Origin: Sutcliffiella horikoshii
Lineage (GTDB): Bacteria; Bacillota; Bacilli; Bacillales; Bacillaceae_I
DNA: 64,000 nucleotides
Direction of reading: 5' to 3'
Assembly: GCA_001636495.1 (NCBI GenBank)
Contig: KV440964.1
Span: 2,744,666-2,808,665 of the forward strand
Positions 1 to 64,000 of this stretch are shown in pieces. The number at the start of each line of letters is the position of its first letter. Within the stretch, counting starts at the first letter, position 1. Position numbers and translations under genes: made by a program. Under the pieces are notes generated by a model. The model saw only the letters and a program-made list of their open reading frames with translations. It did no database searches and was not told the DNA's origin.

Positions 1-162
1 GCTATGCGTCAATCGCTGACCATTTCCAATGGTGACTGGCTGGTCTTTGTAAAAAGCCCCATCTCCGCAACCTTAATAGGTATAGCATTATTATCCCTTA
101 TCATCCCGCTAATCAAAAAGAAGCCAGCATTGGTTCCTGATAAAAAGAATCTGGATCTATAA
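1..162 (+). CDS. Tripartite tricarboxylate transporter TctA-family permease, C-terminal fragment
   Basis: Only the last 53 codons are inside the window, in frame 1, ending in TAA. The visible text RQSLTISNGDWLVF followed by a hydrophobic helix and a basic KKKPAL tail resembles the C-terminus of TctA, the large membrane subunit of periplasmic/lipoprotein-binding-protein dependent tricarboxylate transporters. The usual partners TctB and TctC would lie upstream, outside the window. Two hairpins follow the stop, the second with a T-run, so this is probably the last gene of its operon. The family call rests on a short stretch and is moderately sure. Confidence 0.6.
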   Translation, partial: AMRQSLTISNGDWLVFVKSPISATLIGIALLSLIIPLIKKKPALVPDKKNLDL

Positions 163-170
163 AGACCTTG

Positions 171-290
171 TTGATTGGAGTGAAAGGCGCGCAGACTCCT
201 GCGGGAGGAAGGGACAGGGAAGACCCCGCAACGAAGTGAGGAGGCTTCCGGACCGCCCGCGGAAAGCGAAGCGCCTGGAACGGAAATCAA
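171..290. repeat. 120-bp GC-rich intergenic repeat with terminal inverted repeats
   Basis: The stretch begins TTGATTGGAGTGAAAGGCGC and ends with GCGCCTGGAACGGAAATCAA. The outer TTGATT/AATCAA and the inner AGGCGC/GCGCCT form an inverted terminal pair. Inside, CTCCTGCGGGAGG and CCGCCCGCGG give further dyads. It is much richer in GC than its surroundings. From memory, very similar intergenic elements occur in many copies in Bacillus genomes; only one copy is seen in this window. It lies between the TctA fragment and its terminators. Confidence 0.6.
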
Positions 291-312
291 CCGCTTTACG
301 AAAACAAAAAAA

Positions 313-350
313 CTGTAGACAGACCCAATTTCCATCGTGTTTGTCTACAG
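313..350. terminator. Hairpin downstream of the TctA fragment
   Basis: CTGTAGACA at 313-321 is exactly complementary to TGTCTACAG at 342-350. There is no clear T-run after it, so it may be a transcript-end stabilising hairpin or part of a tandem terminator with the next stem. Confidence 0.45.
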
Positions 351-355
351 TCTGA

Positions 356-394
356 AAGGTTGCCCTACCAATATTGGATAGGGCAACCTTTTTC
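356..394. terminator. Terminator between the convergent tctA-like gene and cyd operon
   Basis: A perfect 12-bp stem, AAGGTTGCCCTA against TAGGGCAACCTT, is followed by TTTT on the plus strand. The minus-strand copy also ends in a short T-run, so it could serve the cydABS operon, whose last stop codon is only a few bases away. Confidence 0.75.
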
Positions 395-397
395 GTT

Positions 398-499
398 CTA
401 TTTATATTTTTCCTTCCCCTTAGCTCCCCACAAGAACAAGAGAAAGATTCCGGTTACCACAATCAAGGGGGAAGCATACATAATCAAGAAGTTTTCCAT
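398..499 (-). CDS. cydS: CydS-type small subunit of cytochrome bd oxidase (33 aa)
   Basis: A 33-residue single-helix protein starts MENFLIMYASPLIVV and ends GAKGKEKYK. Its length and its FLIMYA opening match what I remember of CydS, the third subunit seen in the Geobacillus bd oxidase, where one helix packs against CydA. A strong ribosome site, AAGGAGG, stands 7 nt before the ATG. The gene follows cydB after 11 bp on the same strand, and a terminator follows directly. It is too short for most gene finders. The call comes from context plus sequence likeness, not from a search. Confidence 0.8.
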   Translation of the reverse strand: MENFLIMYASPLIVVTGIFLLFLWGAKGKEKYK

Positions 500-510
500 A
501 ATAGACCTCC

Positions 511-1524
511 TTATTTTTTACCCTGCACGTATTTGTTATCAAATAAGAACAAACGCATCAAGAGATATAATGAAGGAATCAGTAGGCAAAGCCCTGCAAT
601 AAAGGCGGTGATTAGAGCTATCGCCATCGCCTCATTAGTGAATCCATCATAGATGGTCAGGTACGGGTATAACAGATACGGCATATGAGATGCTCCGTAC
701 CCGAAAAATGCCGTTGCAAACTGAAGCATAACCAAAATAAATGCTACACCGAGATGTTTCTTTTTCCACATTAAGTATACCGCTCCGAGGAAAAAGAGGA
801 AGGAAAGGCTGAACATCCAGGAAAGCTCCAGCATTTTATCAAAGTGTACAGGATTATGATCACTTAAAGCGAAGAACACAAGAACACTGGCCAAGATGGT
901 TGGAAGGCTCCAGTTCAACGCATATTTCCGTAACACCTCGAAAGCTTTTTCATCACGAGCTGTTTTGGCGTAGTATGCCAGGAAATACGCAGAGATATAA
1001 AGGACACTCACTAACGCCAAAATGACAACGGCCCAGGAATAGAAGCTGGTGAATAATGCCGCATAATCAAGCCAAACCGTATCTTCGTATTTGTAGATGA
1101 ATCCCCCTTCTGAAATCGTCAGCACCACAGAAAGGGATGCAGGAATCAACAATCCAGTTGCACCATATAATGCCTGATAAAAGTTGTTCCCTTTTTCACC
1201 GTAATGGTGAAATGCATAATACGATCCACGAATTGCCAAAAGTACGATGGCAATACTTCCAGGTACCAACAGCGTTGTTCCATAATAATAAGCTGTAGAG
1301 GGAAAGAACCCTACAATTCCGATAAAGAAGAAAACGAGAAAGACATTCGTTACCTCCCAGACAGGGGAGAGGTAACGGACAATCACTTTGTTGATAAGGT
1401 GATTCTTCTTGGTGATCGTTGAATAATAGCTAAAAAAGCCTGCTCCAAAATCTATGGAGGCTACGATCAGGTATCCGTATAAAAATGTCCACAATACCGT
1501 GATTCCAATTACTTCATAACTCAT
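511..1524 (-). CDS. cydB: Cytochrome bd quinol oxidase subunit II
   Basis: A 337-residue, highly hydrophobic protein with about nine predicted membrane helices. It begins MSYEVIGITVLWTFLYGYLI and has the DFGAG motif at residues 25-29 that is typical of CydB, the structural partner of the haem-bearing CydA. The complex oxidises menaquinol and reduces O2 to water in the cytoplasmic membrane. The gene starts 12 bp after cydA and is followed by cydS, so the three look like one operon. The pair resembles the YthA/YthB type of B. subtilis more than the classical E. coli enzyme. Confidence 0.88.
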   Translation of the reverse strand: MSYEVIGITVLWTFLYGYLIVASIDFGAGFFSYYSTITKKNHLINKVIVRYLSPVWEVTNVFLVFFFIGIVGFFPSTAYYYGTTLLVPGSIAIVLLAIRGSYYAFHHYGEKGNNFYQALYGATGLLIPASLSVVLTISEGGFIYKYEDTVWLDYAALFTSFYSWAVVILALVSVLYISAYFLAYYAKTARDEKAFEVLRKYALNWSLPTILASVLVFFALSDHNPVHFDKMLELSWMFSLSFLFFLGAVYLMWKKKHLGVAFILVMLQFATAFFGYGASHMPYLLYPYLTIYDGFTNEAMAIALITAFIAGLCLLIPSLYLLMRLFLFDNKYVQGKK

Positions 1525-1536
1525 CCGTTATCCTCC

Positions 1537-2868
1537 TTACTCCATGCCCCTGTCGCGAAGCTCTTTCTCCACGGGGTTATTTTTAAACATTTTCCTTAAG
1601 ACTGTCGCACAAGTAGTACATAAGACAATATAAAGAAGGACAAACAGGACAATCATCAAATCAACATGTTCCGATGTCGTAGCACCTTCCTCGACCGTCA
1701 TATATCCAACCAGAAGCCATGGTTGCCTTCCTAGTTCTGCAAAGAACCATCCCATCTCAATTGCCAAGAGGGAAAGTGGACCACCGGCTACAATTGCCCA
1801 TAAGAGAGGCTTGTTCCATTCATTCCATTTCCGAACCCTTGCAAACAAGACATATAAGATGGAAACAAATGCAAGGAACATGCCGATTCCCACCATCAAG
1901 TCAAAGAAATAATGGACAATCAGAGGAGGGAGTTCCTCTTCCGGAAACTCTTCCAACCCTATAACCTCAGCGTCTGGAGTCCCGTGTGCCAAAATGCTTA
2001 ATGCATAAGGAATTTCCAATGCATATTTCACACTATTATCTTCTTGCAAAACTCCGCCTAGAATAAGAGGAGCTTCCGTTGAAGTTTCAAAATGCCATTC
2101 CGCTGCTGCTAGTTTCTCAGGTTGATATTTTGCAAGATACTTACCGGAGAAATCCCCAATCAACGCGGTTGAGATAGCGAATATGGCCGCTGCTGTCATA
2201 GTAAGATGTAATGCTTTCTTATGATAAACATGATTTTTTCCTCTAAGTAGTGCAAATGCAGCTATTGCCGCAAGTAGAAAGGCAGTCGTCAGATAGGCGG
2301 ATGACAATACATGAGCAACCTTTGTAGGAGTTGCCGGATTGAACATCGCCTCTAATGGACGAATGTTTGTAAGGACCCCATTTTCTAAATCAAATCCTCT
2401 AGGAGCATTCATGAATCCATTTACTGTAGTTATGAAAAAGCCGGATGCAGTGGCTCCAAGGGCGACTGGCACCAATATAAGAAAATGATAGATTTTCTTT
2501 TTAAAACGGTCCCAGGTATATAAATAAATACCAAGAAAAATTGCTTCAAAGAAGAAGGCGAAAGTTTCCATAAACAAGGGCAGGCTTATCACATGACCGG
2601 CCATTTGCATGAAGTTTGGCCAAAGTAAACTCAATTGGAGGCCAATAGCGGTACCTGTCACAACACCAATCGCTACGGTAATGACAAACCCGCGGGCCCA
2701 GCGTCTGGCAAGCAGGCGATAATGTTCATCATTTCTTTTTATTCCCATCCACTCCGCCAACAATATCATGAGAGGAACCCCTACACCGACAGTAGCGAAA
2801 ATGACGTGCACCGCCAATGTAATACCGGTTAATATTCGACTATATAAGACCGGATCGTATTCCAACAT
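1537..2868 (-). CDS. cydA: Cytochrome bd quinol oxidase subunit I
   Basis: 443 residues with about nine membrane helices. Family landmarks are visible: the N-terminal RILTGITLAVHVIFA with its haem-ligand histidine, and the late GRQPWLLVGYMTVEEG segment that identifies CydA. The Q-loop region between helices 6 and 7 is short, as in Gram-positive bd oxidases. AAGGAG lies 9 nt before the ATG. It is the first gene of cydA-cydB-cydS. Such oxidases work at low oxygen and resist cyanide and nitric oxide. No regulator site in the 365-bp upstream gap could be assigned. Confidence 0.9.
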   Translation of the reverse strand: MLEYDPVLYSRILTGITLAVHVIFATVGVGVPLMILLAEWMGIKRNDEHYRLLARRWARGFVITVAIGVVTGTAIGLQLSLLWPNFMQMAGHVISLPLFMETFAFFFEAIFLGIYLYTWDRFKKKIYHFLILVPVALGATASGFFITTVNGFMNAPRGFDLENGVLTNIRPLEAMFNPATPTKVAHVLSSAYLTTAFLLAAIAAFALLRGKNHVYHKKALHLTMTAAAIFAISTALIGDFSGKYLAKYQPEKLAAAEWHFETSTEAPLILGGVLQEDNSVKYALEIPYALSILAHGTPDAEVIGLEEFPEEELPPLIVHYFFDLMVGIGMFLAFVSILYVLFARVRKWNEWNKPLLWAIVAGGPLSLLAIEMGWFFAELGRQPWLLVGYMTVEEGATTSEHVDLMIVLFVLLYIVLCTTCATVLRKMFKNNPVEKELRDRGME

Positions 2869-3233
2869 CCATACTCACTCCTTTTTCAACACATTCATAA
2901 AGTACATTAAATTTTATTCTCTCTCATTATACAACAGTTTGCTCAATGCTTCACAATATAAAGTACATGCAAACTCTCTTTCTAGTATATTCCCTATAAG
3001 GAATAAGCAAAACAGGGTAATGGCATTTGTTTATGACATCTTTATGGCAAAGTTACGGCTAAATTGTGACAAGGACGAAAAAGACCATGGAGTAATAATG
3101 GACTAAAGTTGGACACCTATTAAACTAGTTTTAGGAAAATAGTAGAAAAAACGTAGAAACTAATGGAAAGTTGTATAAATATGCTGAATAAGGTGGTAAA
3201 ATATTCTTATAATTCACACAAAGGGTGTTTGCG
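2869..3233. other. Divergent intergenic region between cydA and the TPR gene
   Basis: This 365-bp AT-rich gap must hold the promoters of two divergent genes. A small dyad, TATTCC/GGAATA, lies near 2987-3004 and isolated TTGTGAC-like half-sites occur near 3063. None is a convincing Rex, ResD or Fnr site. No open frame with a ribosome site was seen. Confidence 0.4.
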
Positions 3234-4454
3234 ATGAGAAATGTAGATAATCATAATACCAACCTATCAAGGAAGAATTTTTCTCTAAACTCTAGTATTG
3301 AACATAGAATCGTTGGCACTGCTGAATTATCAAGCGAATTTCATAAAAAATCAAACGTTCATTCCACAAGAAGCAAAATATCTCCCCTTGAAGAGTTACT
3401 CTACACTATTTATGATTTTACGGTAAATCAGAATAAGAAAGCAGCTAGAGAGAAGTTTACCTATTTGAATGATGAATTTAGCATGGTGAAGAATGACATT
3501 GCTCCGGATACATTCTTGTTCTATCTTGTAGTGAAATTAAAGTATTTCATATTAATCAATGATAAGAAGCGTTATGAACCTACCTACAATCAGATTAGTC
3601 CGTTATCTACAAGTTTAAATCCCTCTATTGAATATATCTATTATAAAACGCTAGGCATCTACTATTACAGGACTGATAATTTTCTTCAATCCACTATTGC
3701 ACTTGATCAAGCCCTAAATTTGTCTAAAACTCTCCACTCCATTACAGAGGAAGATAAAGCTGAATTATATTATCAGGTGGCTTTAACAAAGTTAAAAACA
3801 AGCGATACGTTTGAATCCATCTATTATGCTGAAAAGGCGCTGACCATATACCAAGGCCTCTACCACAATAGAAGGTCTGCAGAATGTCATGTAATTTTAG
3901 GCATCAACTACAACTTTTCTAAGCGCTTCGAACTCGCAGAAAAACACTATCTATCTGCCAAAAATATTGGCGAAAGCATACAGGATAAGTACCTAGAGTC
4001 AATGGCTTTAAACAATCTCGGTAAAATCAAATCGAATTTAAAGCAATCTGAAGAGGCCATCTTCTACTATTTGGAATCATTGAAATTGAAAAAAGAAGAA
4101 GAGAGATGTGTTTTCTCCATACTTGGTCTTGTGGAAGAGTATTATTTTTTGAATCAGACTGAATTTTCAAAGGAATGGGCAGAACAGGGGCTTTCTTTTG
4201 CAAAGAGAATCAACCTGAAAGAATATATTATACATTTCACTGCTCATCTCTATCTCTTGGAAGAGAGCGACAAGTTAGAGAAATATATATTAAGTCAAGT
4301 ACTTCCTTATTTCAGAAGTGCAGGTAATGAAAGATACACAAACAAATACACGGAGATGCTAGCTCTATATTATTATGAAACGAATCAATATAAGTTAGCG
4401 AGCGACTTTTACAATAGTTGCCTTCAAAATATGAAAACAAAATTGGCTTATTGA
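3234..4454 (+). CDS. Tetratricopeptide-repeat protein of Rap/NprR-like build
   Basis: The 406-residue protein lacks a recognisable DNA-binding head. From about residue 50 it is an array of helical pairs in TPR style, for example YYKTLGIYYYRTDNFLQSTI, AECHVILGINYNFSKRFELA and ALNNLGKIKSNLKQSEEAIF. Such repeats form peptide-binding superhelices in Rap phosphatases and NprR-type regulators. No small phr-like peptide gene follows; a terminator comes directly after the stop. The GTG at 3225 is in frame but lies inside the ribosome site AAGGGTG, so the ATG at 3234 is preferred. The exact function is unknown. Confidence 0.7.
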   Translation: MRNVDNHNTNLSRKNFSLNSSIEHRIVGTAELSSEFHKKSNVHSTRSKISPLEELLYTIYDFTVNQNKKAAREKFTYLNDEFSMVKNDIAPDTFLFYLVVKLKYFILINDKKRYEPTYNQISPLSTSLNPSIEYIYYKTLGIYYYRTDNFLQSTIALDQALNLSKTLHSITEEDKAELYYQVALTKLKTSDTFESIYYAEKALTIYQGLYHNRRSAECHVILGINYNFSKRFELAEKHYLSAKNIGESIQDKYLESMALNNLGKIKSNLKQSEEAIFYYLESLKLKKEEERCVFSILGLVEEYYFLNQTEFSKEWAEQGLSFAKRINLKEYIIHFTAHLYLLEESDKLEKYILSQVLPYFRSAGNERYTNKYTEMLALYYYETNQYKLASDFYNSCLQNMKTKLAY

Positions 4455-4480
4455 ACCTAAAGTTCGAAGTTCCGCGTCAA

Positions 4481-4516
4481 AAATCCCGAATCTAACATAG
4501 AATCGGGATTTTTTTA
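4481..4516 (+). terminator. Terminator of the TPR gene
   Basis: AATCCCGA at 4482-4489 pairs with TCGGGATT at 4503-4510, followed by seven T on the plus strand. Confidence 0.8.
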
Positions 4517-4652
4517 TGAACATAATAGACAAAAATTAAATAGGGATATTGGATCAGTTTTGATTTTTAACAATTTTTTTAGTTTGATTTTTGAAATTAG
4601 GGTATGTAACCATTATTTAATTCTATCTATTATCGTAAAGGGCGTGCTTCTA

Positions 4653-5138
4653 TTGTTCGGGTTCAATGATTTATGGAAATTCTTCTTATCTTTTTTTCTA
4701 GTACTTCCCGTAGTCACCGTTATTCATGAGATGGGGCATTATTTCTTCGCAAAGCTTTTTGGCGGCAAGGTTATTGTCCATATTGGAACAGGAAATGTCC
4801 TGTTTGATTTAGGATCCATCCGCATAAGGAAGTTGTATTTCTATGATGGATGGTGTGAATATATTTCATTAGGTAAGAAAGCTTCTAAACCAGAAAAAAT
4901 ACTTGTTTATCTGGGTGGATCAATTTCTAATATTTTGTCTATCTTAGTCCTGAACACACTTATTTTGAACGGCGTTCTCGAGCCGAGCATCTTTTTCTAC
5001 CAGTTCACTTATTTCTCATTTTATTTTATTTTCTTCTCCTTGTTTCCAATCAATCATCTGAACGGCTGTCCTAGTGACGGAATGGCGGCACTGAATATCC
5101 TGACGAATAAACGCTTTGATAAAAACCCGTCCAACTAA
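4653..5138 (+). CDS. M50-like membrane metalloprotease
   Basis: A small membrane protein of about 161 residues. It carries VIHEMGHYFFAK, an HExxH zinc motif inside a membrane segment, as in site-2 proteases (M50). A second acidic motif, CPSDGMAA, lies near the C-terminus where M50 enzymes carry the third zinc ligand. At least four hydrophobic segments are visible. Open frame extends to 4560, but the TTG at 4653 has AAAGGG 10 nt upstream, while no ribosome site serves the earlier starts. No substrate is evident from context. Confidence 0.65.
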   Translation: MFGFNDLWKFFLSFFLVLPVVTVIHEMGHYFFAKLFGGKVIVHIGTGNVLFDLGSIRIRKLYFYDGWCEYISLGKKASKPEKILVYLGGSISNILSILVLNTLILNGVLEPSIFFYQFTYFSFYFIFFSLFPINHLNGCPSDGMAALNILTNKRFDKNPSN

Positions 5139-5151
5139 ATAATGGTAGTAT

Positions 5152-5181
5152 ACGGGCTTTTATCATGAAGGCCCGTTTTTG
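5152..5181 (+). terminator. Terminator of the M50-like gene
   Basis: ACGGGC at 5152-5157 pairs with GCCCGT at 5171-5176, with TT/AA pairs extending the stem toward the loop, followed by TTTTTG. Confidence 0.7.
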
Positions 5182-5187
5182 TTTCCC

Positions 5188-5230
5188 ATGACATTTGTCA
5201 TAATTGGAGCATGACACATATGACTGTGTC
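5188..5230. promoter_or_regulatory. TGACA/TGTCA dyads upstream of desK
   Basis: ATGACATTTGTCAT at 5188-5201 is a near-perfect dyad with 6-base arms. At 5211-5230 there is a related element, ATGACACATATGACTGTGTC. They lie about 115-160 bp before desK. They could be binding sites for DesR or another regulator. The assignment is inference; I cannot recall the DesR consensus well enough to claim a match. Confidence 0.35.
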
Positions 5231-5345
5231 TCCCGTTTGGAAATGAAGTAAAATAACTAAGATAGTGAAAACATTAGAAACTTACATAACTTTCCTTTTA
5301 AGTGTGTTAAAATAGTTGTACAACTTAGAAAGATGAGGGTTCCAT

Positions 5346-6482
5346 ATGAGAAAAAGGTTTTCCATTTTCCAAAAAGGGTCAGGGATATCTCCATATATCT
5401 GGAGTGTATTCAGTATTCTCCCTTTCTATTTTATATTTCAATCTTCTTCTACAACGGAGATCATTGTCGGGATTATATTAACGATTTTATTTTTTGTTGC
5501 ATACAGGTTTGCCTTTATATCTAATAAGTGGCCAGTCTACTTGTGGACTTGCCTGCTAATTGCAATATCCATTACTATGACCATCTTGTTTCACTTCATT
5601 TATTTTGCTTTCTATATAGCATACTACAATGGGAAAATTAAGAATAAAATTGCCTTTATCGTTTTATATATCATCCATTTAATTGCTACGACGGTTGCAA
5701 TCAATATTAATGTGGTGATGAGGGATGAACTGTTCCTACAGCAAATACCATTTGTGGTCATCATTTGGATAGCCGTCATTTTACTTCCTTTTAATCTTTA
5801 TAATAAGCGGAAGCAAGATCAGCTGGAAGAACAGCTTGATGTCGCAAACAAAAGAATCTCTGAACTGATTATCCAAGAGGAAAGACAACGAATTGCCCGG
5901 GACCTTCATGACACTCTTGGACAGAAACTGTCATTGATTGGGTTAAAAAGCGATCTTGCAAGAAAAGTCATGAATAAAAATCCCGATCAGGCAAAATCCG
6001 AATTGAAAGATGTTCAGCAGACAGCCCGTACTGCATTGAATGAAGTGAGACAGATGGTTTCTCAGATGAGAGGCATCCGATTGAAAGAGGAATTTATCAG
6101 AATCAGGCAGATTCTTGACGCAGCAGAAATAGAGCTTAAGTTAGAGCATGATCTGCCGTTAAAGAATAATTCCTTATTTCTGGAGAACATATTGAGCATG
6201 TGCCTCAAAGAAGCTGTCACTAACGTGGTTAAACATAGTAAGGCATCCATCTGTCACATTAAACTGGAACAGCTTGGTGATGAGATTAGGGTAATCATTA
6301 TGGATGATGGAATCGGCATGATGGAGGATAACGACATCCTCAAAGGAAGCGGACTTCTAGGGATGAAGGAACGGTTGGAATTCGTAAATGGTTTTATGGA
6401 AATTAAGGGTGACAAGGGAACAACGATTATCATAAAGGTGCCAAAAATGGTCAATCAAAGGGAACAGGGGGAGCAGGTATGA
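5346..6482 (+). CDS. desK: Membrane thermosensor histidine kinase DesK
   Basis: 378 residues. The first 150 form about five membrane helices. A cytoplasmic coiled linker (about 153-178) leads into a HisKA_3 core with ERQRIARDLHDTLGQ. The phospho-acceptor is H188, the same number as in B. subtilis DesK. The ATP domain shows CLKEAVTNVVKHSKA (N box) and DDGIGM (G box). DesK senses membrane order in the cold and controls phosphorylation of DesR. The stop codon overlaps the desR start (ATGA). GAGGG precedes the ATG by 6 nt. The usual des desaturase gene is not next to it. Confidence 0.88.
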   Translation: MRKRFSIFQKGSGISPYIWSVFSILPFYFIFQSSSTTEIIVGIILTILFFVAYRFAFISNKWPVYLWTCLLIAISITMTILFHFIYFAFYIAYYNGKIKNKIAFIVLYIIHLIATTVAININVVMRDELFLQQIPFVVIIWIAVILLPFNLYNKRKQDQLEEQLDVANKRISELIIQEERQRIARDLHDTLGQKLSLIGLKSDLARKVMNKNPDQAKSELKDVQQTARTALNEVRQMVSQMRGIRLKEEFIRIRQILDAAEIELKLEHDLPLKNNSLFLENILSMCLKEAVTNVVKHSKASICHIKLEQLGDEIRVIIMDDGIGMMEDNDILKGSGLLGMKERLEFVNGFMEIKGDKGTTIIIKVPKMVNQREQGEQV

Positions 6483-7078
6483 TTCGTATAGTAATAGCAG
6501 AAGACCAACGGATGATGTTAGGTGCCTTAGGTTCGTTACTAGATTTGGAAGATGACATGGAAGTTGTCGGAATGGCAGGCAATGGAGAAGAAGCAGTGGA
6601 ACTTTATCATACATTAAAACCGGACGTCTGTATCATGGATATAGAAATGCCTGAGAAAACCGGGTTGGAAGCTGCAGAAGAGCTAAAAGGCCTTGGTTGT
6701 AAAATAATCATTTTGACTACATTTGCTAGAACAGGTTATTTTCAAAGAGCATTAAAAGCAGGAGTTACTGGTTACTTATTGAAAGACAGTCCAAGTGAAG
6801 ATCTAGCTAATTCGATACGAAGCATTATGTCAGGGAGGCGAATATATGCCCCTGAACTTATGGATGATTTTTACGGTGAAGAAAATCCTCTTACAGAGAG
6901 AGAGAGAGCGGTACTCGAACTGGTCGCAGATGGGAAGAACACACAGGAAATTGCTGATGAACTTAGCATCAAATCAGGAACAGTAAGAAACTATATCTCT
7001 ACCATACTGGATAAACTAGAAGTAAAGAACCGAATCGAAGCGATCACACAGTCGAAAGAAAAGGGTTGGTTCAAGTAG
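6479..7078 (+). CDS. desR: Response regulator DesR
   Basis: 199 residues, the same length as B. subtilis DesR and very close to it by eye. The receiver domain (about 1-118) has the phospho-site D54 in CIMDIEMPEKTGLEAAEEL. The LuxR-type helix-turn-helix lies at about 135-195 with LTERERAVLELVADGKNTQE and the ending EAITQSKEKGWFK. In B. subtilis, DesR-P activates the lipid desaturase gene. Here it is translationally coupled to desK and ends in a terminator. The target gene is not in this window. Confidence 0.92.
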   Translation: MIRIVIAEDQRMMLGALGSLLDLEDDMEVVGMAGNGEEAVELYHTLKPDVCIMDIEMPEKTGLEAAEELKGLGCKIIILTTFARTGYFQRALKAGVTGYLLKDSPSEDLANSIRSIMSGRRIYAPELMDDFYGEENPLTERERAVLELVADGKNTQEIADELSIKSGTVRNYISTILDKLEVKNRIEAITQSKEKGWFK

Positions 7079-7097
7079 AATTGGATAGACTGGATAC

Positions 7098-7129
7098 AAA
7101 ACCGATCTTGCTAAATGGATCGGTTTTTA
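7098..7129 (+). terminator. Terminator of desKR
   Basis: AAACCGATC at 7099-7107 pairs with GATCGGTTT at 7118-7126, followed by a T-run. Confidence 0.85.
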
Positions 7130-7206
7130 TGTATGCTTGCCTTTAAAATATGGTATAGTAATTGGAGCTATTTCAAGCTTTAAAATAGAAAAGAGACGTG
7201 ATAAGA

Positions 7207-8433
7207 GTGACTGATTTTATAAAATTAGGAGTGCGAAAAGGATTAAATCATTCGTTGAAATCCTTTGGAATAAATGCTCCGACCCCTATACAAGAACAAA
7301 CTATCCCAACTGTGCTCGCTGGACATGATGTCATCGCCCAGGCACAGACAGGAACAGGAAAGACATTGGCTTTTGTTCTTCCTATATTAGAAAAAATTGA
7401 AGTGAACAAACCTGATACGCAAGCATTGATTCTGACTCCAACCCGTGAGTTGGCGAATCAAATCACAAAAGAGATAAAAAAACTGAAGGAAAACATAGAT
7501 GGTTTAAACGTGCTTGCAGTGTTTGGGGGTCAGGATGTCCAATCACAGATGAAAAAGCTGAAAGGTGCCCAGCATATCATCGTCGCAACACCTGGACGAT
7601 TATTGGATCATGTGAGAAGAGGAACCATTGACCTTTCGACTATTTCCATGTTGGTCATCGATGAAGCCGATCAGATGCTTTTGATGGGCTTCCTCCCCGA
7701 TATCGATACCATTACAGCAGAAACATTTTCTTCACGACAGACAATGCTGTTCTCTGCGACCATACCTGATGAAATTCATGCACTTGCTAAGAAATATATG
7801 AAGCAACCTAAACACATCGAAATTAAAGAGAAGCAAGTGACAGTCGATACCATTAACCACTTCGCCGTTGAAACGACAGACCGCCGCAAAGAAGGGACAA
7901 TGCTTCACCTGATCAAGGAACATAATCCCTATTTGGCCATCATCTTTTGCCGCACAAAGGCGAGGGTGCAAAAGCTAACGGAAGTTCTTAAGCGTGAAGG
8001 AATTGAGTGTGAAGCATTGCACGGTGATATCCCTCAATCTAAACGGAACAGAGCGATGAAATGGTTCCGCGAAGCCAAGCTTCAGTATCTGGTTGCCACA
8101 GATGTAGCTGCTCGTGGATTGGATGTAGAAGGTGTGACGCATGTTTATAACTACGATATCCCTCAGGACCTAGAAACTTATATCCACCGTACTGGCCGTA
8201 CTGGACGAGCGACCGGAAGCGGAGAGGCATATACACTTTATGCTCCGAGGGATGTGGACTTCCTTCATATGATAGAGAAGGGAATAGATATGCCCCTTGA
8301 AAAGATTGTATTCAAAGGGGTCAGTATTCCTGACCGCGATGACTATGAGGAAGAGCGTTCTAAAAATATTGCTAAGGCACGGAAAGAAAAGGCACGAAAA
8401 AAAGAGTTTCCTAACAAAAATTTCAAAAGATAG
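7207..8433 (+). CDS. DEAD-box ATP-dependent RNA helicase
   Basis: About 408 residues, covering the two RecA-like domains and little more. Motifs appear in order: Q motif PTPIQEQTIP, motif I AQTGTGKT, PTRELA, TPGRLLDH, motif II DEAD (as VIDEADQM), SAT, then ATDVAARGLD and the arginine-finger motif YIHRTGRTGR. The C-terminal tail is short and basic, without a specific RNA-binding domain. It likely unwinds RNA during ribosome assembly or mRNA decay. GTG at 7198 is in frame, but GTG at 7207 is better placed behind the GAGACGTGAT ribosome site. It could be a YfmL-like paralogue; I cannot decide. Confidence 0.88.
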   Translation: MTDFIKLGVRKGLNHSLKSFGINAPTPIQEQTIPTVLAGHDVIAQAQTGTGKTLAFVLPILEKIEVNKPDTQALILTPTRELANQITKEIKKLKENIDGLNVLAVFGGQDVQSQMKKLKGAQHIIVATPGRLLDHVRRGTIDLSTISMLVIDEADQMLLMGFLPDIDTITAETFSSRQTMLFSATIPDEIHALAKKYMKQPKHIEIKEKQVTVDTINHFAVETTDRRKEGTMLHLIKEHNPYLAIIFCRTKARVQKLTEVLKREGIECEALHGDIPQSKRNRAMKWFREAKLQYLVATDVAARGLDVEGVTHVYNYDIPQDLETYIHRTGRTGRATGSGEAYTLYAPRDVDFLHMIEKGIDMPLEKIVFKGVSIPDRDDYEEERSKNIAKARKEKARKKEFPNKNFKR

Positions 8434-8450
8434 AAAGGAAGAGATCAACC

Positions 8451-8741
8451 ATGAACATTAAAGGACATGAAGTGGAAAAGCTAAAAGACCCGACAGGAAT
8501 TATTGAAGGAGACAGATACGAATTTTACCTTGAGTTGGAAGTCGACGAAGAAGATGAATTATATTCGGAACAAGGCGTCTATTTAAAAGTGATTTTTGCT
8601 GTGGAAGAGTCAGGATCTCGAATTGCACAATACCAGTTCAACGAAGAAAATACCAATAAAGCTCTTGATTTTGAAATGGAGGAAGAGGAAGAGCAGGCCG
8701 TGCTTGCCTATTGTGGCGAGCACTATAAGGCTGTACTTTAA
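8451..8741 (+). CDS. Small acidic protein, DUF6509-like
   Basis: A 96-residue, strongly acidic protein (MNIKGHEVEKLKDPTGIIEG at the start, EMEEEEEQAV near the end) without membrane segments. It resembles a small Bacillus family that I recall as DUF6509; no function is known. It starts 17 bp after the helicase gene with GGAAGAG as ribosome site, so the two are probably co-transcribed. No terminator directly after it was recognised. Confidence 0.7.
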   Translation: MNIKGHEVEKLKDPTGIIEGDRYEFYLELEVDEEDELYSEQGVYLKVIFAVEESGSRIAQYQFNEENTNKALDFEMEEEEEQAVLAYCGEHYKAVL

Positions 8742-8869
8742 ACATCTAGACCATTTTAACCATAGCAAAGAGCAAAACCATTTGCATTTTCACACATTCT
8801 CCTGTACTATAGGGAAACAAGCTACGATGTACGTAACCATAACAAAGTTTTAACCTTTATACTTAGCTA

Positions 8870-9058
8870 GGGAGTTTTATATAAAAGCAGGAATGTCATG
8901 CCTCCTAGATAGAGGACGACAGGAATGTTTTTGCGAACACCCACTTTCAGGAGTGGTGGTTTAAAACTTTCTTATACTAAGTTACGGCAGTTGTGGCTTG
9001 TTCCTTTAAAAACACACTAAAAAACGAGCTTCCATTTAGCGATGGAGGCTCGTTTTTA
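8870..9058 (+). ncRNA. Probable small non-coding RNA, class not recognised
   Basis: A gene-free stretch holds several local hairpins before a strong terminator. CCTC/GAGG closes a 7-base loop near 8911-8925. CACCCACT pairs with AGTGGTG (one bulge) near 8939-8961. GGAAUG near 8891 could pair with GUUCC near 9000 as a closing stem. No open frame with a ribosome site was found. The 13-bp terminator at 9023-9054 is isolated from any upstream gene by 280 bp, so an independent transcript is likely. It matches no RNA family I can name with confidence. Confidence 0.5.
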
Positions 9059-9060
9059 TT
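9023..9060 (+). terminator. Strong terminator ending the putative small RNA
   Basis: AACGAGCTTCCAT at 9023-9035 pairs over 13 bp (one G-U) with ATGGAGGCTCGTT at 9042-9054, with TTTTT following. The minus-strand copy also ends in a T-run. Confidence 0.85.
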
Positions 9061-9232
9061 TTGAGGTTTGGCCATTCATATCCCTCACGGGTGCCTGAAT
9101 TGCAGTTTCACCCAATGACTTTTAATTGCTTAGCACAATATGGTAAGATTAGTACGGTCCTTATTAAGTATAGATTAGGGATAAGAAGGAAATGACTTAC
9201 TAAAGCATTAATAATGGAAGGGAGATAGAATA

Positions 9233-9502
9233 ATGGAAAAGATAGAAGTAGGAGATATCTTTATCGTGACAGACGAAAATGATCAGGAACAAGAGCTTGA
9301 GGTACTTGGTGCGATGGACGTGGAAGGCTCAGTATACGTTGCAGTCGGCTTCGTCGAAGAGATCGAGAAAGAAACAACAGGAGATGTCGATATCTTTTTC
9401 TTAAAAGTAGAGGAAGATGGAGAACTCTCTGAAATTGAAACAGACGAAGAGTTTGATAAAGTATCTGCCGCATTCGAAGGAATGGTAGAGGAAGAACAGT
9501 AA
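9233..9502 (+). CDS. DUF1292 family acidic protein
   Basis: 89 residues, very acidic. It begins MEKIEVGDIFIVTDENDQEQ and carries the pattern ELEVLGAMDVEGSVYVAVGF that marks DUF1292 proteins (the B. subtilis YrzB type). Its function is unknown; it is a soluble cytoplasmic protein of Firmicutes. GGAAGGGAG precedes the ATG. It is a single-gene unit with its own terminator. Confidence 0.8.
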   Translation: MEKIEVGDIFIVTDENDQEQELEVLGAMDVEGSVYVAVGFVEEIEKETTGDVDIFFLKVEEDGELSEIETDEEFDKVSAAFEGMVEEEQ

Positions 9503-9507
9503 TATAT

Positions 9508-9545
9508 AGAGGTTGTCCCCTAAAAAAGGACAGCCTCTTTTTTAT
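9508..9545 (+). terminator. Terminator of the DUF1292 gene
   Basis: AGAGGTTGTCC at 9508-9518 pairs with GGACAGCCTCT at 9528-9538 (one G-U), then a T-run. Confidence 0.85.
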
Positions 9546-9585
9546 TTTAAGAGCATGTATGAGAATAAGCCCCATAAGATGTATC

Positions 9586-9622
9586 AAAGAATAATTTTCC
9601 CATGGAAAGTTATTCTTTTTTA
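9586..9622 (+). terminator. Second hairpin with T-run before the tcyP promoter
   Basis: AAAGAATAA and TTATTCTTT form a 9-bp perfect stem around TTTTCCCATGGAAAG, with TTTT following. It is probably a back-up terminator that insulates tcyP. Confidence 0.5.
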
Positions 9623-9634
9623 TCCAATTCCTAC

Positions 9635-9663
9635 TTGACAGGGTTGTTTTAGTGGATTAAAGT
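9635..9663 (+). promoter_or_regulatory. Sigma-A promoter of tcyP
   Basis: A perfect -35 TTGACA at 9635-9640 is followed by a 17-bp spacer and TAAAGT at 9658-9663. The tcyP start codon lies 31 bp downstream. In B. subtilis tcyP is repressed by CymR when cysteine is plentiful; no clear CymR site was identified here. Confidence 0.65.
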
Positions 9664-9693
9664 ATTTAATTATGAAAGAGGGGGGAGAAGAAT

Positions 9694-11088
9694 ATGGATA
9701 CTTTGCTTATTGTACTTAATATTATTTTATTACTCTTACTTTGCTTAGGTCTTTATACGATGCAAAAGAAAGGCGTTTCATTTTCTAAGCGCGTATTCTC
9801 CGCATTGGGAATAGGGATTCTTTTCGGGTTGGGACTTCAATTTGTCTATGGCTCAGGGTCGGAAGTATTGACCGGTTCCATTGATTGGTTCAACATTGTT
9901 GGATCGGGTTATGTGAAATTTCTTCAAATGATTGTCATGCCTTTAGTATTTATCAGTATTATTGCTGCGTTTACAAGACTTACTCTAAAAAGTAACATCG
10001 GAAAAATCAGCGGATTGATCATTGGTATTTTAATAGGTACGACAGCTGTGGCAGCGGCCGTTGGGATCGGTACCACACTCCTCTTTGATCTGGAAGCGAT
10101 CCAGATTGAGCAAGGAGAGGCAGAAACAGCCAGAGGGGAGCAGATGGAGCAGCGAGCAGGAGAAATTGGATCCAAGACATTCCCACAACAGATGCTTGAC
10201 TTCATTCCATCCAATGTATTCCTAGATTTCACAGGAGCACGTTCCACCTCAACGATAGCAGTGGTTATTTTTGCAGCATTTATCGGTATTGCCTATTTGG
10301 GGGTCAGACGTAAGAATCCCGATCAGGCGGAATCTTTCGCTAAAATAGTGGATACATTCTACACCATCATTATGAGAGTCGTAACATTAATTCTTCGATT
10401 GACTCCTTATGGAGTACTTGCATTGATGACAAGGGTCACCGCAACAAGCGATTACGGAGCCATCGCCAAACTTGGGCAGTTTGTCGCCGCTTCCTATGTT
10501 GCACTTGCAATTGTGTTTGGAATCCATTTAGTTTTATTGGCGATTGCAGGGTTGAATCCATTGACATATGTTCGTAAAGCAATTCCGGTTCTTTCTTTTG
10601 CCTTCACTTCGCGTACAAGTGCTGGAGCTTTACCATTAAATATTAAGACACAGACGAAGGAATTCGGTGTGTCAGATGGTATTGCGAACTTTGCCGGTTC
10701 CTTTGGATTATCCATCGGACAAAACGGATGTGCTGGTGTCTATCCCGCCATGCTGGCTGTCATGATTGCGCCAACCGTAGGAATTAATCCACTAGATCCA
10801 TCATTCTTGTTCATGTTGATTGTCATAGTAGCCATCAGTTCCTTCGGCGTCGCTGGAGTAGGGGGCGGTGCGACATTTGCAGCCATTCTGGTACTCTCTG
10901 CAATGGATCTACCAATTGCACTTGCTGGGTTATTAATTTCGGTTGAACCGCTTATCGATATGGGCCGTACAGCTGTGAATGTAAGTGGAAGTATGACTGC
11001 AGGTGTGCTGACGAGTAAGGTGACAAATGATCTTGATACCTCTGTGTATAACAGTAAAGCATCTACCGATATGGAGCTGGATGTTTGA
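9694..11088 (+). CDS. tcyP: L-cystine symporter TcyP
   Basis: 464 residues, nearly the length of B. subtilis TcyP (463) and closely similar along its length. It belongs to the sodium:dicarboxylate symporter fold. Landmarks are MDTLLIVLNI at the start, FLQMIVMPLVFISII, FTSRTSAGALPLNIKTQ (the serine-rich re-entrant loop) and SFGLSIGQNGCAGVYPAMLA. It imports L-cystine as a sulphur source across the cytoplasmic membrane. A GAGGGGGGAG ribosome site lies before the ATG. It is a monocistronic unit with its own promoter and terminator. Confidence 0.94.
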   Translation: MDTLLIVLNIILLLLLCLGLYTMQKKGVSFSKRVFSALGIGILFGLGLQFVYGSGSEVLTGSIDWFNIVGSGYVKFLQMIVMPLVFISIIAAFTRLTLKSNIGKISGLIIGILIGTTAVAAAVGIGTTLLFDLEAIQIEQGEAETARGEQMEQRAGEIGSKTFPQQMLDFIPSNVFLDFTGARSTSTIAVVIFAAFIGIAYLGVRRKNPDQAESFAKIVDTFYTIIMRVVTLILRLTPYGVLALMTRVTATSDYGAIAKLGQFVAASYVALAIVFGIHLVLLAIAGLNPLTYVRKAIPVLSFAFTSRTSAGALPLNIKTQTKEFGVSDGIANFAGSFGLSIGQNGCAGVYPAMLAVMIAPTVGINPLDPSFLFMLIVIVAISSFGVAGVGGGATFAAILVLSAMDLPIALAGLLISVEPLIDMGRTAVNVSGSMTAGVLTSKVTNDLDTSVYNSKASTDMELDV

Positions 11089-11108
11089 TAAGAATTTATA
11101 TGAGGGAG

Positions 11109-11138
11109 AGAGCAGCTTAGGTGGCTGCTCTTTTTTTT
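11109..11138 (+). terminator. Terminator of tcyP
   Basis: AGAGCAGC at 11109-11116 pairs with GCTGCTCT at 11124-11131, followed by eight T. Confidence 0.85.
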
Positions 11139-11165
11139 GGGTGTTTATATTTCCAATCCCGAAAT

Positions 11166-11258
11166 GTCACAATGACGCCTTTAAAAGTCACAATAACCAT
11201 CGAAAAAGTTACAATAACTTCCGAAAAAGTCACAATAACCTCCAGAAAAGTCACAATC
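11166..11258. repeat. Array A: five 21-bp tandem degenerate repeats
   Basis: The core GTCACAAT (or GTTACAAT) begins at 11166, 11187, 11208, 11229 and 11250, exactly 21 bp apart each time. A consensus unit is GTCACAATAACCTCCGAAAAA, with the first ten bases and the A-tract conserved and the middle variable. It lies between the convergent ends of tcyP and the glycoamylase gene. It happens to be open in one frame (repeating K-S-H-N-N), but no ribosome site supports translation. Its role is unknown. Confidence 0.85.
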
Positions 11259-11265
11259 CAACCTA

Positions 11266-12624
11266 TTATCTCTTCTTGATACCAAAATCCTCCACTTCCA
11301 ATAGGTGTTCAGGTCTTTTTCCAATTGGATCCTGATGAAAATAATCTCTGATGACTCCTTTCTTTAAGAAATTGGTGATAGAAGCCAAAATCATTCCTTG
11401 ATCTAAAGATAAATACGTATGGGCAACTTCCCCTGTTTGAAGATTCACCGTATCATAATAACCATAGTCATCTCCATATGCACCCAAGTCTCTAAATTTT
11501 TTTAGATTCTCGTAAACTTCTTCAGGAGCATGCTCCAAGGCGAGAAAGCTGGCATGCGGGGTGACTGTAGCTTTATCCTCATATCCTTCTGCTCCTAATA
11601 CAGGAGCTCCAAACTCTCCATAATTATTTCGGATGGCTGCAGAGGAAAAGCCCCAAGCCTCCAATTCATTTACTTCCGCATAGCGAATTTGACCTTTAAC
11701 ATGCTGCAGATTATTTAAGCCTAAACCATTCACACCGAGTTCATTTTCTTTCATGACTAAGCTTGGCATCAACGCTTCAAACATACTGCCTCCCCAGCTT
11801 GGTACATATTTAATTCCTTCATACTCGTAGACACCTTGGTACACATTTACACCGTTATAATCCTTCATTGTTCCTGACGGTGTTTGAGATTGCCAATCAA
11901 ATTCTGGTGGAAACGTTCGATACAACTTCCACCAATGTTCTTCCGGTATATCTCCTTTTCCAATAGCAAGGTAACTTGCCACTCGCGGCTCCGTATATAA
12001 CATCCCGTAATGGTGTGGGGTGAGGCTTTCGTGTTCCTTATCATATCCTCCATGGAGATGACCAACAGAAGGATCATAAAGGGTTGAATAATCCATTTGC
12101 TCCACAAGAGGATCTGTTAAGTCTTTCAAACCGTCAAAGTACTGCCCCGTTACAATTAACCCCGCAGTCAACCAACCATTATCAACACTAGAGATAAACT
12201 GGCCCCAATCTTTTTTTTGGGTCCCATCCTTAGTGAAATACCAATTGTAATATAGTCCGTTCCAAGTTTCCATTTCCTTTAGTGTTCGCAAGGTTTTTTC
12301 AAGCTTTTGCTCGGCTTCTTCTTTGGAGAGGAAACCAAGTTCCACACCAGAAACCATCCCTAACATATACATGGCTATATTAGTTGGGGAGGTATGCTCA
12401 GCTTTCGATTCATCCTGCTCAAAGTCAACACGATCCACCGTAAGTCCTGAAGTGGGATTCGTATACTCCTCAAAAAATTGAAACGTTTTTTCTGCAGTTT
12501 CTAACAGTTCTTTTTCCATTTCATTTTTTGGTTGTATGGCAGTTGGTTCTGAAGTCTTTGTAAAATAAAGAACCGAACCAACAACCACAAGAGCTATTAA
12601 AAAAAATCCAAGTAACCTTTTCAA
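11266..12624 (-). CDS. Exported glycoamylase-like protein
   Basis: About 452 residues with an N-terminal signal anchor (KRLLGFFLIALVVVGSVLYF). The rest matches the glycoamylase-like domain (PF10091 as I recall it): SSVDNGWLTAGLI, YTEPRVASYLAIGKGD, SWGGSMFEALMPSLV, GFSSA, TVTPHASFLAL and the final SLDQGMILASITN. Proteins of this type act on glucans outside the cell. The ATG at 12690 lacks a ribosome site. The TTG at 12624 has AAAGGGG 9 nt upstream and starts exactly at the signal segment, so it is preferred. Confidence 0.8.
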   Translation of the reverse strand: MKRLLGFFLIALVVVGSVLYFTKTSEPTAIQPKNEMEKELLETAEKTFQFFEEYTNPTSGLTVDRVDFEQDESKAEHTSPTNIAMYMLGMVSGVELGFLSKEEAEQKLEKTLRTLKEMETWNGLYYNWYFTKDGTQKKDWGQFISSVDNGWLTAGLIVTGQYFDGLKDLTDPLVEQMDYSTLYDPSVGHLHGGYDKEHESLTPHHYGMLYTEPRVASYLAIGKGDIPEEHWWKLYRTFPPEFDWQSQTPSGTMKDYNGVNVYQGVYEYEGIKYVPSWGGSMFEALMPSLVMKENELGVNGLGLNNLQHVKGQIRYAEVNELEAWGFSSAAIRNNYGEFGAPVLGAEGYEDKATVTPHASFLALEHAPEEVYENLKKFRDLGAYGDDYGYYDTVNLQTGEVAHTYLSLDQGMILASITNFLKKGVIRDYFHQDPIGKRPEHLLEVEDFGIKKR

Positions 12625-12654
12625 ATGAGAACAACCCCTTTTTAGCAATTTGGT

Positions 12655-12664
12655 GAAACGTTTC
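12655..12664. promoter_or_regulatory. GAAACGTTTC palindrome upstream of the glycoamylase gene
   Basis: GAAACGTTTC is a perfect 10-bp palindrome about 30 bp before the chosen TTG start. LacI-family repressors of sugar genes often bind sites of this shape. It is one base short of the CcpA cre pattern. A binding role is inference. Confidence 0.35.
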
Positions 12665-12900
12665 GAAAAAAATGCTGAAAACACCTTCATTTGTGTAAAA
12701 TATACCCTTTATCCTAAAGTTAATCAATACATTTTCTCCAAAAACAAAGGAATCAATAGGAAAACTAGATGTTATAGTAATAAAAGCTTGTCACAATTCC
12801 ACCATTTTTGATATAGTAATATGTTGTAACTTCTTATATAAAGAAACAATTATGTCAACTATGTAAATAGATAAATTTTATAAAGGTATTGGTGATAATA

Positions 12901-13860
12901 ATGAGTCAAGACTATAGAGTATTGTTGTATTATAAGTATGTAGATATTGAGAATCCGGAAGAAATTACACAAGAGCACCTTGAATTTTGTAAGGAACTAG
13001 GCTTGAGAGGCCGTGTTTTAATTGCAAAGGAAGGGATTAATGGGACAGTTTCAGGTACGGTGGAGCAAACGAAGGCTTATATCGAGCATATGAATGAACA
13101 TCCGTTATTCTCAGACATTACGTATAAAGTAGATGAGGTAACAGAACATGCCTTTCCTAAGATGAAGGTACGCTATCGTCCAGAATTGGTAACATTGCGT
13201 TTAGAAGATGATATTGATCCACGTAAAACAACAGGAAAGCACTTAAAACCGAAAGAATGGTTGGAAGCACTACAAAGTGAAGATACCGTTGTAATAGATG
13301 CCCGTAACGATTATGAGTATGACCTCGGACATTTCCGCGGTGCGGTGAAACCTGATATCAACACTTTCAAGGAGCTTCCTCAATGGATCAGAGATAATAA
13401 GAAGGACTTTGAAGGCAAAAAGATTCTAACGTATTGTACTGGTGGAGTACGTTGTGAAAAATTCTCTGGTTGGCTACTTGAAGAAGGCTTTGAGGATGTT
13501 TCCCAGCTGGATGGAGGAATTGTCACATACGGAAAAGACCCTGAAGTGCAAGGAGAACTATGGGATGGACAATGTTACGTGTTTGATGAGCGCATCAGTG
13601 TACCAATCAATCAGAAAGAACATGTGGTAGTCGGTAAAGACCATTTTACAGGCGAACCATGTGAGCGCTATGTAAACTGTGCAAATCCTGAGTGTAACAA
13701 GAAAATCCTTAGCTCTGAGGAAAATGAACACAAATACCTGCGCAGCTGCTCCCATGAATGTCGTGTAGATCCAAGAAACCGCTATATCATTGAGCACGGT
13801 CTAACAGATGAAGAAGTAAGCAAAAGAATGGATGCAATTAAAGAAGAAGTTACAAACTAA
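12901..13860 (+). CDS. trhO: tRNA uridine(34) hydroxylase TrhO (rhodanese domain)
   Basis: About 319 residues with the three parts of the TrhO/UPF0176 family. The N-terminal domain shows [18 protein letters not shown]. The central rhodanese domain has the active loop [10 protein letters not shown]. The cysteine-rich C-terminal part ([16 protein letters not shown]) resembles a zinc-binding module. The enzyme makes 5-hydroxyuridine at the tRNA wobble position in an oxygen-dependent way; the B. subtilis homologue is YbfQ. TTG at 12889 is in frame, but ATG at 12901 sits correctly behind GGTGAT. Confidence 0.88.
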
Positions 13861-13873
13861 TATGTAAGCAGTT

Positions 13874-13907
13874 AGCCTGTTTCTCGAATGAGAAGCAGGT
13901 TATTTTT
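13874..13907 (+). terminator. Terminator of trhO
   Basis: AGCCTGTTTCTC pairs with GAGAAGCAGGTT (two G-U) around GAAT, followed by ATTTTTG. Confidence 0.75.
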
Positions 13908-14001
13908 GTGCACATAAAGAAATACTTATTTGAAAAGCCTACGTTTTTGTTTTCTCAATAAAGGAATATAGTAAGTAATGAAAAGAAAGGAGAGTACATA
14001 C

Positions 14002-15387
14002 ATGGAATACCGTTTAGAAAAAGATACAATGGGAGAGATAAAGGTTCCAAAAGATAAGCTATGGGGTGCACAAACTCAAAGAAGCATCGAAAATTTCGCT
14101 ATTGGTGGGGAGAAGATGCCAATAGAGATTATTCATGCTTTTGCCTTATTAAAAAAAGCAGCAGCAAAAAGCAATGAAAAACTAGACAAGCTTTCTCCCG
14201 TAAAAGCACAGGCAATTACAGCCGCTGCTGAGGAGATTATAACTGGGAAATGGGATGAGCATTTTCCACTTGTTGTGTGGCAAACAGGAAGCGGGACGCA
14301 ATCCAATATGAATGTAAATGAAGTGATTGCCAATAGGGCAAACCAACTTTTGTCCGAAAGTGGTGAAATGGACCGAATACATCCAAATGACGATGTAAAT
14401 ATGTCACAAAGCTCCAATGACACTTTTCCAACAGCCCTACATATCGCTGGTGTGTTAGCTATTGAGGAGAGACTACTTCCAACTCTAACAAGATTAAAGG
14501 AGACCTTGTTGCTTAAGTCAGAGGAATTTAAGGACGTCATTAAAATAGGGAGAACACACTTACAAGATGCTACCCCACTTACTTTAGGGCAAGAAATCAG
14601 CGGATGGCACCATATGCTTGAAAAAGGAGAGAAGATGATTATTGAAAGTCTTCCTCATATGAAAGAACTGGCGATAGGGGGCACAGCAGTAGGTACTGGG
14701 ATTAATGCACATCCTAAATTTGGAGAAATGGTAGCGGAAGAGATCACACAACTTACTGGAAATAGCTTCACTTCAGCACCGAATAAATTTCATGCATTAA
14801 CAAGCCATGATCAAGTAGTTTTCGTTCACGGAGCAATTAAAGCACTTGCTGCTGATTTAATGAAAATCGCCAATGATGTAAGGTGGCTTTCCAGTGGTCC
14901 AAGGAGCGGCATTGGAGAGTTAATTATTCCTGAAAATGAACCCGGCAGTTCCATTATGCCTGGTAAAGTCAATCCCACCCAAAGTGAGGCATTGACGATG
15001 GTGGCAACACAGGTTATGGGCAATGATGTAACAATTGGCATTGCGGCAAGTCAGGGGAATTTTGAACTAAATGTGTTCAAGCCTGTCATCATCTATAATT
15101 TCCTTCAATCCGTTACACTTTTGACAGACAGTATGAACAGCTTTAACGACAAATGTGTCAGCGGGATGGAACCAAATCTTGAAAAAATAGCATTAAACCT
15201 TCAAAATTCATTGATGTTAGTAACATCCCTAAATCCTCACATAGGGTATGAAAAAGCAGCAACCATTGCTAAGCTTGCACATAAAGAAGGGTCCACATTA
15301 AAAGCGGCGGCACTCAAACTGGAACTGCTAACAGAGGAGGAATTTGATGCCTTTGTTGATCCAAGTAAAATGGTAAACCCTCAATAA
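14002..15387 (+). CDS. fumC: Class II fumarate hydratase
   Basis: 461 residues, the size of B. subtilis fumarase (CitG). Motifs include [49 protein letters not shown] and the family signature [15 protein letters not shown], with the active-site serine in the SS loop. It interconverts fumarate and malate in the citric acid cycle. The ATG at 13978 is in frame, but it lies before the ribosome site AAAGGAGAG that serves the ATG at 14002. The gene stands alone, with a hairpin after it. Confidence 0.93.
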
Positions 15388-15393
15388 AGTAGA

Positions 15394-15436
15394 AGGGCTG
15401 TCTGGAATCGTTTCTACTTGGATTCCAAACAGCCCA
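15394..15436. terminator. Hairpin between convergent fumC and the 107-aa gene
   Basis: GGGCTGT pairs with ACAGCCC and, inside, GGAATC pairs with GATTCC. The T-run is weak on both strands. Confidence 0.55.
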
Positions 15437-15443
15437 CTCTAAC

Positions 15444-15767
15444 CTATTTCTCCATCATCTCTGTTTCACTAACTTTGTCTATTTTATCTACAAACATTTG
15501 AAATACTTTTCTTTTCTCATCCAGCTCTTTTATGTATTGTTTAAGTTCATTGAATTTCTCTTCATATGGTTTGTGATACGACTCTTTAATATTGTCGATG
15601 ATCTCATCATTAATCGTAGATTGTATCACTTGTTTCGTAATACTGAACTTAATAGAATATAACTGTAGGTCTGACTTCACTTTTTCATATTCATCGTCAA
15701 TCTCTTTCTTCTGCTTTAGCATTTCTTCTTTCCATTCTAATAAGGAATCCTTTACATATGTTTGCAT
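15444..15767 (-). CDS. Hypothetical coiled-coil protein (107 aa)
   Basis: A charged, helix-rich protein with heptad patterns along its length (EWKEEMLKQKKEIDDEYEKV and EEKFNELKQYIKELDEKRKV). It has no signal or membrane segment. The start has GGGAGG about 6 nt upstream. I recognise no family. It may be a structural or regulatory coiled-coil protein; nothing nearby suggests a role. Confidence 0.6.
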   Translation of the reverse strand: MQTYVKDSLLEWKEEMLKQKKEIDDEYEKVKSDLQLYSIKFSITKQVIQSTINDEIIDNIKESYHKPYEEKFNELKQYIKELDEKRKVFQMFVDKIDKVSETEMMEK

Positions 15768-15923
15768 AGTTACCTCCCATGAACATACTGATACTAAGGT
15801 TATGTATTGTATTTATAATATTAATGAATATAACAGCATTTGTGGGGGTATTTTTCATTACAGTATGTTTACATGCTTTTTATAAAAATGACCCCCGTAT
15901 CCTCAGAGGCAGATAGTACATAA

Positions 15924-15956
15924 AACAGGCGCCTCACCAGAGGAGCCTGTTTTTAC
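15924..15956 (-). terminator. Terminator of the tetR-like gene
   Basis: AACAGGC pairs with GCCTGTT, with an inner CCTC/GAGG pairing around ACCA. T-runs follow on both strands; it sits at the end of the minus-strand gene. Confidence 0.75.
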
Positions 15957-16537
15957 TCTTTCTTACCGATAATGCCGTAAAAAAAGATGTTCGTAATGTC
16001 TTCTGTCAATGGCAGCACTTTTTGATATACTTCTTCTCTTTGCATATAATCCTTCAACATCTGCACGTAAAATAGAATGGCTTCTTGAGAAAGGTTTGGG
16101 TCCACATATCCTTGTTCCTTTCCTTCCTCAAATAGCTTCGCAAAATAGGGAAGTGCTTTTTCCACATAGATTTTTTCGATTATATTACCTTCTGTTGCGT
16201 ATTCCTTCATCATGAAAAGATAGAACTCCTCATGTATCTGCTTGGAAATCTCTTTTTTATTGAAAATGATCTGCTTGATTTTTTCCGGAAAGGGTTTGTT
16301 GCTATGGATAAGTTTTTCAAAATCATCGGAAGTCTTTTCTATGTAATACCCAAATACGTCACTGGTTAACTTATGTTTACTCTCAAAATAATTGTAAATT
16401 GTCACTTGAGAAACATTGGCTTTTTGCGCAATTTCAGAAATGGCCACCTTCTGGATGCCATACTCCATAAAAAGAGCAAGAGCTGCCTCTAGGATATCTT
16501 GCTTCTTTTGTTCTCTACGTCGTTGAAAACCGTCCAT
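15953..16537 (-). CDS. TetR-family transcriptional repressor
   Basis: 194 residues. The N-terminal helix-turn-helix is clear: ILEAALALFMEYGIQKVAIS then EIAQKANVSQVTIYNYFESK at about residues 12-55. The C-terminal part is a ligand-binding helical domain without a recognisable relative. It faces an ABC exporter operon across a 170-bp gap that contains palindromes, so it probably represses that exporter and itself. The GTG at 16546 overlaps the ribosome site GAGAGGTG; the ATG at 16537 is the likely start. Confidence 0.85.
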   Translation of the reverse strand: MDGFQRRREQKKQDILEAALALFMEYGIQKVAISEIAQKANVSQVTIYNYFESKHKLTSDVFGYYIEKTSDDFEKLIHSNKPFPEKIKQIIFNKKEISKQIHEEFYLFMMKEYATEGNIIEKIYVEKALPYFAKLFEEGKEQGYVDPNLSQEAILFYVQMLKDYMQREEVYQKVLPLTEDITNIFFYGIIGKKE

Positions 16538-16584
16538 TTCTTTCACCTCTCTATTATTTTAATAAAAATTATGTAATAAAACAA

Positions 16585-16660
16585 ATGAAATATTTCATAA
16601 ACTCTTGTCAAAGAGATATTTTATATATATTATGAACTATATAAGTTAAAATATTTCATA
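16585..16660. promoter_or_regulatory. Candidate TetR operators in the divergent promoter region
   Basis: ATGAAATATTTCAT at 16585-16598 is a perfect 14-bp palindrome. A second copy of the half TATTTCAT, in AAAATATTTCATATTTTG, lies around 16648-16665. Both sit between the divergent tetR-like and ABC genes. The pairing of repressor with these sites is inferred from position. Confidence 0.5.
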
Positions 16661-16707
16661 TTTTGTTTTTCTGTATGCTAAACATGTAGAAAAGAGGAGA
16701 GTTTTAT

Positions 16708-17622
16708 ATGACCATTTTAGAGACAAAGAATTTAACTAAAACATTCGGAAAGTTCACTGCTTTGGATGGGGTAAATATGAATGTAAACAGCGGAGAGGTT
16801 TACGGGTTTATCGGGCCTAATGGAGCGGGGAAATCCACAACCATTCGTATATTATTGGGCATTCTAAAAGCTTCACAGGGCGAAGCGAAGATATTTGGGC
16901 TTGATGCCTGGAAGGATGCTGTGGAGATCCATAAGCGTATTGCCTATGTTCCTGGGGATGTGACATTATGGCCGAACCTCACTGGTGGAGAAGTGATTGA
17001 TCTTTTCATGAAATTGCGCGGGGGAAGCCACAAGAACAAGAGGGAAGAGTTAATCGAAAAATTCAAATTGGATCCTTCCAAAAAATGCAGAACCTACTCC
17101 AAAGGAAATCGTCAAAAGGTCGCATTAGTCGCAGCATTTGCTTCTGAAGCAGACCTCTATATCTTGGATGAACCGACTTCCGGACTTGATCCGTTAATGG
17201 AAAAAGTTTTTCAGGAGAGCGTCTTGGAGGCAAAGTCGGAAGGGAAGAGTGTACTCCTATCCAGCCATATTCTCTCCGAAGTAGAGAAGCTTTGTGATCG
17301 GGTGGGGATCATTCGTCAAGGAAAAATCATCGAAACAGGTACACTCCAAGAGTTACGACACTTGACCAGAACAAGCCTTTTTATTGAAACGAAACAACCA
17401 ATTGCGGATATCAGTTTGTTAAAAGGTATTCATGAATTAGAACAGAAGGAAGGTTCTCTATCGTTCCAAGTGGATGCAGAAGAGTTAGAAGCGGTGATGA
17501 AACATGTATCTCAGTTCGGACTGTTGAAATTGGAGAGTTCCCCTCCAACATTGGAGGATCTGTTTATGCGCCATTATGAAGGTAGCAGCACTCCCCATAC
17601 AGGAGCGGGAGGGAAAGTCTGA
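16708..17622 (+). CDS. ABC exporter ATP-binding subunit
   Basis: 304 residues. The ATPase domain has Walker A GPNGAGKST, the signature YSKGNRQKVALV, Walker B LYILDEPTSGLDP and the switch histidine in SSHILSEVEKLCD. The C-terminal extension resembles the DrrA/CcmA-type drug-export ATPases. It powers the membrane protein encoded directly after it; the stop and start codons overlap in TGATG. A divergent TetR-like gene lies upstream. The likely role is export of a drug, antibiotic or lipid. Confidence 0.9.
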   Translation: MTILETKNLTKTFGKFTALDGVNMNVNSGEVYGFIGPNGAGKSTTIRILLGILKASQGEAKIFGLDAWKDAVEIHKRIAYVPGDVTLWPNLTGGEVIDLFMKLRGGSHKNKREELIEKFKLDPSKKCRTYSKGNRQKVALVAAFASEADLYILDEPTSGLDPLMEKVFQESVLEAKSEGKSVLLSSHILSEVEKLCDRVGIIRQGKIIETGTLQELRHLTRTSLFIETKQPIADISLLKGIHELEQKEGSLSFQVDAEELEAVMKHVSQFGLLKLESSPPTLEDLFMRHYEGSSTPHTGAGGKV

Positions 17623-19226
17623 TGTGGAAACAGCGTTTTAGTCAAACAGGAAATCTCATCTTTTTCATTTTGAAACGTGATAGAATCCGCATTCCTATAT
17701 GGCTGTTATCCATTACCCTTATGACAATTCTAACGGCCACTTCTTTTGCGGGATTGTATGCTACTGATCAGGAAAGACAGGCAATTGCAGAAACGATGAA
17801 GAACCCCGCGATGACGGCCATGGTTGGAAAAGGATACGGATTGGAGAACTATACAGAGGGACCAATGATGGCACACCAGATGCTTTTATTTACTGCCGTT
17901 GTAGTAGCCATCATGAGTATCCTGCTCGTCACACGTCATACACGGAATGACGAGGAGGAGGGAAGGGTGGAATTGATCCGCTCCTTGCCTGTAGGACGCT
18001 TGGCAAATGTTACTGCAACCACTATCGTTTTAGTTGGAATAAATCTTTTATTGGCATTAGTGATAGGCGTCAGTTTATCTTCATTGGGAATCGATAGTAT
18101 GGGTTGGAATGGGTCCCTATTATACGGGGCAGCACTAGGGGCAACCGGGATCATGTTCACTGCCATAACGGTTTTATTTGCCCAACTCTCTGCAAATTCA
18201 AGGGGTACAATTGGCTTCTCTTTTACAGCATTAGGTGTCGCCTACTTGGCGCGTGCGATAGGAGATGTTAGTAATGAAGCACTGTCCTGGGTGTCGCCGC
18301 TCGGATGGATCTTGGGAACTGAGGTCTATGTTAACGATTATTGGTGGCCTATATTTCTTACATTAGGGATTTCCATACTTATTGGTGTGATTGCTCTATC
18401 CCTTCATGCTATACGTGATCTTGGTTCAGGATTTCTCCCTGCCAAGCCTGGTAAGAAACATGCCTCAAGCTTTTTGAAAAGTCCGTTTGGATTGGCATTT
18501 AGGCTTCAACGGACAGGAATCATCTCTTGGGCAATCGGAATGTTCATCTTAGGTGTTTCCTATGGTTCCGTTCTCGGAGATCTAGAATCGTTCTTTTCGA
18601 GTAATGAAATGATGTCTGAAATGCTGCCTCCGGTTGAAGGATTTACCTTGACCGAACAGTTTATGACGATGCTCATGGCCATCATCTCGATGCTTTGCAC
18701 CATTCCTCCCATCATGTTTTTATTAAAATTGAAAGGGGAGGAAAAAAGGGGACATATCGAACATATCCTTGCGAGAGCTGTATCACGCTCAAGGTTATTG
18801 GGAAGCTATTTGATTTTATCCCTAGTCTTTGGATTTGTCATGCTGTTGCTAGCCATATTAGGCCTATGGGTGGCAGCAGATTCCGTTATGGATGACCCTA
18901 TTGCTTTGCAGTCATTTCTTAAGGCAGGACTCGTCTATTTGCCAGCACTCTGGGTTATGACCGGAATCGGGGTTGCAGCACTTGGAATAAAGCCGAAACT
19001 GACAGGCGTTACTTGGCTTGTTCTAGGCTACTCGTTCTTCGTTGTCTACCTTGGAGGCATGTTAAAGCTGCCTGAATGGATGGCAAACTTATCCCCTTAC
19101 GGACACATTCCACAGATTCCTGTGGAGGAAGTCAGTTATTTAAACCTTGCAACACTGTCTTTACTGGCCCTGATTTTGATGATAGCAGGTTTTATGGGCT
19201 TTCGAAAACGTGATATTGCTGGATGA
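17622..19226 (+). CDS. ABC exporter permease (polyketide-exporter type)
   Basis: 534 residues with about twelve membrane helices in two similar halves. It resembles large permeases annotated as exporters of polyketide antibiotics (COG3559 type, from memory). A characteristic cytoplasmic stretch, TRHTRNDEEEGRVELIRSLP, follows the second helix. A related basic segment, KLKGEEKRGHIEHILARAVS, occurs in the second half. It forms the channel for the ATPase encoded immediately upstream. The substrate is unknown. A terminator follows. Confidence 0.85.
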   Translation: MWKQRFSQTGNLIFFILKRDRIRIPIWLLSITLMTILTATSFAGLYATDQERQAIAETMKNPAMTAMVGKGYGLENYTEGPMMAHQMLLFTAVVVAIMSILLVTRHTRNDEEEGRVELIRSLPVGRLANVTATTIVLVGINLLLALVIGVSLSSLGIDSMGWNGSLLYGAALGATGIMFTAITVLFAQLSANSRGTIGFSFTALGVAYLARAIGDVSNEALSWVSPLGWILGTEVYVNDYWWPIFLTLGISILIGVIALSLHAIRDLGSGFLPAKPGKKHASSFLKSPFGLAFRLQRTGIISWAIGMFILGVSYGSVLGDLESFFSSNEMMSEMLPPVEGFTLTEQFMTMLMAIISMLCTIPPIMFLLKLKGEEKRGHIEHILARAVSRSRLLGSYLILSLVFGFVMLLLAILGLWVAADSVMDDPIALQSFLKAGLVYLPALWVMTGIGVAALGIKPKLTGVTWLVLGYSFFVVYLGGMLKLPEWMANLSPYGHIPQIPVEEVSYLNLATLSLLALILMIAGFMGFRKRDIAG

Positions 19227-19268
19227 AAAAACTCCCCCTTGCTCTTTAAAGCGAGAGGGAGTTTTCAC
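19226..19268 (+). terminator. Terminator of the ABC exporter operon
   Basis: AAAAACTCCC pairs with GGGAGTTTT; an inner TTGCT/AGCGA pairing extends the stem. The T-run is the end of the second arm. Confidence 0.7.
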
Positions 19269-19324
19269 TGCTGTATAAAACCCCTTTTCAACGAGCAATA
19301 TACAAAGGAAAAGGAGTGAAAAAA

Positions 19325-19771
19325 ATGAAACATTTTATGCCGATATTGATTAAGTTCATCGTCAGTTTTCTAATCTTATCCTTTTTCTTGAATCAGTTTG
19401 CTGCAATTTCTTTCTTAGATATCCTTTTAACAACTGTACTTTTGGTTACTTTGTCGTATTTTGTAGTAGATGATTTGGTTTTGCCGGCAACAAATTATAC
19501 AATTGCTGCAGCATTTGACTTTGTATTTAACTTTGGAATGATCGCGTTTATGGTATATATCCTGACTAATTTAAGTGGGGGATTCTTGTTACCATCTGCG
19601 ATTGCAGCCTTAACAATCACTGTTTTTGAAGTGTTCTTTCATCTATACCTTGTCAAAAGTGTTTTTCCTGATCATCCTAAGAAGGGAAAGAAAAGGGCGG
19701 CTCCAATGGAATTACAAACAGAGTTTTCAGAGGAGTTAAGTGTCCACGAAAAAAAGAAGAGAGAAGACTGA
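19325..19771 (+). CDS. YndM-like DUF2512 membrane protein
   Basis: About 148 residues with four hydrophobic helices (FIVSFLILSFFLNQF, FLDILLTTVLLVTLS, DFVFNFGMIAFMVYIL, FLLPSAIAALTITVF) followed by a charged cytoplasmic tail ending HEKKKRED. This matches the DUF2512/YndM family of Bacillus, for which I know no function. GTG at 19316 overlaps the ribosome site AAAGGAG, so the ATG at 19325 is preferred. It stands alone between two terminators. Confidence 0.75.
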   Translation: MKHFMPILIKFIVSFLILSFFLNQFAAISFLDILLTTVLLVTLSYFVVDDLVLPATNYTIAAAFDFVFNFGMIAFMVYILTNLSGGFLLPSAIAALTITVFEVFFHLYLVKSVFPDHPKKGKKRAAPMELQTEFSEELSVHEKKKRED

Positions 19772-19799
19772 ACCCAATGATTATGTTGGGTTTTTGTTT
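19771..19799 (+). terminator. Terminator of the DUF2512 gene
   Basis: AACCCAA pairs with TTGGGTT around TGATTATG, followed by a T-run. Confidence 0.8.
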
Positions 19800-19812
19800 T
19801 GTCTGTAACAAT

Positions 19813-19842
19813 AAACTGCTCAATAATCGGCAGTTTTTCTTT
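19813..19842 (+). terminator. Second terminator-like hairpin
   Basis: AAACTGC pairs with GCAGTTT around an 10-base loop, then TTCTTTTT. It insulates the following promoter. Confidence 0.6.
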
Positions 19843-19857
19843 TTGAAGTGCTATTAT

Positions 19858-19886
19858 TTGCATGATAGAACAAATGTTCGTATAAT
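19858..19886 (+). promoter_or_regulatory. Sigma-A promoter with an embedded LexA (SOS) box
   Basis: TTGCAT at 19858-19863, a 17-bp spacer and TATAAT at 19881-19886 form a strong promoter. The spacer contains AGAACAAATGTTCG at 19867-19880, which fits the Bacillus LexA/DinR pattern CGAAC-N4-GTTCG in nine of ten fixed positions. Bound LexA would cover the promoter, so the downstream gene should be induced by DNA damage. That last step is inference from the site. Confidence 0.75.
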
Positions 19887-19929
19887 AAAAATGTAGGTAA
19901 ATAGGACCAGTGGAGAGGAAGGGAATAAT

Positions 19930-20880
19930 ATGAAGCAGATGCCGAGTAGAAAACTTACCTTAGACCTACCAGAAATTATTAAGATGTATAAAGATGGAAT
20001 GAGTACTACTAAGATTGCAGAAGCTGGGAACGTTTCACGGAGACATATTTATCAAGTGTTAGTAGATAACGGTGTAGTGCTACGTCCACGGGGGCATTGG
20101 AAGCGAAAGTGCAATATAAATGAAGACTATTTTAAAACTTGGACCCCGAATATGGCATATATACTTGGTTTTTTTCTGGCTGATGGAGTTATTAGTAGAG
20201 AAGCACAAACTGTAAGTATTGCACAAAAGGAAATTGATATTTTAAAGCAGATAAGGGATGAAATAAAATCAGAACAGCCAATTGGCCTATATAAGAATGG
20301 TGTGCACTTTCTTAATATAAACAGCAAAGTTATTAAAGACGACCTGATGAATATCCATGGTTTAACACCGAACAAATCATTAACTGTTAATTTCCCTTAT
20401 ATTCCTGATCAATATATGCACCATTTTGTGAGAGGGTATTTTGATGGAGATGGTAGTATATACAAAAAAGGTAATATGATCAATTTTGTTGGAGGGTCTT
20501 ATTCCTTCATTTTAGACTTTAGAAATTTACTTTACCACAAAGGATACGATCCTATAATCATCAGTAAAAAAACTCACTTCAGAATATATATAAGCGGCAG
20601 AAAAACCATTAAACATTTTGGTGATTGGATATACAAAGATAAATCTCTGTATTTGAAAAGAAAATTTGATATATTCAACCAAGAAAAATCATCTGCTGAA
20701 CAATTAGTAAACAAACCCTCAAAAAAATCTACCCGGCAAAGAGTGTTCCTTAAAGAATTTGAATTCTACAATTCCATAGAAAAGGCATGTTTACATGTGA
20801 ATATAACACTAGATCAGCTTGAGAGTTGGATACAAACCGATGAAAGATTTAATAAAATCCATCTTGCTAAAAAAAATTAA
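19930..20880 (+). CDS. Free-standing LAGLIDADG-type endonuclease with N-terminal HTH
   Basis: 316 residues. Residues about 10-55 form a resolvase-like helix-turn-helix (IIKMYKDGMSTTKIAEAGNV, SRRHIYQVL). Two LAGLIDADG motifs follow: YILGFFLADGVIS near residue 80 and HFVRGYFDGDGSIY near residue 170. Each carries the acidic residue expected to bind metal. The C-terminal 80 residues are basic and may hold another DNA-contact module. AGGAAGGG lies 6 nt before the ATG. It is not inside an intron or intein that I can see. Codon use is more AT-rich than its neighbours, which fits acquisition by transfer. Function as an active nuclease is inferred. Confidence 0.78.
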   Translation: MKQMPSRKLTLDLPEIIKMYKDGMSTTKIAEAGNVSRRHIYQVLVDNGVVLRPRGHWKRKCNINEDYFKTWTPNMAYILGFFLADGVISREAQTVSIAQKEIDILKQIRDEIKSEQPIGLYKNGVHFLNINSKVIKDDLMNIHGLTPNKSLTVNFPYIPDQYMHHFVRGYFDGDGSIYKKGNMINFVGGSYSFILDFRNLLYHKGYDPIIISKKTHFRIYISGRKTIKHFGDWIYKDKSLYLKRKFDIFNQEKSSAEQLVNKPSKKSTRQRVFLKEFEFYNSIEKACLHVNITLDQLESWIQTDERFNKIHLAKKN

Positions 20881-20887
20881 TAATTGG

Positions 20888-20925
20888 AATGTAGAGGAGT
20901 AGTAAATAACTCCTCTACATTTTCG
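20888..20925 (+). terminator. Terminator of the LAGLIDADG gene
   Basis: AATGTAGAGGAG pairs perfectly with CTCCTCTACATT over 12 bp, followed by TTCG. Confidence 0.7.
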
Positions 20926-21359
<434 letters not shown>

Positions 21360-21362
21360 AAA

Positions 21363-21397
21363 AACAACGTCCTAGTATAAGCTGGACGTTTTTTTTG
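21363..21397 (-). terminator. Terminator of the isochorismatase-like gene
   Basis: AACGTCC at 21366-21372 pairs with GGACGTT at 21384-21390. Runs of T occur on both strands. Confidence 0.7.
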
Positions 21398-21399
21398 TA

Positions 21400-21966
21400 T
21401 TAATTTCTTATCATATTTTCTTGTATGAATGCCAATAAATCCTCGGATGTGACAACTTCTGCAAATTCCTGGTTTAATGCGGATAATGCATGGCGATGCA
21501 CTTCTTCCGCCGATAGATGTAAACCATCGTAGGATGTGGCTTCATATGCTGCCGTTGCATCACTACAAACATACGTTCTATACCCCAGATTTCCTGCCAT
21601 TCTTACTGTAGTGGATATACAATGGTTGGAAGTCAGACCAACTACTACTAAGGTTTGATAGCCATTGTTTTTAAGATAGCTATCAAGTTCTGTTCCAATA
21701 AAGCAGCTGTTTACCTTCTTCCGGATGAAGTATTCCTCTTCCAAAGGTTCAAATCCCTTTTTCAATGCAAATCCAGGGTTACTCGGATGAAGCTTGGAGC
21801 TTTGATCCTGAGACACATGCTGTACATGGATAATCGGGTAATCCCTTTGTCTCCATGCCTTTAAAAGTTCTAGCATTCTTAGTTCTGCATCGGGGTTGTT
21901 TCTTTGCCCCCATGATGGATCGTCAAACCCTTTTTGAACATCTACAACGAGTAATACCGGTTTCAA
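21400..21966 (-). CDS. Isochorismatase-like cysteine hydrolase
   Basis: 188 residues of the isochorismatase-like fold. The catalytic Asp lies in VLLVVDVQKGF near the N-terminus. The catalytic Cys lies in VVGLTSNHCISTTVRMAGNL, and a lysine is available in RKKVNSCF. Relatives hydrolyse small amides such as nicotinamide or ureido compounds; the substrate cannot be told here. The open frame extends to 22038, but TTG at 21966 has AGAGAGGG 6 nt upstream and gives the usual family N-terminus. It is probably monocistronic. Confidence 0.8.
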   Translation of the reverse strand: MKPVLLVVDVQKGFDDPSWGQRNNPDAELRMLELLKAWRQRDYPIIHVQHVSQDQSSKLHPSNPGFALKKGFEPLEEEYFIRKKVNSCFIGTELDSYLKNNGYQTLVVVGLTSNHCISTTVRMAGNLGYRTYVCSDATAAYEATSYDGLHLSAEEVHRHALSALNQEFAEVVTSEDLLAFIQENMIRN

Positions 21967-22145
21967 TAGCATCCCTCTCTTCCCCACTATTCTATTAGAA
22001 TTTAATGATGGATATGCTGTTGTGCTCAGACTTTTCATATGGAGTATTATCTTTGCTTCATTATACCAGACAGATATCTCAGATTTGTATTCAAAACACT
22101 TTCAAGGGAGACCCTAAGGAGGGAATTTATCTTCGGTTTCTCTAC

Positions 22146-22271
22146 CTTCTACTGTTCAGCCTTCGTCTTCTACCTTTCAGCTGAGACCTTCTACATTTCC
22201 CGGATTCGCTTGTACATTTCCCAAACGTTCTTCTACCTTTCAGCTCCAACCTTGTACATTTACGCTTTTCA
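22146..22271. repeat. Array B: six 21-bp tandem degenerate repeats
   Basis: The core CTTCTAC or CTTGTAC begins at 22146, 22167, 22188, 22209, 22230 and 22251, each exactly 21 bp apart. The following ATTTC or CTTTC is also conserved, while the last eight to nine bases vary. Some units carry CAGCT after it. The array lies upstream of the isochorismatase-like gene and beyond the parC terminator. It keeps an open frame by chance of its period, but has no ribosome site. Its role is unknown. Confidence 0.85.
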
Positions 22272-22382
22272 ACTACTTATTTTCAATATGAACACCTCAT
22301 TTGGTTCCACATCAGAACGGTTGTCAATACCTCCTTCCCTTCATGAGGATGACTTCCTTCACTTAATCTTCCAAACAAATAA

Positions 22383-22425
22383 AAAACCGCCTCTCCGCGC
22401 AAATTCAAGCGCAGAAAAGCGGTCC
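22383..22425 (-). terminator. Terminator of parEC
   Basis: ACCGC...GCGC pairs with GCGC...GCGGT over 15 positions. The three mismatches on the plus strand become G-U pairs in minus-strand RNA, and GCGGTTTTTTATTT follows on that strand, so it serves parC. Confidence 0.75.
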
Positions 22426-22455
22426 AACATTCAGTTCTAATCCCAGTAAACTTTT

Positions 22456-24894
22456 TTACTTACTTTCCATACCTTCAGGCGTTTCCACCCACATCTCCAC
22501 GACATCCCCAGCTTCCTGCTGATCCAAGACGAAGGATCCGTTTGAATAACGGTCATTGTTCCGATACGATGAGGCGGCAAGCTTCTCTACCGCACCTTTC
22601 TCTGTTTGAACATAGATGTAGCTTGAAGGCTCCACAAGTTCCACTACTGCTATTTGGTGAGGATTATTCTTCACTTCACGCAGCATAACCAGCCCGCGTT
22701 TAGCGCGTGTGGCTTTATCAAACTCGGTAATTTTCAATTTCTTCACGGCACCACGGTGAGTAGCGACAAACAACATAGCTTTGGATTCTTTATCAAATAC
22801 CAATCCACTAACCACGTGGTCTTTATCTTTAAGGTTGATGCCTTTCACACCTGCTGCACGGGCACCAACTACATTAATTTCTTCTTCGGTAAACCAAAGT
22901 CCATATCCGTTTCTTGTCGCAAGGAAGATGTCCTGAGAACCATCTGTAAGATGAACATTTACAACCATGTCATCCCCTTTAAGGTTAACCGCCATCAATG
23001 GCTTCGAATAGCGTTGCGCTTTATAGGCACTCAGCTCTGTTTTCTTAACCATCCCATTACGGGTGACAAACAATAAGAATTTAGGTTCCTCGAAATTGCT
23101 CACAGGTATTGCTTTTATGATGGATTCATCACGATCAATTGGGACGATGTTTGCGACGTGCTGACCCATGTCCTTCCAACGGATATCTGGTAGTTCATGA
23201 ACAGGTAAATACAAATAGTTACCTTTGTTAGTGAACAATAGCAACGTTTGTGTTGTATTAATATCCATCTTGGATATGATTCTGTCCGTTTCTTTCATGC
23301 CGAAATCTTGGCCATTGGAGGCAGAGAAAGAACGTAGACTGGTACGTTTGACATACCCATCCTTCGTTACCGTCACAATGACATCCTCGGATGGAATCAT
23401 TACTTCCAAGTTGATCTTGATTTCTTCAATCTGGTCCTGGATTCTCGAACGTCGGTCATTTGTATAGAGCTTTTTCACTCGTTTCAGGTCCGATTTGATG
23501 ACAGAGAACAACTTTTTCTCGCTTGCAAGAATTGCTTCCAATTCCGCAACCTTCTTAGCTAGTTCATCTGCCTCCGCCTGCAGTGCTGTGATATCTGTAT
23601 TCGTCAATCGGTATAACTGCAAAGACACGATTGCTTCTGCTTGCGGCTCTGTAAAAGTGAACTTGGCAATCAAGTTATCTTTTGCATCCCGTTTATCTTT
23701 AGAAGCACGAATTGCAGCAATCACTTCGTCCAGAATAGATAGTGCTTTCATCAAGCCTTCTACCACATGTTGACGTTCTTTCGCTTTATTGAGCTCAAAC
23801 TTAGAACGGTTGGAGATTACTTCTTTCTGGTGATCTATGTATGCATCCAAGAAGTGTGGCAATCCCATTAAAGTCGGGCGCTTTTTATAGATCGCAACCA
23901 TGTTGAAGTTAAATGTAATTTGCAAATCGGTATTTTTGTATAAATAATTCAAAATACCATTTGCATCTGCTTCTTTTTTCAGTTCAATGACAACACGAAG
24001 ACCAGTTCGGTCGGTTTCGTCACGAACCTCTGAAATGCCATCCACTTTTTTATCATAACGAAGCTCATCCATTTTCTTAACTAGGTTTGCTTTGTTTACT
24101 TCATATGGAACCTCTGTGATGACAATCTGCTGCTTGCCGCCACGGATATCCTCGACTTCAGCTAGACCGCGGACGATGATTTTACCTTTGCCAGTTTCAT
24201 AGGCTTTTTTGATTCCTTCTACCCCTTGAATAATACCACCAGTAGGGAAATCCGGTCCTTTGATGACGGTCATTAACTCATCCACACTAACAGAAGGGTT
24301 GTCAATGCGCATGATGGTCGCATCGATTACTTCACCAAGATGGTGAGGTGGAATGTCTGTTGCATAACCGGCAGAAATTCCGGTAGACCCGTTTACCAGC
24401 AAGTTCGGATACATCGCAGGAAGAACAACAGGCTCCTGAGACGTATCATCGAAGTTGGGGATGAAATCGACTGTTTTTTTATCAAGATCACGCAAAAGCT
24501 CGGAAGCAATCGGTGATAACCTTGCTTCCGTATAACGCATTGCTGCTGGGGGATCGCCATCGATACTACCGTTGTTTCCGTGCATCTCGATAAGCATATT
24601 CCGTACCTTCCAGTCCTGACTCATCCGGACCATCGCATCATACACGGAGGAGTCTCCATGTGGATGATAGTTACCGATTACGTTACCGACCGTTTTGGCG
24701 GATTTACGGAACGGTTTATCGTGTATATTCCCTTCCGCATACATGGCATATAAAATACGGCGTTGCACCGGCTTAAGTCCATCACGTGCATCTGGTAATG
24801 CACGCTCCTGGATGATGTATTTACTGTAACGTCCAAATCGGTCGCCTAAAACTTCCTCTAGGGGTAGGTCGTGAAATTTCTCTGTCTGTGTCAT
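22456..24894 (-). CDS. parC: DNA topoisomerase IV subunit A
   Basis: 812 residues, the length expected for ParC of Bacillus. The catalytic tyrosine lies in AAMRYTEARL. The quinolone-determining region reads YHPHGDSSVYDAMVRMSQDW with the usual serines. The C-terminal beta-pinwheel repeats (for example VTKDGYVKRTSLRSF and ATRNGYGLWFTEEE) bend DNA. It cuts and rejoins DNA to decatenate sister chromosomes. It follows parE after 3 bp. It is told from GyrA by its pairing with parE and its pinwheel sequence. Confidence 0.95.
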   Translation of the reverse strand: MTQTEKFHDLPLEEVLGDRFGRYSKYIIQERALPDARDGLKPVQRRILYAMYAEGNIHDKPFRKSAKTVGNVIGNYHPHGDSSVYDAMVRMSQDWKVRNMLIEMHGNNGSIDGDPPAAMRYTEARLSPIASELLRDLDKKTVDFIPNFDDTSQEPVVLPAMYPNLLVNGSTGISAGYATDIPPHHLGEVIDATIMRIDNPSVSVDELMTVIKGPDFPTGGIIQGVEGIKKAYETGKGKIIVRGLAEVEDIRGGKQQIVITEVPYEVNKANLVKKMDELRYDKKVDGISEVRDETDRTGLRVVIELKKEADANGILNYLYKNTDLQITFNFNMVAIYKKRPTLMGLPHFLDAYIDHQKEVISNRSKFELNKAKERQHVVEGLMKALSILDEVIAAIRASKDKRDAKDNLIAKFTFTEPQAEAIVSLQLYRLTNTDITALQAEADELAKKVAELEAILASEKKLFSVIKSDLKRVKKLYTNDRRSRIQDQIEEIKINLEVMIPSEDVIVTVTKDGYVKRTSLRSFSASNGQDFGMKETDRIISKMDINTTQTLLLFTNKGNYLYLPVHELPDIRWKDMGQHVANIVPIDRDESIIKAIPVSNFEEPKFLLFVTRNGMVKKTELSAYKAQRYSKPLMAVNLKGDDMVVNVHLTDGSQDIFLATRNGYGLWFTEEEINVVGARAAGVKGINLKDKDHVVSGLVFDKESKAMLFVATHRGAVKKLKITEFDKATRAKRGLVMLREVKNNPHQIAVVELVEPSSYIYVQTEKGAVEKLAASSYRNNDRYSNGSFVLDQQEAGDVVEMWVETPEGMESK

Positions 24895-24897
24895 CTG

Positions 24898-26868
24898 TTA
24901 TACCTCCTCAGTTGCGACCAACAAGTTATCATTTTCTAAAATATTAGGATCTTCTTCCAACCCAAAAGCTACATGACTTTCAATCCACTTACGTCTTGGT
25001 TCCACTTTATCACCCATAAGCGTAGTCACACGGCGTTCTGCACGGGCTGCATCATCGATTCGTACGCGAATAAGGGTACGAGTATCAGGATCCATCGTTG
25101 TCTCCCACAGTTGGTCCGCATTCATCTCTCCAAGACCTTTATAACGCTGGATAGTGTAGCCACGCCCAATCTTTTGGATGGCACCCTGTAGTTCCTCATC
25201 TGACCATGCATATTCCAATATCTCTTTCTTCCCTGTCCCTTTGCTCACTTTATAAAGAGGAGGAAGTGCAATGAACACTTTTCCAGCTTCAATAAGCGGC
25301 TTCATATAACGATAGAAGAAGGTCAGAAGCAGCACCTGAATGTGTGCACCATCTGTATCGGCATCGGTCATGATGACGACTTTGTCATAGTTTATGTCAC
25401 CCACAGAAAAGTCCGGGCCTACTCCTCCGCCTATTGCGTGGATAATCGTATTGATTTCTTCGTTTTTAAAAATATCCGCAAGTTTTGCTTTTTCGGTATT
25501 GATTACTTTCCCTCGAAGTGGCAAGACTGCTTGAAAACGGCGATCACGTCCTTGTTTTGCAGAACCGCCTGCAGAGTCACCCTCCACCAGATAAATTTCA
25601 TTCTTTTGGGGATTACGGGATTGTGCAGGTGTCAGCTTACCACTCAACATAGCGTCAGAACGCTTTCGTTTCTTGCCGCTCCGAGCATCTTCTCGGGCCT
25701 TACGGGCTGCTTCTCTTGCTTGGAAAGCTTTTATGGATTTTTTAACAAGCATCGAACTTGTTTCCGGATTTTCCTCGAGGAAGTAGGCTAGATGTTCTGA
25801 AACCACACTATCCACAGCGGAACGGGCCTCACTTGTCCCTAGTTTCCCTTTCGTTTGTCCTTCAAATTGCAGGAGTTCCTCGGGAATTCGTACAGAAATA
25901 ATGGCAGAAAGTCCTTCTCGGATATCTGAACCATCCAGGTTTTTATCTTTTTCCTTCAAAAGGCTCACTTTTCTTGCGTATTCGTTAAAGATACGGGTCA
26001 TTGCCGTTTTAGCCCCCGCTTCATGAGTCCCGCCATCTTTCGTCCTTACATTGTTTACAAAGGACAGGATGGTTTCGGAATAACCATCATTAAATTGAAA
26101 CGCGAAATCAATTTCAATCCCGTTCTGGGCACCCTCCAATGAAACGACATTATGTAAGGAGTCCTTCTCCTCGTTAAGGTAGGAAACAAACGCTTCTATC
26201 CCGCTCTCATAATGAAATACTTCTTTGACTGAATTTCGTTCATCGTTAAGTTCTATTTTCAAACCCTTAAGCAAAAAGGCTGATTCTCGAAGACGTTCAC
26301 ACAAAGTTTCAAAGTTATAGGTTGTGGTACTGAAGATAGTTGTATCCGGTTTGAAATGAATGGTAGTACCTGTTTGATTGGTTGTCCCGATCTTCTCCAA
26401 GGTAGTGACAGGCTTTCCACCATTTTCAAAACGCTGTTCATAGACAATGCCATCCCGCTTGATTGTTACAGTCAACCATTCGGACAAAGCATTTACTACT
26501 GAGGCACCTACACCGTGTAGCCCTCCACTTGTTTTATATCCACCTTGACCAAACTTTCCACCTGCGTGTAATACGGTTAAAATCACTTCGGGGGTAGGTT
26601 TTCCCATCTTGTGCATTCCGGTAGGCATTCCTCGGCCTTTATCCTTCACGCTTATGCTGTTATCTTTGTGTATCGTCACAATGATATGATCCCCAAATCC
26701 ACCTAATGCTTCATCGACGGAATTATCAAGGATTTCGTATACAAGGTGATGAAGACCTCTGCTGTCCGTGCTTCCAATATACATACCAGGACGTTTACGT
26801 ACAGCTTCAAGACCCTCTAATACCTGTATCGCATCATCGTTATAATCAAACGTATTTTTTGCCACCAA
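24898..26868 (-). CDS. parE: DNA topoisomerase IV subunit B
   Basis: About 656 residues. The GHKL ATPase shows YEILDNSVDEALGG and GLHGVGASVVNALS. The Toprim domain shows EGDSAGGSAKQGRD and DADTDGAH. The C-terminus RRVTTLMGDKVEPRRKWIES is typical of the GyrB/ParE family. It provides ATP-driven strand capture for ParC. The ATG at 26874 overlaps the ribosome site AAAGGGG. TTG at 26868 (7 nt spacing) or GTG at 26865 (10 nt) are the real candidates; the GTG start would best match the usual M-A-x N-terminus. Confidence 0.94.
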   Translation of the reverse strand: MVAKNTFDYNDDAIQVLEGLEAVRKRPGMYIGSTDSRGLHHLVYEILDNSVDEALGGFGDHIIVTIHKDNSISVKDKGRGMPTGMHKMGKPTPEVILTVLHAGGKFGQGGYKTSGGLHGVGASVVNALSEWLTVTIKRDGIVYEQRFENGGKPVTTLEKIGTTNQTGTTIHFKPDTTIFSTTTYNFETLCERLRESAFLLKGLKIELNDERNSVKEVFHYESGIEAFVSYLNEEKDSLHNVVSLEGAQNGIEIDFAFQFNDGYSETILSFVNNVRTKDGGTHEAGAKTAMTRIFNEYARKVSLLKEKDKNLDGSDIREGLSAIISVRIPEELLQFEGQTKGKLGTSEARSAVDSVVSEHLAYFLEENPETSSMLVKKSIKAFQAREAARKAREDARSGKKRKRSDAMLSGKLTPAQSRNPQKNEIYLVEGDSAGGSAKQGRDRRFQAVLPLRGKVINTEKAKLADIFKNEEINTIIHAIGGGVGPDFSVGDINYDKVVIMTDADTDGAHIQVLLLTFFYRYMKPLIEAGKVFIALPPLYKVSKGTGKKEILEYAWSDEELQGAIQKIGRGYTIQRYKGLGEMNADQLWETTMDPDTRTLIRVRIDDAARAERRVTTLMGDKVEPRRKWIESHVAFGLEEDPNILENDNLLVATEEV

Positions 26869-26951
26869 AAACATACCCCTTTCAATGCTACTGCCAATAA
26901 ATCTTTATGTATAAGTAAAACTGTTTAAGTAAACGCATTTGTCGTTTCCCA

Positions 26952-26965
26952 ACAACAAATATTCG
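26952..26965 (-). promoter_or_regulatory. Weak LexA-like box upstream of parE
   Basis: On the minus strand CGAATATTTGTTGT matches CGAAC-N4-GTTCG at seven of ten fixed bases. I recall parEC being listed in the B. subtilis LexA regulon, but this match is weak and could be chance. Confidence 0.25.
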
Positions 26966-27065
26966 TTTATATATTATCATACATTTGGAACTTGTCTATG
27001 TTCTATTGTATAGAGTTGTTAGCCATTAGCCAACAAAATTTGGCGTAATTTGTCAGAAAAAGAAT

Positions 27066-27098
27066 AAAAATCCTTGTTTCATAAATAAAAACAAGGAC
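27066..27098 (-). terminator. Terminator of yneT
   Basis: TCCTTGTTT at 27071-27079 pairs with AAACAAGGA at 27089-27097. On the minus strand TTTTTATTC follows. Confidence 0.75.
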
Positions 27099-27106
27099 GA
27101 ATTGAT

Positions 27107-27520
27107 CTATTTGGTTAAAGCGTGCTCCACTTTAATACAACGATCCATAATTACAGTATAGCCCTTTTCTTTCAATAGTTCATACGTTTTTTCATCAGCA
27201 AGGCCAAGTTGTGCCCAATATACGTTCGCGTCCACCTGCAGAAACTCCTCTGCAACACCATATAAATGTTCGGAGCGACGGAAGACATTGACAATGTCTA
27301 TATGACCTTCCACATCTTTTAAGGATGGGACAGCCTTCACACCAAGAACTTCCTTGGCGGTTGGGTTAACCGGAATAATCTCAAAACCTGCGTCCTGCAT
27401 TGCTTTTGACACCATATAGGAGGTGCGGGATGGATTATCAGACAATCCAACCACAGCAATCCGTTTGCTCTTCTTCAAAATCTGCCCAATCTCTTCACGG
27501 CTCGGTATGCTAATATTCAT
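27107..27520 (-). CDS. yneT: CoA-binding domain protein YneT
   Basis: 137 residues forming one Rossmann-type CoA_binding_2 domain: KKSKRIAVVGLSDNPSRTSY for the nucleotide loop, GFEIIPVNPTAKEVLGVKAV, and YWAQLGLADEKTYELLKEKG. In B. subtilis yneT is a neighbour of parE and plsY, as here. The function is not known beyond presumed CoA or nucleotide binding. It is transcribed away from plsY and has a terminator behind it. Confidence 0.85.
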   Translation of the reverse strand: MNISIPSREEIGQILKKSKRIAVVGLSDNPSRTSYMVSKAMQDAGFEIIPVNPTAKEVLGVKAVPSLKDVEGHIDIVNVFRRSEHLYGVAEEFLQVDANVYWAQLGLADEKTYELLKEKGYTVIMDRCIKVEHALTK

Positions 27521-27708
27521 CTTATCATTCCCCTTCTTTTGTATTTATTTATTGTTATACCCGTTTTAACTTGTTTCAACTACTTCTCACAACCTGATAT
27601 TAAGACTTACTCATAAAAAATTCGAGATAACTTGCAATAAAACCTTTGCTTCCTGTTAAATTTAACATATATTAAAGATAGGAATTAATACATAAAGGGG
27701 TTTAATGA

Positions 27709-28314
27709 ATGACTGAACTACTTATAATTATACTTGCATACCTCATAGGCTCCATTCCTTTCGCACTTGTTGTGGGAAAAGTGGGCTATGGAATTGACAT
27801 CCGAGAACACGGAAGCGGAAACCTAGGTGGGACGAACACTTTTCGAACATTAGGTATCAAGGCTGGAATGATTGTCACAATCTGCGACATTTTGAAAGGT
27901 ACATTAGCTGCCTCCCTGCCATTTCTCATTGGAGCCGACATTCATCCATTACTTGCTGGCGCTTGCGCTGTGGTCGGACATGTTTACCCGGTCTTTGCTA
28001 AATTCCGCGGAGGGAAAGCCGTTGCCACTTCAGGCGGTGTACTATTGTTCGCCAATCCACTAATGTTTGGACTTATGTTATTTTGTTTTTTCCTTTTCCT
28101 ATTCTTAACAAAGTATGTATCCTTATCTTCGATGCTTACCGGAGTGGTAACAACGATTTACAGCTTTATCTACGGAGATTTGCCACTTATCATTGCGGTG
28201 TCTCTGCTTACAGCATTCGTCATATTCAAACACCGGACGAATATTGGCCGGATCATCAACAAGTCGGAGCCGAAAATCACATGGTTAAGTTTAAAAAAGA
28301 AAAAGGTTTCATAG
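27709..28314 (+). CDS. plsY: Glycerol-3-phosphate acyltransferase PlsY
   Basis: 201 residues with about five membrane helices. The three PlsY motifs are visible: [28 protein letters not shown] and [17 protein letters not shown]. It transfers acyl groups from acyl-phosphate to glycerol-3-phosphate, the first step of phospholipid synthesis, in the cytoplasmic membrane. AAAGGGG lies before the ATG. It is divergent from yneT, as in B. subtilis, and ends in a terminator. Confidence 0.94.
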
Positions 28315-28346
28315 AGCATTCGAGATTTTCTCGGATGCTTTTTTCA
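28313..28346 (+). terminator. Terminator of plsY
   Basis: AGCATTCGAG pairs with CTCGGATGCT around ATTTT (one mismatch), followed by TTTTT. Confidence 0.8.
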
Positions 28347-28349
28347 TTA

Positions 28350-28533
28350 GGTTCTTTTCTCAAAGATTGTTGCAATTTACTTGTAAAAAGTCGGCAATTG
28401 GACTTTTTACTGCTTTCCTACTCAATTGGGTGCAAATAGTTTATTATGTACATCAGGGAAAAGAGCACGACAGTATGGGAAATAACGGTTGATGTATTAA
28501 TACGAAAAAGCAGCAAAGTTTACGAAAAGAGCC
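28350..28533. mobile_element. 184-bp MITE-like element, copy 1
   Basis: It begins GGTTCTTTTCTCAAAGATTG and ends GCAAAGTTTACGAAAAGAGCC; the ends form imperfect inverted repeats of about 24 bp. A second copy in reverse orientation lies at 58693-58875. Shared inner blocks include AAAAAGTCGGCAATTGGACT and GAAAAGAGCACGA. It encodes nothing, so if mobile it depends on a transposase elsewhere. It sits between plsY and the end of the NUDIX gene. Confidence 0.8.
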
Positions 28534-28543
28534 TTTCATTAAC

Positions 28544-29011
28544 TCAATGCTTGGTTATCACTTCTTTAACGGCTTGTTTTTCTTTATCATCCCAAACTAC
28601 ATGCTTCTCGAATGTTCCTGCTTCAAAAAACAAAGGGAACCTTTCTTTGAACCAATTCTGCATAGGAAGCTTTAACGCTTCCGTAATGGTCACCCACTTT
28701 AATTCGCCTTCTGGTGGAGCTTTTAAAAGATCCCCTTTAAACGTATTCGTTATGTAGTTAAAGACCATATATCTTTCATCATTTATTTCGTCCACATACT
28801 CATCAAGGCCTTTATACACGAGATCGCTTACCTCCAGGCCTGTTTCCTCACGTACTTCGCGTATAGCACCTTCTGTTAGACTCTCTGGAAAGTCGACTTT
28901 ACCACCTGGTCCGATGTAACCAGGAAACCCTTTTTCCGATGGTCTGTTAATCAAGAGCACGTTCTCTCCATCGACTACAAGACACATCGTATACATACTT
29001 ATTTTAGTCAT
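28544..29011 (-). CDS. NUDIX hydrolase (8-oxo-dGTP diphosphatase type)
   Basis: 155 residues with a complete Nudix box: GGKVDFPESL followed by TEGAIREVREETGL (G-x5-E-x7-REUxEExGU). The N-terminus TKISMYTMCLVVDGENVLLI and the GFPGYIGPGGKV stretch suggest the MutT-like 8-oxo-dGTP group, but substrate choice cannot be read from sequence. Its start is one base after the stop of a 43-aa membrane protein gene, so the two are probably translationally coupled. It is the last gene of a six-gene minus-strand run and abuts the MITE-like repeat. Confidence 0.87.
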   Translation of the reverse strand: MTKISMYTMCLVVDGENVLLINRPSEKGFPGYIGPGGKVDFPESLTEGAIREVREETGLEVSDLVYKGLDEYVDEINDERYMVFNYITNTFKGDLLKAPPEGELKWVTITEALKLPMQNWFKERFPLFFEAGTFEKHVVWDDKEKQAVKEVITKH

Positions 29012-29012
29012 C

Positions 29013-29144
29013 TTATTTCTCTCCTGAGTTTTTCGTTTCCAACAACTCTATAATTCTCTTATTCTGCTTTACAACTTGTCCTAGATAAGAAATGATGGTT
29101 CCGACACCTACAGCAATTCCTATCAGTAGTAATGTGATAAGCAA
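29013..29144 (-). CDS. 43-aa single-helix membrane protein coupled to the NUDIX gene
   Basis: TTG start with GGAGGTG 8 nt upstream. The product has one hydrophobic helix (LITLLLIGIAVGVGTIISYL) followed by a charged tail ending LLETKNSGEK. The stop TAA is followed by one base and then the NUDIX start codon, which indicates coupling. I recognise no family. The evidence is the ribosome site, the length of open frame and the tight junction. Confidence 0.65.
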   Translation of the reverse strand: MLITLLLIGIAVGVGTIISYLGQVVKQNKRIIELLETKNSGEK

Positions 29145-29168
29145 ACTAGAAGCACCTCCCTTTATGCT

Positions 29169-29567
29169 TTAATCTAAAGGGGCTACAAGCTCCACCTTAA
29201 TCCGGTCGGGATCTTCAAAAAAAACAGCATAGTAGTTTTCTCCACCCGCATAAGGATGCTTATCCGTGTATAGCATGTTTACCCCTCGAGACTTTAATTG
29301 TTCTGTCAGGTAATCTACCTGCACCCTTGATGATGCATGAAAAGCTAGATGATTAAGACCCACTCTGCATCGATGATAAGGAATATCTAGAAATCGTTCC
29401 TCCGTTTGAACAAAGACGATGTATGTATCTCCTAACTTCCAACTCTGGCCATTATTCCAGTCCTGATAGAGCTTATAACCTAATTCTTCTAGCAACCAGC
29501 CCCAGAACTCTTTTGTTTTCTTAAGATTAGAAACATACAGTTCTATGTGGTGTAGCAATCCTGTCAT
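29169..29567 (-). CDS. VOC (glyoxalase-fold) family protein
   Basis: 132 residues. It begins MTGLLHHIELYVSNLKKTKE and ends DPDRIKVELVAPLD, the two halves of a vicinal-oxygen-chelate fold; H and E metal ligands are in place (HHIE, VGLNHLAF, KVELV). The open frame extends to 29621, but the ATG at 29567 has AGAAGGAG in place. It overlaps the end of the upstream nucleotidyltransferase gene by ATGA. The substrate is unknown; relatives include glyoxalase I and drug-binding proteins. Confidence 0.8.
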   Translation of the reverse strand: MTGLLHHIELYVSNLKKTKEFWGWLLEELGYKLYQDWNNGQSWKLGDTYIVFVQTEERFLDIPYHRCRVGLNHLAFHASSRVQVDYLTEQLKSRGVNMLYTDKHPYAGGENYYAVFFEDPDRIKVELVAPLD

Positions 29568-30145
29568 GATATTACTCCTTCTGCATGGAAGACTGTTAAA
29601 TTCGGCCAAATATCTTGCCAATTTTTCTTCTTCAATCGCTTCTCATAGATAATTAATCGATCAGATGATGTTTTAAACGTAGCAGTGGGTTTTACTGACA
29701 GGTTCACTAAATCTTGTATACCACAAGGAGTTGCTAACTCCAATTTATCATCTTCATTCATCCTCACACCGATAGCAGTAGCCGTTTCAGGAAATTTAGA
29801 CATTGCTTCAATGGAATTCTTGTAGGGTGGCACGTTATTCACCACGTGCATCCTTGCTTGATTCTTAACCGACCAAGGAGCTTGTGGGTATAGTTGCAAA
29901 AGTCGCCTTTCTAACTGTTTTTCCTTCTCCTCGGATATATCCTTACTGTCAAAATAAATAAAATCTATATCCGGCACTGGTGTTCTGATGGTATAACAGT
30001 GCAAGGCGTCCCACACTTTTGACCTTACAAACCCTGCACACACCCACCAGTCAGGGAGATCTAGTGCATATGCAGCTTTTATAATTTCCATCATCCATTC
30101 ATCTGATTGAATTAGTTTTAATATATCTTCTTCCGTCTTAATCAA
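29564..30145 (-). CDS. Nucleotidyltransferase family protein (COG3575 type)
   Basis: 193 residues. The text WWVCAGFVRSKVWDALH followed by PDIDFIYFDSKDISEEKEKQ is the G-x-x-R plus D-x-D arrangement of small nucleotidyltransferase-like proteins (COG3575/DUF925, from memory). The C-terminus has EKRLKKKNWQDIWPNLTVFH. The exact reaction is unknown. The gene overlaps the VOC gene by 4 bp and starts 52 bp after the phospholipase-like gene. Confidence 0.75.
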   Translation of the reverse strand: MIKTEEDILKLIQSDEWMMEIIKAAYALDLPDWWVCAGFVRSKVWDALHCYTIRTPVPDIDFIYFDSKDISEEKEKQLERRLLQLYPQAPWSVKNQARMHVVNNVPPYKNSIEAMSKFPETATAIGVRMNEDDKLELATPCGIQDLVNLSVKPTATFKTSSDRLIIYEKRLKKKNWQDIWPNLTVFHAEGVIS

Positions 30146-30197
30146 GAAATATGCCTCCTTTTACGACACACGAACATATATTCTCATTATAACTAAG

Positions 30198-30824
30198 TTA
30201 GCATGTGGATAGCAAGAGTTTCCAATTTGTTGTTTGCTTGATGGCTTGACATCCTTTGTCAATAGAGGTTTCCATATACCCAATTATCATTTCCATTGTA
30301 AATACTTGTAGTGGCTCTTCACTAAGTATAGATTTCATATCTTGTTCAACATATGGTAAAAAGTTTGATAGCTGCTCTGTAGATACTTCATCAAGATTTT
30401 CCGCTTGCCCCTTAGTATAACTCTCTTTCAGCCTATCCCCATCTATTTTATAATGATGCATCAACTTTGCATTTAGGAGCTTAAAGTCGTTGTGATACCT
30501 CTCAAAAATGGAAGGATCCTTCTCCATACGGTTTTTCAACCAGGGTAAAAAGAAGCCTGACAGCCAAACTTCATCCGCTACCAAGTGAGAATAATAACCT
30601 TGGATGTACCCAATATTTTGATGCTCCCGATATTTTTGATGAAAGCCTTTATAGTCAATAGTCCGGGTATAGTCCATCGTGTTACCCTTATAAAAATGGG
30701 AAAGGTCCTTAGAGGAAACAGCATCAGGTGCAATCGCTCCCAAAAGGAAGGAACCTACATCCTCTATCTGTAGTCTAGATGCTATTTCGTGACCAATTAT
30801 CGTATGCATGAGGCGTGAACCCAT
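30198..30824 (-). CDS. Zinc-dependent phospholipase C-like hydrolase
   Basis: 208 residues. It starts MGSRLMHTIIGHEIASRLQI and has GAIAPDAVSSKDLSHFYKG and GYIQGYYSHLVADEVW. These supply the His and Asp residues that bind zinc in the phospholipase C / S1-P1 nuclease-like family. The substrate is unknown. The open frame extends to 30854, but the ATG at 30824 has TTGGAG upstream and fits the family start. It begins 2 bp after the stop of the phosphatase gene. Confidence 0.75.
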   Translation of the reverse strand: MGSRLMHTIIGHEIASRLQIEDVGSFLLGAIAPDAVSSKDLSHFYKGNTMDYTRTIDYKGFHQKYREHQNIGYIQGYYSHLVADEVWLSGFFLPWLKNRMEKDPSIFERYHNDFKLLNAKLMHHYKIDGDRLKESYTKGQAENLDEVSTEQLSNFLPYVEQDMKSILSEEPLQVFTMEMIIGYMETSIDKGCQAIKQTTNWKLLLSTC

Positions 30825-30826
30825 TT

Positions 30827-31411
30827 TTATTTCGCTCCAAGGTGCTTGGTACAATTATATAATTCACATTCCCAAAGCCCTTCTCTAACTTTAACAGTGG
30901 AAACAGAGGTATTCTCTAAGTGGTCATCCACTTTAAGATCTTTCACCAATTCTCCAAGAAGATGTCTTATATAGGCACCATGACTAACTACCAAAACATT
31001 TTGATCCGGGTGCTTTTCCGTTACATCTTCAATAAAGGAGAGTGCTCTTTGCAGCACCATTTCTTTCGATTCAATTCCTAAATCCAGCTCTCTCCAATTC
31101 CCCCCCCATTTTTCTATTCTCTCTGGTTCAGTGGTACCTTCAATCTGACCTCCATTAACCTCTTGGAGCCGTGAATCCAGGAATACCTCGGTTACATCCA
31201 GATTTCTTGCCACAATCTCAGCAGTCTGTTTTGCTCTTAATAGGTCACTAGAATAAATGACATCCCAGCCTTCACTTTTAATTCTTTCTGCTAATAATTC
31301 TGCATCTCTAATTCCATCCTGATCAAGAGGGATGTTGGAACTGCCCTGTGCTCTCCGCTCTTTATTCCAAGCAGTACTTCCGTGGCGTACAAGTCCTAAT
31401 TTGGTCATCAT
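30827..31411 (-). CDS. Histidine phosphatase family protein
   Basis: 194 residues of the phosphoglycerate-mutase-like superfamily. The catalytic LVRHGSTAWNKERRAQG is at residues 7-23, and the second histidine is in LVVSHGAYIRHLL. It belongs with the broad-specificity PhoE/GpmB group rather than the glycolytic mutase. AAGGAG precedes the first of two ATGs. It heads the six-gene run phosphatase, phospholipase-like, nucleotidyltransferase, VOC, small membrane protein, NUDIX. Confidence 0.87.
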   Translation of the reverse strand: MMTKLGLVRHGSTAWNKERRAQGSSNIPLDQDGIRDAELLAERIKSEGWDVIYSSDLLRAKQTAEIVARNLDVTEVFLDSRLQEVNGGQIEGTTEPERIEKWGGNWRELDLGIESKEMVLQRALSFIEDVTEKHPDQNVLVVSHGAYIRHLLGELVKDLKVDDHLENTSVSTVKVREGLWECELYNCTKHLGAK

Positions 31412-31616
31412 TAAACACTCCTTCGTTTGGAATAGAATGAATTTTTAGTTTAATAGAAAATTACAGGAATGACAACTGATTTTAAACAGAAAGAACGGTG
31501 TCTAAAACCTGGTTCAATTATAAGCAAGGCAACGTTTCAAAAAGGTGTATACAACTCTTTAATAATTGTGTAAAATTACACTAAAGGAAACCTATTTACT
31601 ACAGGAGGGTCATAAT

Positions 31617-31874
31617 ATGAAGATTTTTCCCCTTGTATTATGGAATGTATTGTCCGGTTTACTTGTATTATTATTTTCCTTATGGCTAGCAGGACCGGGA
31701 ATCGCTGAAACTGAAACTCCTACATACAACTTTTGGTATTTACTCTTCTTTGTTGTTTGGCTTATCGGATTATCCCTTCAATTTAAACGTCCTCTTAGAA
31801 AAATTGGATTTAGCATAACGCTAGTTCCCTTTATTTTTTATTTGGTCCTTACCGTTCAGGCAATAATAATCTAG
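31617..31874 (+). CDS. Small membrane protein (85 aa)
   Basis: Three hydrophobic segments: VLWNVLSGLLVLLFSLWLAG, FWYLLFFVVWLIGLSLQF and FSITLVPFIFYLVLTVQAII. There are no recognisable family motifs. The open frame extends to 31566, but the ATG at 31617 has ACAGGAGGG 8 nt upstream. It is followed after 29 bp by a DUF3139-like gene; the two are probably co-transcribed. Confidence 0.7.
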   Translation: MKIFPLVLWNVLSGLLVLLFSLWLAGPGIAETETPTYNFWYLLFFVVWLIGLSLQFKRPLRKIGFSITLVPFIFYLVLTVQAIII

Positions 31875-31903
31875 TTTTGAATGAAAGAAAGAGGTGATCC
31901 AAG

Positions 31904-32323
31904 TTGCCGTCAAAGAAAGTTTCTATCGTGCTCATAACCGTTTTCATCATCATTATCGGGATTCCTAATGCATTTCTTTATGTGCTGAACAACGGAAATC
32001 CGATTAACAAATACTATGTTGAGAAGCATATACCTGCTCATCTGTCAGAAATGGGATACTCAAAACAGGATATTGTCCTACAGGACTACATAGAGCCCAA
32101 ATACTTGATTAATAAAGATGTCTATCACGGACACTATAGGGTTGTATTTAAGGATGAACCTAACCTGGAGTACTTGTATGGGATTACGAAAAACGATAAG
32201 GAAGTAGTACAATTCTGCGAAAAAGAAACGCGTATCGGCGACAATTCCTATGGAGATATGACAGCCGAGAAGACTAATCATAGTGAGGAAATTTGCTTGG
32301 GTTACTTCGAGAATAGAGAATAA
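31904..32323 (+). CDS. DUF3139-like anchored protein
   Basis: 139 residues. A single N-terminal anchor (VSIVLITVFIIIIGIPNAFL) is followed by the DUF3139 hallmark KYYVEKHIPAHLSEMGYSKQ. The rest is an extracytoplasmic domain of beta character. The TTG start has GAGGTGATCC directly upstream. No function is known for the family. A terminator hairpin follows. Confidence 0.75.
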   Translation: MPSKKVSIVLITVFIIIIGIPNAFLYVLNNGNPINKYYVEKHIPAHLSEMGYSKQDIVLQDYIEPKYLINKDVYHGHYRVVFKDEPNLEYLYGITKNDKEVVQFCEKETRIGDNSYGDMTAEKTNHSEEICLGYFENRE

Positions 32324-32338
32324 TAGCTTTGTAGGGTT

Positions 32339-32380
32339 AGCCGCTCGACTTTTCAGCTTCTAAAAGCGGAGCGGCTTTTC
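32339..32380 (+). terminator. Terminator of the DUF3139-like gene
   Basis: AGCCGCTC pairs with GAGCGGCT over a 22-base loop, followed by TTTC. Confidence 0.65.
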
Positions 32381-32918
32381 ATTCATGATTACACTCCATC
32401 AACCAACAATCCCTATATTTTCTTTCATGCAGCATATGGTTGGAAAGCACCCTTACTTTTTGAAAACCGCATTTTTCATAACATTTTATTGCCCTTACAT
32501 TGGTTGTCATCGGATCCATAACAATGCGACTAGCCTTTTTTTTGTTAAAAAGATAGTCCACCATGGTGGTGACGAGCAGGGTACCTATCCCCTTGTTCCA
32601 GTATTCAGTTTCTCCAATAAACTGATCCAGTCCATATACCCCTTTCAACCCCTGATAGTCTGATAAGTTACTTGTATCAGTATTGATAGGATAATATTGA
32701 ATATAACCAATTTCTTTTCCTTGGTAGACAACCATACACCTATTTACTTCATCATCTCTGTTGAAGAATTTCCTCTTAACATCTTCCAAATTAAACGATT
32801 TATCTCGTCCCTCATAAAACTTTAATACTTCCGGACTGGACAGCCATTTATGTATTTGCCTAACGTCCTTAGCTTGTATAAGTTCCCTTATATGTAATGC
32901 TTCCTTTTGATAGATCAA
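32379..32918 (-). CDS. GNAT acetyltransferase, AAC(6')-like
   Basis: 179 residues of the GNAT fold. The acetyl-CoA loop reads YWNKGIGTLLVTTMVDYLF, and the later segment is IVMDPMTTNVRAIKCYEKCGF. The spacing and the QFIGETEYWNKGIG sequence resemble aminoglycoside 6'-N-acetyltransferases and related stress acetyltransferases. Resistance activity cannot be claimed from sequence. TTG start with TAGGTG upstream. It is the last of four tightly linked genes. Confidence 0.78.
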   Translation of the reverse strand: MIYQKEALHIRELIQAKDVRQIHKWLSSPEVLKFYEGRDKSFNLEDVKRKFFNRDDEVNRCMVVYQGKEIGYIQYYPINTDTSNLSDYQGLKGVYGLDQFIGETEYWNKGIGTLLVTTMVDYLFNKKKASRIVMDPMTTNVRAIKCYEKCGFQKVRVLSNHMLHERKYRDCWLMECNHE

Positions 32919-32926
32919 CCTAACAC

Positions 32927-33784
32927 CTACCCACGGCTAAAAGATTTTTTAAACCAGTAATGAATTTCACTCTCTAAGCATTCAAGCAATTGCTTATTAG
33001 GATGAATCAGTTTCAACCTGAAATAAAAGGCTTTCATAAAATTAGTCACTGTTATTTTATTCCGGTAATTGAACAACGCTTGCCCATCCCTTACCTGTTC
33101 TTTTTCCAAAGAGGAAGATAGACATTTTATCCAACTGTTAAGCACATGTTGTTCCAAACCTCTTTCCAATAATGCTTCCACAACGAAAATCAGCCGCTCC
33201 TCTTCCTCATCTCTGTAAACTATCCCTTTTAACAGACACTCTTGTATAGCTTTGTGCACATTAGGAAATGATTCCGCAGGAAAATGGATATGATTAACGA
33301 GGGCAGCAAGCATATCCGCCCCATGAGCTATACTGTGCGCCCACCCTTTATCTTCTACAAACCCTCGTGTATCCTTTTCCTCATGCAGGTATCTAAGAAT
33401 CGTTTTTGTTATTTCTTGTATTTTCTTACTATCTATAAATGATGTTTTACTATCTTCGGTTAAAATTAATGCAATGACCAAAGAAGAAAAAGAGCGGGTA
33501 AATACTGAATCTGTATTTGTTTCGCCGATTCTATAAAATAAATGGTCCTGATCCAAACAAGTATCGAATATGCTAGCCATTTTCCTTTGTGAGATAAGAC
33601 TGTCTCCTATTAACTTAACAAACTTTGAGTATATGAGCTGATCCCTTAATACAGGATCAAGAGAGCCGATGTGTGCCAGCATGGATTCCATTACTATGTC
33701 TCTGAAATTATCATCCATTACAACCCTATTATTATCTATAGTCATAAGCAAATCCTTCAAGGTTTTCTCTTCGTATATCATCAT
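32927..33784 (-). CDS. DUF2785 family protein
   Basis: 285 residues, all helical in appearance. The family mark is GFVEDKGWAHSIAHGADMLA in the middle of the protein. Its function is unknown. It overlaps the stop of the HAD gene upstream (ATGATGA) and lies 8 bp before the GNAT gene, which places it inside a translationally coupled group of accessory enzymes. Confidence 0.8.
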   Translation of the reverse strand: MMIYEEKTLKDLLMTIDNNRVVMDDNFRDIVMESMLAHIGSLDPVLRDQLIYSKFVKLIGDSLISQRKMASIFDTCLDQDHLFYRIGETNTDSVFTRSFSSLVIALILTEDSKTSFIDSKKIQEITKTILRYLHEEKDTRGFVEDKGWAHSIAHGADMLAALVNHIHFPAESFPNVHKAIQECLLKGIVYRDEEEERLIFVVEALLERGLEQHVLNSWIKCLSSSLEKEQVRDGQALFNYRNKITVTNFMKAFYFRLKLIHPNKQLLECLESEIHYWFKKSFSRG

Positions 33785-34476
33785 CTTCCTTTTATCCCTT
33801 CCGAAATCTCCTTTTCGTTAATGGATGTGACCATTCCAAGTAAAGTATTGAGATCTTCAATTATATAATCGGCATCCACTTCGTCCCAATATGAATCTTC
33901 TTTCCATACGGTAGTCATTCCCACAGATTTAGACGCTTTAATATCATTCTCGGGATGGTCCCCAACAAAAAGGCATTCCTCCGTCGAGACTTGAAGCAAT
34001 TGAGCAGATCTTAAAAAGATTTCAGGATTGGGCTTCTTTATTCCTTCACGCTCAGATATTAATATAGATTGGAAAAAGGATTCAATTCCCAATGCTTTTA
34101 TATTGTTCATTTGAAAAGCCTCAAAACCGTTTGTTATCATCCCTAAAGAAAGGTTGTCTTTAGCAAGTTTAATAAGTGTTTCTTCTACCTTGTCAAAAGG
34201 GGTACAGTGATATTGAAAGTGATGGATATAATCATCCAAAAGTTCATTCCAGGTCAGTGCCTTTATCATAAATTCTTTAGCAAGCTCTCGATAAACTATA
34301 TCCTTCCAAACATACCCCCGTGCATCCAACTCAATGAATCTATCCATATAATTATCTTTTGGAATGTGTCCAAGAGCTTCCTTGCACCTTTCATACTGAT
34401 CATCTATACATTTTTTCACCGATACATCCCTATCCAAAAGGGTTCCATCGAGGTCAAATATAACAGCCCTAATCAA
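33781..34476 (-). CDS. HAD-family hydrolase
   Basis: 231 residues. Motif I is VIFDLDGTLLDRDVS near the N-terminus, motif II GMITNGFEAF, motif III KKPNPEIF, and motif IV FVGDHPENDIKASKS. It belongs to the phosphatase group with a helical cap (YjjG/Gph-like). The substrate is not deducible. The open frame extends to 34506; the TTG at 34476, which overlaps the stop of the GDSL gene as TTGATTAG, is the best start. GGGAG lies 9 nt upstream. Confidence 0.85.
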   Translation of the reverse strand: MIRAVIFDLDGTLLDRDVSVKKCIDDQYERCKEALGHIPKDNYMDRFIELDARGYVWKDIVYRELAKEFMIKALTWNELLDDYIHHFQYHCTPFDKVEETLIKLAKDNLSLGMITNGFEAFQMNNIKALGIESFFQSILISEREGIKKPNPEIFLRSAQLLQVSTEECLFVGDHPENDIKASKSVGMTTVWKEDSYWDEVDADYIIEDLNTLLGMVTSINEKEISEGIKGR

Positions 34477-35056
34477 GCTGCCTTTCTCCCTTAGAATCAA
34501 TCTCATGTATTTTTTCCGTAATTAGCTTTGACAAAACGTCATATCCCGCTTCACCAAAATGCAGACCATCATTCAATATACCAACTAACAGCTCTTCATA
34601 ATTTGGTTTGGAATATAGATGAGTATAAAAATCTAAAAAGTGGCTGCCAGTTTCTTCTGCAACATGTCTAACCACATCTGCATATTTGGCCAGTTCGCTA
34701 TTTTTCCTATTTGGTAGTAGGTTCTCATCCACTGGTGGCGGGGTTATAAGTAATGTTTTGTCCGGTCCGATTAGACGAGTAATCTTTAACATATTCTCTT
34801 TATAAGTATTAAGCGCCACTTTTTTATGTGCAGCAGCATCATTTGAGCCAAAGAGAACCGTTACTAGATCAGGTCTGGAGGCCAATACATCCTTTTCAAT
34901 CCTAGCTAGCGCATCTTTTGTTGTGTGTCCTGAGACACCTGCATTTAAGACCTTGTAGGAAGGGAGTTGCAAGGTTAGTTTTTCAGTAAGACGAGGGTTG
35001 TCTTTTCCTTCATGCCTTGCAGTCAGACTATCTCCGAAACATACGAGAGTTTTCAT
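34469..35056 (-). CDS. SGNH/GDSL-family esterase
   Basis: 195 residues. Block I is LVCFGDSLTARHEG with the catalytic Ser, block III LFGSNDAAAH (the G-x-N-D), and block V NDGLHFGEAGYD with Asp/His. It is cytoplasmic by lack of a signal peptide. TTG at 35083 is in frame, but the ATG at 35056 gives the usual start and has AAAAGGTGG about 11 nt before it. It is the first of the four-gene group GDSL, HAD, DUF2785, GNAT. Confidence 0.82.
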   Translation of the reverse strand: MKTLVCFGDSLTARHEGKDNPRLTEKLTLQLPSYKVLNAGVSGHTTKDALARIEKDVLASRPDLVTVLFGSNDAAAHKKVALNTYKENMLKITRLIGPDKTLLITPPPVDENLLPNRKNSELAKYADVVRHVAEETGSHFLDFYTHLYSKPNYEELLVGILNDGLHFGEAGYDVLSKLITEKIHEIDSKGERQLD

Positions 35057-35155
35057 ACGTATGGATACCACCTTTTTATTCAAAAAATTTAATTAATCTA
35101 TATGTTTTATCTTACCATAAAATAGAAATCTTGAGTTTTAGCCAAATAAAAGAAA

Positions 35156-35191
35156 AAAGCACCCATCTTCAAAAGATAATGGATGCTTAGT
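35156..35191 (-). terminator. Terminator of the RND transporter gene
   Basis: On the minus strand GCATCCAT pairs with ATGGGTGC (one G-U), followed by TTTTTTC. Confidence 0.75.
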
Positions 35192-35195
35192 TTTT

Positions 35196-38100
35196 CTAAC
35201 CAGCTTTTTTAGATGGTGATATTTGTTTTGTCCCTTTGTTCTTATTTCGCTTAAACACTCTACGTAATCCCACTCCTAGATCATGAAACAGCATATAGAC
35301 AGAAGGAATTAGTACCAGAGTTATTAGTGTCGAAAACAACAATCCAGCTATGACTACAGTGGCCAAAGGCGCCTGATAGTTACTCGCTGCACCAGTAGAA
35401 ATGGCAAGTGGTAGCATCCCTCCAACAGTAGTCAATGTAGTCATAAATATTGGACGGATACGGTTCATACCCGCTTCCACCATCGCTTCTCCAACCCCGT
35501 ACTCGGCTGCTCTCAACTGTTTCGCACGGTCAATTAGAAGAATGGCATTGTTTAAAACGATACCAATCAACATGATGACACCCATTCCTGACATGATACT
35601 CAGTTCACGCTGTGTCAACAACAATCCTAAAATCACACCAGTAAACGTCATCGGTATAATGGTCATGACAATAATCGGATGAATCAAATGATTGAACTGT
35701 ACCGCCATTACGACGTACACCAGGAAAATGGCAATCGCCAAAATGACCAGCATATCCTGTATGGCTTCTTGTTGCTGCTCAAGACTGCCGCCAACTGAGA
35801 CAGTGTATCCATCCGGAGTTTCAAATGAGTCAATCACTTCCTGTACGTCCCTATTAACAGAACCTAAATCGCGATTCTCGATATTGGCAAGAACCTTTAC
35901 GACCCTCTCTCCATCTTTATGGTCGATTTGCCCTGGCGCCTTCACTTGCTCAAAGCTTACATAATTGGATAGTTTATTAGGACCTTCCTGAGTGGTAACT
36001 TCAAGGTTGAGAAGATCGGTTTTCTTTGTGATTACTTCATCAGGAGCAATCAGGATAGGTGTACCGGCTTCATCCTGCAAAGCTCCAATTGGTATGGAAG
36101 AAGTAAGGCTATTCAATTCTCCCAAAACCTGTAACGGAGTGATTCCATCCTTCTTCATCTCTGTCTCATCCAACACGATCAATTCTTCATCCATCATGGC
36201 ACCAAGGGAAGTGGTCGTACCAATGATGCCAGTGACACCGTTTAATTCTTTCACCAAATCAGAAGAAAGGGACGTAAGGCCATCGAGGTCCTCTCCGCTT
36301 ATTTCAACCTGAACTGGATAGCTTGCCCCTGCGCTCATAACCGAGGTAACATCCACAACTGGATAATCTTCCTTTAAATCAAGTAAGCCTGCAAGAATCC
36401 GCTCGTTTACTTCTTTTTGCTCTAAGGTCGCTTCCTCTTCCGGCGTCATATTAATGAGCACAAACATGAACTCAATCTGATCCAGTACAAAGCCTTCTTC
36501 CACATCCGGAATATCGACAAGCTTGGAGTGAATCGCTTCTGCAATGTCATTTTTCTGTGCAGGTGTCACTCCTTTATCTAATGAAACCATTATTTCTGAG
36601 TAACGATTATACATATCAGGCATAATGGTCATCGGAACCCTTGTGACTAAAGCCAAAGAACCGACAAACATTAGGATGAACAGAAAGATAACGCCATAAC
36701 GTCTGCGTTTTTTACCAGTCAGCCATTGTATGAAGAGACCATAGGAAAGAATAATCTTGCTGTCTCTTTTTTGCTTCTGTTTTTTCGAAAGCATCAAGAA
36801 ACTTTCTGATAGGGATGGAATCAGTGTAAAGGATACCACCACGGAACTAACCAGTGTCACAATGACCACAACGGATAAGATAATCATGAACTTCCCTGCT
36901 TCCCCACCTAACAAGCCGATAGGCAGAAACACAACAATGGTAGTTAACATGGAGGCGAAGACCGCAGAGGCTACTTCCTTCACCCCAACTAAAACGGCTT
37001 CCCTATTCTTCAGTCCCTGTTCTTTTTTCCGATATATGGACTCTAGAATTACAATGGATGCATCCACCATCATTCCAATTCCAAGACCTAATGCAATCAG
37101 GCTCAACATGTTGATGCTGTATCCCAGTATCCACATGCTTGCAAAGGTTAGTAGAATTGATAAAGGGATGGAGATACCAATGATGATGGTTGCTCTCACA
37201 TTGCGTAGGAATAAGAACAGTACAATGATGGCTAATAATCCTCCAATCAAAATGTTACTGGACACTCCATCCACTGCTTCACTAACATAGTCGGCTTGAG
37301 CGACTATCTCTTCAAATGCAAAACCTTCAACAAGTCCTTCTTCCCTTATTTTTTCTACTTCCGCACGTACTGCCTCGGCCATTTCAATTTGTGTCACTTC
37401 TGATACACGACCGATCTGGACCATCACCACATCCTGGCTTCCGTCCTTCCAAACACCTGATGCCGTATCACGAACTTGAAGTTTTACATCAGCAAGCTCC
37501 CCAAGTTCTTTCACCCCAGACATTGTAGAAATCAGAATTTCTTCCATATCCTTCACGTCCACTAAAGAAGTATTCCACCTTAACGTTGGCTCGTTCGCTT
37601 CTTCCGTCAATTCCCCAAAAGAAGTAATCAAATTGGACTGCTGAATGGTTTGGATGATCTGTTGTGAGTCCACACCAGATTCAGCAAGTTGGTTACTCTT
37701 TAATTGAACGATAACCTCGTTCTCTTCTAATCCATCAAACTTCACATCTCTTACTTCCGGTAATGCCTCAAGCCTAGGCTCCACCACATTTTTAGCAAAT
37801 GCCGTAATATCCTCCATGCTGCCATTGGAAATATCCATGTAGAACTCGTATTCCTGACTCGTGGTCATTTGGAAGCTATTAATATATTGAACTCCAGGAA
37901 TCTTGGAGGAGAGTGGTGCTACTGCTGATTCTATATTCTTATGTACTTCATCCCCTCTTCCCTCCTCGATCATGACAGTAATCGATGACTTTCCGGTATA
38001 GGTGGCCGAAGAGTGCGAATCCACACCATCCATCCCGCTCAAAATCTGCTCTATCGGTTTCGTAATTTTCTCTTCTACATCCAAAACAGGCATTTGACCA

Positions 38101-38252
38101 GCATCCACCTGCACGATGGTCATATCAAATGAAATCGGCGGCAACAATTCCTGGTCCAATTTGTTCAGCGAATAGAGACCGATCATAAATACAAATACGA
38201 CCAGCAGTCCAACAGCAATCTTTCTTTTTAGAATAAACTCCATCATCGACAT
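35196..38252 (-). CDS. RND-family efflux transporter, SwrC/AcrB-like
   Basis: About 1018 residues with the twelve-helix RND plan. TM1 is near residues 12-28, followed by a large porter domain. TM2-6 (about 335-490) contains LGIGMMVDASIVILESIYRK with the proton-relay acidic residue. A second porter domain and the last helices follow, with GIVLNNAILLIDRAKQLRAA. The closest B. subtilis relative is SwrC, a surfactin and detergent pump. No membrane-fusion partner gene is adjacent. The ATG at 38252 has GGGGAG 8 nt upstream and is preferred over 38270. Confidence 0.88.
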   Translation of the reverse strand: MSMMEFILKRKIAVGLLVVFVFMIGLYSLNKLDQELLPPISFDMTIVQVDAGQMPVLDVEEKITKPIEQILSGMDGVDSHSSATYTGKSSITVMIEEGRGDEVHKNIESAVAPLSSKIPGVQYINSFQMTTSQEYEFYMDISNGSMEDITAFAKNVVEPRLEALPEVRDVKFDGLEENEVIVQLKSNQLAESGVDSQQIIQTIQQSNLITSFGELTEEANEPTLRWNTSLVDVKDMEEILISTMSGVKELGELADVKLQVRDTASGVWKDGSQDVVMVQIGRVSEVTQIEMAEAVRAEVEKIREEGLVEGFAFEEIVAQADYVSEAVDGVSSNILIGGLLAIIVLFLFLRNVRATIIIGISIPLSILLTFASMWILGYSINMLSLIALGLGIGMMVDASIVILESIYRKKEQGLKNREAVLVGVKEVASAVFASMLTTIVVFLPIGLLGGEAGKFMIILSVVVIVTLVSSVVVSFTLIPSLSESFLMLSKKQKQKRDSKIILSYGLFIQWLTGKKRRRYGVIFLFILMFVGSLALVTRVPMTIMPDMYNRYSEIMVSLDKGVTPAQKNDIAEAIHSKLVDIPDVEEGFVLDQIEFMFVLINMTPEEEATLEQKEVNERILAGLLDLKEDYPVVDVTSVMSAGASYPVQVEISGEDLDGLTSLSSDLVKELNGVTGIIGTTTSLGAMMDEELIVLDETEMKKDGITPLQVLGELNSLTSSIPIGALQDEAGTPILIAPDEVITKKTDLLNLEVTTQEGPNKLSNYVSFEQVKAPGQIDHKDGERVVKVLANIENRDLGSVNRDVQEVIDSFETPDGYTVSVGGSLEQQQEAIQDMLVILAIAIFLVYVVMAVQFNHLIHPIIVMTIIPMTFTGVILGLLLTQRELSIMSGMGVIMLIGIVLNNAILLIDRAKQLRAAEYGVGEAMVEAGMNRIRPIFMTTLTTVGGMLPLAISTGAASNYQAPLATVVIAGLLFSTLITLVLIPSVYMLFHDLGVGLRRVFKRNKNKGTKQISPSKKAG

Positions 38253-38435
38253 CCAATGTTCTCCCCTCAATTTTAAAAAAATAAGAATTAATTTCCATCT
38301 CCCAAAATTGATTATATGCGCTAACAGGGTAAATAAAAAGTGATTTTTGGAAAATACTTCTTGAGACGTATAGGCATGTAAGACTGTGGTTCCTATCTAA
38401 CTAAACCATTACTCCTTTCCAAAGAAAAATGAAAA

Positions 38436-38476
38436 GAGCCGAACCAGTTAGTTCGACTCCGTCTATTGGGGCTATA
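38436..38476 (-). terminator. Terminator of the S9 peptidase gene
   Basis: On the minus strand GAGTCGAAC pairs with GTTCGGCTC (one G-U) and CTTTTCATTTTTC follows. Confidence 0.7.
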
Positions 38477-38480
38477 ATAT

Positions 38481-40259
38481 CTACTTATGTTTTTCAAGAA
38501 AGTTTAATATCGCTTTAAAAACTTTTATTTCATTTTCCTTTTTGGAGAAACCGTGACCTTCATCTTCGAGGACAAGGTACTCCACGTCTCTCCCTTTTTC
38601 TTTAAGGGCTTCCACAATCTGATCGGATTCCTTTTTCACCACACGAGGATCATTGGCACCTTGGATAATCAGCATCGGTTTTGTCATCGTATCTAGGTAT
38701 GTGATAGGTGAATCAGTCGTCAGCCTTTCCTTATCTTCCACAGGATCCCCTACCCATTGCTTCATCACCGGTTTCCAGTGATCCGGTACGGAATCGATGA
38801 ACGAGAACAGGTTACTCACACCGAATATATCGATGATCGCTTTAAAATATTCAGGATGACGCCCGTGAAGCAGCAAGGCCATATAACCGCCATAGCTTCC
38901 TCCCATCAGGAAGATCTTATCTCTGTCCGCATATCCTTTTTCGATCAGCCATTCAAGACCGTGAATATTATCGAGACGTGGCCCCTGACCCCAATCTCCT
39001 TCCACCATCTTCATGTACGCTAATCCGTAGTTCGAGGAACCTCGGAAGTTAGGGGCAAATATGCTATACCCCCTATTCACAAGAAATTGGAAATAAGAAC
39101 GGAAAAATTTGCGTTCGGATGCTTGAGGTCCACCGTGTGGCCATAACACCACATGACCGTTCGAAACTTCTTCTTTTGCCTTGAAGAAAAGTGCTTCTAT
39201 TTCCAGACCATCAAATGAAGGGTAGCTAAGAATCTTGGGTTCTGAAAGATCCTCATTCCCTACGGCAGGTACGCGGTTATTGGTTAAAGCCACCCAGCTG
39301 TCTCCTTCTATTTTATAAATATTGGAAGGCTTGGAAGCTGTTTTTCCCAATAGAAAGACAGATCCACTTTTCCCAATCACCAATTTATCAATAATGGAAA
39401 CAGGAATATCCATCTCGTTCCACTCTTTTTTCTCCAAGCAAAAAGTATAAAGCTTATCCTCCACCCCTTTAGATGAAACGAGATACAGCTGATTTCCTTT
39501 TTTGTCTAGATATATGTTTCCTAGATGCATATCATTATCGGAAACCTTGGTGAACGTTTTTGTCACCACATCAAAGTGTGCTAGATAACCATTGTCTTCC
39601 CCATAATCAGTTACAAGGTAAATGGAAGTGGAATCGGTAAAAAGTGCACTGTCAACGGTGTGCTGCTTCTCTGTTTCAGGAGTCAAACGAGTAGCTTCCC
39701 CATTTTGTATCAAATAGGCCAACGTATGTGTATTGGCAAACTGTTTAAGTGTGATGAAACTCTCCTCATCTCCAGATACATCAATCAAATAGGTGGACGC
39801 ATCCTCTCCCTCTACCAACAAGCGCTCTTCCTCTGTCTCAAGGTCATAGCAATAGCAGTTCAAATAGGTTTTGTTCCCCTTGGTACTAGTATAGTAAATC
39901 CTCTTTCCATCTTTCGAGAATTTCGGGAACATATGGCGGTGCTCCTCATCCACCCTCACATCCTCCAATTCACCCCCGCGGTTGGGAAGTGCATAGAGCT
40001 GGGTAAGTTCATTCCCGTCGTGATCAAAACTAGCCAATATGTATTTTCCGTTCGGATCGAATTTCAGACCATGGCAGCTCTGATTGTTAAATGTAAGTGG
40101 ATATGGATATTGGTTTGGAAGATCCATCGCCCAGACGTTGTAGTGTCCAGTCAGATTTGTACTATAAACCAACTGTTTTTCATCTGGACTTAAGGTGAAA
40201 TCCTCAATATTAAAGACTTTAAAGAATTGTTCTACTTCAGGCTTTTTGAAAGAAAGCAA
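38481..40259 (-). CDS. S9-family prolyl oligopeptidase-like serine peptidase
   Basis: 592 residues. The N-terminal two-thirds is a WD/beta-propeller-like domain (repeats such as SPDEKQLVYSTNLTGHYNVW). The C-terminal alpha/beta hydrolase has the nucleophile elbow FLMGGSYGGYMALLL. Asp is in IIQGANDPRVV and His in LEDEGHGFSKKENE, completing the triad. It cleaves short peptides in the cytoplasm, or acts as an acylaminoacyl-peptidase-like enzyme. TTG start with GAGGGGGA 6 nt upstream. It is monocistronic with its own terminator. Confidence 0.88.
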   Translation of the reverse strand: MLSFKKPEVEQFFKVFNIEDFTLSPDEKQLVYSTNLTGHYNVWAMDLPNQYPYPLTFNNQSCHGLKFDPNGKYILASFDHDGNELTQLYALPNRGGELEDVRVDEEHRHMFPKFSKDGKRIYYTSTKGNKTYLNCYCYDLETEEERLLVEGEDASTYLIDVSGDEESFITLKQFANTHTLAYLIQNGEATRLTPETEKQHTVDSALFTDSTSIYLVTDYGEDNGYLAHFDVVTKTFTKVSDNDMHLGNIYLDKKGNQLYLVSSKGVEDKLYTFCLEKKEWNEMDIPVSIIDKLVIGKSGSVFLLGKTASKPSNIYKIEGDSWVALTNNRVPAVGNEDLSEPKILSYPSFDGLEIEALFFKAKEEVSNGHVVLWPHGGPQASERKFFRSYFQFLVNRGYSIFAPNFRGSSNYGLAYMKMVEGDWGQGPRLDNIHGLEWLIEKGYADRDKIFLMGGSYGGYMALLLHGRHPEYFKAIIDIFGVSNLFSFIDSVPDHWKPVMKQWVGDPVEDKERLTTDSPITYLDTMTKPMLIIQGANDPRVVKKESDQIVEALKEKGRDVEYLVLEDEGHGFSKKENEIKVFKAILNFLEKHK

Positions 40260-40416
40260 GTTGTTTCCCCCTCTTCATTATGTATATCACCTAACTATTT
40301 CGAGAAGCAAAACAAAAATCCCTTTATTTTTTGAACATTCGACATATTTCGGCGAAATTCGCGAAAGCTATGTATTATCTTGGAAGAGTAAATATATAAA
40401 TAAGGGGTCTATTACC

Positions 40417-41607
40417 ATGAACACGAGATCAAAGTATTTATTTCCTATTATTATCCTATTAGCTTTGGCTACGATTTTTTCTGTGCTTACCATCAAACAT
40501 TTTGAGGGTTTTATGACCGGCGAGGAACACGAGGAGTTCACAGCAACGGACATTAAACACCATAAGTCAAAGCAACTCATAAAAACGGAAAAAGCTTTCC
40601 AAACGGAAGCAACTATCTCCGCTGTAGGGGATCTGCTTATCCACAGTACAGTCTATAATGCAGCCAAAACCGGAGAAAATTCGTACAACTTTAACCCCAT
40701 GCTTGAACGGGTGAAGTCCTACCTTCAAGAAACCGATATTTCCATCGCCAATCAAGAAACCATCATTGGGGGAACAGAAATCGGGTTATCCAACTATCCA
40801 AGCTTCAACAGTCCCTTTGAAGTTGCCGATGCACTTCAGGAAGCTGGTGTAGACATCGTCAGTATCGCCAACAACCATACATTGGACCGTGGCGAAAAGG
40901 CAATCATGAATGCCATCAACCACTATGAGACAATCGGGATGGAATATGTAGGTGGATATAAGAGCGAGGAGGATAAAGCCAGATTACGTACCATATCCAA
41001 AAATGGTATTGAATTCTCTTTCTTGTCCTATACATATGGAACCAACGGCATTCCGATTCCGGAAGGAAAAGAGTTCTTTGTAAACCTGATTGATCGTGAA
41101 GCGATAAAGAGAGATGTGGAGGAAGCCAAGCAAAACTCTGATGTAGTGGTGGTTGCCATGCACTGGGGAGTAGAATATATTCTATACCCGAACACGGAAC
41201 AGGAAGAACTCGCAGACTTTTTGGCCGAAATAGGCGTCGATATCGTTATCGGTCATCACCCCCATGTATTACAGCCGATGAAATTCATGGAAAGACCCGA
41301 TGGAGGGAAAATGTTTGTTGTCTACTCTTTAGGGAATTTCCTGTCTGGACAAAAGGATGACTATAAAGATATCGGTGGCATCCTGCAACTGCATGTATCG
41401 AAATTCGTGGATGGTAAGGAGAAAAAAATCGACATTAAAGTGGATAACTTCATTCCTACTTATGTTTCACAGGTTGATCCGACCAGATACCATGTTGTCC
41501 CATTAAAGGATGCTGCTTCGTTTGGATATTCACAGGCAGCAGCTAAAAACGAAGAAATGATGAACCATATGTATCAATGGTTAGAGGAAGAGGAATTAAA
41601 TAACTAA
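40417..41607 (+). CDS. CapA/YwtB-like metallophosphatase-fold protein
   Basis: About 396 residues with an N-terminal membrane anchor (KYLFPIIILLALATIFSVL). The CapA domain starts with ISAVGDLLIHSTV, and has SIANNHTLDRGEKAI, VVVAMHWGVEY and VIGHHPHVLQPM, the metal-binding motifs of the family. CapA proteins are linked to poly-gamma-glutamate synthesis, but no capB/capC genes lie here, so the role is open. The open frame extends upstream to 40195; the ATG at 40417 has AAGGGG in position. Confidence 0.83.
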   Translation: MNTRSKYLFPIIILLALATIFSVLTIKHFEGFMTGEEHEEFTATDIKHHKSKQLIKTEKAFQTEATISAVGDLLIHSTVYNAAKTGENSYNFNPMLERVKSYLQETDISIANQETIIGGTEIGLSNYPSFNSPFEVADALQEAGVDIVSIANNHTLDRGEKAIMNAINHYETIGMEYVGGYKSEEDKARLRTISKNGIEFSFLSYTYGTNGIPIPEGKEFFVNLIDREAIKRDVEEAKQNSDVVVVAMHWGVEYILYPNTEQEELADFLAEIGVDIVIGHHPHVLQPMKFMERPDGGKMFVVYSLGNFLSGQKDDYKDIGGILQLHVSKFVDGKEKKIDIKVDNFIPTYVSQVDPTRYHVVPLKDAASFGYSQAAAKNEEMMNHMYQWLEEEELNN

Positions 41608-41612
41608 TGATA

Positions 41613-41649
41613 AAAGCATCGTCCCTCAATATGGATCGATGCTTTTTCC
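41613..41649 (+). terminator. Terminator of the capA-like gene
   Basis: AAAGCATCG pairs with CGATGCTTT over 9 bp, followed by TTCC with a T-rich end. Confidence 0.75.
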
Positions 41650-41882
41650 TTTATGCTGCCTTCTCTTTACATACAACATCAGAATGGAATCCTTCTTTTT
41701 GATAAAACATATGGTAGATGGTAGAAACTCTTCATTCCCTCTAAGAGGTTTCAGTTGGTTGCATTTGTGGAATTCAGTTATAATAAAGGTTGTATATACA
41801 TATTGCGTTCAAACGAAAGCATCATTCCTTTTTTCAAAGGTAACGTAATACAATCGATGAGATATAAAAAGGAGTTGCTAAA

Positions 41883-42170
41883 GTGAATATTTCCTTGTCA
41901 GATCAAGCATTGGAATGGTATAAAAAAGAGCTGCATTTAGAAAAAGGAGACAACATCCGCTTCCATGTACGTTATGGAGGCTGCAGTACGGTGCAAAAAG
42001 GATTTTCATTAGGGATTGTAAAAGAAGAACCAGACCAGCCGGTAGCTACCATAGAAAAAGACGGCATCACATTCTTTGTGGAAGAAAAGGAAGCATGGTA
42101 TTTTGACGGGCATGATCTCCATATCAACTTTGACGAAGAATTGAACGAACCAAAATTTGATTATGAATAA
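41883..42170 (+). CDS. yneR: HesB/IscA-like protein YneR
   Basis: 95 residues. It begins MNISLSDQALEWYKKELHLE and has RFHVRYGGCSTVQKGFSLGI, the beta core of the HesB/IscA fold with only one of the usual cysteines, as in the YneR group. It is thus unlikely to be a standard iron-sulphur carrier. GTG start behind AAAAAGGAG. It is convergent with yneQ, the arrangement seen in B. subtilis. Confidence 0.82.
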   Translation: MNISLSDQALEWYKKELHLEKGDNIRFHVRYGGCSTVQKGFSLGIVKEEPDQPVATIEKDGITFFVEEKEAWYFDGHDLHINFDEELNEPKFDYE

Positions 42171-42176
42171 ACAAAA

Positions 42177-42217
42177 AGAAGAATTAGGGCAAATTTAGTC
42201 CTAATTCTTCTTTTTAT
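42177..42217. terminator. Bidirectional terminator between yneR and yneQ
   Basis: AGAAGAATTAGG pairs perfectly with CCTAATTCTTCT over 12 bp. T-runs follow on both strands. The stem overlaps the last codons of yneQ. Confidence 0.85.
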
Positions 42218-42515
42218 GTTCAAAAAAACGATCAATCTGTTCCCATTGCCCTTCCTTTTTCAAGATCTCAAACTGAGTATCCCCAATTAAATCGAAATGG
42301 GGAAATTGATCTCTGTTATGAATCCATTGTTCCTTCAAACCATATTGCTTACCCCAATTAATAAGCTTCCGTACATCACAACAGCCTGCCTTAGTAACCG
42401 TAGTAATGCCCTCAAACCGAGGATGAATCCAATAGTGTGTGATGAATGCCATTTCACCGCTTTTCACTTTATCTTTCCATTCCTGAAGTTCCTCACGCTT
42501 GATTCCAAACGCCAT
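42201..42515 (-). CDS. yneQ: Conserved protein YneQ
   Basis: 104 residues. It opens MAFGIKREELQEWKDKVKSG and has FITHYWIHPRFEGITTVTKA followed by a C-C-D motif. It is soluble and conserved at this place in Bacillus (YneQ); no function is known to me. It starts 3 bp after yneP, with GGAG upstream, so the two genes form an operon. Confidence 0.82.
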   Translation of the reverse strand: MAFGIKREELQEWKDKVKSGEMAFITHYWIHPRFEGITTVTKAGCCDVRKLINWGKQYGLKEQWIHNRDQFPHFDLIGDTQFEILKKEGQWEQIDRFFEHKKKN

Positions 42516-42518
42516 GAT

Positions 42519-42944
42519 TTATTCTCCTTGCTTTTTCGCATTTTCGTATGCAGTATGCCACTCCGGATATTTTTTGCGGATGATGATTGGTTTGAAGTTG
42601 TCCTTTTTTACACAAACATGCGAGGAACTCCCCAATAGAGCCACTTCCTCATTGGGTGTTAGTATTTTATATCCATAGACGACACGGAAACCATCATAAG
42701 TTTCAATCCAAGTATGTATGGTAGCCACTTCCCCGTAGCGAAGCGGTTTTTTATATGTAACGTTTATATCAATGACAGGTGATATGACCCCATCCTGCTC
42801 CATCTGCGCATAGGAGAACCCTAAATCCTTTATCAGCTGTGTTCGCCCAAGCTCCATCCACACGAGATAGTTTGCATGGTAGACGACTCCCATCTGATCT
42901 GTCTCTGCGTAACGAACTTCTATTTCTTTTTTAGATACTAGCAT
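42519..42944 (-). CDS. yneP: Hot-dog-fold acyl-CoA thioesterase YneP
   Basis: 141 residues. The 4-hydroxybenzoyl-CoA thioesterase signature is at the N-terminus: EVRYAETDQMGVVYHANYLV, where the Asp is the catalytic residue. The remainder gives the single hot-dog fold (DINVTYKKPLRYGEVATIHT). It hydrolyses a short or medium acyl-CoA in the cytoplasm; the substrate is unknown. GGGGGAG lies upstream of the ATG. Its place before yneQ matches B. subtilis. Confidence 0.88.
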   Translation of the reverse strand: MLVSKKEIEVRYAETDQMGVVYHANYLVWMELGRTQLIKDLGFSYAQMEQDGVISPVIDINVTYKKPLRYGEVATIHTWIETYDGFRVVYGYKILTPNEEVALLGSSSHVCVKKDNFKPIIIRKKYPEWHTAYENAKKQGE

Positions 42945-43025
42945 TACTTCTCCCCCATTTACTTGGATGTATCTAATTATGATAACACAAAAGAATATTT
43001 TTCCACATAAAAAAGCCTCTCAAAA

Positions 43026-43052
43026 AGCGGGCACAGTTTATATGCCCGCCTT
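43026..43052 (-). terminator. Terminator of sspN-tlp
   Basis: GCGGGCA at 43027-43033 pairs with TGCCCGC at 43043-43049. On the minus strand GCTTTTTGAG follows. Confidence 0.75.
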
Positions 43053-43061
43053 GTTTGAACT

Positions 43062-43304
43062 TTAATTGTTACCGTTTTCGCGATGGCTGGCTTCGTCTTT
43101 GATTTCAGCCCTGAAAGCTGCGATGCTTTCTTCACGACGATGGTTTTTTGCTTCAATGCGAGCTCTTTCCTCCGCATTGGCAAATTGCATGGAATCATGT
43201 GCTTCCTCAATATTCTCTATTGTATTCTGCACCATGCTTTGTAGTTTTTCTACATTGTCACTGCGATCATCCGGGTTTGCACGATGTTGGTTGTTTTGGT
43301 CCAT
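43062..43304 (-). CDS. tlp: Small acid-soluble spore protein Tlp
   Basis: 80 residues. The Tlp family pattern is clear: NPDDRSDNVEKLQSMVQNTI followed by ENIEEAHDSM and the charged helix RIEAKNHRREESIAAFRAEI. It is made in the forespore and stored in the core. The ATG at 43304 is preceded by GGGAGG with 9 nt spacing; the longer frame to 43370 lacks a ribosome site. It lies 92 bp after sspN on the same strand, matching the sspN-tlp operon of B. subtilis. Confidence 0.9.
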   Translation of the reverse strand: MDQNNQHRANPDDRSDNVEKLQSMVQNTIENIEEAHDSMQFANAEERARIEAKNHRREESIAAFRAEIKDEASHRENGNN

Positions 43305-43396
43305 AACAAAACGCCTCCCTTTATCGAATGAAAATTTACTACAAGTATTATTGTTTGCAACAAACGTCACATTAACACTTGAAATAGTTGGATGTA

Positions 43397-43540
43397 TTAC
43401 TCACCTTTTGTTTGGATTACTTGAGCATGTTTACCGGATGTATCTTGCATTTGTTTGCCTTTATTACCGCCAGCTTCACGTGATTTCGTACCAATATGGG
43501 TTGGTTGAAAACGTTTGCTAACTCTTTTTGGATTACTCAT
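43397..43540 (-). CDS. sspN: Small acid-soluble spore protein SspN
   Basis: 47 residues. It starts [20 protein letters not shown] and continues with [20 protein letters not shown], close to SspN of B. subtilis as I remember it. It is a minor spore-core protein, normally transcribed by sigma-G in the forespore. GGAGGG lies 5 nt before the ATG. It is below the usual length cut-off of gene finders and is followed by tlp. Confidence 0.88.
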
Positions 43541-43606
43541 AAAACATCCCTCCTACCTTTACTATGTCAAGGTCGAGGGATATTCATAACAAGAAATATT
43601 TGAAAG

Positions 43607-43741
43607 TTATTCTGCTGCTTTATTTAACATCTTTTCTTCTAAGCGATCTTCAATCTTACGAAGTGCCTCTTCGTCTTTCAACAAAAGCTGTTTGTTTTCC
43701 AATACTAGCTCTTCAAACGAACGTTTACGGATCCTTCTCAT
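43607..43741 (-). CDS. FbpB-family small basic protein
   Basis: 44 residues, begins MRRIRKRSFEELVLENKQLL and continues KDEEALRKIEDRLEEKM. This is the pattern of the FbpB family of small basic proteins. In B. subtilis FbpB helps the FsrA RNA in the iron-sparing response. A GGTGAG ribosome site precedes the ATG. No clear Fur box was found upstream, so an iron role is only suggested by family. Confidence 0.75.
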   Translation of the reverse strand: MRRIRKRSFEELVLENKQLLLKDEEALRKIEDRLEEKMLNKAAE

Positions 43742-44018
43742 CGTCTCACCTACTTTTTTATTATCGTAATAGTATTAATGTCCAAAATACTCTAAAATTA
43801 TGATAACTTTCTGGGGAATTAATTAAAATTTCATGAAAATTAGAAGATATTAGTTCTACGAAGCTAATACGGACGTTTATTTAATGATTATATATCCGAA
43901 TTTTGAAAATTAAAAACTGGAATATATATCCTAAAAAACCGAATATGCGTTCTTGTTTTCACAAAGAATGTACGGTACAATTTAAAGGTGAGAATATTCT
44001 AAAAAGTGAGGGTTATTT

Positions 44019-44477
44019 ATGACATTGTCTACTTCCGTTTATCAAACGTATGATAGTAATATGCAGTTCTTTCAAGCATTGATAGAAAAAAATGAAACAG
44101 AATTAATCAGTCCAATTTCAAATGGTAAATGGTCAATAAAAGAAATTATTGGCCATATTTATTACTGGGATCTTTACCTGTTGGAGAACATGGTCCCTGA
44201 AATGAAAGAGAACGGTGTTTTACCAGACTTTCCAGACCATGATTCTTATAACGAAAAAGCCATCCGTTCTATAGGAAGTTTTACAAATACCAATGACCTT
44301 ATAGAGGAATTTGTTATCACCAGGAAGAAATTAATAAACAAGATGGAGGATATGGATCAAGGAATCCGTTTCACTATTGGGAAAAAAAAACGTATATTCA
44401 CTCCTGAATCATTTTTGAAAATGTTTGAGGGTCACGATAAACACCACATGAAACAGATTGAAAACCGATTTATTTGA
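44019..44477 (+). CDS. DinB-family (four-helix bundle) protein
   Basis: 152 residues. The DinB/YfiT metal-binding pattern is visible: SIKEIIGHIYYWD early, and the final helix FEGHDKHHMKQIENRF with closely spaced histidines. Members of this superfamily include bacillithiol-dependent transferases and DNA-damage-induced proteins; the specific role is unknown. Its stop precedes the DUF1287 gene by 14 bp, so they may be co-transcribed. Confidence 0.8.
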   Translation: MTLSTSVYQTYDSNMQFFQALIEKNETELISPISNGKWSIKEIIGHIYYWDLYLLENMVPEMKENGVLPDFPDHDSYNEKAIRSIGSFTNTNDLIEEFVITRKKLINKMEDMDQGIRFTIGKKKRIFTPESFLKMFEGHDKHHMKQIENRFI

Positions 44478-44491
44478 TCTGGAGGTCCAAA

Positions 44492-45187
44492 ATGAAAAAG
44501 AAAGCTTGGAAATTTATTTTGTTTACCTTAACCCTCCTGCTTTGCTTTTCTTATATATTTAGGGATGGAATTATCCTAGATTATTTAGGTCTTAATGTAT
44601 CGATGCCTTTTACAAAAAAAATGGAGGTTCCTTCTACTGTAACTGAGACTGATCATAATAAAAATGGCATCCCAGACCACCTTGATATAGTTCTCACTGC
44701 AAGAAAAGAAGTGGAGCAGCGGACGCCTTACAAAAGTGTGTATTATGATGGCGGCTATCCACCTGATACAGAAGGGGTCTGTACAGATGTAGTCTGGCGT
44801 GGACTATTGGGAGCGGGGATAATTCTAAAAGACCTTATGGATGTAGACATTAAGGAAAACACGGATCTATATCCAAGAGTTGGCGGTACTCCTGACCCAA
44901 ATATTGATTTTAGGCGTGTACCTAATCAATCGGTGTTCTTCGAACGGTTTGCGGAGCCTTTAACAAAGGAGATTATTGTGGGAAATGCGGAAAATCTACA
45001 GCAATGGCAACCAGGTGATATCGTGGTGTTCCTTGGAGGGGATTATGATCATGTTGGGATCGTATCGGACAAACGTACAAAAGATGGCATCCCTTACCTT
45101 ATTCACAACACTTACCCATTTGCTTCCGAAATAAAACTTACCTCCTTCTCCTCTCCAATCACTGGACATTACCGCTGGAAATATTAA
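44492..45187 (+). CDS. DUF1287 exported protein
   Basis: 231 residues with an N-terminal signal or anchor (KFILFTLTLLLCFSYIF). The body carries KSVYYDGGYPPDTEGVCTDV and WQPGDIVVFLGG then YDHVGIVSD, with Cys and His spaced as in NlpC/P60-like peptidases. This is the DUF1287 family. It is likely an exported cell-wall-related hydrolase, but this is inference. TGGAGG lies 6 nt before the ATG; the frame from 44474 lacks a site. Confidence 0.78.
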   Translation: MKKKAWKFILFTLTLLLCFSYIFRDGIILDYLGLNVSMPFTKKMEVPSTVTETDHNKNGIPDHLDIVLTARKEVEQRTPYKSVYYDGGYPPDTEGVCTDVVWRGLLGAGIILKDLMDVDIKENTDLYPRVGGTPDPNIDFRRVPNQSVFFERFAEPLTKEIIVGNAENLQQWQPGDIVVFLGGDYDHVGIVSDKRTKDGIPYLIHNTYPFASEIKLTSFSSPITGHYRWKY

Positions 45188-45224
45188 AAGGATTCCAAAT
45201 CACCAATTGGAATCCTTTTGTTTT
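45188..45224. terminator. Bidirectional terminator between DUF1287 gene and yneN
   Basis: AAAAGGATTCCAA pairs with TTGGAATCCTTTT over 13 bp around a short loop. T-runs flank it on both strands. Confidence 0.85.
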
Positions 45225-45226
45225 GC

Positions 45227-45733
45227 TTAATTCATTTTTCCAACCTGTTCTTCCATCAACTCGTATGTCATAGGCCCAAGGTGCATATAAGAAATCACAC
45301 CTTCAGAATCGATGAAAAAAGTAGAAGGCATTGTCATTACCTGGTAATGCCTGAAAACACCTTCATCATCTAAAAGAATCGGAAACGTATAACCACCTTC
45401 TTCTACATACTCTTGAACCGTTTCAAGATCAGGCTCCCGGTCAGTCAAATTCACTGCTAACATGACGACATCCTCATTTTCGATGTGATATTTCTGCATC
45501 TCCGGCATCTCAGCACGGCACGGCCCACACCAGGTCGCCCAGAAATTCACAATCACTTTCTTCCCTTCGTAATCAGAAAGCTTTGCCGTGCTTCCATCTA
45601 AAGTCCTCAGTTCAAAGTCTCTTGCTTTATCTCCAGGTTGCGTGCCTACATCCGGATCTTTTTCCCCGAACACTTGGAATATAGCGTAGCCACTTAGAGC
45701 GACAAGAAATACAATAGCTATTATTTTTTTCAT
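45227..45733 (-). CDS. yneN: TlpA/ResA-like thiol-disulfide oxidoreductase YneN
   Basis: 168 residues. A signal anchor (IIAIVFLVALSGYAIFQVF) is followed by a thioredoxin-fold domain with NFWATWCGPCRAEMPEMQ, the CxxC active site, and the cis-Pro loop TMPSTFFIDSEG. It is an extracytoplasmic redox protein like ResA or YneN. It follows a small membrane-protein gene after 14 bp. The position next to citB is that of yneN in B. subtilis. Confidence 0.87.
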   Translation of the reverse strand: MKKIIAIVFLVALSGYAIFQVFGEKDPDVGTQPGDKARDFELRTLDGSTAKLSDYEGKKVIVNFWATWCGPCRAEMPEMQKYHIENEDVVMLAVNLTDREPDLETVQEYVEEGGYTFPILLDDEGVFRHYQVMTMPSTFFIDSEGVISYMHLGPMTYELMEEQVGKMN

Positions 45734-45747
45734 CTACTATCCCACCT

Positions 45748-46152
45748 TTATAAAATGGCCAAAATTCCATAATATCCAGCAATGACAATTAGAATACTTG
45801 GAACAATGATAATCGTTGCGGTCTTAATATGTATGTTCGATTGATGGAACTTCCAATATAAAAAAAGGATGGTTCCAATCGTTGCAAGGTAAGCCCCATT
45901 CGTTCCCCCAGTAAAAAACAGTAATCCATAGGGATTTGTCCAAATGATGGATGGCCTGAAAATAATAATACTAAACTTGAATACGACTATCCACAATAAC
46001 ATTCCGGATGTTAAGTGATTTTCCACTGTCTTTAAGGTTTCAGGCTTGTTCCTAAGGTACATGGATATATATAAATATGCAAGTAAGCATGAAAAAAGAA
46101 GAACTATATAGGACTTCTTTAAAAGCAGCGGACCTATTTGAATGGCTTCCAT
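45748..46152 (-). CDS. Four-helix membrane protein in operon with yneN
   Basis: 134 residues with four hydrophobic helices, for example SYIVLLFSCLLAYLYISMYL and ATIIIVPSILIVIAGYYGIL. There are no cysteines of the CcdA kind. I recognise no family. Its close linkage to the redox protein yneN suggests a membrane partner or electron donor, but nothing in the sequence proves it. Confidence 0.7.
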   Translation of the reverse strand: MEAIQIGPLLLKKSYIVLLFSCLLAYLYISMYLRNKPETLKTVENHLTSGMLLWIVVFKFSIIIFRPSIIWTNPYGLLFFTGGTNGAYLATIGTILFLYWKFHQSNIHIKTATIIIVPSILIVIAGYYGILAIL

Positions 46153-46250
46153 CCCGGTTCTCCTTTGCTTGTTGATAATTTCATTTAATCATAAATGAAT
46201 TAACTTTTTATCAATACCTTTGTCTATTTTATAACAGTTTTAAGCTAAAG

Positions 46251-46284
46251 AAAAAGCTGGCCTCTATTGAGACCAGCTTTTCAT
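46251..46284 (-). terminator. Terminator of acnA
   Basis: AAAGCTGG at 46253-46260 pairs with CCAGCTTT at 46273-46280. On the minus strand TTTTTCTTTAG follows. Confidence 0.85.
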
Positions 46285-46292
46285 AAATATAA

Positions 46293-48998
46293 TTACGCTT
46301 TTAGCTTGTCGCGCAATACCATACGCAGGATACCACCGTGACGGTAGTAATCGATTTCCACTTCGCTATCGAAACGAACTAGTGCTTCAAACTCTTTCTT
46401 GTTGCCTTCTTCGTCTGTAGCAGTAACTTTAACAAAGTCACGTGGTTTAACTGTTTCATCAACAGCTACTTCAAACGTTTCTTTACCAGTTAAGCCAAGT
46501 ACTTCAGCACTTTCGCCATCTTTGAACTGTAAAGGTAATACTCCCATTAGAACAAGGTTACTACGGTGGATTCTTTCGAAACTTTCCGCGATAACTGTTT
46601 TTATTCCAAGTAGGTTTGTTCCTTTAGCAGCCCAGTCACGGGAGCTTCCCATACCATAGTCTTTACCGGCGATGACCATAAGGCCTGTGCCTTCTTCTTT
46701 GTACTTCATGCATGCATCATAGATGGACATTACATCGCCAGTAGGCCAGTAAGTCGTCCAGCCGCCTTCTGTACCTGGAGCGACTTGGTTACGGATACGG
46801 ATGTTTGCAAACGTACCACGCATCATTACTTCATGGTTTCCACGACGAGAACCATAAGAGTTAAACTCACGAGGAGTTACACCGTTCGCTTGTAGGTATT
46901 TACCTGCAGGCGTATCTTTTCCGATAGAACCAGCTGGAGAGATGTGATCTGTTGTTACAGAATCAGCAAATTTTCCAACTACACGTAGACCTGAAAGTGG
47001 TTCTACTGTACCTGCTTCAGCAGTTAACCCTTCAAAGAATGGTGGGTTTTGAATGTACGTGGAATCATTATCCCATGAGTACAATGCTTCATCAGAAGTT
47101 TGGATTTCATTCCAGCGCTTATTGTCATCGAATACGTGCTCATATTCTCTGCGGAATAGTTCTGGAGTTACCGTTGATTTAACAACTTCTTTAACTTCTG
47201 TCATGGACGGCCAGATATCCTTGAAGAATACATCGTTGCCGTCTTTGTCTTTTCCAATGACATCGTTTTGAAGATCAACGTCCACATTACCAGCAAGTGC
47301 ATATGCCACAACAAGTGGTGGAGATGCAAGGTAGTTACCTTTTACAAGTGGGTGGATACGTCCTTCAAAGTTACGGTTACCAGAAAGTACAGAAGTTACA
47401 AGCAAGTCATTTTCTGCTACTGCTTCTTCGATTTCGTCTGCTAGTGGACCGGAGTTACCGATACATGTTGCACAACCGTAACCTACGATGTTAAATCCTA
47501 GTTGGTCTAGATATGGTTGAAGTCCGGAATCGTGTAGGTATCCTGTTACAACCTTTGAACCAGGCGCTAAGGATGTTTTCACGAAACTTGGTACTTCCAA
47601 TCCTAATTCCACCGCTTTTTTCGCAACTAAACCAGCAGCGATCAATACGTATGGATTGGATGTATTTGTACAGGAAGTAATGGATGCAATCGCAATAGAT
47701 CCTGTTTTCATCGTTGTTTTCTCACCGGAAGCCAATGACACTTCTACTTCTTTACTGATGTCAGTAGGAGTCAGACCATAGCCTTGGTTCCCTTGAGGAG
47801 CAACTAACGCATTGCGGAATGTTTCCTGCATCATGGATAGTGGCACAAGGTCTTGTGGACGTTTAGGTCCAGAAAGGTTCGGTTCGATAGCTCCAAGATC
47901 GATTTCTACTACATCTGTGTAGATAGGATCAGCATCAGGGCTGAAGAATAATCCGTTTGCTTTAGAATACTCTTCTACTAATTTGATTTGCTCTTCACTG
48001 CGACCTGTTAAGCGCATGTAATCAAGAGACTCTTCATCAACCGGGAAGAATCCACAAGTAGCTCCATATTCAGGTGCCATGTTGGCAATTGTTGCACGGT
48101 CAGCTAGTGGCAATTCAGATACACCAGGGCCGAAGAACTCCACGAACTTACCTACCACACCATGTTTACGCAATACTTGCGTAACTTTTAATGCTAAATC
48201 AGTTGCAGTTGTTCCATTTGGCATTGATCCTGTAAGTTTAACCCCTACAACCTCAGGAACTGGGAAATATGAAGGTTGACCAAGCATTCCTGCCTCTGCT
48301 TCAATTCCACCTACACCCCAACCAAGAACACCGATACCGTTGATCATAGTTGTATGGGAGTCTGTTCCAACAAGCGTGTCAGGGAATGCTAAGTATTCGC
48401 CATTCTCTTCTACAGCGTGAACAACATTTGCTAAGTACTCCAAGTTAACTTGGTGAACGATACCAGTTGCAGGTGGAACTGCACGGTAGTTGTCAAATGA
48501 TTTCTTCGCCCAGCTTAGGAACTTGTAACGCTCTGCATTACGTTCGAACTCAAGCTTCATGTTGAAGTCTAAAGAGTCAGCCGTACCAGCTTTATCAACT
48601 TGTACAGAGTGGTCAATTACAAGATCAACCGGGATTTCAGGATTGATTTTTTGAGGATCTCCACCAACATCAGCCATTGCTTTACGTAAAGATGCAAGGT
48701 CAACTACTGCTGGAACTCCTGTGAAGTCTTGAAGAATGACACGAGAAGGCTTGAATGGTACATCCACGTCCTTCTGCTGGTCTGTTCCCCATTTTGCTAA
48801 GTTTTCCACGTGCTCTTTTGTGATTACACGGCCGTCTACTTGGCGTAGAACGGATTCTAATAATACTTTAATGGAGTATGGTAAACGTGACACGTTACCA
48901 ATGTTTGCTTTTTCAAGCGCTTGCAAAGAATAGTAATGATACGTTTTGCCGTTCACATCAAAAGACGTGCGGGCATTAAAAACATCTTGCTTCGTCAT
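46293..48998 (-). CDS. acnA: Aconitate hydratase
   Basis: 901 residues, the full length of the AcnA/IRP type. Cluster-binding cysteines are in [11 protein letters not shown] and [14 protein letters not shown]. Substrate residues include [20 protein letters not shown] and the C-terminal swivel [16 protein letters not shown]. It isomerises citrate to isocitrate; in B. subtilis (citB) it also binds iron-responsive RNA when iron is low. It is divergent from sspO as in B. subtilis. CcpC, CcpA and CodY control it there; only a cre-like site is visible here. Confidence 0.96.
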
Positions 48999-49082
48999 AT
49001 GTATTACCCCCTGCTACTCATAGTTTAATAGGACCTCGCTATGAACAATTAATAGGCATTGAAAAACAAGCTTTCTTTTAAA

Positions 49083-49098
49083 TGGAAAGCGTTTGCGA
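49083..49098. promoter_or_regulatory. cre-like site upstream of acnA
   Basis: TGGAAAGCGTTTGCGA, about 85 bp before the acnA start, matches the core of the CcpA cre pattern (AAGCGTTT) with mismatches at the edges. Catabolite repression of citB is known in B. subtilis. Function here is inference. Confidence 0.4.
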
Positions 49099-49294
49099 AT
49101 GTTTTTCTTTGAGACAATTTCCGAGTTGTTTCTCCCACCGAATAGTCCTTACAATATTATCTTAATACAACATTTCTCATAAGTAAATATCAATAAAGTT
49201 ATCAAATCACATAAGTTACACTTATCTTTCATAATATTCCACAAATACATGCTGTTGAAACCTCAGGAGAAACTAAAAATGGAGGTGAAGCAAA

Positions 49295-49444
49295 GTGGCA
49301 AAAAGAAAATCGAACCATGTCATTGAAGGTATGAACAGTGCCAGTGGGCAAGGAATTGGTGCAGGGTACAATGAAGAGTTATCCAATGAACCTTTGACAG
49401 AAGCTCAGAAGCAAAATAATAAGAAGCGTAAGAAAAATCAGTAG
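49295..49444 (+). CDS. sspO: Small acid-soluble spore protein SspO
   Basis: 49 residues. It starts [20 protein letters not shown] and ends [14 protein letters not shown], which matches SspO (CotK) of B. subtilis. It is a minor spore-core protein. GTG start with GGAGGTG 8 nt upstream. In B. subtilis sspO lies divergent from citB and is followed by sspP; here a 1-kb stretch with a repeat array and another gene separates the two. Confidence 0.9.
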
Positions 49445-49465
49445 ATGGATTTGCAGTTTTTATTG

Positions 49466-49500
49466 AGCGGGTAGGGTGGCCTGCCTGCTCTTAAGTTATC
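49466..49500 (+). terminator. Hairpin downstream of sspO
   Basis: GAGCGGGTAGG pairs with CCTGCCTGCTC over 11 bp with two G-U pairs. The T-run is weak (TTAAGTTATC). Confidence 0.5.
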
Positions 49501-49678
49501 CGGAAACAGTAAAAGTCGGTTGGGGACTCTTTCCGGACAAAACAACTCATTTCAAGTACAGATACGATCAAAACTGAAGGCATTTCAGTAAAAAGTGGCA
49601 CTAGTAAGTTTAAAATGGAGATTTTAACCCTTAAAAGAGCTTGAACAAAATACCCCATATAGGTATATCGAAGGGTAA

Positions 49679-49806
49679 TTCAGCGGTTCTCATACTAATT
49701 CAGCGTTTTTGGAGATTATTCCAGCAGAAATATAAATATTTCAGCGAAAATCCCATCATTCCAGCGATTCTTAAATACATTCCAGCGAAGAAGAGAATCC
49801 AGTGTA
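49679..49806. repeat. Array C: six to seven 20-21 bp degenerate repeats
   Basis: CAGCG (once CAGCA) preceded by TT or TTC occurs at 49681, 49701, 49722, 49742, 49762 and 49783, with a decayed CAGTG at 49800. The steps are 20, 21, 20, 20 and 21 bp. Only ATTC(C)AGCG is constant and the other 12-13 bases vary. It lies between sspO and a convergent 88-aa gene. Open frames across it have no ribosome site. It has the same architecture as the arrays at 11.17 and 22.15 kb with a different core. Confidence 0.75.
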
Positions 49807-50039
49807 CGGAAAAGGTTCATATACCCCCTCCAGTCGTTCCAGAAGCCTCTTTCACGCAACGCACAAAACAGATTTACCGTCTCCCGTTTACTTTTCCGAA
49901 TTCCCCATTAACCCATTCCAAATATGCCTGCTCGGAGCTCCTCCCTACTGATTGAGTGCCACTCCCAACAAGCTTTCCAACTAAAAAAGCCACTCTAAAA
50001 CCTACAATTCCGGTTAAAGACTGGCTCTTCTTCTGTCTC
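49807..50039. other. Gene-free stretch between array C and the 88-aa gene
   Basis: About 230 bp without a supported gene. Open frames exist on both strands but none has a ribosome site or recognisable product. No clear terminator for the convergent minus-strand gene was seen. Confidence 0.35.
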
Positions 50040-50306
50040 CTATTCCAACGTATTTCCTTCACCTTGTTGCATCAACCTTTGCAAGTCCGCTTGAAATTGC
50101 ATCAATTGCGGACGTTGGGTTTCAGAAGCAACTTCAAGTGCATTGTTGATCTGCTCCATCGCTTCGTTCACTTCGTTTTCCAATCGCTTGAAATCGTGAC
50201 CGTAATTCGGGTCATTTCTCACAATCGCTTCGTATACATCTCTTGCCTGTTCTGTTCCTTGCTGGGCCGCCTGAAAAGCTTGCTGTTTGTCTTTATGATA
50301 TGGCAT
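50040..50306 (-). CDS. Hypothetical helical protein (88 aa)
   Basis: A polar, helix-rich protein: MPYHKDKQQAFQAAQQGTEQ, then a long helix to RLMQQGEGNTLE. There is no membrane segment. Its build recalls small spore-associated Bacillus proteins of the DUF2524 kind, but I cannot assign it. The frame extends to 50324; the ATG at 50306 has AAGGAGCG 7 nt upstream. It lies divergent from sspP, which may hint at sporulation expression. Confidence 0.65.
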   Translation of the reverse strand: MPYHKDKQQAFQAAQQGTEQARDVYEAIVRNDPNYGHDFKRLENEVNEAMEQINNALEVASETQRPQLMQFQADLQRLMQQGEGNTLE

Positions 50307-50441
50307 CTGGTTTCGCTCCTTCAAATCAATGTAAATAATAGCTCTACCTATACTGCCCGTTTTTAAGAAAAATATACCTTAGACAGTGGAGCATAAACCT
50401 GTTCCTTTTTCAAAAACTAAAGGTAAAGGAGGAGATACACT

Positions 50442-50585
50442 ATGAACAAAAACAGCCATAAAGACATGGTAAGAAACCAGCCTAAAGATAGTCAATCCGG
50501 CCAACCCGCACCTTTAAGCGGATCTCATAAAGTGAAAAACCGTCAGCACACCCGACAAAAGCATAATTCTAGTCACGACATGTAA
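50442..50585 (+). CDS. sspP: Small acid-soluble spore protein SspP
   Basis: 47 residues. It ends [22 protein letters not shown], which is the conserved C-terminus of SspP (CotL) of B. subtilis; the middle [11 protein letters not shown] also fits. AAAGGAGGAG lies before the ATG. It is a minor spore-core protein. Its last 17 bp overlap the 3' end of selA, which runs in the opposite direction. Confidence 0.88.
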
Positions 50586-51966
50586 GTTCAATTTTACGAA
50601 ATGCTTCTACAAGTTTTGGTATCTCCCCATGTGTGATTGTCCTGAAATCCAGAATCACATGCTGATCCTGGATCCGGACTACCACACTTGGGGTCCCTTT
50701 TCTTAACTTATCTGCTAATGACTGTGCAGTAAGATTATTTGAATGCACTTTTATTGCAATAGATGGTATGGTAACATCCGGCATTGTACCACCGCCTACC
50801 ATCGATTCCACTTCTATGATCTCCCACTCGAATATTTCCTGTTCACCAATACAATCGAGGAATTTAATTGCTTTTTCTTTAACCTCTTCCTCAGATAGTA
50901 ACATGTCTCTTACCGTTGGGATGTCTTTTGCTTTGTTCAGCGCATAGGCTTGTAGCGTGGCCTCTAGCGCAGCAAAGCTCATTTTATCCACTCTCAGCAC
51001 CCGGGCAAGCTGGTGCTTTTTCAGCTTCTCGATATATTCCTTTTTTCCGGCTATGATACCGGCCTGTGGGCCACCCAACAATTTATCACCGCTAAACGAA
51101 ACGATATCCACACCCGTCTTTAACACATTCTGTACAACCGGCTCCTCGCCAATCCCCATTTGGGTAAAATCGTACAGAACTCCGCTTCCCAAATCCTCAT
51201 AGACGATTAGTTCTTCTCTTCCTTCTTTTAAGGAGACAAGCTGCTCGGTTGAAACAGCTTGGGTAAAGCCGATTGTTTTAAAATTGCTTGTATGTACCTT
51301 GAGCACCATGGCCGTCTCATCCGCCAAAGCTTCGTAGTAGTCTCGCAGATGTGTTTTATTGGTAGTACCGACCTCCACGAGCTTAGCACCGCTCTCTTCC
51401 ATGATGGAACTTATACGAAAAGATCCACCAATTTCCACTAACTGACCTCTTGAAACAATGACTTCTTTCCCCTTGCCAAAGGTATTCAGAATAAAAAACA
51501 CTGCAGCTGCGTTGTTGTTCACTACCATCGCCGCTTCCGCTCCTGTCACCTCTTTAATTAAGTCCTCCACTATGTCGTGCCTGGATCCTCGCTTGCCTGA
51601 ATCAATATCAAATTCCAAATTGGAATAATTGGATGCCACTTCCACGACCCTGTCAATTGCCTCTCGGCTGAGCCTTGCACGTCCTAAATTTGTATGTAAA
51701 ATCGTACCTGTAGCATTGATAACAGGTAGAAGGCAAGGTTTTCTTTTTCTTTTTAAGAGCTCTTCAGTTTCAGACCATATTCTAGATGGTAAGTCAGTGC
51801 CATCCATTTTCCCCTTTAAAATGTCTCTTCTTACGGTATCTAAGGATATCCTCAATAATCCGGTAAGAATGGCATGTTCCATATCGTATTTCTTGCTCAA
51901 TTGAAAAAAACGATGTTGTTTTTGCAATTCATGAATAGGGGGAATATTACGCAATAGTTCCTTCAT
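50569..51966 (-). CDS. selA: L-seryl-tRNA(Sec) selenium transferase
   Basis: 465 residues of the PLP-dependent SelA family. The N-terminus has [12 protein letters not shown]. The loop [20 protein letters not shown] and the PLP-lysine motif [18 protein letters not shown] are clear, and the C-terminus ends in the usual small domain. It converts seryl-tRNA(Sec) to selenocysteyl-tRNA(Sec) using selenophosphate. AAGGTG precedes the ATG. Its gene follows the selW-like gene on the minus strand, with a terminator hairpin between them. Confidence 0.95.
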
Positions 51967-52020
51967 TTTTTCACCTTTTTCCGTGCAATCATGTTTCTAT
52001 TATAGCTTATCTAAAATGCA

Positions 52021-52046
52021 AAAGAGAAGGGTCTCCCCCTTCTCTC
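52021..52046 (-). terminator. Hairpin with T-run between the selW-like gene and selA
   Basis: On the minus strand GAGAAGGG pairs with CCCTTCTC around GGAGA, followed by TTTTGC. It begins right after the selW-like stop codon. It could be a full terminator or an attenuator that limits selA expression. Confidence 0.7.
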
Positions 52047-52286
52047 CTACTTGCTGTCCAATTGTGCAATGATGTCATCCGCTTTCGGAAACACACCTGT
52101 TTCTTTTTTCGAATAGATGGTTTCTCCGTTTACCGTCACTTCAAACTTCCCACCGGAGCTTGGAATTAGCTCCATGGACGAGATGTCGGTTCGGAAATGG
52201 TTGAAAAGTGATTCCGCGAAACTCGCGGCTTTTGGCGCGTAGTTTCACTGCATGCAAAATTCGATGGATACCTTGAAATTGCTCAT
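52047..52286 (-). CDS. SelW/Rdx-family selenoprotein with CxxU active site
   Basis: 79 residues, if the in-frame TGA at 52245-52247 (codon 14) is read as selenocysteine. The start reads MSNFKVSIEFCMQ-U-NYAPKA, giving the C-x-x-U redox motif of the SelW/Rdx family. The rest, IPSSGGKFEVTVNGETIYSK and KETGVFPKADDIIAQL, matches the conserved fold. AGGAGG precedes the ATG by 6 nt. A CCGCGA/TCGCGG hairpin starts 16 nt after the UGA with G first in its loop, as bacterial SECIS elements require. It lies next to selA and selD, which can supply Sec. The role is probably thiol redox. Confidence 0.88.
52214..52247 (-). promoter_or_regulatory. Candidate bacterial SECIS hairpin of the selW-like gene
   Basis: Minus-strand RNA: UGA at 52247-52245, then 16 nt, then CCGCGA paired with UCGCGG (6 bp) closing the loop GUU. 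Distance and the leading G of the loop fit SelB-dependent elements. Confidence 0.65.
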
Positions 52287-52450
52287 GATTTTTCCTCCTA
52301 TGCAAGTTGTTCACTACGATGACCAAGTTTTTCCTCACGGTCATTACTTTTATTGTAGTACAAACGTTAGTTTTTCGCAAAAGTCGGAATCTTTATTACT
52401 GGAAAACAAAGTGTTAGGAGAATATACTATGAAGACAGGGGGTGAGCCTA

Positions 52451-53515
52451 ATGAGTGAACATGAAAAAATACGATTAACATCTCTATCGACAAAAGCTGG
52501 CTGAGGATGCAAGCTTGGTCCAAGTGACCTCGCGCAAGTTTTGCGTGACTTACCTTCGAATAAACCAGATCCAAATCTTCTAGTAGGCTACAGTACATCT
52601 GATGATGCTGGAGTGTATAAAGTTACCGATGAGATTGCTATGATCCAAACGCTTGATTACTTTACACCCGTTGTCGACGACCCTTATATGTTCGGTCAAA
52701 TAGCCGCCGCTAACGCTCTAAGCGATGTATATGCCATGGGAGGCACACCGAAAACAGCCTTGAACATCGTGGGATATCCTATAAAAAAATTGGGACCGAA
52801 AATTCTCCAAGAGATTCTCACGGGGGCATTGGATAAAGTGAAGGAAGCAAATGCTGTCATCGTCGGAGGACACTCCATCGATGATCAGGAACCGAAATTC
52901 GGTCTTTCTGTTACCGGCTTTGCCCATCCGGATAAGTTGTGGAAAAATATCGGTGCACGCCCGGGTGATGCATTGGTTCTAACCAAACCGATTGGAGTGG
53001 GTATCCTCACTACTGCTATAAAACGTGAAAAAGCTACGATGAAACAGATTTCCCTTGTGACAGAGTTGATGGCTGTTTTGAACAAGGATGCAGCAGAAAC
53101 TTTGCAACAGTTTAGTCCTAACGCTGTGACTGATGTTACCGGATTTGGACTTCTTGGCCACGCATGTGAAATGGCTCGTGGAAGTGACGTCAGCTTACAG
53201 ATAGATCTGCAGGCTGTCCCTGTTCTACCAGGCACCTATGAGCTGGCAGAAGAAGGCGTTATACCGGGCGGTTCCAAATCCAATCATCAATGGCTGCAGA
53301 ATGATGTTGTATACCATGATTCCGTTCCTCTTCATAAACAGATGGTTTTGTGTGATGCCATTACATCAGGCGGGTTGCTAATAAGCATGCGAAAATCCGA
53401 CGCGCAGCAATTTATTTCAAAGCTTAAAGAAAAGCATGTGCAAGCTACCATAATTGGGTCCGTTTCAGAAAAAAAAGAGAAGTGGATTTATGTAAATGAA
53501 AACGGAGCCAGCTGA
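52451..53515 (+). CDS. selD: Selenophosphate synthetase, itself a selenoprotein
   Basis: 354 residues when the TGA at 52502-52504 is read as Sec18. The N-terminus is then TKAG-U-GCKLGPSDLAQVL, the active-site loop of SelD with Sec in place of the catalytic Cys and the conserved Lys next to it. The rest is intact: TLDYFTPVVDDPYMFGQIAA, ANALSDVYAMGG, VGGHSIDDQEPKFG and TDVTGFGLLGHACEM. It makes selenophosphate from ATP and selenide. GGGGGTGAG lies before the ATG at 52451. A gene finder that treats TGA as stop would start at 52541 and lose the active site. Confidence 0.93.
52502..52531 (+). promoter_or_regulatory. Candidate bacterial SECIS hairpin of selD
   Basis: GAGG at 52503-52506 pairs with CCTC at 52528-52531. 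The upper stem CUUG (52514-52517) pairs with CAAG (52521-52524) around the loop GUC. The loop starts with G and lies within the usual distance of the UGA. Confidence 0.65.
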
Positions 53516-53541
53516 GGTAGTTCTCGCGGCTCCGTTTTTAT
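53501..53541 (+). terminator. Terminator of selD
   Basis: ACGGAGCC at 53502-53509 pairs with GGCTCCGT at 53528-53535, followed by TTTTTA. It overlaps the last codons of selD. Confidence 0.8.
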
Positions 53542-55425
53542 TTACCTCCAATAGCGCTTCGTGTCCATCCTTTGCGTGATACCTAATGAATCGAGCAACT
53601 CCATATACGGTATTAAATATTTACGGGACAGTCCAAGTTCGTCCTTTACCTGACCCAGCTCTAATTCTTGAGGATATTTCTTCTTTAACTTCCCTATAGA
53701 ATCCTTGACATTTTTTACACTGATCAGATGCTTCTCATCCAATTCATAAGCCTCTTTCTGATAGAGCAAATAGTAGCGCAAATCATGAAGCTCTTTTTCA
53801 GGAAGCCCGGCTGCCCGTCCATATTCCTCAAATGGCTTGGGAGTCAGACCATCACCATTTATTCCTGACACAACCTGCTCCATTCTTTTTTTCCAGGCTT
53901 GAGGAAAATGCGGTTGAAAATCCACACTAAAGAATAAGCTCTCTTTACGGTTGATTTTTCCTTGTTCTTCAAGGTTTTTGAGTACGTATTCCACAAGCAC
54001 GCTCGGAACAGAAGTTATCTGACTTGATAGCAGCTCCGCTTTCGATACACCAACTTTTAAAGGGTGAGTTTGATGAAAGGTCTTCATATAATTAGTTATT
54101 CTTTCTTCTAGGTCGAATACAATGTCCTTACCGGTATATAGCTTAGCCGTTATTCTGATTAATTCCCCATCGTCTATTAATAAATCCGTTTCATTATTGG
54201 TTAATCCTGTTTCTGCCTGTATATCCTTGATTTCTAGCAGGCAATGCTTGGACAATGCTTGTTTGACCCTTTCTTCCGGACTTCCTTCTTTTACTTTTTG
54301 AAGTCTATGTAGCGTTTCTTTCCCGAATTTATATTTGGATCCTTTCGCTTGGATGATCCATCCTCCTCCAACAGTTTCCACTGGGGTGGGCCTTCTGATA
54401 ATGAATTTGTCGCCTCTCTTCGCGGTAATCTCCTCTTCCAGCCGTATCTGGCAAAGCACGTCCTCCGAAGAATTGCCTTCAAATTCATTCCGGTCAAAGA
54501 AAACAATTCTCCCTAACACTTCCGCTGTACCTATATGTATTTTCAATAAGCTTCTTTGTTTAATTGGATGCTGAAGTTTTTTTACGAATTGTAAGGTTAC
54601 ATCAATCGTATCGGTTGTCTCATATGTATGTGAGTGGATTAGTACATCCCCACGCTTAATCTGTGCTGTTCTGATATTAGGGATATTCACTGCCACCCGT
54701 TGTCCAGCAATGGCCTTTTGCACTTTTGCATTATGGACCTGCAACTGTCTTGCTTTCACTAACAATCCTGAAGGTTTTATTTCCAGTTCTTCATCGTTTT
54801 GGACAACGCCTTCCAATATCGTCCCCCTTACAACCGTTCCTTGACCTTTCAAACTGAAAACTTGGTCAATCGGCAGGCGGAAATTACCGGATTCATGTTT
54901 TACTTGCAAATTCTTCAACTCATCCATCATGACTTGCTTTATCTCTTCTATTCCTTCTTTTTTTATACTGTCGATGAAAATAACTGGGGCATCATTAAAA
55001 ATGGTCCCCTCAAGCTCGTCCAATATTTCTTCTTCCACCAGCTCCAATAGTTCCTCATCCACCCTATCTTTTTTGGTAATGGCGATGATTCCCTTCTGGA
55101 TCTGTAGGAATTTCAATATTTCTAGGTGTTCTATTGTTTGGGGCATGACTCCCTCATCTGCTGCTACCACCAAAATCACTAGGTCGATCCCTGATACACC
55201 TGCGATCATTTGGCGAATAAAGCGCTCATGGCCCGGCACATCAATAACGGACAATAGCGAGCCGTCCTCAAGCTTTAAAGGCGCATAGCCCAGTTCAATG
55301 GATATCTGCCTCTCCTTCTCCTCCTTCAGCCGATCTGTGTCCACTCCGGTCAGCGCTTTTGTCAACGTGGTTTTCCCGTGATCAATATGACCAGCCATCC
55401 CGATTGTATAGTGCTTATTAGTCAA
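53542..55425 (-). CDS. selB: Selenocysteine-specific elongation factor
   Basis: About 627 residues. The GTPase domain opens YTIGMAGHIDHGKTTLTKAL, with DVPGHERF (G3) and ITKKDRVD (G4). Domains II-III follow, then four winged-helix modules that hold the SECIS hairpin (for example LGQVKDELGLSRKYLIPYME near the end). SelB brings Sec-tRNA to UGA codons. The start is uncertain: TTG at 55425 or GTG at 55434, both inside or next to GGTGAGGGG. Its start overlaps the last codons of a GerP-like gene. Confidence 0.94.
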   Translation of the reverse strand: MTNKHYTIGMAGHIDHGKTTLTKALTGVDTDRLKEEKERQISIELGYAPLKLEDGSLLSVIDVPGHERFIRQMIAGVSGIDLVILVVAADEGVMPQTIEHLEILKFLQIQKGIIAITKKDRVDEELLELVEEEILDELEGTIFNDAPVIFIDSIKKEGIEEIKQVMMDELKNLQVKHESGNFRLPIDQVFSLKGQGTVVRGTILEGVVQNDEELEIKPSGLLVKARQLQVHNAKVQKAIAGQRVAVNIPNIRTAQIKRGDVLIHSHTYETTDTIDVTLQFVKKLQHPIKQRSLLKIHIGTAEVLGRIVFFDRNEFEGNSSEDVLCQIRLEEEITAKRGDKFIIRRPTPVETVGGGWIIQAKGSKYKFGKETLHRLQKVKEGSPEERVKQALSKHCLLEIKDIQAETGLTNNETDLLIDDGELIRITAKLYTGKDIVFDLEERITNYMKTFHQTHPLKVGVSKAELLSSQITSVPSVLVEYVLKNLEEQGKINRKESLFFSVDFQPHFPQAWKKRMEQVVSGINGDGLTPKPFEEYGRAAGLPEKELHDLRYYLLYQKEAYELDEKHLISVKNVKDSIGKLKKKYPQELELGQVKDELGLSRKYLIPYMELLDSLGITQRMDTKRYWR

Positions 55426-55645
55426 ACCCCTCACCTAATTCGTCATTTATTTGAACATTCTTCTTCCCACATACATTAACCACACTAATTTTAGTAAAAG
55501 TCTTGATGCATTGTCCAAGGTTACCTGAACCGGAACCCGTTACACCAGTATCTTCTGCTATCGGACAAGCTTTAAAAATATTCCCGAAGTTTACAACCCC
55601 GCCATTAACATTCTTGATTACCACATTGTTAATAAAACAAGCCAT
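55418..55645 (-). CDS. GerPA/GerPF-family spore protein overlapping selB
   Basis: 75 residues. ACFINNVVIKNVNGGVVNFG and the glycine-serine stretch TGSGSGNLGQ match the GerPA/GerPF family, whose members help germinants cross the spore coat in Bacillus. Its stop (TAA at 55418) lies inside the first codons of selB, so both are probably on one mRNA and selB is translationally coupled. GGAG lies 7 nt before the ATG at 55645. The member carries more cysteines (four) than usual. Confidence 0.8.
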   Translation of the reverse strand: MACFINNVVIKNVNGGVVNFGNIFKACPIAEDTGVTGSGSGNLGQCIKTFTKISVVNVCGKKNVQINDELGEGFD

Positions 55646-55712
55646 TTCCGCCACTCCTTTTTTGATAGCGTATGATAGCCTGTTTGTGCTTGTATAGGTG
55701 GACGTCCTAAGC

Positions 55713-56207
55713 TTATTCTTTTTTATAATGCTGTTTGAGATATTGCTGCCAATCTTCTTCTGTCCAACCTTTTTGCTTATGTTCTTGCAAAAAACCTTTT
55801 TTCCACTGCCTTTTAACATTGGCGACTTCATTTGCCTGTATACTGCTCTGATTCAGAGCCTTTGCTCGAATATCATCCCAGTCAGGTTTACGATCGGCCG
55901 GGGGCTGGGAAAGGAAGGGGTCAAAAATCATCTTTAATGTTATTAGTAGTAAGATGAAGCAGAGCATAGATTTAACGAATGTATGTACCGGCAAAAATAA
56001 AATTATCAGCATACCAACGATCAGTGACGCCCACAGCTTGCCACTCAGCTTTTTCACTATTTTTCTTCTAATCTGGCTGCTGCTCTTTATCTGTGCTTGA
56101 TATTTTTCCTCCATTTCACAATCCACACAATACGATTCAATTTTCTGTGATGTCCTGTGATAGCGCTCCACTAACACTTTCTTATGTTTTGTACAATATA
56201 GATCCAA
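55713..56207 (-). CDS. Membrane protein with N-terminal Cys/His cluster
   Basis: 164 residues. The N-terminal C-x2-H...C-x2-C arrangement (LYCTKHKKVL and ESYCVDCEMEE) could bind zinc, like a B-box. Two hydrophobic segments follow (LWASLIVGMLIILFLPVHTF and SMLCFILLLITLKMIF), then a charged tail ending WQQYLKQHYKKE. TTG start with GGAGG 6 nt upstream. I recognise no family. It lies upstream of the GerP-like gene with a 67-bp gap and may belong to the same transcript. Confidence 0.65.
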   Translation of the reverse strand: MDLYCTKHKKVLVERYHRTSQKIESYCVDCEMEEKYQAQIKSSSQIRRKIVKKLSGKLWASLIVGMLIILFLPVHTFVKSMLCFILLLITLKMIFDPFLSQPPADRKPDWDDIRAKALNQSSIQANEVANVKRQWKKGFLQEHKQKGWTEEDWQQYLKQHYKKE

Positions 56208-56287
56208 ATTGGTCCTCCAGTATGACTGTCTTTACTATGATTATACCAAGCATGACGACAAACTTAAAATGTCAGGTGAAATTCATA

Positions 56288-56323
56288 ATAAAAGAAGCGT
56301 AACCATTGTAGGCACGCTTCTCC
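56288..56323 (-). terminator. Terminator of the 49-aa gene
   Basis: AGAAGCGT at 56293-56300 pairs with ACGCTTCT at 56314-56321; TTTTATT follows on the minus strand. Confidence 0.65.
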
Positions 56324-56375
56324 CTTCTTGCCACTACTTTATGTAGGATTGCAAGATCTTCGCATTTAAGAACTA

Positions 56376-56525
56376 TTAGAAATTTTGTTTTACTGGATTA
56401 ACCAGCGCAGGTAATGATTCTGTTGCATCTGAAACATTTACTTCGATCACTTTGAAATCTGTTGAGAATCTTTCCAGTTTATATTCTGCAAATTCGTTTC
56501 CGTCTTTTAAGGTTATTTCTTTCAT
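56376..56525 (-). CDS. Small hypothetical protein (49 aa)
   Basis: Starts MKEITLKDGNEFAEYKLERF and ends LVNPVKQNF. It is soluble and mildly acidic. AAGGAAG lies 7-8 nt before the ATG, and a terminator follows the stop, so it looks like a real single-gene unit. I recognise no family. Too short for most gene finders. Confidence 0.6.
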   Translation of the reverse strand: MKEITLKDGNEFAEYKLERFSTDFKVIEVNVSDATESLPALVNPVKQNF

Positions 56526-56604
56526 TAATCATACTTCCTTTCCATTTTTTTCTCACACAATGGTAAGTATATGCAGGTTGTGAAAAAATGTGACAATAAC
56601 AAAA

Positions 56605-56636
56605 AGACCCCAGGATTCTAGAACCCTGGAGTCTAC
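56605..56636 (-). terminator. Terminator of the repeat-rich secreted protein gene
   Basis: AGACCCCAGG pairs with CCCTGGAGTCT (one mismatch); on the minus strand TTTTTGTT follows. Confidence 0.75.
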
Positions 56637-56648
56637 TTCTTAATTATT

Positions 56649-57368
56649 CTACTTCATTATCTTCTTCCGTGTTTCTTCTTCAACGGTAATACGTACTGCA
56701 GATTGAAGCGCAGCATGTTCTTTCGCTTTTTCGTTAGCGTTTTTACTACCGTTAGCATTTTGTTTATTCTCAACAGAAGGACTCACATTTTCTGTTGTTT
56801 CTTCTGAAGTTTCCTCAGTCACTTCTTCTGCCGCTTCTTCCGTAGTTTCCTCCGTCACTTCTTCTGTTGCTTCTTCCGTAGTTGCCTCTTCCACTACTTC
56901 TTCGGCATTACCGTGTACAGCAGCATTAGGGGCAGCATTTAGTTTCGCTTGTTCATTGGCGTTTTCACTTGCCATGGAACGTCCCTTGTTTGTTTTTTGC
57001 TCCTCTTCCACTTTAACCGCTTCTTCCGTTACAGGTTCTTCCTGAACTTCATCGATAACCGGCTCTGCTTCTTTAGGCTCTTCTACTTTTTCTTCATTGG
57101 AATAATGTACAGCAGAGTTAGCAGACGCATTTGCTTTCGCCTGATCACTAGCATTTTCACTCGCTTTTAATTTTGCTTTGTTTTCAACAGAAGGATTCAC
57201 TTTCTCTGCTTTTTCAGATTTTGCTTGAACTTCAACCTTCTGTGCTGCATTTGACTTGTTCTCTTTCCCTGCAGCTTCACTCATTCCAACTCCGAATCCT
57301 AAAGAAAGTACACCTGCTAAAACCAAAGATTTCACGACTGTTTTACCGTTAATAAAGTTGATTTTCAT
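56649..57368 (-). CDS. Secreted acidic protein with three ENANEQAK-type repeats
   Basis: 239 residues with a signal peptide (KSLVLAGVLSLGFGVGMSEA, cleavage near residue 33). The mature chain has three copies of a motif of about 24 residues at about 70-93, 134-157 and 208-230, sharing the pattern S-x-NA-x-(E/D)-x-AK-x-x-A-x-x-(S/A)AV. Between them lie Glu/Thr-rich linkers, such as TEEVTEETTEEAAEEV. Two repeats are preceded by PSVENK. AAGGGAG lies 10 nt before the ATG. The function is unknown; a structural role at the cell surface is a guess. Confidence 0.7.
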   Translation of the reverse strand: MKINFINGKTVVKSLVLAGVLSLGFGVGMSEAAGKENKSNAAQKVEVQAKSEKAEKVNPSVENKAKLKASENASDQAKANASANSAVHYSNEEKVEEPKEAEPVIDEVQEEPVTEEAVKVEEEQKTNKGRSMASENANEQAKLNAAPNAAVHGNAEEVVEEATTEEATEEVTEETTEEAAEEVTEETSEETTENVSPSVENKQNANGSKNANEKAKEHAALQSAVRITVEEETRKKIMK

Positions 57369-57409
57369 ATTAAATTCGCTCCCTTTTCCGTATCATATAG
57401 TTTTATATA

Positions 57410-58267
57410 TTATAAGAAAAAAAGAGCATTTTCCGGTGGTGGTGCTGGTGGTGCGTTAACCCACTGGTCCCGATAAATATGTTGCCTCATCACATAAGGT
57501 TGCAGGAAATTCACTCGTATTTCCTCTAAGGAATCTGCCATAAGATCATATAAAGATTTTGATGATAATTTCTGATCAGAAGATTGTCCCTTCGCGTTAC
57601 TTCCTGAAGGTTTGGTCTGGGATATGTAAAATTCCGTAGCCTCTGTTTCAGGAAAATGCTCTGGGAGATTTTCCTCTATCGGTGAACTGCCATTGTCCAT
57701 TTCTGTAGCAGTATTAATTCCACTAGACTTTAACGACTCTTCTGAAATATCATCTGATTTATATGCCGAGTTGTTCTTTTGTTGCTCTTTTTGAACCTTT
57801 TTATCAAGCTCAAGACTTACCGTCTTTTCAACAACTTCAGACGGCTTCTTAGATTCTGACATTTTATGTATGGGCTGGTTTGAGTTTGCCTCTTTTCTTT
57901 TCTCTAACCGAGCTTCCTTTGCTTTCTCACTTGCCTGGGCAGGTAACTTTTTTGAGGATTCATTTCTTGGATCAGGCTGACTTTCTTTTTGTGGTACATT
58001 TATCTCCGGTTTATTGGCCTTATCGATTTTCTGAAATTCAGCCCTCTTGTGAGTTGCATTCGCATTCTCATAGCGAGTAGTCTCAGCTTTTCGACTAGCA
58101 GCATGGATATCTTTGTTCGGATCATTATTTGATACCACCACATTTTTTTCAGCAGATTTCCCATTACCCTCAGCTTGATTTGCCCCTTTTTCAGCAACTC
58201 CTATATTAGGAAAAAGAAGAAAACACAGAAAGAAAAGTGAAAGAATCATACTGTTACGCACATTCAT
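57410..58267 (-). CDS. Secreted charged protein of unknown function
   Basis: 285 residues with a signal peptide (SMILSLFFLCFLLFPNIGVA). The mature part is rich in Lys, Glu, Ser and Asn and probably disordered. It has one stretch (KAETTRYENANATHKRAEFQ) that recalls the repeats of the next gene. The C-terminal 60 residues look folded: LYDLMADSLEEIRVNFLQPY, then a proline-rich end. AAAGGAGGTG lies before the ATG at 58267; the frame to 58297 has no site. It lies 41 bp upstream of the repeat protein, same strand, so the two may be functionally linked. Confidence 0.68.
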   Translation of the reverse strand: MNVRNSMILSLFFLCFLLFPNIGVAEKGANQAEGNGKSAEKNVVVSNNDPNKDIHAASRKAETTRYENANATHKRAEFQKIDKANKPEINVPQKESQPDPRNESSKKLPAQASEKAKEARLEKRKEANSNQPIHKMSESKKPSEVVEKTVSLELDKKVQKEQQKNNSAYKSDDISEESLKSSGINTATEMDNGSSPIEENLPEHFPETEATEFYISQTKPSGSNAKGQSSDQKLSSKSLYDLMADSLEEIRVNFLQPYVMRQHIYRDQWVNAPPAPPPENALFFL

Positions 58268-58486
58268 CGCTTCACCTCCTTTCCAGTTGAAACGCATACC
58301 TACTACAATATTCCTCTAAATCCAGCTTTTTTTGTCGGTTATTGTCGTGAATAGCATAAAAAATATTGAATTTTCTAATAAAGAAATTCTTATAAAGTTT
58401 TTAGGTTGTCTCCATTCTTTCCTTTCATATGTTAGATTAAATAAAAATAATTTCCAAAAAATGATATAAGGGGGGTCAAACCGAAA

Positions 58487-58657
58487 ATGGAGACGTTCGG
58501 AAGAGGATGTTTATACATTATTGTTGGGATTGGGGTACTTCTATTGCTCGCCATTGTCACTCAAAGCCATATTAATATTCCAATCTTTATTGCAATACCA
58601 CTGGTCATACTGGCTTTTTTTATCGCAAAGAAGAAAACAGATGATAATAACAAGTAA
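58487..58657 (+). CDS. Small membrane protein (56 aa)
   Basis: Two hydrophobic helices, LYIIVGIGVLLLLAIVTQ and IPIFIAIPLVILAFFIA, followed by KKKTDDNNK. AAGGGGGG lies before the ATG and a strong terminator follows the stop. I recognise no family. It is a likely real small gene missed by length cut-offs. Confidence 0.65.
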   Translation: METFGRGCLYIIVGIGVLLLLAIVTQSHINIPIFIAIPLVILAFFIAKKKTDDNNK

Positions 58658-58689
58658 ACAAGCATGAATCTTCTTCATGCTTGTTTTTA
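58657..58689 (+). terminator. Terminator of the 56-aa gene
   Basis: ACAAGCATGAA pairs with TTCATGCTTGT over 11 bp, followed by TTTTAA. Confidence 0.85.
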
Positions 58690-58692
58690 ATA

Positions 58693-58875
58693 GCCTGTTT
58701 TCGTAAACTTTGTTGCTTTTTCGTATTTACAAATCACCCGTTATATTCCTTGCTATCGTGCTCTTTTCATGACTATACGGGATAGAATGCATGCCTAATT
58801 TAGAGTAGATAAGCGAAAAAAAGTCCAATTGCCGACTTTTTACTATGAATAGCAACAATCTTTGAGAAAAGAGCC
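58693..58875. mobile_element. 184-bp MITE-like element, copy 2 (inverted relative to copy 1)
   Basis: It begins GCCTGTTTTCGTAAACTTTG and ends CAACAATCTTTGAGAAAAGAG-CC. Read on the minus strand it aligns with 28350-28533 along its whole length, including AAAAAGTCGGCAATTGGACT. The ends are imperfect inverted repeats. It encodes nothing. It lies between the 56-aa gene and the 3' end of the next minus-strand gene, as copy 1 does behind the NUDIX gene. Confidence 0.8.
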
Positions 58876-58888
58876 TTTTAATATCATC

Positions 58889-59584
58889 CTATTTTACTTC
58901 TGTTACATACATGACATCCTCATTCCAAGAAACTTCCACATTTTCAGGAACCTTAATATAGATGATGGCATCTCTGGAGGAGCTGCTGGAACCTTGCATG
59001 GACCATTTTTCTCCACTGAATTGTGCGAAAGGGAATTCAGGGGTCAGATAAGCCATGTGTTTTTCAAAAAATGGAGCAACATCTATTTTCAAAGTATTGT
59101 CAGAAAACGAAGTGGACGGAAGTGGCAGGTCATCGGAAAAATCAACCTGATTGATTTCAAACAAGCCCTTATAGATGAATATCTCTATTTCATCCTTCAA
59201 TTCATCCGTTTTCTCCAACATTATCGTAAAATCAAAATGACCTTCGCCGATAAGGATTAGCTCCTTGTCATTTATAGAAATGGATTCCTTGCTTGCGAGA
59301 TAGTGTTCTTCAATATATTCTTTGTTCAAGAGACGGTCATACAAGATATATCCGCGTTCATCATACGGGTAGTCCTGCACCTCCAACAATTTGTTTGGTG
59401 AACTTAGAAAGTACATAATTGTAAAACATAGTAAAAGTATGATATACCCCCCTAATATCCAGAGGTTCTTTTTAATCGATGTTGAAAATTTCACCCCTTG
59501 TACTCCCTTAGTGAGAACGAATAGGAAGCCTATAAGAATGATGAAAAAGACTAACAAATTAATAATCCCTCCAAAGCTGCTCAT
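58889..59584 (-). CDS. Membrane-anchored protein, last gene of the YtrA-type ABC operon
   Basis: 231 residues. Two N-terminal membrane helices (LLVFFIILIGFLFVLTKGVQ and LWILGGYIILLLCFTIMYFL) are followed by an extracytoplasmic beta-rich domain ending EVSWNEDVMYVTEVK. No family recognised. It overlaps the end of the permease gene by ATGA, so it is translationally coupled and probably works with that ABC system. Confidence 0.7.
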   Translation of the reverse strand: MSSFGGIINLLVFFIILIGFLFVLTKGVQGVKFSTSIKKNLWILGGYIILLLCFTIMYFLSSPNKLLEVQDYPYDERGYILYDRLLNKEYIEEHYLASKESISINDKELILIGEGHFDFTIMLEKTDELKDEIEIFIYKGLFEINQVDFSDDLPLPSTSFSDNTLKIDVAPFFEKHMAYLTPEFPFAQFSGEKWSMQGSSSSSRDAIIYIKVPENVEVSWNEDVMYVTEVK

Positions 59585-60336
59585 TGACGAACCTCCATTC
59601 TATTGAAAATGGCAAGGGCACTACTGAAGAGTACCATTGTCGTCAAAATCACTTTAATTACAAACGTCAAGAATGAAGACTCAAGATAGAAGAATTCAAC
59701 GATGGTTAAAAGGCCACTAACCTCACTGATGAAGCCTCCGAAAAACAGATACCCAATTATTATTGCTGGAACCAGCACTTTAAAAAGGCTTGAAACCCTT
59801 ACCAAAGTGCCTACAAAATACCCTGCCGCTCCGCATATGAAAATGTAGAAAAAAGCAGTCAGGATGCCCATAAATAAGAAACTGCCCATATTTATGGAAA
59901 CGGGTGAATAGTAGAAGGAATCGAACTTTGGCAAGTAAAATACAATAACTTTTATCGTGTACGTGGATAAAAATGCAGTAACAGTCCCAAGCACACTTGC
60001 TACGACAACAAAGAGAATATTGGATAAATCACTGCTCAACCGATTGGATATAAACGAAAAATCCTCATCTCTGTATGATTTAGATGTAATGATGATCGAT
60101 ACAATAAACACCCACAACATCGTAAAAACGAAAACTAGATTAGCAGAATAATAATGAAGATTGTAGCTTACTTGATTGGACCCTCCGCCTGACATGCCTA
60201 CCCCATTCATGGAAAACAGGACAGCAATCATCTGTAAAATTATCAATGATATATATACTCCCGAATAAGCACTCAACTTATTTAGGAATTGCTTTTTGAC
60301 GACTTGTTCTAATGTGACCTTATTCAAAGACTGCAT
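59581..60336 (-). CDS. ABC-2-like permease of the YtrA-type operon
   Basis: 251 residues with six hydrophobic segments, such as YISLIILQMIAVLFSMNGVG and FLFMGILTAFFYIFICGAAG. It lacks close family motifs but fits an ABC-2 type permease. The ATG at 60336 (MQSLNKVTLEQ) overlaps the end of the ATPase gene and has AGGTGG in place. It forms the membrane part for the adjacent ATPase. The substrate is unknown; related operons in Firmicutes respond to cell-wall antibiotics. Confidence 0.75.
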   Translation of the reverse strand: MQSLNKVTLEQVVKKQFLNKLSAYSGVYISLIILQMIAVLFSMNGVGMSGGGSNQVSYNLHYYSANLVFVFTMLWVFIVSIIITSKSYRDEDFSFISNRLSSDLSNILFVVVASVLGTVTAFLSTYTIKVIVFYLPKFDSFYYSPVSINMGSFLFMGILTAFFYIFICGAAGYFVGTLVRVSSLFKVLVPAIIIGYLFFGGFISEVSGLLTIVEFFYLESSFLTFVIKVILTTMVLFSSALAIFNRMEVRQ

Positions 60337-61216
60337 CAATTCCACCTCTTCCTTTACTCGTTAGATAGATGCAGACATCGTTGGAGGAAACCGGAAAAAG
60401 TTCGAACCCTAGCTTTCTAGCATCTTGTTTAATCTTCTCTGTGTATCTATTTTCAATAACCGCATAGGTCACTTCTGTACCGATCGTTTTTCTGTAGAGC
60501 ACCTCTTTATCCCCAAGCCATGCGTCAAGAACACTCGTCTTCCCTTGTACCCCAATCGCAAATTCTTTAATATCAGATACAGGCATGTGCAGCAGTTTTT
60601 CCCCATTTTTAAGCAATAGGATATCCTCCAAAAGGTCTTCCATCTCTTCCAGGTGATGACTGGAGATAATAATGGTTCTTGGATGGGCGATGTATTCTTT
60701 AAGTAAGGCACGGTAGAAATCCTTGCGAACCGAGGCGTCCATTCCAGTTGTTGGTTCATCAAACATGGTCATTGTACAACGCGATGCCAATCCGACAATC
60801 ATATTAAAGGTACTCTTCATCCCTTTGGATAATTCACTATGTCGATATTCATCCCGAAAGGAAAAGTAATCGAAAAGTCTTCTGGCAAGTTCTGCATCCC
60901 AATTCGGATAAAATCTTGCTGCTGCATCTAATACCTCTCCCAAGTTTAACGCTATTGGAAATGCCATCTGATCATCTACAAGAATGCTGTTGGACGAAAC
61001 GAGCAAGCTATTATACGGTTGTTCATTAAAGACGTTTATTTCTCCTGAAGTCTGTTTTTGAAAACCAGCCATAATTTTCAAAAGGGTCGTTTTTCCTGCA
61101 CCATTTCTACCAATCAACCCTGTTATCTTATTCGCTTCAATACTAAAATTCAGGTTTTTCAGTGCTTGGGAGCGACCATAAACCTTATCCAAATCCCGAC
61201 ATTCCACTACCCTCAT
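60320..61216 (-). CDS. ABC transporter ATP-binding protein, YtrB-like
   Basis: 298 residues. Walker A LIGRNGAGKTTLLKIM, signature LSKGMKSTFNMIVGLA (a variant with SKGM), Walker B TMTMFDEPTTGMDA and the switch histidine in IISSHHLEEMEDLL. The variant signature is common in YtrB and related GntR-linked ATPases. It starts 2 bp after the gntR gene and overlaps the permease gene, so the four genes form one operon. Confidence 0.88.
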   Translation of the reverse strand: MRVVECRDLDKVYGRSQALKNLNFSIEANKITGLIGRNGAGKTTLLKIMAGFQKQTSGEINVFNEQPYNSLLVSSNSILVDDQMAFPIALNLGEVLDAAARFYPNWDAELARRLFDYFSFRDEYRHSELSKGMKSTFNMIVGLASRCTMTMFDEPTTGMDASVRKDFYRALLKEYIAHPRTIIISSHHLEEMEDLLEDILLLKNGEKLLHMPVSDIKEFAIGVQGKTSVLDAWLGDKEVLYRKTIGTEVTYAVIENRYTEKIKQDARKLGFELFPVSSNDVCIYLTSKGRGGIDAVFE

Positions 61217-61218
61217 CT

Positions 61219-61593
61219 CTATTCCCCCTTGCTTTGTCTGCTTTCTTTCCGGATCATCTCCAGCAACTCATCCATTCCCACATTCAGTTGTCCAGCTTCT
61301 GAAACCAACTCTGAAACCAACCTTTTCAACGTATGTTCTCGCCTCTTTGTCAGGATGATATCTTTTGCACCTTCTGTAACAAACATGCCGAGCCCCCTCT
61401 TCTTGTATAAGATTTGGTCCTCCACCAACAAAGTAAGTCCCTTTGCTGCAGTTGCAGGATTTATATTAAAGATTTCAGCTAATTGATATTGGGAATACAC
61501 TTTTTGATCCTGGAGGAAATTTCCGTTCAAGATCTCTGTCTCAAGCCATTCGGCAATTTGCACATAAATCGGTTTTGTACCATCCGTGTTCAA
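61219..61593 (-). CDS. GntR-family regulator, YtrA subfamily
   Basis: About 124 residues: a winged helix (TKPIYVQIAEWLETEILNGN, YSQYQLAEIFNINPATAAKG) and a short two-helix tail, the size of the YtrA group. It probably represses its own operon until a cell-wall stress is sensed. The frame extends to 61722. TTG at 61599 is too close to the ribosome site GGAGGTGG (4 nt), so TTG at 61593 (10 nt) is chosen; the earlier start remains possible. Confidence 0.82.
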   Translation of the reverse strand: MNTDGTKPIYVQIAEWLETEILNGNFLQDQKVYSQYQLAEIFNINPATAAKGLTLLVEDQILYKKRGLGMFVTEGAKDIILTKRREHTLKRLVSELVSEAGQLNVGMDELLEMIRKESRQSKGE

Positions 61594-61642
61594 AATCAAT
61601 GTTCCACCTCCATTCAACCATAGTGCATTAGTGTTGTAATGT

Positions 61643-61671
61643 AGTATACTATAATTACCAAAATAATGCAA
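61643..61671 (-). promoter_or_regulatory. Sigma-A promoter of the gntR-ABC operon
   Basis: On the minus strand TTGCAT (61671-61666), a 17-bp spacer and TATACT (61648-61643). The AGTGTTGTAATGTAGT stretch just downstream, read on the plus strand, could hold the GntR operator; this is inference. Confidence 0.6.
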
Positions 61672-61698
61672 CGGCATTTCAGGAAATATTATACACAA

Positions 61699-61729
61699 AA
61701 AAACGACACCAGTTAGTGGCATCGTTTTA
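61699..61729 (-). terminator. Terminator of the GyrI-like gene pair
   Basis: On the minus strand ACGATGCCAC pairs with GTGTCGT (one bulge region) around TAACTG, followed by seven T. Confidence 0.65.
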
Positions 61730-61732
61730 TCT

Positions 61733-62224
61733 TTATGATTTTAATTCAATTGGAATAAGGATTTCAAAATGTGGATCTTCCAGGTCTCTATTAACAGGAT
61801 ATCTCTCATGCTTTATTGGAAGATCATCGAAATACTCTATACCTTTTTCCTTTAACGGTCGATAGTCACACTCTTTAAACCAATGATAAATTTCCGTATA
61901 AGTCGTTCCGATATCTTTTCCTTTAGGGTGCTTAACTTTTAAGTAAGTCATCTCGGGAACAATGATCTCAATCATTCCAGGCAGTATCTCTTGTTGTTCA
62001 CCCACTTTAAAAACAGAATAATGAACAAAACCATCAGATCTGAGATGATAAGATAACCCCAATTGTGATTCAGGTTCTTTAACAAAAGCTAACTCACCAA
62101 CTCTAGTACTCATCTGTAAAATCACTTCTTTTAATTGTGGCACCTCTGCATAGGCACCTTCCCACTTTAATCCCATTCCCCGATAAGAGGGAATGGTCAT
62201 TATTTCACCAAGCAATGTTTTCAT
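61733..62224 (-). CDS. GyrI-like effector-binding domain protein (second of pair)
   Basis: 163 residues. The SHS2/GyrI-like fold is suggested by the late segment HPKGKDIGTTYTEIYHWFKE and the ending FEILIPIELK, typical of the AraC effector-binding domain (GyrI/Cass2 type). It has no DNA-binding head. It follows a paralogous gene by 11 bp, both on the minus strand. Such stand-alone domains bind small cationic or aromatic ligands, or protect gyrase; the ligand is unknown. Confidence 0.75.
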   Translation of the reverse strand: MKTLLGEIMTIPSYRGMGLKWEGAYAEVPQLKEVILQMSTRVGELAFVKEPESQLGLSYHLRSDGFVHYSVFKVGEQQEILPGMIEIIVPEMTYLKVKHPKGKDIGTTYTEIYHWFKECDYRPLKEKGIEYFDDLPIKHERYPVNRDLEDPHFEILIPIELKS

Positions 62225-62235
62225 TTCATAACCCC

Positions 62236-62712
62236 CTATTCGACTATCGGAATAAGTAATTCAACAACCTCTTCTTCTACATTATCTTCATAATAAAAAA
62301 CTTCAATTGGAAATGCTTTCTCAAGTCTTTCCTGCCTGTATCCATTGTACTTCATCCAAGAAAAGATTTTTTCATAGCCTTTATTGATCGTTTTATTTGA
62401 GCAGCTTATTTTTGCATAAGTTGTCAGAGGGGTAGTTAATGCCATCATCCCCTTTGGAATATCGTTACATTCCTTTACTTCCAGACAAGCAAAATATGTG
62501 GCAACCAGACTGTTTGCAAGGTACGGACTATAAATCACATCACGATTTACCGCATTCCTCACTTCGTCTCTTCTATTTTCGAAATCTTGTTGTACAGTCA
62601 TCGCAACTTCAGGAAAGGACTGTGGAAAATTACCTGTGGCACTCTGGCCAACTAACTGAAGTTTTTTTTGAACGACTTCACATTTGAATGTTGCAATGGA
62701 ATTCTGAATCAT
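62236..62712 (-). CDS. GyrI-like effector-binding domain protein (first of pair)
   Basis: 158 residues. Same fold class as the following gene: TTYAKISCSNKTINKGYEKI then FSWMKYNGYRQE, ending EEEVVELLIPIVE. It is a diverged paralogue of its neighbour; identity by eye is low and lies mostly in the second half. The ATG at 62712 has AAAGGAG upstream; the frame to 62724 has the ribosome site inside it. Its role is unknown. Confidence 0.7.
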   Translation of the reverse strand: MIQNSIATFKCEVVQKKLQLVGQSATGNFPQSFPEVAMTVQQDFENRRDEVRNAVNRDVIYSPYLANSLVATYFACLEVKECNDIPKGMMALTTPLTTYAKISCSNKTINKGYEKIFSWMKYNGYRQERLEKAFPIEVFYYEDNVEEEVVELLIPIVE

Positions 62713-62794
62713 ACAAACCCCCACTCCTTTTGGATAATTTCACCATTGATTGATTTCGATATTAAAGATAAAAATCCTTTTTAGATTTTGCATT

Positions 62795-63454
62795 TTAACA
62801 ACAATAATCAAATGGGTGGAGAGGAGGCTGTGCAGAATTAATCCATTTCGGTTCTAGCGTTTCGTCCGCCCAGTGCCACGCTGCTAGTGCTGCTGCACAT
62901 GAATCAATGGTGTGGCTTTCATTTTCTACACCATTGGGCAACTTTAAAACTTTTTGTTGCTCAAACCAGTTCTTAAGATATATTCGAGCTGTAAGATTTT
63001 GCTTGTATGTAAGTACGTATTCTAATTCTTTTTCCGAAACTCTTGATCCCATTGCCGCTCCTGGATGCACTTCCACTATAGAAACTGGAAAAGTGGTATG
63101 GAGCGCGCCTATCTCTCTTGTGAGTTTGATACCTCTTAGCGTAAGATATATCATTCTATTGAATGTAGGAGGCATAATGGAACCAGACTTCATTCCTAAG
63201 GAAACTATATATTTTCGTAACTCTTTATCACTTGTCCTATCTCCCCCGCCATCCTGATAAGATAATGGGGCATCTATTCCAATGACGAGCTCATCTAATC
63301 TACTTAAATCTATAATTTCGTTTAGTATTTCTTCGTCGCTAATATTTGGAATCATTTTTTGGAAGGCTAATTGATTCTTATTCTTTTGGAAAACGGTGAG
63401 AACTGTATCTTTATGATTACTTGGACCAGCCAAGTCTAGCCCGACTACAATCAT
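62795..63454 (-). CDS. DUF429 RNase H-fold protein
   Basis: 219 residues. It opens MIVVGLDLAGPSNHKDTVLT, and has ELVIGIDAPLSYQDGGGDRT and VSIVEVHPGAAMGS, then HTIDSCAAALAAW. These acidic positions match the predicted RNase H-like DUF429 family. Nuclease activity has not been shown for it as far as I know. It starts 25 bp after the AAA ATPase gene on the same strand; a functional link is possible. Confidence 0.78.
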   Translation of the reverse strand: MIVVGLDLAGPSNHKDTVLTVFQKNKNQLAFQKMIPNISDEEILNEIIDLSRLDELVIGIDAPLSYQDGGGDRTSDKELRKYIVSLGMKSGSIMPPTFNRMIYLTLRGIKLTREIGALHTTFPVSIVEVHPGAAMGSRVSEKELEYVLTYKQNLTARIYLKNWFEQQKVLKLPNGVENESHTIDSCAAALAAWHWADETLEPKWINSAQPPLHPFDYCC

Positions 63455-63478
63455 TCGTCTTCCTCCTCAACATTTCAA

Positions 63479-64000
63479 TTAGGGCTGAAACAGGTGATAC
63501 AGCATCCTCTCTCTATCATCAAAGAATTGTTTCATGATGGTATAGTGTGGAGTCTCTCCCAAAGAGGTTTCACACATCCCGTCTTGAGTCAGCTCCATAA
63601 TTTTTGCATCAGGGTAAGCCATGACAATTGGTGAGTGAGTAGAGATAATGAATTGAGAGCCGTCCTCGACCAGCTCGTTAATTCTTGCAAGCATGGACAT
63701 TTGTCTTAGCGGAGATAAAGCTGCTTCCGGCTCGTCCAGGATATATAACCCTTTTCCTTGAAACCTTTCCACAAAAGCTGCGAAAAAAGATTCTCCATGC
63801 GATTGTTGATGCAGTGATTTTCCTCCAAAGGAATCAATGATCCTTCCTCCGCCCCCAGATTCACGGTCCATTTCCTCAATATTTGTTGCAACATTGTAAA
63901 AGGTCTCCGCTCTAAAGAAAAAGCTGTCTTGTGGTCTCTCTGCACCTTTTATGACACGTAAATAATTGTCCAACTCTGAGTGAGAATCATAGCTTGTAAA
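63479..64000 (-). CDS. AAA-type ATPase, C-terminal part (runs off the window)
   Basis: The frame is open to the window edge, so the N-terminus with Walker A is missing. The visible part has SFGGKSLHQQSHGESFFAAF, the signature-like loop, Walker B KGLYILDEPEAALSP, and the histidine switch FIISTHSPIVMAYPDA. This is the SMC/ABC-like AAA family (COG3910 type, from memory). An internal ATG at 63973 is not the real start. The gene is followed by DUF429. Confidence 0.8.
   Translation of the reverse strand, partial: FTSYDSHSELDNYLRVIKGAERPQDSFFFRAETFYNVATNIEEMDRESGGGGRIIDSFGGKSLHQQSHGESFFAAFVERFQGKGLYILDEPEAALSPLRQMSMLARINELVEDGSQFIISTHSPIVMAYPDAKIMELTQDGMCETSLGETPHYTIMKQFFDDRERMLYHLFQP

Follow-up and report, generated by a model that had tools for sequence, protein, structure and literature searches.

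We describe a free-standing LAGLIDADG-type nuclease gene of Sutcliffiella horikoshii that is preceded by a LexA-type box and lies next to a site resembling dif, and we find that its homologues occupy a near-fixed position and orientation beside dif. The gene was found in a stretch of 64,000 nucleotides, which we call the window. In our view, it is probably an SOS-controlled mobile homing cassette that targets dif or a sequence overlapping it and that is seated beside this target. Stated more generally, we consider it fairly likely that the nuclease and its DNA-binding module are dedicated to dif and switched by the SOS response, be it as the first dif-targeting homing gene or as a host factor that cuts or guards dif as chromosome dimers arise by recombination. 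The conserved adjacency to dif, an altered dif half-site, a ribbon-helix-helix (RHH) partner protein, and a C-terminal helix-turn-helix (HTH) domain were all unforeseen by the initial annotation of this DNA.

That annotation had placed a LexA box within the 17-bp spacer of a TTGCAT/TATAAT promoter and a free-standing gene for a protein with an HTH and two LAGLIDADG motifs behind it. Re-read from the letters of the window, the promoter coordinates agree, the box being the last 14 bp of the spacer, and the gene is confirmed as a free-standing unit with its own promoter, ribosome-binding site, start, stop, and hairpin (Table 1). The promoter scanner returned an overlapping reading, TTTGCA/18/TATAAT, scored at 10 of 12. 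An origin of the window gene in an intron or intein was rejected on account of its own promoter, start, stop, and terminator-like hairpin. A scan with Rfam, which covered positions 19700 to 21500 of the window locus, likewise returned no match reaching the gathering score that would place the gene inside an intron; its three weak matches all fell below that score, with the best, SpF39_sRNA, reaching 37 bits against 60. The gene is single-copy in the genome from which the window derives. A hairpin similar to that upstream of the promoter was seen by eye in 9 of 10 sequences compared from the genus, L073 being the exception, and the gene further upstream varies.

Table 1. Features of the nuclease locus, numbered by position in the window (protein domains by residue)
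Feature	Position	Strand	Basis or remark
Hairpin, terminator-like, 5' of promoter	19813..19836	+	
AAGTGC-N8-GCA motif, overlapping the -35 hexamer	19846..19862	+	by eye
-35 hexamer, TTGCAT	19858..19863	+	sequence; scanner gives an overlapping reading
Promoter spacer, 17 bp	19864..19880	+	sequence; final 14 bp are AGAACAAATGTTCG
LexA/SOS box, AGAACAAATGTTCG	19867..19880	+	motif match; kept in 74/80 homologues
-10 hexamer, TATAAT, abutting the 3' end of the LexA box	19881..19886	+	sequence and scanner
Shine-Dalgarno-like sequence, GGAGAGGAAGGG	19912..19923	+	
Nuclease open reading frame, 316 aa; ATG 19930, stop 20878-20880	19930..20880	+	
Nuclease protein, 316 aa: HTH; LAGLIDADG 1 (D85); LAGLIDADG 2 (D174); C-terminal four-helix domain	HTH, residues 8-45; four-helix domain, residues 269-315		four-helix domain from model
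Hairpin, terminator-like, 3' of nuclease gene	20886..20923	+	
dif-like site, AGTGCCTATAATCGATATTATGTCTACC	20937..20964	-	comparison with B. subtilis dif; sole R1 match in genome
Palindromic element, 35 bp, about GTCTCA-N-AAGTATACTT-N-TGAGAC	20985..21019	.	alignment

Pfam recovers LAGLIDADG_3 (1.4e-13) and a resolvase-type HTH_7 (4.5e-07) in the window protein. In the AlphaFold model (mean pLDDT 88, pTM 0.68), two LAGLIDADG units lie between an HTH at the N terminus and a four-helix domain at the C terminus, and the Foldseek neighbors of the model in the PDB include the TliVMA intein, I-Tsp061I, WhiA, I-SceI, and I-DmoI. Homologues were gathered from an order-level sample of 397 genomes with a cutoff of E up to 1e-20, yielding a set of 80 loci (79 fetched and oriented loci plus the window). 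The alignment and the tree each comprise 68 of the 80 proteins, with a 39-member subset of the alignment also being used, and all 68 full-length members aligned have D85, D174, Q99, and K149. Alignment and model together point to two LAGLIDADG motifs with predicted catalytic acids. Two clades are seen in the tree; splitting the proteins by identity at 41% assigns 52 to clade A and 28 to clade B, with the long-branched L128 belonging to B by this split and lying near A in the tree. The C-terminal domain is frequent in clade A and is missing from clade B in the alignment. That of the window protein, in which Pfam itself finds no C-terminal HTH, aligns with HTHs that Pfam detects in relatives, namely, in L118 (HTH_28, residues 270 to 304) and weakly in L125 and L109. 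A first guess by eye, that it is a terminase-like HTH, was rejected, since Pfam reports general HTH or transposase-type domains only, with Terminase_5 at 0.15 in L118. Selection is purifying, with dN/dS values of 0.09 to 0.30 in 10 chosen pairs. An open frame of 240 aa is missing from at least 12 of the 80 copies, and some of the broken frames are perhaps draft-assembly errors.

The box AGAACAAATGTTCG is one mismatch from CGAACNNNNGTTCG, which we take to be the LexA box consensus. A lone LexA-type box in 64 kb is within chance: 14 boxes with two or fewer mismatches were found in the window against 14.85 expected. Its significance hence comes from its position abutting the -10 hexamer and from its conservation, and we therefore tested the latter. 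A contig scan provided 31 named relatives (from Sutcliffiella, Bacillus, Halobacillus, Virgibacillus, Fictibacillus, and others), of which Sutcliffiella horikoshii biET1 is the nearest at 79%; 30 of them, L036 being the exception, have a box with two or fewer mismatches 35 to 136 bp before the match. Across the order, 74 of the 80 loci have such a box within a 310-bp stretch surrounding the inferred start, versus 122 of 1,424 random 310-bp windows from the same loci; control windows overlapping the nuclease gene were skipped here and in the dif test below. The question of whether homologues keep the SOS box, which the initial annotation had posed as a check, can thus be answered affirmatively for both sets. 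The boxes usually touch a TATAAT-like -10 hexamer and are present in both clades, down to 31% identity. Six loci fail the test: L082, L092, and L136 have no 240-aa frame, L128 is very divergent, and L084 and L112 have open frames; at L092, a box with three mismatches stands ahead of a TATAAT. Both LexA and RecA were found in the host, whose SOS genes have boxes of similar quality at lexA (CGAACTTATGTTTG and CGAACGTATATTCT) and recA (CGAATGGATGTTCG). Like the members of the Bacillus LexA regulon, the window gene carries a box of the GAAC-N4-GTTC type over its promoter, as at the host lexA and recA genes. Judged from its sequence, a conserved box overlapping the promoter marks the gene as a predicted member of the LexA regulon, and we infer that DNA damage would induce the nuclease. 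Separately, the AAGTGC-TATTATTT-GCA motif over the -35 hexamer was seen by eye to recur in clade A promoters of several genera; it is possibly a second operator or the binding site of the nuclease itself.

The dif site is widely conserved, normally occurs once per chromosome, and serves segregation after recombination. The noncoding stretch just 3' of the nuclease gene is conserved in genus mates without the gene, and its first 28 bp are dif-like. With what we take to be the B. subtilis dif sequence as the reference, the window site, which begins after a gap of 56 bp from the gene end, matches in the reverse orientation. It differs from the B. subtilis dif at 6 of 22 arm bases, versus 1 in the gene-free genus mates L175, L177, and L178, and its half-site toward the gene reads TTATGTCTACC in place of TTATGTAAACT. 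The B. subtilis dif string occurs in PMC3025954. Across the window, the cumulative GC skew reaches its maximum in the 18- to 22-kb interval and declines thereafter, and this turn at the dif-like site is as expected for the terminus. parC and parE (NCBIfam) are found at 22459-26874, starting 1.5 kb past dif, and a parC cluster lies within about 6 kb in 29 of the 80 fetched loci. R1, a model trained without base pairs on 31 dif regions, detects a dif region in 357 of the 397 genomes, with a single match in most and one in the genome of the window.

A dif core is present no more than 700 bp downstream of the gene and in the same orientation at 69 of the 80 loci, both strands of which were searched, compared with 11 of 588 control windows (20 of 588 if either orientation is counted in the controls). 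With three or fewer mismatches, the contrast is 51 of 80 loci versus 0 of 588 controls. The R1 model adds L101, L122, L130, and L138, all in the same orientation, bringing the loci with a dif-like site to 73 of 80, and the adjacency holds across genera whose other neighbors differ. The position and orientation of the gene beside dif are hence nearly fixed. A simple hot spot at the terminus would leave the constant orientation, the short distance, and the altered half-site described below unexplained. The seven loci with no dif nearby are L070, L090, L104, L114, L128, L135, and L136; L135 has solely a weak core in the other orientation, and dif lies at about 8 kb in L090 and at 1.3 kb in L104, where the gene is truncated. 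In L070 (G012), the coordinates put dif about 18 kb away from the gene, which is broken there. A search upstream of the gene detected no half-dif at any of the 80 loci at the thresholds used, so the gene is not inserted into a split site in the manner of a classical homing gene. Some 20 to 30 bp past dif, nearly all sequences compared, from carriers and noncarriers alike, have the 35-bp palindrome, which is perhaps a terminus or Xer accessory site.

Among 70 carriers, 47 have an altered dif half-site on the side toward the gene, versus 3 among 66 noncarriers (p=2.5e-15), a comparison that takes in 70 of the 80 carriers by a search in one orientation, with L101, L122, L130, and L138 left out, and in which the 66 noncarrier sites are a nonrandom set (61 from the better-scoring R1 matches listed and 5 from genus mates, with genomes having only the RHH gene left out). 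In 63 of those 66, the five gene-facing bases are GTTTA or GTTAA. When carriers are limited to those among the R1 matches listed, 26 of 40 are altered versus 3 of 66 (p=1.2e-11), and the remainder of the dif core in carriers among these matches has 2.17 mismatches versus 0.80 in noncarriers (p=9e-7). Adding the 12 RHH-only loci, 11 of them altered, to the noncarriers changes their count to 14 of 78. Alongside the canonical arm TTATGTAAACT, the carrier types TTATGTCTACC and CCCCGAACATAA are found; GTAGA is the commonest arm in clade A (17 carriers from 11 families), and clade B arms start with CC in 18 of 26 cases, mostly with an ACGCCCC end behind a separate RHH gene. By the half-site assignment in PMC5357621, the altered arm would correspond to the RipX/XerD side. 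The outer half-site is unaltered in 23 of the 70 carriers, 20 of which have frames of at least 240 aa. Since these 20 are among 60 intact carriers, the altered half-site cannot be the general or the whole means of self-protection. The idea that it marks an intact nuclease was likewise rejected, as the altered arm accompanies 40 of 60 intact copies and 7 of 10 broken ones. The altered arm could instead be a passive end of the transferred segment.

Eighteen clade B loci have, 2 to 117 bp behind the nuclease gene, a co-directional gene for a protein of about 123 aa, both halves of which match Arc-like repressors of the RHH type. In G021, G122, and G223, the RHH domain is fused to the nuclease. 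The RHH protein occurs in 33 of the 397 genomes and is not present in that of the window. L084 (G066) has the RHH gene before, rather than after, the nuclease gene. Additionally, there are 12 solitary loci (L180 to L191) with no intact nuclease beside the RHH gene, among which L191 is a second RHH copy in G244 and L181 is a near-identical locus in G051. All 12, searched in one orientation, have a dif-like core 25 to 437 bp downstream; the cores of L181 and L191 are weaker and have no R1 match, and L184 has a poor core yet an R1 match. The arm has a GCCCC-type end in 10 of the 12, is partial in L180, and is canonical in L190. Nuclease remnants are found in G329, G037, and G245, with G329 and G037 combining a broken nuclease, an RHH gene, and an altered dif. 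Regulation of the solitary RHH genes by a LexA box was considered and rejected: a box with two or fewer mismatches within 250 bp was found for 1 of 12 (L182, at 103 bp). The sequences of the solitary loci fit a scenario in which the nuclease was lost and the altered site was left behind.

The nuclease gene has a patchy distribution, being present in roughly a fifth of the species sampled in the order: a homologue is found in 80 of the 397 genomes and 36 of 135 genera, with a single gene per genome, which is split into two pieces in five cases. A clade B query against 398 genomes of the phylum matched three. Two belong to the order; the remaining one, G666, lies outside it, is a weak match (5.1e-13), and lacks a convincing LexA box. 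Within clade A, tree branches mostly correspond to families, so much of the inheritance there is vertical, whereas families are mixed in clade B. G316 and G256, from different genera, share a cassette of 96.8% DNA identity over 867 bp, compared with 72% in the parC region, with the shared stretch beginning about 170 to 200 bp before the gene. This is the clearest case of transfer; the G256 copy (L114) has a truncated end, and no dif is found on its 5.6-kb contig. Between G316 and G336, the cassette, dif, and palindrome are 89.8% identical over 1,231 bp versus 76% for the parC region. By these comparisons, the cassette has moved between genera in at least some cases. The empty site in G005 and the occupied one in G016 have the same neighbors: gene C15 to the left, and dif and C9 to the right. 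The mobile-element option of the initial annotation thus gains from the transfer between genera and from this empty/occupied pair, but the left border in G016 is not clean, there being extra DNA, by eye a remnant of gene C11, between C15 and the promoter. The left boundary also differs between the pairs compared. L118 and L129, whose flanks are 94 to 95% identical, have the 3' end of the gene replaced up to the edge of dif; the C-terminal module hence differs between these close relatives, and the difference stops at the dif edge. An argument for spread from changing neighbors alone was dropped because dif itself is a fixed neighbor. Carriage as prophage or plasmid cargo was also rejected, since a search of 50,697 phage and 72,556 plasmid records turned up no close relatives; the 139 phage and 11 plasmid matches all have less than 60% identity, and those among the matches listed are at or below about 33%.

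Taking these findings together, we infer a cycle of dif cleavage, self-protection, and copying by break repair in which the RHH protein would also have a role. The proposed cassette would consist of one gene (two in one subclade) and would home to dif, where chromosome dimers are resolved. LexA would repress the nuclease gene, and DNA damage would lead to production of the nuclease while RecA and double-strand-break repair are active. Guided by its flanking HTH modules in clade A or by the RHH partner protein in clade B, the nuclease would cut a normal dif on a chromosome without the cassette. Repair would then copy the promoter, the gene, and often the altered outer dif half-site from the carrier, and the dif so occupied might be less readily cut again.

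The main rival to a homing cassette is a host function at dif. As a domesticated factor, the damage-induced nuclease would, at times of frequent SOS-driven recombination and delayed division, process terminus DNA or chromosome dimers at dif or in its vicinity, and losses of the gene would reflect dispensability. We regard this as unlikely, though worth serious consideration. In its favor, the regulation and position are conserved, selection is purifying, inheritance in clade A is largely vertical within families, and parC lies within about 6 kb in 29 of the 80 loci. However, it sits poorly with the presence of the gene in only 80 of the 397 genomes of the order, with a single weak match outside the order among the 398 phylum genomes (clade B query), and with the broken copies, the transfer between genera, and the more deviant dif sites of carriers. 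A more improbable alternative is an IMEX-like element integrated at dif by the host Xer recombinases, with the nuclease as cargo or stabilizer. The right junction does fall within one half of the dif site, and the half toward the gene often has an element-specific sequence, as in a hybrid attachment site. Yet the cassette has no recombinase gene, its left boundary varies between pairs, and neither a second dif-like site within 5 kb nor a half-site within 1.5 kb upstream was found at the 80 loci at the thresholds used; the loci have a single dif-like site and not the two flanking ones of an IMEX.

Some phage infections trigger SOS induction, and distant phage kin exist (phrog_4645; 139 phage records), both of which could speak for a defense or immigration control nuclease induced by damage or phage and persisting at the terminus by chance. 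We consider this very unlikely, as it leaves the linkage to dif unexplained and as PADLOC, run at E 0.01 on a nuclease from each of the two clades and on one RHH protein, returned 0 families; annotation of neighbors covered 10 proteins. The repair or defense role that had been suggested as the other option for this gene accordingly finds no PADLOC family among these three proteins, and the findings agree better with spread at a single fixed place on the chromosome. WhiA regulators have degenerate LAGLIDADG active sites. That the nuclease is, like these, solely a DNA-binding regulator built on the LAGLIDADG fold is suggested by a weak WhiA match and by the presence of WhiA among the Foldseek neighbors, but it is hardly probable when the catalytic Asp of both motifs is invariant (68 of 68). 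The retention of D85 and D174 in all of these likewise sets the family apart from WhiA.

The proposed homing cassette can be compared with several known systems. Among phage relatives are the free-standing HTH-LAGLIDADG endonucleases of PHROG 4645, with kin in Staphylococcus and Brevibacillus phages, which match residues 12 to 251 (E=2.3e-47), a span that includes the HTH and LAGLIDADG part and not the C-terminal domain; identity is 30% or less in the best 20 of 139 matches, and some are annotated as endonuclease or DOD homing endonuclease. I-DmoI and I-SceI are intron encoded, and I-Tsp061I is so according to its PDB title. With these three, the window protein shares two LAGLIDADG units and acidic active sites; unlike them, it is free-standing, SOS-boxed, placed beside dif, and furnished with extra DNA-binding modules. 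It resembles WhiA in combining an HTH with a LAGLIDADG fold and differs in keeping the catalytic residues, in the N-terminal placement of the HTH, and in belonging to a cassette transferred between genera. IMEX elements (CTX-phi, TLC-phi, and the gonococcal genomic island) are likewise found at dif and introduce a half-site of deviant sequence there, and PMC5357621 describes them as carrying a dif-like attP and using XerCD; the cassette, in contrast, has a single dif-like site found and a size of about 1.0 to 1.5 kb. The literature searched, which covers subscription journals thinly, yielded no report of a LAGLIDADG protein under LexA/SOS control in Bacillus and no homing endonuclease that targets dif/Xer or the replication terminus; PMC8987985, in its accessible part, is unrelated to a homing gene at dif. 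The statement that no system of this type has been described hence stands for this literature, with an unseen report being possible.

If the proposed homing cassette is real, a selfish gene aimed at dif would have a target that is hard for its hosts to lose, and with its expression under SOS control, cutting would coincide with the availability of break repair. Homing genes, SOS regulation, and Xer/dif would be linked here in a combination absent from the literature searched. The variant dif sites of carriers would also form a natural collection for studies of Xer, and the nuclease itself would point to a new family of site-specific nucleases inducible by damage.
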